IMG/VR virus record: IMGVR_UViG_3300021090_001176
Coordinates: 1-24,563 of that record
From: a virus
Length of the DNA stretch: 24,563 nucleotides
Reading direction: 5' to 3' (one strand)
Shown: positions 1 to 24,563 of the stretch, in pieces
Layout of the letters: every line of letters starts with the position of its first letter
Position numbering within the stretch: position 1 is the first letter of the stretch
Translations under genes and position numbers: made by a program
The notes under the pieces: generated by a model
Told to the model about the DNA's origin: nothing
Database searches by the model: none
The model's input: only the letters and a program-made list of their open reading frames with translations

Positions 1-648
1 GGCGCGCACGTCGGCGTCCGGTTTCGCGCGGAAGACCAGGCGCAAGCGGTTGTCGTCGAGGTCACGGATCAGTTCTACTCCCTCGACGCCGGTGGCCTCG
101 ATCTGGACGGGCTGCTCGGCCTCGACCCGGCGTTGGGCGATGGTTTGCAGGTCGGCCAGGCGCTGTTTCATGCGGCGGATGTTGGCGTTGTTATTGGTCA
201 GCGCGTAGCCGGGGAAACCTACGCGTCCCGCGAAGTCCGGCTCCAGCAGGGCGCGCGCCGAGTCTTCCTGGATGGAGAGTTCTCGTGCCAACGACTGAAC
301 CTGGGACTCGTAGTCCTCATATAACTGGCGCGCTTTGCGGACGGCGCGATTGGCGCGTTTCATAAATTCCTGTTTCTTTTCGGCCTCCTCGATCTTCCCC
401 CTCAACTTGATGCCCGCTGCCGGGTCATCGGACGAAATAGCCCGGTTCTTTTCAGCGGCGTGGGCGCGCTGCTGCTGCCGTTGGGCTTTTTGCAGCATCT
501 CGAAACCGCGCCGGTAGGTCTTCTGGATGCGCTCGCGGTAACGGCGGTCGCGGCCTTCGGAGTGATGCCCCACCAGGATCGGTTGGCCGAAGGGGATGAA
601 CGAGGCCATCTGGCGCGCGTTCCCTAGTTGAGACTCGGCGGCGGTCTG
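1..648 (-). CDS. DUF3560-family protein, truncated at both ends
   Basis: Reading the minus strand from about 648 down to position 1 gives one open frame that runs off the window. It contains the segment FIPFGQPILVGHHSEGRDRR, which I recognise as the DUF3560 signature, followed by a long charged helical region (many K, R, E and Q) typical of the family. DUF3560 proteins have no established function and are common on plasmids and phages. The 5' end is missing: upstream of the segment AESQLGNARQ an in-frame stop appears at about 673-675, exactly where a terminase fragment begins on the other strand. The first methionine in frame is at 609, but the homology seems to start before it, so this looks like a gene cut by a junction rather than one starting at 609. 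It converges on nothing visible because the left edge is the window end. Confidence 0.7.
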
Positions 649-820
649 GCTGCTAGAACGCAGCGACCCGGATCAGTGGGGCAGGCGGGTGGTCACGCAA
701 GAGGGACGGGTGGACATCACCAGCGGCGGCGAGCCGGTGCAGAACGCCACCATTGAGAGCATGACGCGACTGTTCCAGCAGATCGGGCAACGGGAGCGGG
801 AGCAGAGGGAGAAGGAATAA
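632..820 (+). pseudogene. 3' remnant of a second small-terminase-like gene
   Basis: The plus-strand frame ending at the TAA at 818-820 encodes a tail that closely matches the C-terminus of the intact gene at 911-1387. Both share VDITSGG or MDITSGG, PVQ(N/S)ATIE, MT(R/K)LFQQIGQRE and a charged end. Upstream it reads AAVWLLERSDPDQWGRR, a segment typical of small terminase-like proteins, which then stops abruptly near 640 against the antisense DUF3560 fragment. There is no start codon or ribosome site. I read it as a 5'-truncated paralogue left by recombination. It is divergent from the intact copy, so it is not a recent exact duplication. Confidence 0.7.
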
Positions 821-881
821 CCCGTTTTGACGACCCCTGCCCGGCGCGGGGGTCTTTGATTCCAAACCCGGACACGTTCTG

Positions 882-890
882 TGGTACAAT
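882..890 (+). promoter_or_regulatory. extended -10 promoter for the terminase genes
   Basis: TGG followed by TACAAT (885-890) is an extended -10 element located 20 bp before the GTG start at 911. No convincing -35 is visible. The element sits inside an inverted repeat, GTTCT (876-880) and AGAAC (891-895), with 10 bp between the arms. That could be an operator. Confidence 0.5.
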
Positions 891-910
891 AGAACATAAT
901 TTCGACTAAA

Positions 911-1387
911 GTGGACAAAAGTAGACTGATTGTGGACGAAATACGGACTATTCTGGAAAATCTGGACGGCACGCGCCTGAGCTACGTCTATGCCCGGAGC
1001 AAGAGCAAAACGGCTGCCGAAGCGTACAACGAAGTCGGCATCTCCAAGTCCGCATACTACAAATGGGAAGACCGGGAACGGCTTGAAGAACTGGCAAACG
1101 AACTGCGGCGCAACCGGGTGCTGATGGCCGAGCCGAAGCTGCAAGAAGCCATCGAGGAAGCGGTAGATGTGCTCATAAAACTGCTCCACGCTAAAGATGA
1201 GCGGGTACAGTTCCAGGCGGCGCGGACGATCATCGAACGGGAGATGGGGCTGGCGCCGACCAGGATGGACATCACCAGCGGCGGCAAGCCGGTACAGAGT
1301 GCAACCATCGAGGGGATGACGAAACTGTTCCAGCAGATCGGCCAGAGGGAACAGCAACAGCATAATGAAGACGGCGACGACAACTAA
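911..1387 (+). CDS. small terminase-like DNA-binding protein
   Basis: This 158-residue protein lies directly before and overlaps the large terminase gene by 23 bp, the usual place for the small subunit that recognises phage DNA and loads the motor. Residues of about 33-60 (KTAAEAYNEVGISKSAYYKW) look like a helix-turn-helix, as in homeodomain-type small terminases. The middle is helical and charged, and the C-terminal third (TIIEREMGL, then MDITSGG) matches the truncated paralogue upstream. The start is a GTG at 911. The ribosome site is weak, but the promoter is immediately upstream and no better start exists nearby. The family assignment rests on position and HTH, not on a diagnostic catalytic motif. 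Confidence 0.7.
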   Translation: MDKSRLIVDEIRTILENLDGTRLSYVYARSKSKTAAEAYNEVGISKSAYYKWEDRERLEELANELRRNRVLMAEPKLQEAIEEAVDVLIKLLHAKDERVQFQAARTIIEREMGLAPTRMDITSGGKPVQSATIEGMTKLFQQIGQREQQQHNEDGDDN

Positions 1388-2930
1388 CACGCTGACGGCG
1401 TTCCAGATTCAGTGCGTGGATCAGGGCTGTGCCTGGCTGGGGTTGAGCGCCGAGGGACAGGCGGCGTTCGAGAGCGAACTGCTGCTTGCCAGCGACCAGG
1501 AGCGGGAACTGCTCATCTGCGCGGTGTCGCCGGTTTATTTCATCATTTGCTACATTTTCATCTATGACGCCCAGGCGCAGGACTGGATTCCGTTTGAATT
1601 ATGGCCGGAGCAGATCGAGGCGCTGATCCTGTTCCATCTGTTCCAATTGACTATCGCGCTCAAGGCGCGGCAGGTGGGGTTGACCTGGCTGGCGCTGGCG
1701 TATGCGCTGTGGCTGATGATGTTCCGTCCCATCGCCACCGTGCTCATTTTTTCGAAACGGGATGATGAGGCCATATACCTGCTCAGCGAAGAGCGGTTGA
1801 AGGGGATGTACGCCCGTCTACCGGAATGGATGCAGACAAAGAACGCGCTCATCGACAGCAAACACCAGTGGAAGCTACGCAACGGCAGCATGGCCTATGC
1901 TTTCCCCACGACGGCAGGAGACAGTTACACGGCGTCACTGGCGATTATGGATGAAGCCGACCTGATGCCCGACCTGAACCGACTGATGCGCTCGGTGAAG
2001 CCGACCATCGACGCAGGTGGCAAGTTGTTCCTGATTAGCCGCGCCAACAAGAGCACCCCCAACAGCGAATTCAAGCGCATCTACCGGGCGGCGAAGGCGG
2101 GCACGAACGGCTGGGCGCACATCTTCCTGTCCTGGTGGGTGAGACCGGCGCGGGATCAGGCGTGGTATGAAGCGCAAAAGAGAGACATCCTGGCGAATAC
2201 AGGAGGATTGGACGCGCTGCACGAGCAGTACCCGGCGACGGATACCGAGGCGCTGGCTCCGGCCAGCCTGGACAAGCGGATTCCGCCGGAGTGGCTGGAA
2301 AATTGTTTCGCGTTCCAACGGGCGCTGTCGGACGAGTCGTTGCCCCAGGGCGCGCCGCGAATCCCAGGCCTGCGGGTGTTCCGCCCGCCGGAGAGGTTCG
2401 GCCATTACGCGGGCGGAGTGGATTGCGCCGAAGGGCTGCCGACCAGTGACGACAGCGCGGCGACCTGGGTGGATACCGCCACCGGCGAGGAAGTCTGCAA
2501 CCTGGTGGGCAAGCTGACGCCGCAGGTGCAGGCGGCCTACTGCGCGCAGGTCTCAACCTGGTACAACGACGCGCCGTTGATGGTGGAGCGCAATAATCAC
2601 GGGCACGCGACCATCGGCTGGCTGCAAGACAACGGGCACGAGCGGCTGATCCTGGACGGGCACGACGGCAGGCCGGGTTGGAACTCGACCACGCTGGGCA
2701 AGGTGCTCATGTATGACGAGGCGGCGGAGACGTTTCGGACCGGGGACACGCAACTGCACGACATCGAGACCCAGGCGCAGCTGGAGGGCATCGAAACGGG
2801 GACGTTGAGAGCGCCGGAGGGCGACATGGATGACCGGGCCGACAGTTACGCGCTGGCGCTGGTGGGACGGCGGGCGGCGATCCAGGCCGGGCAGAGCGTC
2901 GGTTTCCGACAGGGACGGGCACGGTGGTAG
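1365..2930 (+). CDS. phage terminase large subunit (TerL)
   Basis: This is the DNA-packaging motor, 521 residues: an N-terminal ATPase that pumps DNA into the prohead and a C-terminal RNase H-like nuclease that cuts it. The Walker A region is KARQVGLT (100-107), in which the usual GKT is GLT and the lysine lies at the start, a variant seen in some TerL families. Walker B is LAIMDEAD (192-199). Nuclease acidic residues are visible at D353 in GGVDCAEG, E408 in MVERNNHG and D490/D493 in DDRADSYAL. Length and motif order are normal. The start overlaps the small terminase gene, indicating translational coupling. Everything downstream to 3122 is repeat DNA, so the packaging operon probably ends here. 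Confidence 0.95.
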   Translation: MKTATTTNTLTAFQIQCVDQGCAWLGLSAEGQAAFESELLLASDQERELLICAVSPVYFIICYIFIYDAQAQDWIPFELWPEQIEALILFHLFQLTIALKARQVGLTWLALAYALWLMMFRPIATVLIFSKRDDEAIYLLSEERLKGMYARLPEWMQTKNALIDSKHQWKLRNGSMAYAFPTTAGDSYTASLAIMDEADLMPDLNRLMRSVKPTIDAGGKLFLISRANKSTPNSEFKRIYRAAKAGTNGWAHIFLSWWVRPARDQAWYEAQKRDILANTGGLDALHEQYPATDTEALAPASLDKRIPPEWLENCFAFQRALSDESLPQGAPRIPGLRVFRPPERFGHYAGGVDCAEGLPTSDDSAATWVDTATGEEVCNLVGKLTPQVQAAYCAQVSTWYNDAPLMVERNNHGHATIGWLQDNGHERLILDGHDGRPGWNSTTLGKVLMYDEAAETFRTGDTQLHDIETQAQLEGIETGTLRAPEGDMDDRADSYALALVGRRAAIQAGQSVGFRQGRARW

Positions 2931-3122
2931 ACCCCACACCCCGTCCCCCTCTCAACCCCACCCCAGCCCTCCCCAAACATGGGGAGGGAGAGAGAGACCA
3001 CGAAGGCACGAAGGGCACGAAGAAGATTAAAATCAAAAACACAAAGGCCGCTTGCGCGACCTTGCACCCTTCACCGAAGTTAGGGGGGGATAAGGGGAGG
3101 ATTGCCTCCCGGGTGAATCCTA
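2931..3122. repeat. intergenic C-rich hairpin repeat and ACGAAGG repeat
   Basis: This gap between TerL and the converging HicB-like gene holds no gene. It contains a C-rich run ending in a perfect 8-bp hairpin, CCCTCCCC (2967-2974) with GGGGAGGG (2981-2988), which may stop transcripts from both sides. An ACGAAGG tandem motif follows (2998-3026), then a short G-rich stretch. The C-rich hairpin belongs to a family found about ten times in the window. Confidence 0.7.
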
Positions 3123-3404
3123 CTATACGGATATGCAGGGGGCAAGATTGAATATTGCGGTATCTAGTGTCCGGGGTTCGGGAACATCCTCCCCATCTTC
3201 TAGCATGTCCAGAATGAAATCCACGCGAGTTTCATCCAGGTTATGCCGTGCATCTGGCACGGTCTCCCCTTGCGCAATACACCACCCCAGTTCTGGATTT
3301 ATCGCAACGTAGATAGTCCCCTCATCTGTCGTTTCATCGAGGAACACCATAGTTATGTATCGGCGTCTAGCCAACTTTTGGGCAATATCCCTCAGTTCAT
3401 TCAT
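3123..3404 (-). CDS. HicB-like antitoxin-family protein
   Basis: The 93-residue product has the HicB core: strands ending in INPELGWCIAQGETVPDARHN, then a helix (LDETRVDFILDML) and the typical closing EDVPEPR. HicB proteins bind and block the HicA mRNA-interferase and usually repress their own operon. No HicA toxin is encoded next to it. Instead the gene follows and overlaps by 8 bp a DUF2442 gene, so the two are probably one transcript. It could be a solitary HicB-fold regulator or a two-gene toxin-antitoxin-like cassette with an unrecognised partner. An extra N-terminal helix (NELRDIAQKLARRR) precedes the core. It converges with the TerL operon. Confidence 0.75.
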   Translation of the reverse strand: MNELRDIAQKLARRRYITMVFLDETTDEGTIYVAINPELGWCIAQGETVPDARHNLDETRVDFILDMLEDGEDVPEPRTLDTAIFNLAPCISV

Positions 3405-3738
3405 CGTCGCCTTGCCCCTGGATGAGACCGAGTTCCCGCAAACGATTCATCGCCCAGGTGATCGCTTCAGGGCTTACCGGCGTCCGCCTACCCCGATTCA
3501 CATAGCGGGGATCGACGCCGCGCAACATGCCTTCAATGTCCAGACCTTCGTCCAGTTCCGGCCAGTCAATTGAAGTAGGATACAGCTCATAATTCGCGCG
3601 CTGTTCCGGCGCAGCCTGGGCGAGCCAGGGATGCCAGACGAGCGGGTTGCTGACTTTCGAGCCGTCGTCAAAGACAACTGTCACATCGTCATCGCTGAAT
3701 TGGACGGCGACAGGCCGTCGTTTGTCGGTGTATCGCAT
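3397..3738 (-). CDS. DUF2442-family protein
   Basis: The 113-residue protein shows the DUF2442 pattern: a strand pair (VQFSDDDVTVVFDDGSKVSNPL), then WHPWLAQAAPEQRANYEL, then IDWPELDEGLDIEGML. Members are small proteins often found next to DUF4160 or toxin-antitoxin genes, and their biochemical role is unknown. The C-terminal third (PVSPEAITWAMNRLRELGL) is an additional helical region. The start ATG at 3738-3736 is preceded by AAGGAG, which is itself the last unit of the GGYNN pentad array in the 5' leader. The gene is the first of a two-gene minus-strand operon with the HicB-like gene. Confidence 0.75.
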   Translation of the reverse strand: MRYTDKRRPVAVQFSDDDVTVVFDDGSKVSNPLVWHPWLAQAAPEQRANYELYPTSIDWPELDEGLDIEGMLRGVDPRYVNRGRRTPVSPEAITWAMNRLRELGLIQGQGDDE

Positions 3739-3743
3739 GATGC

Positions 3744-3890
3744 TCCTTACCTTACCTCACCTAGCATCAACGGACCGCACCCGAACAGAGCGTACCCCGC
3801 CTTGCATCGCCATACCCTACCCCCAAAAAAAGTATCCCTACCTCAGCCTGCCTCAGCCAACCTTATCAAGCCGCGACCACACCTTATATG
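3744..3890 (-). repeat. GGYNN pentad array A (5' leader of DUF2442)
   Basis: Read on the minus strand, GGT or a close variant recurs every 5 bp. On the plus strand ACC, GCC or similar trimers fall at 3749, 3754, 3759, 3764 and so on up to 3819 without a phase break. Including the terminal GGA at 3744-3746 this makes 16 units in 78 bp. A run of seven A (plus strand, 3825-3831; T on the array strand) separates it from a second, less regular block at about 3838-3890. The last unit doubles as the ribosome binding site of the DUF2442 gene. The array lies between the predicted minus-strand promoter and the gene, so it should be transcribed as GGYNN RNA. Confidence 0.75.
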
Positions 3891-3893
3891 CCG

Positions 3894-3956
3894 ATTATAC
3901 CATAAACCCATAGCGGAACGTGTGTTCTTGCTTTTCTCTCACACCTATGTTATGCT
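3894..3956. promoter_or_regulatory. divergent promoter with GAAC-N4-GTTC operator
   Basis: Plus strand: TTGCTT (3928-3933), 17-bp spacer, TATGCT (3951-3956), driving the RAMP-like gene. Minus strand: TATAAT at 3899-3894 preceded by TGG (extended -10), with a weak -35 about 17 bp upstream. A perfect palindrome, GAACGTGTGTTC (3916-3927), lies between them. It touches the plus -35 and covers the minus -35 position. GAAC-N4-GTTC matches the Gram-positive type LexA box, so damage-responsive control of both directions is a reasonable guess. Any dyad-binding repressor would fit equally. Confidence 0.6.
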
Positions 3957-4016
3957 GCTTTTTAATGATCGGATATTTTCACCAATTGAAATGTGATAGT
4001 GAAAGGGTGTACCAAA

Positions 4017-4619
4017 ATGTACAAGATCGACGCTATGATACATGGGACGGCTGGCTTATTGCAGCACGCTTTCGGGCAGGCGCAATTGGCCGGGTTGCAG
4101 GAGCGGAGCAGCAAGCGCACCGCGAAGCCGGATTACTCTTTTGAGTGGATGGACACGATGTATACGTCCCCATCCAAGAACGGGAAGACCCTGTTGGTGC
4201 AACCGGCCACGCACATCGAAGGGGCGATGATTAAAGCCGGGACGAATTTCAAAATGCGCGGCAGAATAACCTATAAAGACTCCGTCAAAGGCTTCATTTT
4301 CGTCTCGCCGGACGCGATCCCGCATCTCAGGGATGGTGAAATCGTCGAAGCCCCGGACGAGAGCCTGCTGGAATCGCCCACCGAAAGCATGAGCGTGTCC
4401 ATCATGCGCGTCGTCATCCAACGCTCTGCCGTCGCCCGGTCGCGCTTGCTCATCGCTCCAGGGTGGGAACTGGCGTTCAATATCGCCGTGCAAGATGACG
4501 ATATCAGCGCCGACACGGTGTACAAAATCCTGGAGCATGCCGGGCACAGCATCGGGATCGGCGATTATCGCCCGCGTTATGGCCGGTTCACGATCTCCAA
4601 GTTTGAGGTCGTGGAGTAG
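4017..4619 (+). CDS. uncharacterised phage protein with RAMP/Cas7-like features
   Basis: The 200-residue product has no assigned function that I can name. The N-terminus (MYKIDAMIHGTAGLLQHAF) resembles the first strand and helix of RAMP-fold proteins such as Cas7. The middle (PATHIEGAMIKAGTNFKMRGRITYKDSVKGFIF) suits the insertion of subunits of that kind. The C-terminus (AGHSIGIGDYRPRYGRF) resembles the glycine-rich loop of RAMP proteins (G-x-G, basic residues, then GRF). I believe proteins of this type recur in many phages. The ATG at 4017 is chosen over a GTG at 3993 because GAAAGGGTG precedes it at good spacing and the fold begins there. Its promoter carries a GAAC-N4-GTTC box. It is followed directly by pentad array B, probably in the same transcript. 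The RAMP assignment is tentative. Confidence 0.6.
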   Translation: MYKIDAMIHGTAGLLQHAFGQAQLAGLQERSSKRTAKPDYSFEWMDTMYTSPSKNGKTLLVQPATHIEGAMIKAGTNFKMRGRITYKDSVKGFIFVSPDAIPHLRDGEIVEAPDESLLESPTESMSVSIMRVVIQRSAVARSRLLIAPGWELAFNIAVQDDDISADTVYKILEHAGHSIGIGDYRPRYGRFTISKFEVVE

Positions 4620-4632
4620 GATTCGCTTTTGG

Positions 4633-5015
4633 GGTCAGGCATGGTCAGGCGAGGTAGGGTGATGTCGGGTAGGGCTTGGGCGAGTTTGGCGAGATGTGGT
4701 CCGGTGCGGTCTGTTTTGGTTGAGTCTGGTGAGGTAAGGTTTCCTTTTTACGGTAAGGCATGGTTTGGCGTTGTACGGTGCGCTTCGGTGTGGTTGGACA
4801 GGGTCATGCGTGGTCAGGTAAGGTATGGTTCTTTATTTAGTGGTATGGTGGGGCAAACTGGGGCGCGGTGGGGCGCGGTGATGTAAGGTCGGTTCAGGCG
4901 GGGCATGGAAAGGCAAGGTTTTCTGCTTTGGAGGCGAGGTGTGGCGTGTCGCGGTCTGCTATGGTTCGGTAATGCGGGGTTTGGCAAGATCAGGTCGGGC
5001 GAGGCAAGGTACGGT
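4633..5015 (+). repeat. GGYNN pentad array B
   Basis: For 383 bp a GGT or GGC recurs every 5 bp while the other two positions vary. Examples of unit starts are 4633, 4638, 4643, 4648, 4653, 4658, then 4698, 4703, 4708. T-rich linkers at about 4711-4717, 4741-4751, 4830-4841 and 4920-4932 divide it. Resulting blocks are 4633-4710 (78 bp), a short 4718-4740 piece, 4752-4829 (78 bp), 4842-4919 (78 bp) and 4933-5015 (83 bp). The phase is kept inside each block and slips only at linkers. No long frame with protein-like composition covers it. It lies directly after the RAMP-like gene and before an HNH gene. It is not a CRISPR array, since there are no long identical repeats. Confidence 0.85.
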
Positions 5016-5046
5016 TTCATCAACATGAGCCGAAAGGGGGCACAAG

Positions 5047-5439
5047 ATGCCCAGAAAGCCCTGGTTGGACGCAACATCGGAGCATTATCGCAAGCAGCAG
5101 ATGCGGGTGCTGGTGGCCGCCGATTTCAGATGCCAATTCGCCCAGGCGAAGACATATATCCCCGACACCACGCTTTACGATCCCGACCTGTATGCGCGGA
5201 AGATAGCGGAGTGGCAAAAGGTCAAGCTCACGCCGCTTGAGGGTCAATGCACGGTGGGATGTCCCGAAACGCTACTGCGCAAGTTGCAAGTGCATCACAT
5301 CATCGAGCGGATCAATTTTCTGCCCCATCAAATCGAGGGGCACGATATATCCAACCTGATCGTGGTATGCGCAGCGCATCACGCGCAAATTCACCCGCAC
5401 TTGAGCCGGGAGATTCACGTGCCGCTCAAGACGGTGTGA
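5047..5439 (+). CDS. HNH endonuclease
   Basis: The 130-residue protein carries an HNH nuclease motif: HHIIERI with the catalytic-type His pair, then SNLIVVCAAHHAQIH supplying the Asn and the final His. Cysteines at CTVGC and at VVC may form part of a structural zinc site, but the usual first CxxC is reduced to a single Cys (RCQFAQ). Small HNH proteins next to terminase and portal genes help DNA packaging in HK97-like phages, and others are homing nucleases. The position between TerL and portal favours the packaging role. The ATG at 5047 has AAAGGGGG a few bases upstream. Pentad arrays flank it on both sides. Confidence 0.8.
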   Translation: MPRKPWLDATSEHYRKQQMRVLVAADFRCQFAQAKTYIPDTTLYDPDLYARKIAEWQKVKLTPLEGQCTVGCPETLLRKLQVHHIIERINFLPHQIEGHDISNLIVVCAAHHAQIHPHLSREIHVPLKTV

Positions 5440-5453
5440 GCGTGTTCTTTTGG

Positions 5454-5527
5454 GGTGTGGTGGGATTTGGCCGGTTCATGTGGAGTAGGGTGCGGTAAGT
5501 TTGGGCTGGGTGTGGTAGGGTAAGGGT
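5454..5527 (+). repeat. GGYNN pentad array C
   Basis: Fifteen 5-bp units follow the HNH gene, with GGT, GGC or a one-base variant at 5454, 5459, 5469, 5489, 5494, 5504, 5509, 5514 and 5519, and weaker units in between. A T-rich stretch precedes it (5444-5451) and another follows it (5527-5532). Its length of about 74 bp matches the blocks of arrays A and B. A weaker, poorly phased G-rich stretch at 5624-5674 may be a decayed fourth array. Confidence 0.65.
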
Positions 5528-5557
5528 TTATTCACGGTGAAAACTCGGTGGTGATTT

Positions 5558-5730
5558 ACCCCACCCCGACCCTCCCCATAAATGGAGAGGGGGAAAAACG
5601 GACGGCAAAAATGCCGTCCCTACGGGGTGTTTTGGTGGTTGGGGCGGGGTGGTGATTGGGTTAGGGTTCGGGGTGTTATTCTGATAATAGTAGATTATTA
5701 GAATAGACGGACGCACAGCCGTGCGTCCCT
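5558..5730 (+). repeat. cluster of hairpin repeats and an AT-rich palindrome
   Basis: No gene is visible here. The stretch holds a C-rich hairpin repeat (5558-5593), a GGACGGCA/TGCCGTCC hairpin (5600-5619), an AT-rich palindrome with 11-base arms (5678-5688 and 5694-5704, one G/T exception) and a GGACGCAC/GTGCGTCC hairpin (5709-5728). The last is followed by CCTACTTGC, the same flank found before the promoter at 13856. The AT-rich palindrome could be an operator or a decayed terminator of the preceding transcript. Confidence 0.7.
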
Positions 5731-5732
5731 AC

Positions 5733-5761
5733 TTGCTTTTTCAGAACGCCTGTGCTAGACT
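5733..5761 (+). promoter_or_regulatory. promoter of the ncRNA (TTGC-AGAAC type)
   Basis: TTGCTT (5733-5738), a 17-bp spacer and TAGACT (5756-5761) with a preceding TGC form an extended -10 promoter. The spacer contains AGAAC (5743-5747), followed four bases later by GTGCT. The same arrangement occurs at 13856-13884 and 22366-22394, which supports it as a real regulated promoter class. Confidence 0.65.
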
Positions 5762-5831
5762 GGTCTCATGCTGACGGTCAGGCTCCTTTCGTCGGGCGAC
5801 GAAATTAAAAAAATATTGCCGTCGGCAGCCT

Positions 5832-5903
5832 GGGGCTATAGCTCACGGTAGAGCGGTGGGTCAGCACGATCCGCAAGTCCGGGTTCAACTCCCGGTAGCG
5901 CCA
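5832..5903 (+). tRNA. tRNA-like element with abnormal anticodon arm
   Basis: A 72-base cloverleaf can be drawn. The acceptor GGGGCTA pairs with TAGCGCC (one G-G mismatch at pair 3), the D arm is GCTC/GAGC with a GG-containing loop, and the T arm CCGGG-TTCAACT-CCCGG is perfect. The anticodon arm is wrong: GTGGG/TCCGC leaves a 9-base loop (TCAGCACGA) with no proper T33, or else extends to a 7-bp stem with a 5-base loop. CCA is not encoded. It may be a tRNA pseudogene, a tRNA mimic, or the tRNA-derived copy of an attachment site. An amino acid cannot be assigned. Confidence 0.5.
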
Positions 5904-6073
5904 TAAAACCCAAATTTAGGCCGATGATCCCTGGAGATGGTGCAACATCTCCAGGGGGAGGCCGCCGAATGATGTGTGCGGTTGATTTTAAATTGAAGCG
6001 TTCGCCGGGAGTAAATACGCGGCAGCATAATGTGACAATGATAGCAGTCTTGCTGCTAAAAACCGGCACCCCC

Positions 6074-6115
6074 TCAAAGCCGCCTCTGCCCCCCTCAGAG
6101 GCGGCTTTGATTTTT
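6074..6115 (+). terminator. Rho-independent terminator
   Basis: A perfect 15-bp stem, TCAAAGCCGCCTCTG (6074-6088) with its complement at 6096-6110, a 7-base loop and a run of five T. This ends the ncRNA transcript just before the portal promoter. Confidence 0.9.
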
Positions 6116-6149
6116 AGAATAAACGCGCTATAATGTAGAACAAGTGTTC
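6107..6149 (+). promoter_or_regulatory. portal promoter with GAAC-N4-GTTC box
   Basis: TTGATT (6107-6112), a 16-bp spacer and TATAAT (6129-6134). The -35 overlaps the terminator's descending arm and T-run. Just past the -10 lies a perfect GAACAAGTGTTC palindrome (6138-6149), covering the expected transcription start. It has the same half-sites as the box at 3916-3927. A SOS-type repressor binding there would block the head operon. Confidence 0.7.
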
Positions 6150-6166
6150 AACATTTCCGAGGGCGC

Positions 6167-8389
6167 ATGAGACAAAAGACCTTATCCCCACACATGAAGG
6201 CGGTGATGTTCCATTTCCGCGAGCACGGCGAGCTGCCGCCCAAAACCCACCGGGGCACGATCAAGGCGCTGCTTAACCGTGAGCTGGTGAAGTTCGACCC
6301 GGTCAAAAAAACCTACGCGCCGGGCGACAAGCTCAAGGACAACGAGATCAAGGAGATGGGCATCTCTGAGATGATCGGCGAGCCGAGAGTCAACAAACTG
6401 GCGACGCAGTGGATCAACCGGGAGTTCGCGCTGACGCCGACGCGGGACTGGGGACAGGCGGATTACACATTCTGGAACCGGGCGCGGTGGGGAAGGGCGC
6501 AAGGGCTGGAACTGGCCGGGCTGTTCCTGAAGCCCCTGGCGTCCAAGATCGCGGCCTGGGCGCTGGGAATGACTCCCGACTTCAAGTTCGACAATCCCAA
6601 AGCGCAAGAGAAGGTGGGCGAGTGGTTCGCCAATCATCACGCCGACGTGCTGAGGGGTTACGAGGAATCGCTCAGCCTGGCCGACATCTACCTGGTGGTC
6701 AACGCTGACCTGTCGATCACGGTCGTGCCGCCCAATGTGGTCGAGCCGATGGTCGATGAAGCCAACGACTACTCAAAACTCATCGGCTGGCGGATCACCG
6801 AGACTCATCCCCATCCCACCCGGCTGCACGACATGATGACCATTACCGACGAATACACCGAAACGGAACGGACGCGCAAGATCAGCAAAAACGGCGCGAC
6901 GATGTCGGTCAAAAGCTATCCTAACCTGATCGGGCGCATCCCGGTGATCCATATCGCCAACAACCGGGGCGTGGACGAGACGTTTGGGCACGCGGAAGGC
7001 GAGGCGCTGCTCACCGCGTTGCAGCAGTACGGGATCATCTTCAGCGCGGCCATCGCCGGGAACAAAAAACAGGGCAGACCGACGCCGGTCATCGAGAAGA
7101 TGGGGACGGTGCAGCAGATCGACGCTTTTTGGGAGCGATTTGGGCATAAAGAGACCCGCGAACTGGAAGACGGCACAACCGAGACCTATTGGGAACTCGA
7201 CCTGGACACCGACAACGTGATTACCCTGGGCGGCGATGCCGTATTCCGGTGGGCGCAGCCGGGCAGCTTCGCCGCAGACGCGACGGCGTTTTTGGGACTG
7301 ATCTTCTACCTGATGCTCCAGCACACGGAAGTGCCGGAGTTCATCTGGGGCAACGCCATCGCCAGCAGCAAGGCCAGCGCGGAATCACAGATGGAGCCGT
7401 TCGTCAAGTTCATCGAGAAAAAACGCGGGGCGTGCCAGTGGCTCAAAGACCTGGCGATGGTCGTGGCCGCCTATCTCTCGATCTGGGAGCGGGGCGTGAG
7501 CGTGAAAGACGAAAGCGCGCTGAGCGTGCAGTGGCCGAATCTGACCCAGGACGACCAACGACTGACGCTGGACGCGATCAAACTGGGACTGGAGCGCGGG
7601 TTGCTCGACGACGAGACCGCGCTATCCCTGATGCCGCTGGATATCGAGAACCCGGCAGAGGTGCTGCAAAAGGTCAAAGACCAGATGGAAGCCCAGCGCG
7701 CCGAGGAAGACGCCCGGCAGGAGGCGCTAATCGCCAGGATAGAGGAACGGCGGGGACAGGCCGGCGACCAGGCTGATGAGGACGAAAACGCGGACGCGGG
7801 CGAGACCGGCGATGGCGTGGACGAAATCTGGACGCGGGCGTTGCGGGTGATCGTCGATGAGCAGGCGCATACCGGGGTCATGGCAGCGCTGAGCATTCCG
7901 CGTGGATTGGCCGACGAATTGTGGCGGGCGGCCAACAACGCCGGAGTGAAGAACATCACCGAGCCGGGGGACATGCACCTGACGCTGGCCTACCTGGGCG
8001 AAGCCTCCGAGATGGAGGTTTCCCGCGAGGAACTGGAGCAACTGGTGCGTAAATATGCCTCCTGGCACTCGCCCTTCACCGGGCGGATGGCCGGGCTGGG
8101 GCGGTTCAAGGCGGATGAAGGGAACGACACCAACGCCTTCTATGCGTCGGTGAACTCGGTGGCGCTGGCCGATTTCCGGCAGGAATTGGTCAGATACCTG
8201 ACAACCAACGGCGTGAAAATCGCCAGGTTCGAGTTCACTCCGCACATCACGGTAGCCTACATCCCGGCGGACGCGCCTACGCCGCACTTCGCCGTGCCGG
8301 ACGCCGAAATCCGGTGGGGCAGCGTCGGGCTGTACTGGGGCGACACGCAGATGCACATCGACCTGACCGAGGAGAAGGCACTGGCATGA
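6167..8389 (+). CDS. portal protein fused to a C-terminal 2H phosphoesterase
   Basis: A 740-residue protein. The first ~500 residues are portal-like: they form the dodecameric vertex through which DNA passes, with a long helical stretch after KKRGACQWLKDLA and a charged helical tail (about 510-545, rich in E, Q and D). After an acidic linker (GQAGDQADEDENADAGETGD) comes an additional domain with the two 2H motifs, HLT at H604-T606 and HIT at H693-T695, about 90 residues apart as in the LigT/2H superfamily. Such domains hydrolyse 2',3'-cyclic or 2'-5' phosphodiesters, and the phage anti-CBASS enzyme Acb1 is one. The length greatly exceeds a normal portal because of this fusion. ATG at 6167 follows CGAGGG. 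The promoter with an operator-like box is just upstream. Confidence 0.85.
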   Translation: MRQKTLSPHMKAVMFHFREHGELPPKTHRGTIKALLNRELVKFDPVKKTYAPGDKLKDNEIKEMGISEMIGEPRVNKLATQWINREFALTPTRDWGQADYTFWNRARWGRAQGLELAGLFLKPLASKIAAWALGMTPDFKFDNPKAQEKVGEWFANHHADVLRGYEESLSLADIYLVVNADLSITVVPPNVVEPMVDEANDYSKLIGWRITETHPHPTRLHDMMTITDEYTETERTRKISKNGATMSVKSYPNLIGRIPVIHIANNRGVDETFGHAEGEALLTALQQYGIIFSAAIAGNKKQGRPTPVIEKMGTVQQIDAFWERFGHKETRELEDGTTETYWELDLDTDNVITLGGDAVFRWAQPGSFAADATAFLGLIFYLMLQHTEVPEFIWGNAIASSKASAESQMEPFVKFIEKKRGACQWLKDLAMVVAAYLSIWERGVSVKDESALSVQWPNLTQDDQRLTLDAIKLGLERGLLDDETALSLMPLDIENPAEVLQKVKDQMEAQRAEEDARQEALIARIEERRGQAGDQADEDENADAGETGDGVDEIWTRALRVIVDEQAHTGVMAALSIPRGLADELWRAANNAGVKNITEPGDMHLTLAYLGEASEMEVSREELEQLVRKYASWHSPFTGRMAGLGRFKADEGNDTNAFYASVNSVALADFRQELVRYLTTNGVKIARFEFTPHITVAYIPADAPTPHFAVPDAEIRWGSVGLYWGDTQMHIDLTEEKALA

Positions 8390-8589
8390 GCGGTAGCGCA
8401 AGCGGAACGGTAGTGCTGAAGGTGGTGAACCGGTTCTGGCACGAGCGGCTGGGGCTGGTGGTCGTTTATCGGGTGCTCGCTTACGCTCCGCCGGACGCTA
8501 TGTTTATCGACATGCCGCAATACCTGATCGACACAGGCGCGGAACCGTCCGGCGCTCCTCACTATCCGTTGGATTACAGGTTGAATTGA
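8386..8589 (+). CDS. small hypothetical phage protein
   Basis: A 67-residue product that I do not recognise. Its ATG overlaps the portal stop (ATGA), a strong sign of coupled translation and the reason for choosing this start. It is beta-rich at the N-terminus (TVVLKVVNRFW, LGLVVVYRVLAY), with no cysteines and no membrane segment. Confidence 0.6.
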   Translation: MSGSASGTVVLKVVNRFWHERLGLVVVYRVLAYAPPDAMFIDMPQYLIDTGAEPSGAPHYPLDYRLN

Positions 8590-8601
8590 CGAGGGGAACG
8601 C

Positions 8602-8946
8602 ATGGCAAAAGTGGTCTATAGCCCATACTCTTTCGCCAGCATCATGCGGGCGATCTTCGAACTGCTGTATGAGGAGATCGAAGACCAGGCAGGAGCGGAT
8701 GCGCGGCGCAAACTGCACCAACAGCATGTGAAGCTGCGCCAGAAAATCCAGGCGGCGTATGAGAGCCAGTTCCCGGATTGCAAGGAAGAACACGCCCCTC
8801 CGTTGGCACTGGCCGACATTGCGCTGGTGGCGCTGCACCGGATCGAAAAAGGCGCGGAAGTGGCCGACGTTCTCAAGATTTCTAAGGGCAAGCTGCTGAA
8901 ACTGGCACGGAAGAGGTTGGTAAATGGCGCATCTGGCGTTCAATAA
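8602..8946 (+). CDS. hypothetical helical phage protein
   Basis: A 114-residue, mostly helical product without a recognised family. The C-terminal part (LALADIALVALHRIEKGAEVADVLKISKGKLLKLARKRL) could be a small DNA-binding or adaptor helix pair. ATG at 8602 is preceded by GAGGGGAACGC, a good ribosome site. It overlaps the next gene by 23 bp. Confidence 0.65.
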   Translation: MAKVVYSPYSFASIMRAIFELLYEEIEDQAGADARRKLHQQHVKLRQKIQAAYESQFPDCKEEHAPPLALADIALVALHRIEKGAEVADVLKISKGKLLKLARKRLVNGASGVQ

Positions 8947-9733
8947 AGTGTGCGAGGTGGGCGATTTCGAGCATCCAGAGTTGCGGGATGTTATCAGCGA
9001 GATATACCCCGATTATGATGTTCGCGGGGGCGGGCTGAACCGCAAATTCTGGGAAGTCGCCATGAGTGTGCGGGCGCTTCGGCGCTTCGGCGCGGTACAT
9101 GCCGATGCCGTGATCCTGGGGGTTGGGGCGGGTACGGAAGCGACCAGTTTTTCCCTGTCCAATTATGTCCGCCTGGTTGTGGCAACCGATCTGTATCAGG
9201 GGTCCGGGGAATGGGCGAAATTTGCGCCGTTGACGATGCTGACCGATCCCGCTCGACACGCACCTTGCCCATTCCGCGCGGATCGGCTGGTCGTGCAACA
9301 CATGGACGGGCGCGACCTGCAATATCCGAACAACACATTCGATGGCATCTATTCATCGAGTTCGATTGAGCATTTTGGGTCGCGGGAGGCGGTGCGAGAG
9401 GCATCGGCAGAGATGGCGCGCGTGCTGAAACCGGGCGGCGTATTGACGCTTTCAACTGAATATAAAGTGGCAGGGCCGCGGGGTAATGGGTGGGCGATTG
9501 GCAACACAATCATTATGTCAATGGCCGATATCCAAGAGATGATCGTAGCCGCAAGCGGGTTGGCGCCGGTGGACGAGATCGACACACGGCTCTCGGACGA
9601 GACGATGAGGCAAACGCGCGACATGGAGAGCATCCTCAACGGCGATATGTCTCAGGGGAATTCCAATATCATGATTGCGCACAAAGGGTACATATTCTGT
9701 TCTATTCATTTGACTTTGCGAAAGGGAATGTAG
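8924..9733 (+). CDS. class I SAM-dependent methyltransferase
   Basis: A 269-residue protein with a Rossmann methyltransferase core: motif I AVILGVGAGTE (62-72), an acidic residue in VVATDL (D89), MDGRDL (127-132), then FDGIYSSSSIEHF (139-151) and LKPGGVLTLSTE (168-179). This is the Methyltransf_11-type small-molecule or sugar methyltransferase pattern. No DNA-methyltransferase NPPY or PCQ motif is present, so DNA modification is unlikely. It opens a four-gene sugar/methyl module embedded between portal and MuF-like genes, and its likely job is to modify a glycan or nucleotide-sugar product. Confidence 0.85.
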   Translation: MAHLAFNKVCEVGDFEHPELRDVISEIYPDYDVRGGGLNRKFWEVAMSVRALRRFGAVHADAVILGVGAGTEATSFSLSNYVRLVVATDLYQGSGEWAKFAPLTMLTDPARHAPCPFRADRLVVQHMDGRDLQYPNNTFDGIYSSSSIEHFGSREAVREASAEMARVLKPGGVLTLSTEYKVAGPRGNGWAIGNTIIMSMADIQEMIVAASGLAPVDEIDTRLSDETMRQTRDMESILNGDMSQGNSNIMIAHKGYIFCSIHLTLRKGM

Positions 9734-10540
9734 ATGAACATCCACATCATCACGGTGGCCTACGGGCTGCCGGAAGGCACCGAACACCTGCTGGCGACCA
9801 GGCCGGTAGGAAAGAAGCACACGTTCCACTGGCACCTGTTTCTGCACAGCCAGATCGAAGCGGTGGTCGCGGTGTGCGACAGTGCGGCCAAACGCAAAGA
9901 CGTGAGCTATTACCCATACGGCGAAAATCGCGGGCTAGCGCGGTCGTGGAATGAGGGCATCCTGGAGGCGCGGGAGGCCGAGGCGGACGTGATTATGATC
10001 GCCAACGACGACGTGCTGCCGGGCAAGGGCGATATCGATGCGATGGCCGAAGCCGCAGTCGAGTGGCAATTCGAGCCGCAGAAAGCCGAGGGTTTCGCTT
10101 ACATGGTGACGGGGCGCATGTATGACCTGCGCAATGAGGAGTTTTCTACATCCGACTTCGGCATGTTCGCGCTGAATCCGATTGCCCTGGACACCATCGG
10201 CATGTTCGATGAGCAGTTCTTCCCGATCTACTTCGAGGACAAGGATTATGCGTACCGGGCGCATATCTCCGGGCTGCACGCCATCAACGTGGAGAGCACC
10301 GAGATCATCCACCAGGGAAGCGGGAACATCAACGCGCTGCCCGACCTGATGGAACAGAATCACAAGACGTTCGAGGCCAACAAAGCCTACTACGTCAAAA
10401 AGTGGGGCGGCGAGCCGGGACAGGAACGATTCAAGCAGCCGTTCGACGATTTGCGCTTCTGCACGCGGATTGCGCCTTGCGACCGGGGAGCGCCTTACTG
10501 GGGGTTCGAGCGGGACGATTACGACCTGGTGAGGATGTAG
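9734..10540 (+). CDS. GT2-like glycosyltransferase
   Basis: A 268-residue protein with the GT-A fold pattern: an N-terminal strand (MNIHIITVAYG), YPYGENRGLARSWNEGI (60-76) as in GT2 enzymes, the metal/nucleotide-binding IANDDVLP (89-96, NDD in place of DXD) and the acceptor-side motif FFPIYFEDKDYAYRA (162-176). Such enzymes transfer a sugar from a nucleotide donor. It starts at the first base after the methyltransferase stop, so the two are tightly coupled. The target is unknown and could be virion proteins, teichoic- or lipo-glycan, or DNA. Confidence 0.85.
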   Translation: MNIHIITVAYGLPEGTEHLLATRPVGKKHTFHWHLFLHSQIEAVVAVCDSAAKRKDVSYYPYGENRGLARSWNEGILEAREAEADVIMIANDDVLPGKGDIDAMAEAAVEWQFEPQKAEGFAYMVTGRMYDLRNEEFSTSDFGMFALNPIALDTIGMFDEQFFPIYFEDKDYAYRAHISGLHAINVESTEIIHQGSGNINALPDLMEQNHKTFEANKAYYVKKWGGEPGQERFKQPFDDLRFCTRIAPCDRGAPYWGFERDDYDLVRM

Positions 10541-10545
10541 GTATT

Positions 10546-10657
10546 CACCCCACCCCCCGGCCCCCTCCCCATAAATGGAGAGGGGGAGATTGAAGACGCC
10601 AAGAATGGCGTCCCTACGTGATGATAGAGAGGCGGACGCACAGCCGTGCGTCCCTAC
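10546..10657 (+). repeat. C-rich hairpin plus two GGACG-type hairpins
   Basis: The C-rich element with CTCCCCATAAATGGAGAGGGG (ending near 10586) is followed by GACGCCA/TGGCGTC and GGACGCAC/GTGCGTCC hairpins, each ending in CCCTAC. They separate the glycosyltransferase and epimerase genes. No promoter is evident. The same repeat types recur elsewhere in the window. Confidence 0.8.
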
Positions 10658-10686
10658 AAGTCGCGGTGGATAGATAGGATATAAAT

Positions 10687-11685
10687 ATGAAACATATCCT
10701 GGTCACGGGCGGGTTTGGATTTATCGGCGGCCACCTGATCGAACGCCTGCTCAGACAGCCGGATACCCACGTGCATGTGGTGGACAACCTGAGCAGCAAC
10801 CCGATTCCCTACGAGCAACTGCTGGCCGAATTGGGCGACCCAGGCAATCTGTCCTACGACCTGATGAGCGTGAGCACTTACTGCCTGGTCGCGCCGTATC
10901 CGAAGTTCGACGAAATCTATCACCTGGCGTCACCGGTGGGACCTGCCGGGGTGCTGAAACACGCCGGGCAGATGGTCAGGGAGGTGGTCAACGACGCCTA
11001 TCATCTGATGGACGTGGCCTTGCGCTGTGACGCGAAGCTGCTCGATGTATCCACCAGTGAGGTCTATGGCGGCGGACAGGACGGACTTTGCAGCGAGGAC
11101 ATGCCCAGGCGATTCGAGGCGACGCCGACGGTGCGGATGGAATACGCGATTGCCAAACTCGCAGCGGAGACGGCGATTATCAATACCTGCAAGGTGGCGC
11201 CGCTTCGCGCGTCGATTGTGCGCCCGTTCAACGTGGCCGGGCCGCGCCAGAGCGGGGAAGGGGGGTTCGTGCTGCCGCGCTTCATCGAGCAGGCCATGCG
11301 CGGAGAGCCGTTGACCGTGTTCGGGAACGGTCAGCAGGTGCGGGCATTTACCCATGTTGCCGACATCGTTGACGGTTTGATGCGGGTGATGGCGCAGGGG
11401 GGCACGGGCGGCGCAGTCTACAATCTGGGCAATCCGGCCAATCGAACGACGATATTGCGCCTGGCGCAGAAGGTCAACGAGGTTGTGGGCAATGACGCCG
11501 GGGTCGTGTTCGTCGATCCGCATGACATCTTTGGCCCGTTGTATGCGGAATCGGCGGACAAGCACCCAAACGCGGCCAGAGCGATGTATGAACTGGACTG
11601 GACGCCGATCCACGACATCGGCAAGACCATCCGCGACGCCTGGGCATATGTGCAGAGGCAGAAAGCGACGGCCTATGCTCGATAA
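10687..11685 (+). CDS. NAD-dependent epimerase/dehydratase (nucleotide-sugar)
   Basis: A 332-residue extended SDR enzyme. The NAD-binding motif GGFGFIG is at 8-14, with the acidic VVDNLSS at 31-37. YHLASPV (78-84) precedes the catalytic STSEVYG (122-128) and YAIAK (153-157), so the Ser/Tyr/Lys set is intact. RPFNVAGPRQ and the substrate-side motif AFTHVADIVDG match UDP-glucuronate decarboxylase and UDP-glucose epimerase relatives. It would supply an altered nucleotide-sugar to the neighbouring glycosyltransferases. Exact substrate cannot be told. ATG at 10687 has a modest ribosome site (TAGGATATAA). Confidence 0.9.
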   Translation: MKHILVTGGFGFIGGHLIERLLRQPDTHVHVVDNLSSNPIPYEQLLAELGDPGNLSYDLMSVSTYCLVAPYPKFDEIYHLASPVGPAGVLKHAGQMVREVVNDAYHLMDVALRCDAKLLDVSTSEVYGGGQDGLCSEDMPRRFEATPTVRMEYAIAKLAAETAIINTCKVAPLRASIVRPFNVAGPRQSGEGGFVLPRFIEQAMRGEPLTVFGNGQQVRAFTHVADIVDGLMRVMAQGGTGGAVYNLGNPANRTTILRLAQKVNEVVGNDAGVVFVDPHDIFGPLYAESADKHPNAARAMYELDWTPIHDIGKTIRDAWAYVQRQKATAYAR

Positions 11686-12265
11686 TTATTACAACGAGAG
11701 GCAGCCGAATGTCGAGCGGATATTTCAGGCTCCGGCGATTATGCGCTACGCCGAGCGGGTCATGATCTACGCGCTGGTGTTGGGGCTGGAGCCGGAGCGC
11801 GTGCTAGAAATCGGCACGGCGCACGGCGGCACGGCCTGGATCATCGTGCAGGCGATGGACGATGTGGGGCGCGGGGAATTGATATGCGTAGACCCGGAGC
11901 CGACATGGACTTGGGAAATAAATGACGATATTGCCCACAGGGCGACGTTGGTCACAGGGAAATCGCCGGGGGCGTTGGCCGAGTGCGCGCGCCTGGCCGG
12001 TGGCCCGTTCGACCTGGTGCTCATCGACGGCGACCACAGCACTGATGCGGTGAGGGCCGATGTGGAAGGGGTGCTCCCTTATGTGAGCGGGCGCGGACGA
12101 CTGGTATTCCATGACTGGCATCACCCGCCGGTGTGGGACGCGATTCAAACCAGCCTGGCATGGCACACCAACTTGTTCGACGCGGGACGTTTGACCGTCG
12201 CCGAAATCCCGTATCTAGGGCAGTCGCAAGGGGGATTGTATTCGGTGGTCAAGGGGAGGGATTGA
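11675..12265 (+). CDS. class I methyltransferase (Methyltransf_24-like)
   Basis: A 196-residue protein with motif I RVLEIGTAHGGT (42-53), the acidic residue ICVDPEPTW (D73), FDLVLIDGDHS (112-122) and LVFHDWHHPP (143-152). The IDGDH and FHDW patterns are those of cephalosporin hydroxylase/sugar O-methyltransferase relatives that act with metal. The start ATG at 11675 overlaps the epimerase by 11 bp. The frame continues upstream but only antisense-like to the epimerase. It is the last gene of the sugar module. Confidence 0.85.
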   Translation: MLDNYYNERQPNVERIFQAPAIMRYAERVMIYALVLGLEPERVLEIGTAHGGTAWIIVQAMDDVGRGELICVDPEPTWTWEINDDIAHRATLVTGKSPGALAECARLAGGPFDLVLIDGDHSTDAVRADVEGVLPYVSGRGRLVFHDWHHPPVWDAIQTSLAWHTNLFDAGRLTVAEIPYLGQSQGGLYSVVKGRD

Positions 12266-12492
12266 TGGTCTACGTCGCGGCGCAGAACAACGATTACGCC
12301 CCTGGCACGTGGAAAGGGCTGAAAACCAACATAGGACGCAGCGCTTCGTTCACCTGCCCGACCTGCGGGAAATTGGCTGTGCTTATCGACCACAGCATCG
12401 ACGTGGACGGGACAGTGGCGCCATCAGTGGTATGCCCTACCGATGGGTGTGCGTTCCACGATTACGTGCGGCTGGATGGATGGCGGGAATAG
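12265..12492 (+). CDS. small zinc-ribbon protein
   Basis: A 75-residue product with CPTCGK (C31, C34) and VVCPTDGC (C57, C62), which together make a likely four-Cys zinc ribbon. The role is unknown. Small zinc ribbons occur in phage head regions, sometimes as regulators. The ATG shares its A with the TGA of the preceding methyltransferase (TGATG), which decides the start. Confidence 0.7.
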   Translation: MVYVAAQNNDYAPGTWKGLKTNIGRSASFTCPTCGKLAVLIDHSIDVDGTVAPSVVCPTDGCAFHDYVRLDGWRE

Positions 12493-12495
12493 CAC

Positions 12496-13788
12496 ATGGC
12501 GCACATCGGCGGCAGCAAAAATAAGCTCCGATCGCGGATCGAACGTCCATTAACGCGGGATGTCCGGCGTATCTTCCAACCGGCGACAGACCGGATCGGC
12601 GGGGAGCTGCGCCGCGCGTCCAACGTCGATGGCGCGATTGATCCACGCAAGGACGATGACGCGGTGGCCGCCATCGGCGACATCGTGCAACGGCTGTTTG
12701 TGGGACAGAATTTCCGCAGCGCTTATGACCGGGACGGCGTGACGCCCCTGGCCGTGTTTCCCGACCTGCTCAATAAATGGTACGTGCATGTGGTCGCGGC
12801 GGCGGTGACGGTGCACCACGATTACATGAAGCGCAAGCTGCCGGGGAATGTGTTCAGCTGGCTGGCGGGTATGCGCGGGTTTCCATCGCTGGCGGAGACC
12901 TCACCCCACCCCCCAACCCCCTCCCCATACATGGAGAGGGGGGGAACCTCACCCCCGACCCCTCTCCAAAGCAGAGAGGGGAGAAGGGCAATCAGCGAGG
13001 CGCGTAACCCGTTCGCGCGCAGACCGGACGAATCGGACGCGGCGTTCCTGGCGCGGATGGACGACCTGCGCATCTTCCGGCCTAATCCCCTGGCCGAACT
13101 GGACCCCACCCGGCAGTGGGTGCCGATGCACCGGTGGAACGACCCCAACGGCTACCGGCTTTCGGATCGTCTCTGGCAGACGAGCACGTATACGCGGACG
13201 CAGATCGACACGCTGGTGTCCCAGGGCATCCGGGAAGGCTGGTCGGCGCAGACGATTTCGGACGCGGTGGAAGAGTATTTGCTGCCGATAGAGCAGGCGC
13301 GGCGCACGTTCATGCCTTACGGGGAGCGATACATGCCAGGAGGGGCGTCATATTCGGGGATGCGGTTGGCGCGGACGGAGATCGCCAGGGCGGCGAACCA
13401 GGCGGCGTATATCAGCGCGTACCTGAACCCGTATGTGGGCGGGATCGACATCGCCCGGAGCAACACCGGCGACCCAGACTGCCAGGTCTGCCAGGCGCAC
13501 GCGAGCCTCGGTCTGGGCGGCGAACGGGTGCGCGAGCCGTATCCGATGCACTCGATTGCGCTGCCGGTTTATCATAGCCAATGCATGTGTACCGTGATTC
13601 CGGTGGCGATGGATAACCCGCAAACGGTGACGCGGCGATTGCAGGCGATGCACGAGGACGCGCATAGGCGGTATCTCTACGAGCCGAGGGTGATGACCCC
13701 GGCGGCGCGGTTGCAGTTTATCGAAGCGCTGGTGGGGCAGGCGTTGATGCGCTTGCTGCCGCAGGTGGAGCAGATGATACTGCTGTGA
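12496..13788 (+). CDS. MuF-like head morphogenesis protein with inserted repeat
   Basis: A 430-residue protein with the phage Mu F-like domain near the C-terminus: MRLARTEIARAANQAAY (about 288-304), then DPDCQVCQAHASLG and YPMHSIALPVYHSQCMCTVIP, the Cys/His pattern of the family. MuF proteins join the capsid in a few copies and are often carriers of effector domains. None is evident here. Residues of about 135-165 are translated from a C-rich repeat element (12899-12988) that keeps the frame open. The ATG at 12496 lies 3 bp after the zinc-ribbon stop. This ends the portal-proximal operon, and a repeat and a new promoter follow. Confidence 0.8.
   Translation: MAHIGGSKNKLRSRIERPLTRDVRRIFQPATDRIGGELRRASNVDGAIDPRKDDDAVAAIGDIVQRLFVGQNFRSAYDRDGVTPLAVFPDLLNKWYVHVVAAAVTVHHDYMKRKLPGNVFSWLAGMRGFPSLAETSPHPPTPSPYMERGGTSPPTPLQSREGRRAISEARNPFARRPDESDAAFLARMDDLRIFRPNPLAELDPTRQWVPMHRWNDPNGYRLSDRLWQTSTYTRTQIDTLVSQGIREGWSAQTISDAVEEYLLPIEQARRTFMPYGERYMPGGASYSGMRLARTEIARAANQAAYISAYLNPYVGGIDIARSNTGDPDCQVCQAHASLGLGGERVREPYPMHSIALPVYHSQCMCTVIPVAMDNPQTVTRRLQAMHEDAHRRYLYEPRVMTPAARLQFIEALVGQALMRLLPQVEQMILL
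12899..12988 (+). repeat. C-rich hairpin repeat pair inside the MuF-like gene
   Basis: Two tandem C-rich elements, one ending in a CTCCCCATACATGGAGAGGGG-like hairpin and one in CTCTCCAAAGCAGAGAGGGG, lie wholly inside the coding frame. They are read as a proline/serine-rich, charged segment (SPHPPTPSPYMERGG, SPPTPLQSREGR) with no stop. Confidence 0.85.
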
Positions 13789-13792
13789 CCGC

Positions 13793-13854
13793 ACCTCACC
13801 CCCGGCCCCTCTCCAAAAGAGAGGGGAAGACGGACGCGCAGAAGCGCGTCCCTA
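13793..13854 (+). repeat. C-rich hairpin and GGACGCGC hairpin repeat
   Basis: CCCCTCTC...GAGAGGGG is followed by GGACGCGC/GCGCGTCC and CCCTAC. It immediately follows the MuF-like gene. Its 3' flank, CCTACTTGC, supplies the -35 of the next promoter, exactly as at 5709-5738. Confidence 0.8.
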
Positions 13855-13855
13855 C

Positions 13856-13884
13856 TTGCGTTTTTAGAACACCTGTGCTACACT
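13856..13884 (+). promoter_or_regulatory. head-operon promoter (TTGC-AGAAC type)
   Basis: TTGCGT (13856-13861), a 17-bp spacer, then TGC-TACACT (-10 at 13879-13884). TAGAAC (13865-13870) and GTGCTA form a near-dyad across the spacer and -10, resembling the GAAC-N4-GTTC boxes but with GTGC in the right half. Confidence 0.7.
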
Positions 13885-13889
13885 TTGGG

Positions 13890-14096
13890 CAATAGGATTG
13901 TCTGACGCGGTCGGACAGCCGTGAGGCGCTACCCGGCGCGGTCGGGGCGGAATATATTCCGAAGGTGCTTCTCTCTACATAGTTGCCTGGCGCGGTCAGG
14001 CAAGTGCTTCACCACAATCAGATAGTTTCCGCGCGGCGGAAGTTTTCCCCTTGAGGCTGGGGCAAAACTTCCGCCGTTTTGCTAAGCGGAGGTTTC
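13890..14096 (+). ncRNA. structured leader RNA, copy 1 (CGCGG pentaloops + attenuator)
   Basis: Four hairpins present an identical CGCGG five-base loop: stems 13900-13905/13911-13916, 13932-13936/13942-13946, 13983-13990/13996-14003 and 14027-14031/14037-14041. A GGAATATATTCC palindrome (13949-13960) and a GAAG/CTTC hairpin sit between them. A 13-bp stem, CGGCGGAAGTTTT (14034-14046) with 14064-14076, plus CCCC/GGGG, ends in TTTT (14077-14080) like a terminator. It shares bases with the fourth CGCGG hairpin, so the two exclude each other. The ribosome site AGCGGAGG follows directly. The layout suggests antitermination or attenuation ahead of the head genes. Confidence 0.75.
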
Positions 14097-15218
14097 ATGA
14101 AACTAAACGGCATCATTTTTGAGACCATCACCCAGTTTGCCGAAGGGTATCCAGAGGTGCCCATCGCTCCCAACGTGGACTACCAGGCGCTGGTAGCCGA
14201 CGACCCGGACCCGGTGTTCATCACGCTGCCTATCGGCCAGGTGGGGGTGGAATCACGCAATGGCCGGACGTATGGCCTGAAAGAAGTCCAGGTCATCGTG
14301 AACACCATCGTGAACGAGAAGTCCATCGGCCAAAAGGGACATCTGAGGGACGAGGAGCGGGGCTATCGCTTCGACATCCCGCCGCTGGTCTGGGTGGGCG
14401 CCACCCTGGAAGCGAACGGGACGGCCTGGGGCAAAGCCTACGTGCTCAAGTCCGCGCCGGATGTCAGAGAATACGTGAAAGTGGCAAAGGCGACGAAGGC
14501 CAAAATCGGTACGTCGATCTACGGCACAGCCGAGATCGAAGACGGCGGAAAAGTCAGCAACCTGGAGATCGAGAGCATCGACATCGCGCATCCTGGCCGT
14601 CTCGGTGTGCCCCAGGCGGCAGCCGTGCCCCAGATCACAACAGAAACCAGTCAAGAGAACGCACAGGAGGACAATCCAGTGCCCACAGAACCAGTAATAA
14701 ACAATACGGTCGTTCAGCCCGTAGCCCAGCCCGCAGTCGAGCCTGCACCGGCGGTACTCGTGGAGATGGAGCGGTTGCACAAGGCGGCCATCCGCGAGTT
14801 GGAAGGCAAAAACGCTGAACTCAAAGGCAAGGCCGACGACCTGGCGCAGATCGTGACCATGCTGGAGGGCGCAACCGACCCGATCAACGCGGTGCGGCTG
14901 CTGAATCAGCACGTGAAGAATCTGCGCAAGGAAAATGGCGACCTGCTGGAAGAAAGCATCAAGGCGCAGGTGGCCGAGGTGGTGAAGGCGCCGAACCTTC
15001 GGGGCATGATCGCCGCAATGGTGCGGGACCGGAAACCGGCCACGCGCAACGCCGTCACCACTGCTTTGCAGATGGTCATGGACGAAGACCACGTCAAAGA
15101 GGCGCTCAAAGACGCGGTGCAGACCACGATGGGGCCGAATCAGAATCGCCCCATCCAGCCACAGACCGAGGGTGAGGGACAAGAACTCATCCACATTCCC
15201 GCAGGAGGGGCTGACTAA
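14097..15218 (+). CDS. prohead protease with C-terminal scaffold
   Basis: A 373-residue protein. Residues 1-175 form a prohead serine protease domain: RTYGLKEVQVIVNTIVNEK, GHL with the likely catalytic H82, VWVGATL, and GTSIYGTA with the likely nucleophile S140, then IESIDIAHPGRLGVP. A proline/valine/glutamine linker (about 180-222) leads into a coiled-coil region (EMERLHKAAIRELEGKNAELKGKADDLAQIV) that should act as scaffold, and a disordered end. Protease-scaffold fusions cleave themselves and the capsid during maturation. The ATG at 14097 has AGCGGAGG upstream. An in-frame TTG at 14079 falls in the leader's terminator-like hairpin and is rejected. Confidence 0.8.
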   Translation: MKLNGIIFETITQFAEGYPEVPIAPNVDYQALVADDPDPVFITLPIGQVGVESRNGRTYGLKEVQVIVNTIVNEKSIGQKGHLRDEERGYRFDIPPLVWVGATLEANGTAWGKAYVLKSAPDVREYVKVAKATKAKIGTSIYGTAEIEDGGKVSNLEIESIDIAHPGRLGVPQAAAVPQITTETSQENAQEDNPVPTEPVINNTVVQPVAQPAVEPAPAVLVEMERLHKAAIRELEGKNAELKGKADDLAQIVTMLEGATDPINAVRLLNQHVKNLRKENGDLLEESIKAQVAEVVKAPNLRGMIAAMVRDRKPATRNAVTTALQMVMDEDHVKEALKDAVQTTMGPNQNRPIQPQTEGEGQELIHIPAGGAD

Positions 15219-15592
15219 TGGCGACCGGAACGAGCACTCATTTTGACAATGCCGGGCGCGCGGTCAACGTTGACCTGCTGTACTCGGTCGAAGCGGAACA
15301 AGTCGCTTATGTGGACGGGTTCCTGGGCATCACCAACCGCAGCGGCGACAGCGGCGATGTTATCGCGCTGACCGTCGATAACCAGGTGTACCAATTCACC
15401 TTTCCCGCCGGACTCACAGCGGTTAAGGGCGACACGGTGTACATCGACACCGCCCAGGTCACGGGACACATCCCGGATGAAGCCGGTTACAGCACGTCGC
15501 CGGGTTCCGGGCTGGTGGCGTTGTGCAAGTTAGTGGAAGACAAGGACGCCAGTAACAATGCTATGGGCATCCTGCTACCGGAGGGCAAGTAA
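15218..15592 (+). CDS. DUF2190-family capsid decoration protein
   Basis: A 124-residue, beta-rich protein with the opening of DUF2190/capsid-cement proteins (ATGTSTHFDNAGRAVNV) and a later VKGDTVYIDTAQVTG strand pair. Such proteins stabilise the expanded capsid surface. It is placed between protease/scaffold and major capsid as usual. The ATG overlaps the previous TAA (TAATG). Confidence 0.75.
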   Translation: MATGTSTHFDNAGRAVNVDLLYSVEAEQVAYVDGFLGITNRSGDSGDVIALTVDNQVYQFTFPAGLTAVKGDTVYIDTAQVTGHIPDEAGYSTSPGSGLVALCKLVEDKDASNNAMGILLPEGK

Positions 15593-15594
15593 CC

Positions 15595-16677
15595 ATGACT
15601 TTCCAAATCATCACCAAAGCACACCTGGTAGCGGAAGCGCGCAAGCGGCGCAAACTGAGCGAATCCGAGGAAATCCCGCGCGCGACCTTCGCCGAGGGGT
15701 TCGACATCAAATCGCATTTGCGCATCGTCAAGGATGGCAAGCGCCCGGTGGCCGAGTTCATCGGCACGGACGCCTTCGCCACCGCATTTTACAACCGCCA
15801 GCGTTACGAAGTCGACGCCGGGAGAGACCAGGAGCCAATCCTCTACCTGCCGGTCTTCTCGCCGGTGGTGGACAGCACGCTGCCGCGCACGATCAACATC
15901 AACACGCTGGGACCGGCGGGCGTGGTGCTGGAAGAAATCTACGAAGGCGGCGAGGTGCAATTCGCCACGGTAGGGCAGGGCAGCAAAACGGTCACGATGA
16001 GACACTTCGCTGTAGGACTTTCCTACACCGAGGAAATTTTCATCTACAACGAACTGTGGCGCTTGCCCAACATCGAACGCCAGTTTGGGGTGGCGCACAA
16101 CGCGCTGCTCAATCACCTGCACCTGAATCCGATTCTGGGCGCGACATACGCTGCGGACAACCAGACCGACGGCACGGCACTGACCACATTCAAAGTGGCG
16201 GCCTCCATGCCGGAGAAGTACCTGCGCGCGATTGAGGCGGCGATCACCCACGCGATAGCGGATGCAACCAATCCGCGCCGGGGGCCGTTTGCTTTGCTCG
16301 TCGCGACCGGCGATGTGTTCACGGTGGAGCGGGCGCTCAACCGGGTGCCGCAGCAGGGTTTCGACCTGCAATCGAGCGCGATTGGCCGGATCCAATCGGT
16401 CATCGCCTACGACGGCTGGAGCGGGGCGCGAGGCAAAAAGGCCACGTCCTACGCCGGAGCGACGGTCGGGACAGGCTATCTGGTCGATCTGGGCAACCGG
16501 ATGATGGATTTCCAGAGCTACGTGAAACAACCGTTCCGCCGCCAGTCTCAACCGGGCGACATGAAAAAGTTCGTGGTCGAGGAAGTCATCTGGGATACGC
16601 GCCTGGGCGTGTATGCCAACCCGACGGCGGCGGTGGAAGAAATCACCTGGCCGTTGGCTGCCAGCGGCGAGGCTTAA
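15595..16677 (+). CDS. major capsid protein (HK97 fold)
   Basis: A 360-residue protein in the standard place after protease/scaffold and decoration genes, ending the head shell set. Features of the fold are an N-arm, an E-loop-like segment (PRTININTLGPAGVVLEEIYEGGEVQFATVGQGSKTV is the region from about 100 to 135), a spine helix (YLRAIEAAITHAIADA) and P-domain strands near the end (FVVEEVIWDTRLGVYANPTAAVEEI). The match is to the Mu-T-like or similar capsid group by pattern only. The start ATG is 3 bp after the decoration gene. A 435-codon open frame on the opposite strand is a shadow of its codon bias. Confidence 0.85.
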   Translation: MTFQIITKAHLVAEARKRRKLSESEEIPRATFAEGFDIKSHLRIVKDGKRPVAEFIGTDAFATAFYNRQRYEVDAGRDQEPILYLPVFSPVVDSTLPRTININTLGPAGVVLEEIYEGGEVQFATVGQGSKTVTMRHFAVGLSYTEEIFIYNELWRLPNIERQFGVAHNALLNHLHLNPILGATYAADNQTDGTALTTFKVAASMPEKYLRAIEAAITHAIADATNPRRGPFALLVATGDVFTVERALNRVPQQGFDLQSSAIGRIQSVIAYDGWSGARGKKATSYAGATVGTGYLVDLGNRMMDFQSYVKQPFRRQSQPGDMKKFVVEEVIWDTRLGVYANPTAAVEEITWPLAASGEA

Positions 16678-16740
16678 CCTCACCTCACCCCCAACCTTCA
16701 ACCCCCCTCTAATCCCCCCATAGCGATGGGGGGAGAAAGT
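16678..16740 (+). repeat. C-rich repeat between capsid and glycosyltransferase genes
   Basis: A C-rich run with a CCCCCC...ATAGCGATGGGGGG hairpin. It is followed by GATGGGGAGAAAGTA twice in tandem (from about 16731 and 16743), the second serving as ribosome site for the next gene. Confidence 0.7.
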
Positions 16741-16759
16741 AGATGGGGAGAAAGTATAG

Positions 16760-17830
16760 ATGGGCATGACGATAGTCAACATCTGCTCTCCCACGTTCGA
16801 CCCCTGCGACAGTTACGGGCGGATCGCCAACGAACTGTCGTTCTGGCTGGAAGCGTGGGGGCAGCAGGTGAACCAGATCGGCGACCAGGCGCGAAAGCAG
16901 GCGATCAGACCGTCTCTGGGCGGGATTCTACTGGGTTATCCGACCAACTTCTGGACATACGGCACGTTCGTCAACACCGGGCCGCGCATCGCGATCACCA
17001 TGTTCGAGAGCACGGTTTTGCCGGACGGCTGGGCGGAGAAACTGAACCGGTGCGACGCAGTGGTCGTGCCCTCCCGGTTCCTGATGGACGTGTTCCGCGC
17101 CAACGGCGTGACCGCGCCGATCCGGGTCATCCCGCTGGGGATCAGCAACGCCTTTCACCGGGCGGTCAGCCGGGGATCGTCGACTCCGTTCACCTTCCTG
17201 GCGATTGCCGACCGGGGACGGAGGAAGGCCTGGGACAAGGCAACTTTTGCCTTCGACAAGGCGTTTGGCGGTGACATGAATTATCGCCTGATCCTGAAGG
17301 CGCGGCAGATGCCGTTCCGGTTCACCAACCCGAACATCGAAGTGGTCTCCGAAGACCTGACCGATGGGCAACTGGCGCAGTTGTACAGCGCGTGTCATGT
17401 GATGATCTTCCCCTCGTGCGGCGAAGGGTTCGGATTACCGCCGCGCGAGTTCGCGGCCACAGGAGGCATCGCCCTGGCGACGGACTGGGGCGGGACGGCG
17501 GATGACCTGGAACACTGGGGCATTCCACTCCCGGTGGTGCGGATGGTCGATGCCTGGCCGGATCAGAAAGATTGGCGGGGCAAGCTGGGGCAGTGGGCGG
17601 AAGTGGACACGGCGGCGCTGGCGGAAACGATGAAACAGGTTGCGGCGCAGTATGAGCGCATGATCGCTTTCCGACTGAGGGCGGCGCGTTTCGTCTGGTC
17701 GCATTATCACTGGGCGACCTTCGCCAACCGGGTCAATCAACTCTGGGACGAGATACTGGAGCGGAAGTATGGCAATCACGCCGACAGCCACCGAGATCAG
17801 CCGGTTGCGGAGGCAGTTGGGGTTAGATAG
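16760..17830 (+). CDS. GT4-family glycosyltransferase
   Basis: A 356-residue retaining glycosyltransferase of GT-B fold. The C-terminal half has the donor-binding pattern MIFPSCGEGFGLPPREF, with the E-x7-E pair at E222 and E230, followed by ATDWGGTADD. The N-terminal half includes VVVPSRFLMDVFRANGV and VIPLGIS, typical of GT4 enzymes. It interrupts the normal capsid-connector order, has repeat DNA before it, and its last 20 codons overlap the connector gene, so it looks like an inserted cargo gene that now lies in the operon. It may act with the sugar module at 8924-12265. ATG at 16760 follows GGGAGAAAG. Confidence 0.85.
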   Translation: MGMTIVNICSPTFDPCDSYGRIANELSFWLEAWGQQVNQIGDQARKQAIRPSLGGILLGYPTNFWTYGTFVNTGPRIAITMFESTVLPDGWAEKLNRCDAVVVPSRFLMDVFRANGVTAPIRVIPLGISNAFHRAVSRGSSTPFTFLAIADRGRRKAWDKATFAFDKAFGGDMNYRLILKARQMPFRFTNPNIEVVSEDLTDGQLAQLYSACHVMIFPSCGEGFGLPPREFAATGGIALATDWGGTADDLEHWGIPLPVVRMVDAWPDQKDWRGKLGQWAEVDTAALAETMKQVAAQYERMIAFRLRAARFVWSHYHWATFANRVNQLWDEILERKYGNHADSHRDQPVAEAVGVR

Positions 17831-18164
17831 CACCCAATTGCCCGACGTCGAAATCGAGGAACTCTATACCGAGGCGGACACGGCCTACCCGGTGGGTACG
17901 TATGGCCGGGAGGTGATCTTCGCGGCGGCGCGATTGCAGGCGGCGAAGGACATGATGGCCGAGGCTGCCCAGCGCGTGACTTATGCCCAGGGTCAGAGCC
18001 GGGAAAACCTGAGCGATCTGCTCAAGAACATGAAGGCGCTGATCGCGGAATATACAAGCGGGCTGCAAGAACTGCTGGACGCCGGAGGGTTCAGTCTACC
18101 GCCGGTGCGTTGGGGCCGGACGAAGACGATTCCGAGCGTAAGTCTGGAGAACCCGGATGGCTAA
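17769..18164 (+). CDS. head-tail connector protein (gp6-like)
   Basis: A 131-residue helical protein placed first after the head genes, as connector/adaptor proteins that bind the portal are. TATEISRLRRQLGLDSTQLPD, then IEELYTEAD and FAAARLQAAKDMMAEAAQRVTY, resembles gp6/gp15-type adaptors that pack as helices under the portal. The start at 17769 lies 62 bp inside the glycosyltransferase gene. It is preferred because the N-terminal helix is part of the fold. Confidence 0.7.
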   Translation: MAITPTATEISRLRRQLGLDSTQLPDVEIEELYTEADTAYPVGTYGREVIFAAARLQAAKDMMAEAAQRVTYAQGQSRENLSDLLKNMKALIAEYTSGLQELLDAGGFSLPPVRWGRTKTIPSVSLENPDG

Positions 18165-18504
18165 ACTGCGAGTGGCCGGGGTCACGGGACGGGCGATGGA
18201 CGCCTGGAAACGAATCAACGACAAGCCGACCTCGATCACGCTGCTGCGGGACGGGGTGACGACGCTGGCGGCGCAGACGGTGCGAGTCGAATTCACCTAT
18301 ATGGCCTTCCAGGAAAGATCAAGCGGGGCCGGGAATATGGCTATTGGCGCGTGCGTGATTTTCGGCGTGGCCGGGCACCCGACGGTGGTCGACACGGACA
18401 TCGAGCGCAAAGACCAGTTCGAGATCGACGACACGATTTACACGGTGTTGCAGGTGGTGGAGTATCCGGGCGAAGTGCAGGCGAGGTGCGAGGCGGTGTC
18501 ATGA
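18157..18504 (+). CDS. head-closure (stopper)-like protein
   Basis: A 115-residue beta-rich protein (SITLLRDGVTTLAAQTVRVEF, GHPTVVDTDIERKDQFEIDDTIYTVLQVVEYPG). It has the pattern and position of head-completion or stopper proteins that seal the connector before tail joining. It overlaps the previous gene by 8 bp and the next by 4 bp. Confidence 0.65.
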   Translation: MAKLRVAGVTGRAMDAWKRINDKPTSITLLRDGVTTLAAQTVRVEFTYMAFQERSSGAGNMAIGACVIFGVAGHPTVVDTDIERKDQFEIDDTIYTVLQVVEYPGEVQARCEAVS

Positions 18505-18905
18505 GCGTGCAGTGGACGGGGCATAACGAGGTGCGGGCCAATATGGATGCGTATGGGCGCGAGGTGAAGGCAATCGTTCACCGCATCGCCCAATACTGGG
18601 CACCGGTGCTGGAGAATTACGCCAAAACAAACCGCCCCTGGACCGACAGGACGGCGCATGCGCGGGATTCTCTGGCTGGTTATGTAGACGATAACTCGCC
18701 GGATAAGTTCGGGGCAGAGGGCGCGGTGGAGTACCCCACACCGGAGCAGATCAGCGAGGATATCGTCACATTGTATCTGTCGCACGGGATGGAATATGGG
18801 ACCGCCTTGGAGACCAAGTATAGTGGCCGATACGCCATTATCTGGCCGACCATCGAACACTTCCTTCCAGAAGTCAGCCAGATGGTTAAAGGGGTCTTCG
18901 GATGA
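18501..18905 (+). CDS. HK97 gp10-like neck/tail-joining protein
   Basis: A 134-residue protein with an N-terminal helix (VKAIVHRIAQYWAPVLENYAKTNRPWTDRTAHARDSL) and a later SHGMEYGTALETKYSGRYAIIWPTIE, typical of gp10-like proteins (NRPWTDRT.. ..ARxSL.. ..YxxxLE). The ATG at 18501 overlaps the previous stop (ATGA). The upstream extension of the frame is antisense noise and is left out. Its stop overlaps an ATGATG that looks like the original start of the next tail gene. Confidence 0.8.
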   Translation: MSVQWTGHNEVRANMDAYGREVKAIVHRIAQYWAPVLENYAKTNRPWTDRTAHARDSLAGYVDDNSPDKFGAEGAVEYPTPEQISEDIVTLYLSHGMEYGTALETKYSGRYAIIWPTIEHFLPEVSQMVKGVFG

Positions 18906-19018
18906 TGGCTTACCTGCGGGAGTTTACCCCACCCCCTGACCCCCTCCCCGTAAACGGAGAGGGGAAACCCCACCCCCGACCCCTCCCCAAAGCGTTGGAG
19001 AGGGGAGAAAGCGGATAG
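18905..19018 (+). repeat. repeat insertion at the start of the tail-completion gene
   Basis: ATGGCTTACCTGCGGG (18905-18920, reading MAYLR) is followed by two tandem C-rich hairpin repeats (18923-19012) and, at 19022, by ATGGCGTATTTGCGGG (again MAYLR), where the real gene starts. The first frame ends at TAG 19016-19018 after 37 codons. The original start appears to have been coupled to the upstream stop and then displaced by the repeats. Confidence 0.8.
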
Positions 19019-19021
19019 GGA

Positions 19022-19465
19022 ATGGCGTATTTGCGGGCGACATTGAAGACATTTCTGAACGCGGATGCGGCGCTGATCGCCTTGCTGCCGGGCGGGGTGC
19101 TGGACACGGACGAACTGCCGGAAGGCGCGAGCAGCATCCAGGATGTGCCGCACATCGGGCCGGTGGTCACGCCGTTTGCCATGCTGCGCTGGCGGGGCGC
19201 GACGCCCAAAGAGGTGGTCTCCCTCACCGAGCGGCGCAGCGTCGAGATTTACTTTTACCAGCATCGCGGCTATGCCACGATCGAGCGCGCGAAACGGAGG
19301 GTGAAAACCATCCTGGAGCGCACGATGCTCCCGGCGGATGACGCGGGGATTGCGATGTTTCACTGGGCGCATGACACCGGCGAGTTCCCGGCAGACGAGC
19401 TGGGGCGCGCCTCGGCGGACATGTCCCGCTATTACGTAGACTATGTGGTTGTACAGGAGAGCTAA
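19022..19465 (+). CDS. tail-completion/terminator-like protein
   Basis: A 147-residue protein at the position of the tail terminator, which ends tail polymerisation and joins the head. It has an N-terminal helix (LRATLKTFLNADAALIALLPGGV), a central strand RRSVEIYFYQHRGYATIERAKRRVKTILE and C-terminal WAHDTGEFPADELGRASADMSRYYVDYVV, consistent with the gp17/lambda-U-like fold by layout only. The second copy of MAYLR is taken as the start, since the first runs into a stop. Confidence 0.65.
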   Translation: MAYLRATLKTFLNADAALIALLPGGVLDTDELPEGASSIQDVPHIGPVVTPFAMLRWRGATPKEVVSLTERRSVEIYFYQHRGYATIERAKRRVKTILERTMLPADDAGIAMFHWAHDTGEFPADELGRASADMSRYYVDYVVVQES

Positions 19466-19467
19466 AC

Positions 19468-20052
19468 ATGACAGGCACACCCGAATTTGGAGAACTCAGT
19501 TATACACTCACCGACCTGCTGATCGCCCAACTGAACGCGGACGACACAAATGACAGCCCGATCAGCGTCGCCAACGGCCAGATGTACGTTTCGGAGCCGG
19601 AGCACGACACCGACAAACTGCGCGGTTACGGCCAATACACCGCAGGTTTGAGCGTGCCCATTGGTTCCAAAGTGAATTTCAAGATGGGCGGCGTCGATTA
19701 TAGCGTACTGGAGGCGATGGGAGCGGTCACGATCAGCGGCAGCGGCACCACGCCCAACCAGGTGAACACCATCGACGTGCCAGCCGGAGGCGCCGGGCTG
19801 GGTTACTTCAGCGTGATCGGCAAGGTGGCGGCCACCAACGGTGCGATTGCGGTCATCGGCCACAGGAAGGTGCTGCTGGACGTAGTCCCCAAAATCACCG
19901 CCGACGGTGAAGCCAACAAGTTCAACATCAGCGAAGCGGCTGGCTACAGTTTCCCGATGAGCGACAAGCTGTTCCGGGTCAAAACCTTCGAGACGTCCAG
20001 CGACTTCGTCACGCCCGCCGACGGCGCGGCGTTTGCTGCCTTCTTCAGTTAA
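19468..20052 (+). CDS. major tail (tube) protein
   Basis: A 194-residue beta-rich protein two bases after the tail-completion gene and before the tail-assembly chaperone, where the tail tube protein sits. LSYTLTDLLIAQLNADDTNDSPISVANGQ and later KVLLDVVPKITADGEANKFNISEAAGYSFPM fit the tube-fold strands. An acidic or glycine-rich loop (ISGSGTTPNQV) separates them. No Ig-like extra domain is present. Confidence 0.75.
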   Translation: MTGTPEFGELSYTLTDLLIAQLNADDTNDSPISVANGQMYVSEPEHDTDKLRGYGQYTAGLSVPIGSKVNFKMGGVDYSVLEAMGAVTISGSGTTPNQVNTIDVPAGGAGLGYFSVIGKVAATNGAIAVIGHRKVLLDVVPKITADGEANKFNISEAAGYSFPMSDKLFRVKTFETSSDFVTPADGAAFAAFFS

Positions 20053-20057
20053 CCAAC

Positions 20058-20109
20058 TACCCCACCCCCAGCCCCTCCCCATAAATGGAGAGGGGGCGGA
20101 ATGTATTCC
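20058..20109 (+). repeat. C-rich hairpin repeat and GGAATGTATTCC palindrome
   Basis: The C-rich element with CTCCCCATAAATGGAGAGGGG is followed by CGGAATGTATTCCG (20097-20110). A nearly identical palindrome (CGGAATATATTCCG) lies in leader RNA copy 1 at 13948-13961. Confidence 0.75.
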
Positions 20110-20132
20110 GAGGAAGAAAGGACATTTGCAAA

Positions 20133-20621
20133 ATGACCGAAGACGCCAATCCGAAGGAATTGCAGGTAACGCCTGCTTCTGAATGGAAGCGCAAACCGGA
20201 GCGGGTCTTGTTCCCTTCGGGCAAGGTGGCCGAGATTCTGCCCATCAGCATGATCTCGTTGGTGCTCAGCGACGCCGACGGCGACGTGCCCGACCTGATT
20301 ACCGCCCAGGTGGTCGCGATGCTTCAGGGCGCCCCGTCTCAATCCGAGATTAAGGTCGATAAGAGCGAGTTACCCCGGATGGGCGGGTTCATCAAGCGGA
20401 TCGCAGTGACTTCGATGGTCAACCCGCGCATCGTTGACAATCCCAACTACAACGCCAGAGAAATCGCCTACGAAGACCTAAGCGATGACGACAGGGGATT
20501 TCTGCTCAACCGCGCCATGCCAGTCAAGGAGATGGCGACGGCAGAGCGATTTCGCAAAAGACCGGCTGCGGCTGTGGAGCCTGGGGCAAACGGCGCAGAA
20601 GTTCGGGCAAAGGCCAAGTAG
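20133..20621 (+). CDS. tail-assembly chaperone, short form
   Basis: A 162-residue protein between the tube and tape measure genes, where phages encode the G-type chaperone that holds the tape measure during assembly. PSGKVAEILPISMISLVLSDADGDVPDLI and NPRIVDNPNYNAREIAYEDLSDDDRGFLLN are typical of this class. The ATG at 20133 has AAAGGAC upstream; an earlier in-frame ATG lies inside a repeat and is rejected. A second frame starting within it encodes the GT-type extension. Confidence 0.75.
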   Translation: MTEDANPKELQVTPASEWKRKPERVLFPSGKVAEILPISMISLVLSDADGDVPDLITAQVVAMLQGAPSQSEIKVDKSELPRMGGFIKRIAVTSMVNPRIVDNPNYNAREIAYEDLSDDDRGFLLNRAMPVKEMATAERFRKRPAAAVEPGANGAEVRAKAK

Positions 20622-20832
20622 TTACCTGGGGCTGGAAAATGACTGGGTGTGCTGGCAGTTCGACAACGCGGTGAGATATGTGCTCATTTACGGCGAGAAC
20701 CGGCTGGAAGAGCGGGATGGGGACGGTCATCGCAAGCACCCGACGGTGGAGCTGGCGCTGGGGCTGATGCCCAAACCCAGGCCGATTGACCTCTCCCGCT
20801 TCGCCGGGATCGCGCATATTACGAAGGGATGA
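20536..20832 (+). CDS. tail-assembly chaperone second-frame extension
   Basis: The frame shifted by +1 (equivalently -2) from the chaperone encodes LWSLGQTAQKFGQRPSSYLGLENDWVCWQFDNAVRYVL, which matches the conserved extension of GT-type fusions (RPSxxLG, WxFDxAV). It overlaps the end of the short form and continues 211 bp past its stop. There is no good start codon or ribosome site just before the homology, so it is probably made by programmed frameshifting. The start given is approximate. A -1 shift would not reach this frame. Confidence 0.7.
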   Translation, partial: RRQSDFAKDRLRLWSLGQTAQKFGQRPSSYLGLENDWVCWQFDNAVRYVLIYGENRLEERDGDGHRKHPTVELALGLMPKPRPIDLSRFAGIAHITKG

Positions 20833-20835
20833 ACC

Positions 20836-20938
20836 CCGCCCCACCTCACCCCCAGCCCCTCTCCAAACATGGAGAGGGGAGCAGAACCACGAAGGCACAC
20901 CCCACCCCAGCCCTCCCCATGGCGATGGGGAGGGAGAT
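20836..20938 (+). repeat. two C-rich hairpin repeats with ACGAAGG piece
   Basis: Two C-rich elements (hairpins around CTCTCCAAACATGGAGAGGGG and CCCTCCCCATGGCGATGGGGAGGG) flank an ACCACGAAGGCAC piece like that at 2998. They lie between the chaperone and the converging HNH gene and may act as a two-way stop. Confidence 0.75.
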
Positions 20939-20958
20939 GAACCGGGCGGCAACGCGCA

Positions 20959-21837
20959 TTATCCTTGCTGACGCAGCCAATCGAAGTAGGCTTCAATACG
21001 AGCGATGATCGCTTTTGCCTTCCTGCCCCCAAATCGTTCGATTAACCACTGACGGGGGTCTTTGTTGGATTTTGTCGAATTGCAACGATTACACAGAGGA
21101 ACGATGTTGGTAGCTACCGTCCCTGGGTTGCCTGGGCGAGGGTCGGAGACAGGAATCCAATGGTCGCTATGCTGCTTGACTTCGCCGAACAGGTCTTGAA
21201 GCGAACGCCCACAGACCGCACAACAGTCATGCCAGTAGATGAGCATCCGCCTCATATCTTCATCTGTGAAACTGAACGGGAGACTGTTCTCGCGGGCGCG
21301 ACGCCGGAGTTTCGCCGCGCGATAAACACGCGGAGTTAACAGCCGGAGCAGTTGATTATAGGCTCGGTGTTCCGGCGTCCGGCGTTCTGCGTTGACCTTG
21401 TCCTTGATTCTCGCCCATCGTTTTTTGTCCCTTTCGCTTACCTGTTGAGGGTTCTCTTTCTGCCGGGGATGGGAAAGCCGGTAGATGCGTTTATTCTCCC
21501 TTATCCGCTCGCGATTTGCTTCAACCCATTTTCGACTCCTGGATAGCATGTCAGCGCGATATTCCGGGTCATTCGCGTAACGATCCCGTCTTCTTTCCAG
21601 CATCTCCTGCCGGTTTTTGTAGTAACGCCCGCGACCGAGCGCCAGGCTATATTCATGGTCGGCATAGTAATATTGGAGATGACATTTTTTGCATCTCGCT
21701 GACAACCTTCCCCGATTTCGATTGAAATACTCTGTGGTGGCCGGGAACCACTCATCGCAACCCAGACAGTGTTTTAACCCGTCTCGCTCTTCAGACAAAC
21801 GCTTGGGATTCACACCCTTGCTTCGATTATCACTCAT
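20959..21837 (-). CDS. HNH endonuclease with N-terminal zinc finger
   Basis: A 292-residue protein. The N-terminus has a zinc finger (CLGCDEWFP, then CKKCHLQYYY), followed by a long basic helical region (many R, K, E), and the C-terminus has an HNH nuclease: CCAVCGRSL, HSDHWIPVSDP, then NIVPLCNRCNSTKSN. This is the layout of free-standing homing-type HNH nucleases found in phage genomes. It runs against the tail operon. The start at 21837 overlaps the stop of the upstream gene (ATGA). An ATG four codons earlier is less likely. Confidence 0.85.
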   Translation of the reverse strand: MSDNRSKGVNPKRLSEERDGLKHCLGCDEWFPATTEYFNRNRGRLSARCKKCHLQYYYADHEYSLALGRGRYYKNRQEMLERRRDRYANDPEYRADMLSRSRKWVEANRERIRENKRIYRLSHPRQKENPQQVSERDKKRWARIKDKVNAERRTPEHRAYNQLLRLLTPRVYRAAKLRRRARENSLPFSFTDEDMRRMLIYWHDCCAVCGRSLQDLFGEVKQHSDHWIPVSDPRPGNPGTVATNIVPLCNRCNSTKSNKDPRQWLIERFGGRKAKAIIARIEAYFDWLRQQG

Positions 21838-22163
21838 TCCACGTCCCACCAGGCGCTAAAATACCGCTTCTTCATCTGCCGGATATGAATCACGGGCATC
21901 TCCCCGGCGTCAAACTGGCACTGCCACAGGAATTCGATGACCTCGGCGATGATCTCGCCAGCGCAGGCATCGACGGTGAAGGGGTCGGGCTGCAAGGGGT
22001 CGTCGCCGATCTCCCCGGCGTAATCCCTGGCGGCGTCTTTGACCAGCGCGGCCAGCCTGGGCATGACGTAAGTCGCCATGATGACGTTCAACGCCCGCCT
22101 TCGCGCGGCTCTCTTCTGGGATGCTGATTGAATCGGAACACGTTCTGCGTTATCATTGTTCAT
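21834..22163 (-). CDS. hypothetical protein upstream of the HNH gene
   Basis: A 109-residue protein I do not recognise. The N-terminus is basic (QKRAARRRALNVIM), the middle helical, and the end aromatic (RQMKKRYFSAWWDVE). An N-terminal DNA- or RNA-binding role is possible but not shown. The ATG at 22163 follows CTAGCGAGG at a long spacing. An in-frame ATG at 22199 (MATIDSSEV) is the alternative. It is coupled to the HNH gene by overlap, and the pair has its own promoter at 22249-22277. Confidence 0.6.
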   Translation of the reverse strand: MNNDNAERVPIQSASQKRAARRRALNVIMATYVMPRLAALVKDAARDYAGEIGDDPLQPDPFTVDACAGEIIAEVIEFLWQCQFDAGEMPVIHIRQMKKRYFSAWWDVE

Positions 22164-22199
22164 GGTGACTAAAACCTCGCTAGAGTCTATGGTTGCCAT

Positions 22200-22228
22200 G
22201 CCCCAGGGTGGGATAAACACCCTGGGGC
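22200..22228 (-). other. hairpin in the leader of the minus-strand pair
   Basis: A perfect 11-bp stem, GCCCCAGGGTG (22200-22210) with CACCCTGGGGC (22218-22228), with a 7-base loop. It lies between the minus promoter and the gene, and there is no clear T-run after it on either strand. It is a possible leader attenuator, mRNA stabiliser or operator dyad. Confidence 0.6.
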
Positions 22229-22248
22229 GCAACATTTTCGATGCCCCT

Positions 22249-22277
22249 ATTATACCCATTCCCACTGTTTTTCGCAA
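22249..22277 (-). promoter_or_regulatory. minus-strand promoter of the HNH pair
   Basis: On the minus strand TTGCGA (22277-22272), a 17-bp spacer and TATAAT (22254-22249). A perfect TTCTA-N3-TAGAA palindrome (22281-22293) sits just upstream of the -35 and may be its operator. Confidence 0.75.
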
Positions 22278-22292
22278 AAATTCTAATATAGA

Positions 22293-22340
22293 ACCCCTCC
22301 CCCTAACCCCCTCCCCATAAATGGAGAGGGGAAGGCAGAT
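22293..22340 (+). repeat. C-rich hairpin repeat
   Basis: A C-rich element with the standard CTCCCCATAAATGGAGAGGGG hairpin, lying between the divergent promoters of the HNH pair and the tape measure gene. Confidence 0.8.
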
Positions 22341-22365
22341 TGAATAATCCGCGCCGTCCCACCGA

Positions 22366-22394
22366 TTGCAGGAATAGAACTTTTGTGCTACACT
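22366..22394 (+). promoter_or_regulatory. tape-measure promoter (TTGC-AGAAC type)
   Basis: TTGCAG (22366-22371), a 17-bp spacer, TGC-TACACT (-10 at 22389-22394). TAGAAC (22375-22380) and GTGCTA form the same near-dyad as at 13865. Confidence 0.7.
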
Positions 22395-22399
22395 GATTA

Positions 22400-22675
22400 C
22401 GATCAGGTTGTCTGGCGCGGCCAGGCAGCCACGAGGCGTTCCCCGGCGCGGTCGGGGCGGCGTTTCACCACAATCAGATAGTTTCCGCGCGGCGGAAGTT
22501 TGTCCCCAAATGAGGGCGCCAGCAATGGCGGCCAACAATGGCGTAGGGGATTGACTTCCGCCGTTTTGCTAAGCGGGACAGGCGGCAGGTTACAGGTTCA
22601 AAGATTCCGCGCGGCAGAGAGTCGTTCTCTGCAAAAAGAGGCGGGTTTCTGCCGCGCTTTGGCTAGAAGGGCAGT
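22400..22675 (+). ncRNA. structured leader RNA, copy 2 (CGCGG pentaloops, two switches)
   Basis: This is related to copy 1 by sequence and plan. CGCGG-loop hairpins are at 22409-22427, 22441-22457 and 22482-22498. The common stretch TTCACCACAATCAGATAG is conserved. The terminator-like stem CGGCGGAAGT (22490-22499) with 22554-22563 and a TTTT run again competes with the last pentaloop hairpin. Inside its loop are two GCCARCAATGGCG hairpins. A second switch follows: GCAGAGA/TCTCTGC (22614-22632) excludes GCGCGGCAGA/TCTGCCGCGC (22609-22618 with 22648-22657), the latter ending in TTT. AGAAGGG then precedes the tape measure start. Confidence 0.75.
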
Positions 22676-24563
22676 ATGACTTTTAACCTCGGTCAGGCTA
22701 CGGGAATTATTACCCTCGATGCTTCTGGCGTGAATAGGGCGGTCGGCCAGGCGCAGCGCAGTTTCGATTCCCTGCTGGGCAACATCGGCGGCAACGTGCA
22801 GCGGTTGGGACAGCGGATGCAGGGCATCGGGATGCAGACCTCGCTGGCGTTTTTGCCGGTGACGGCGTTCGTGGCTGGGGGCATCCGGGCGTTTGCCAAC
22901 TTCGACGCGGTGCTCACCGAGATCGAGGCACGCACCGGGGCGACAGCGGAGCAGATGGAACTGGTGCGGGCTACCGCGCTACAACTTGGTCAAGATAGCG
23001 CATTCTCGGCGACCCAGGCATCCGACGCGATGCTCCAGCTCCTATCAAGTGGCTACAACCTGGAGGAAACGTTCACCGCGCTGCCGGACGTGCTGAATTT
23101 GGCGGCAGCCGGGACGCTCAATTTGGGCTATGCCGCCGACTCGGTTACAGACATATTGGCGCAATTTTCGCTGGGGGCGGAATACGCCAGGGTGGTCTCC
23201 GATTCGCTGGCGCGGGCAGCCGGAGCGTCTTCGGCGACGGTCAATGACCTGGTGATGGGTTTCGCCAATGTCGGCCCGGTGGCTGCAACCTTTGGTCTCT
23301 CTGTCGAAGAGACGGCAGCTGCCCTGGCTGTCTTCAGTGAGAACGGGATCAAGGGTAGTGACGCTGGAACGCAACTCAAAACAATGCTGACCCAAATGGC
23401 GCAACAAGTCCCGGCGACATTGGAGATGTGGGATCAGCTGGGCGTGAGCATGTGGGACTCATCAGGCAACATGCGCGACCTGGACGACATCATCGACGAT
23501 CTGAACATCGCTATGGATGGTTTCAGCGACCAGGAACGGATCACGGCTATCCAGACACTGGCAGGGAGCTACGGGCAAATCGGGTTAAGCGCACTGCTGG
23601 CTTCGGACGGCATCGACCAGATGGAAGCATCAATGGCGATCGCCGCCGACGCGGAGACCGTGGCCGAGGCGCAGATGAGTTCGTTCCGGGGCGTGGTCAA
23701 CATGCTCAAGAGCAGCCTGGAAACGCTGAGCATCAACGTGCTGGGGCCGATGGTGGACGCCTATCTGAAACCGTTGATCGCGTGGGTGACGCAAGGAGTG
23801 AATAAATTCAACGCCTGGATCGGGGCGAATCCGCGACTGGCGAGCGCGCTGGGGCTGGTGCTGGGCGTGATGGCGGGGCTGGGGCCGGTGATGGTGATCG
23901 GCGGGAAACTGTTGGCAATGTTCGGATTGTCGCTCACCTATATCCTGTCTCCGATCGGGCTGCTCACGGCGGCAATCGCCGGGTTGTATATCGCCTTCCA
24001 GAATAACTTTTTAGGCATTCGCGATTTCTTCCAGCCATTTCTCGCCCTGGTAGGGGATATCTGGCGTGTTATTACGAGTGTGATGAGCGGCAGCGGCAAA
24101 GCGGTCAGCGACATTACGAACCTTTTCCACCCGTTCACGGATGCGATAAAAGGCGGATCGAAAGCAATCGACGACATTGAGGACGCCTTGCACCCGTTTA
24201 CAGATGCAATAAAAGACGGGTCAAAATGGGTGCAGGATTTGCTCAAACCAGCGAAAAGCCTGGCAGGGCACATCGACGCCCTGCGCGTGGGGTTCAGTGC
24301 CACCGTCAACGAGGTGACGAAGTTCACGGCAGGGATAAAAGGTATTGGGGATAGCATCGCCGATACGATCGCCGCTGTAGGCACGTCCTTTGCGGGCATA
24401 GGCGCGCAAGCGACGGTTGTCCCCAGCCGGATACTGGTGGCGATCACCCAGGCCCTGGAAAATTTAACCCCGCTGGTGCTGAACGCGCTTACATCCGTAG
24501 GGCTGCTGATGGCGAATATGGGGCGGTGGTTGTTCGACAATATGATCGCCCCGGCCATCGCCG
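22676..24563 (+). CDS. tail tape measure protein, cut by window end
   Basis: An open frame of at least 629 codons runs past the window end. The protein starts MTFNLGQATGIITLDASG and contains the TP901-type tape measure core: FDAVLTEIEARTGATAEQM, GQDSAFSATQASDAMLQLLSSGYN, then NLAAAGTLNLGYAADSVTDILAQF and VGPVAATFGLSVEETAAALAVFSENGIKGSDAGTQLKTML. A hydrophobic stretch (about 388-441) may cross the host membrane at DNA injection. A 21-residue direct repeat carries HPFTDAIK twice (H485 and H506). The protein sets tail length. The ATG at 22676 follows AGAAGGG. Confidence 0.95.
   Translation, partial: MTFNLGQATGIITLDASGVNRAVGQAQRSFDSLLGNIGGNVQRLGQRMQGIGMQTSLAFLPVTAFVAGGIRAFANFDAVLTEIEARTGATAEQMELVRATALQLGQDSAFSATQASDAMLQLLSSGYNLEETFTALPDVLNLAAAGTLNLGYAADSVTDILAQFSLGAEYARVVSDSLARAAGASSATVNDLVMGFANVGPVAATFGLSVEETAAALAVFSENGIKGSDAGTQLKTMLTQMAQQVPATLEMWDQLGVSMWDSSGNMRDLDDIIDDLNIAMDGFSDQERITAIQTLAGSYGQIGLSALLASDGIDQMEASMAIAADAETVAEAQMSSFRGVVNMLKSSLETLSINVLGPMVDAYLKPLIAWVTQGVNKFNAWIGANPRLASALGLVLGVMAGLGPVMVIGGKLLAMFGLSLTYILSPIGLLTAAIAGLYIAFQNNFLGIRDFFQPFLALVGDIWRVITSVMSGSGKAVSDITNLFHPFTDAIKGGSKAIDDIEDALHPFTDAIKDGSKWVQDLLKPAKSLAGHIDALRVGFSATVNEVTKFTAGIKGIGDSIADTIAAVGTSFAGIGAQATVVPSRILVAITQALENLTPLVLNALTSVGLLMANMGRWLFDNMIAPAIA

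Follow-up and report, generated by a model that had tools for sequence, protein, structure and literature searches.

A GGYNN array in a Chloroflexota-type phage is very probably the vrRNA gene set of a VIPR system

The array of GGY triplets at positions 4633–5017 of the viral DNA analysed here (IMG/VR record IMGVR_UViG_3300021090_001176, 24,563 nucleotides, hereafter the window) is very probably the vrRNA gene set of a VIPR system in a Chloroflexota-type tailed phage, and at least three of its guides appear to be aimed at related phages. This assignment is based on the periodicity of the array, the family membership and fold of the Vipr protein, the linkage between vipr and such arrays, and the decoding of guides in codon frame; by analogy with the preprint that describes VIPR (PMC13142463), the tracts would be expected to be transcribed and to form RNPs that bind DNA and repress their targets. 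What is new here is that, under a 1-nt-skip reading, two guides appear to spell out homologs of the TerL that the phage itself carries, and a third a homolog of one of its head-region proteins.

VIPR (Viral Interference Programmable Repeat), described in 2026 from Escherichia phage SUSP1 and a Pseudomonas fulva prophage, is a proposed ancestor of CRISPR RAMPs (PMC13142463, bioRxiv 2026.04.26.720920). It consists of the Vipr protein and vrRNAs of alternating GGY and NN motifs, 9–16 repeats long, in which the NN pair with double-stranded DNA and one target base, usually the wobble base, is skipped per unit; the effect is programmable repression used between competing phages, with guides against competing phages and satellites (PMC13142463). 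A long, structured and invariable 3' tail belongs to the type II vrRNAs of the SUSP1 clade, other types having varied array architectures, and nuclease vaps occur in VIPR types linked to host defence (PMC13142463).

Periodicity and layout of the GGYNN tracts

Between 4633 and 5017, 32 GGY pairs were counted at a lag of 5, compared with 3.2 ± 1.7 (maximum 9) in 1000 dinucleotide shuffles, and 33 and 31 pairs at lags of 10 and 15; G–G pairs at lag 5 numbered 112 in the array and 71 ± 5 in shuffles. Among the 71 array units, position 1 is G in 89%, position 2 is G in 87% and position 3 is Y in 98%, while positions 4 and 5 (NN) are near-free. The four tracts lie on the plus strand. V1 (4633–4742, 22 units, 110 bp, in phase throughout) begins 14 bp past the vipr stop codon and is followed by V2 (4752–4831, 16 units), V3 (4842–4921, 16 units) and V4 (4933–5017, 17 units), with linkers of only 9–11 nt between them, read from the sequence as the T-rich CCTTTTTAC (4743–4751), the T-rich TTTATTTAGT (4832–4841) and TCTGCTTTGGA (4922–4932). 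V1–V4 carry no structured 3' tail, no fold being better than shuffles; some of the linkers can pair with the last units as small hairpins, without statistical support, and a short hairpin is possible just 3' of V4.

These counts bear out three features of the original prediction, which was made from the letters alone: GGY every 5 bp, variable bases in the other two positions, and T-rich linkers between tracts. Its fixed block of 78 bp did not hold up, as the tracts have 22, 16, 16 and 17 units, and the first block, placed as ending at 4710, stays in phase to 4742. A fixed 78-bp block is therefore no property of the array, and 16 units is merely a common size. Nor was a conserved block length found in the 120 other listed loci described below, where tracts are mostly 8–17 units long with a long tail.

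Three further tracts, together with the protein gene directly upstream of V1, lie outside the region that the original prediction had covered. V5 (5454–5528, plus strand, 15 units) is preceded by TTCTTTTGG, and a CTTTTGG element precedes both V1 and V5. V6 (3742–3821, 16 units) and V7 (about 3833–3892, about 8–12 units, phase uncertain) are on the minus strand. Just upstream of V7/V6, an extended −10-like promoter element, TGGTATAAT (3894–3902, minus strand), can be seen in the sequence; it is absent from the list of a simple sigma-70 scan because it has no −35 match.

The gene upstream of the array encodes Vipr

The gene at 4017–4619 (plus strand) is vipr; its product is a small RAMP (Cas7-like) protein of 200 aa with a single domain, as indicated by profile, PHROGs, AlphaFold2 (AF2) and Foldseek results. 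Its likely start is the ATG at 4017 behind AAAGGG, the listed ORF being 3993–4619. The Vipr family profile matched PDB 36pp, 'SUSP1 Vipr protein', with an E value of 2.3e-43, and the window protein as a single sequence did so with 3.6e-7. It also matches phrog_4652 (E 2e-15), annotated in PHROGs as of unknown function, and tblastn links Vipr to Felixounavirus Vipr genes. The AF2 model of the window protein has a pLDDT of 93.6, and the Foldseek matches listed from the PDB are CRISPR subunits of the Cas7 type, including Csm and Cmr, with Csm3/Cas7 at the top (best E 3.4e-8, to Csm; TM 0.54). The family is highly divergent, too much so for alignment-based search. NCBIfam gave no match for the window protein, Pfam gave none for five other family members, and a direct IMG/VR search found no close relatives of the window protein.

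The Vipr match and the preprint's description of GGY/NN vrRNAs therefore identify the window as a VIPR locus. The original prediction had known of no described repeat class of this kind, and a literature search by the letters of the repeat gave no match; the class is nevertheless that of the vrRNAs in the April 2026 preprint (PMC13142463). The further suggestion in the original prediction of a scaffold contacted by an RNP in 5-nt steps fits these vrRNAs and the vipr gene beside them.

The locus resembles the published systems in its Vipr RAMP protein, in the GGY/NN tracts directly beside vipr, in the several vrRNAs around the gene, in its phage carrier and in a 1-nt skip readable at the codon wobble. 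It differs in several respects. V2, V3, V5 and V6 have 15–16 units, but V4 has 17 and V1 has 22, beyond the published 9–16 repeats, and V1 decodes as one 20-unit guide. Where type II vrRNAs have a long structured tail, this locus has short T-rich linkers; this is not decisive for the family, because the tail was shown for the SUSP1 clade and the architecture varies in other types (PMC13142463). No gene of phrog_15946 (family B, see below) was found beside the window vipr, and an HNH-endonuclease-like ORF (5047–5439, plus strand, between V4 and V5; PHROGs HNH matches, best E 1.5e-5) lies inside the array region. From its sequence and position this ORF is possibly a VIPR accessory gene (vap); we rejected it as an established VIPR partner, since no homolog was found beside vipr in the other fetched loci. 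A second HNH or endonuclease VII-like gene is located at 20959–21849 (minus strand).

Like Cas7/Csm3 of class 1 CRISPR systems, Vipr has the RAMP fold, and it would likewise form a protein filament lined with RNA that breaks up the pairing at regular intervals. Spacers are contiguous in those systems, whereas the guides here have a 5-nt period with two read bases, and no repeat-spacer array or cas genes were seen in the window. A tandem-repeat scan of the window found no long direct-repeat array and Rfam no CRISPR RNA family, and Pfam and PHROGs scans, which covered part of the ORFs, found no cas family; on these scans, a CRISPR array was set aside as unlikely.

GGYNN arrays are linked to vipr across phage contigs

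GGYNN arrays turned up in both kinds of genome to which the original prediction had pointed, those of phages and of Chloroflexota. A motif-only scan of IMG/VR with (GGYNN)8GGY found at least 120 contigs with arrays, and the GC content of the 120 listed ones ranges from 0.30 to 0.71. Among the genes that flank the arrays, one family of about 200 aa, phrog_4652, stands out, being present in 92 of the 120 listed contigs and in the window. In 91 of these 93 loci the nearest array and vipr are on the same strand, and in 68 of the 93 the array is less than 100 bp from vipr, where 16% would be expected. Conversely, when 400 Chloroflexota genomes were searched with the Vipr profile and no motif, 12 of the 14 Vipr places found had a GGYNN tract directly after the gene, and the two without a tract are broken fragments.

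Several other features were seen in the survey. GGYNN arrays occur without vipr in the examined stretch of 27 listed loci (L093, L116, L023, L031 and others), in some cases with flanks longer than 3.5 kb, and are possibly stand-alone vrRNA arrays. The longest-scoring array seen, of 1.56 kb, is at L064:7607–9165. A second family, phrog_15946 (...LHxxFxWDDxEAA...), adjoins vipr in 28 listed loci (e.g. L098:910–1377) and is likely a vap gene. Tract junctions often consist of a one-base slip, GGCAGGC, in many loci (e.g. L009 and L011), which may mark vrRNA boundaries. One tract of L106 decodes, with mismatches, onto a gene of weak Noc/ParB resemblance that is flanked by tracts in L106 itself (L106:3731–4414), as if the guide were aimed at another VIPR locus.

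Guides decode onto homologs of the phage's own genes

For decoding, NN were taken as the first two bases of a codon, with the 1-nt skip at the wobble; this yields a degenerate peptide, which was matched to all six frames of the window. V1 decodes over 20 consecutive units onto HLRDEERGYRFDIPPLVWVG (14340–14399, plus strand) in ORF 14079–15218, a head-region gene of phrog_3219, with a score of 72 against a shuffle maximum of 66 (0/4000). A direct IMG/VR search found no close relatives of this ORF. V6 decodes onto IETGTLRAPEGD in TerL (2787–2825, plus strand), a match reached by 8/4000 shuffles for all 16 units and 1/4000 for 13, and the best V6 sites in the TerL of two relatives, L156 and L154, are at the same homologous position (SIEGNTLRAPEGE and SIEGATLRAPEGQ). 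V5 decodes onto the C-terminus of TerL, VGFRQGRARW, and into the stop codon (2898–2930, plus strand); no shuffle in 4000 equalled this for 10 units and 22/4000 did for 11, and its significance thus depends on post hoc trimming at the stop. The three sites are all in the correct codon frame. Each own copy is mismatched to its guide, with 3–5 mismatches per 11 dinucleotides examined, and the guides are therefore most naturally read as having arisen against phages related to this one. V2, V3 and V4 decoded onto nothing known.

The same reading was applied to 745 segments of 11 units taken from the window and the 120 listed loci, each segment being compared with the locus it came from. Moving the skipped base to either of the other two codon positions, in both orientations, gave four control sets of 745. 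At z>5 the NNx reading gave 22 segments, 13 of them sense and 9 antisense, and the four control sets together gave 1; 20 of the 23 distinct decoding matches at z>4.5 are in frame in an ORF. None of the 23 significant own-locus decodings is a perfect self match, though perfect ones would score highest. At the protein level, the population decoding is independent support for the published skip code, and it points to homologs of the carrier phage's own genes as frequent targets of vrRNAs.

The original prediction had raised the possibility that the NN positions match targets, and it is at homologous genes that V1, V5 and V6 agree with it; no exact targets were found in IMG/VR or in 399 Chloroflexota genomes. 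Eight-unit seeds of V6, V1 (second half), V5 and V4 gave 8, 8, 16 and 12 matches in IMG/VR, none of which extended, and the V4, V6 and V2 patterns with up to 3 mismatches gave one match in the 399 genomes, in an ABC-transporter gene, which we judged to be chance. Literal 16-base guide matches among the fetched loci were too few to separate skip rules.

Genomic setting

In two relatives, L155 and L123, the next gene follows directly on TerL (4-bp overlap and 9-bp gap), and neither vipr nor an array is present. The TerL–portal interval of the window, by contrast, spans about 3.2 kb and holds a HicB-like/DUF2442 pair, V7/V6, vipr, V1–V4, the HNH ORF, V5 and a tRNA gene; the packaging region thus carries the VIPR locus as an accessory cargo. 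One contig of a Chloroflexota MAG holds a related TerL (56%), which suggests Chloroflexota as the host phylum.

The tRNA gene (5832–5903, Rfam E 1.1e-6) separates the VIPR cargo from the portal gene, and one ORF (6167–8389) encodes a portal-like protein whose C-terminal part is a 2'-5' RNA ligase domain. Intergenic hairpins of the form CCCTCCCC..ATGG..GGAGAGGGG (REP/MITE-like) recur at 2935–2990, 5555–5597, 12890–12960, 20840–20935 and 22290–22335, and a second hairpin family, GGACGGCAAAAATGCCGTCCCTAC and GACGCACAGCCGTGCGTCCCTAC, occurs at 5600–5625 and 5705–5730.

Alternative explanations

TRAP (trp RNA-binding attenuation protein) sites consist of repeated triplets with 2-nt spacers, an RNA period of 5 nt in which the spacers are free, and the array shares this geometry. 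It could thus be read as a site for a ring-forming, TRAP-type RNA-binding regulator, with NN as mere spacers; however, the linked protein is a RAMP without a TRAP fold and the NN hold decodable information, and we consider this reading, dropped upon the Vipr match, to have almost no chance of being correct. A functionless simple-sequence or G-rich repeat, produced by slippage or mutational bias, has in its favour that G-rich pentamer arrays are common in phage contigs and that a few of the matches (L034 and L050) are plain tandem repeats. Yet NN are near random while GGY is 87–98% kept, the linkage to vipr is strictly on the same strand, and it is only in the NNx frame that the NN decode to real proteins; the linkage and decoding tests refute this explanation, to which we give next to no weight, in agreement with the original prediction, which had argued against slippage. 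A coding repeat was ruled out by broken and frame-inconsistent ORFs across the array, and a hammerhead-interspersed array by the absence of a ribozyme in Rfam.

Within VIPR, the guides might tune the phage's own terL and ORF 14079 instead of attacking rivals, since three of them decode onto genes that the phage carries and many guides elsewhere do likewise. The mismatches in the window's own sites and the lack of any perfect own-locus match speak against such tuning, as does the published targeting of competing phages and satellites (PMC13142463), and we regard it as very unlikely. A distinct VIPR architecture (short linkers, guides of up to 20 read units, an HNH partner) that excludes close kin and avoids self by codon choice is a more tentative proposal, which we think will probably not hold but take more seriously than own-gene tuning. 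The phage's own terL and head-region genes would then be kept mismatched to guides that hit the homologs of close relatives, partly through changes of six-fold-degenerate Leu/Arg codons, which a wobble-blind code would still see; if this is true, VIPR would serve the phage in superinfection exclusion of its close kin.

Proposed mechanism and implications

In the mechanism that we favour, that of a VIPR system directed at related phages, Vipr subunits would line up along the GGYNN transcript, with the protein holding the GGY of each unit. The NN would pair with target DNA as xNNxNN..., the base skipped in each unit usually being a codon wobble, and the bound Vipr–vrRNA would block expression of the target. 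In this way, at least three guides of this phage appear to be directed against competing phages related to it, two at their terL and one at a head-region gene.

The window locus extends VIPR to a Chloroflexota-type phage, and the GGYNN motif alone is an efficient finder of VIPR loci in unannotated DNA. Protein-level reading of guides against the genes of the carrier phage reveals the skip code in action with no need for the target genome, and suggests that many guides target close relatives.
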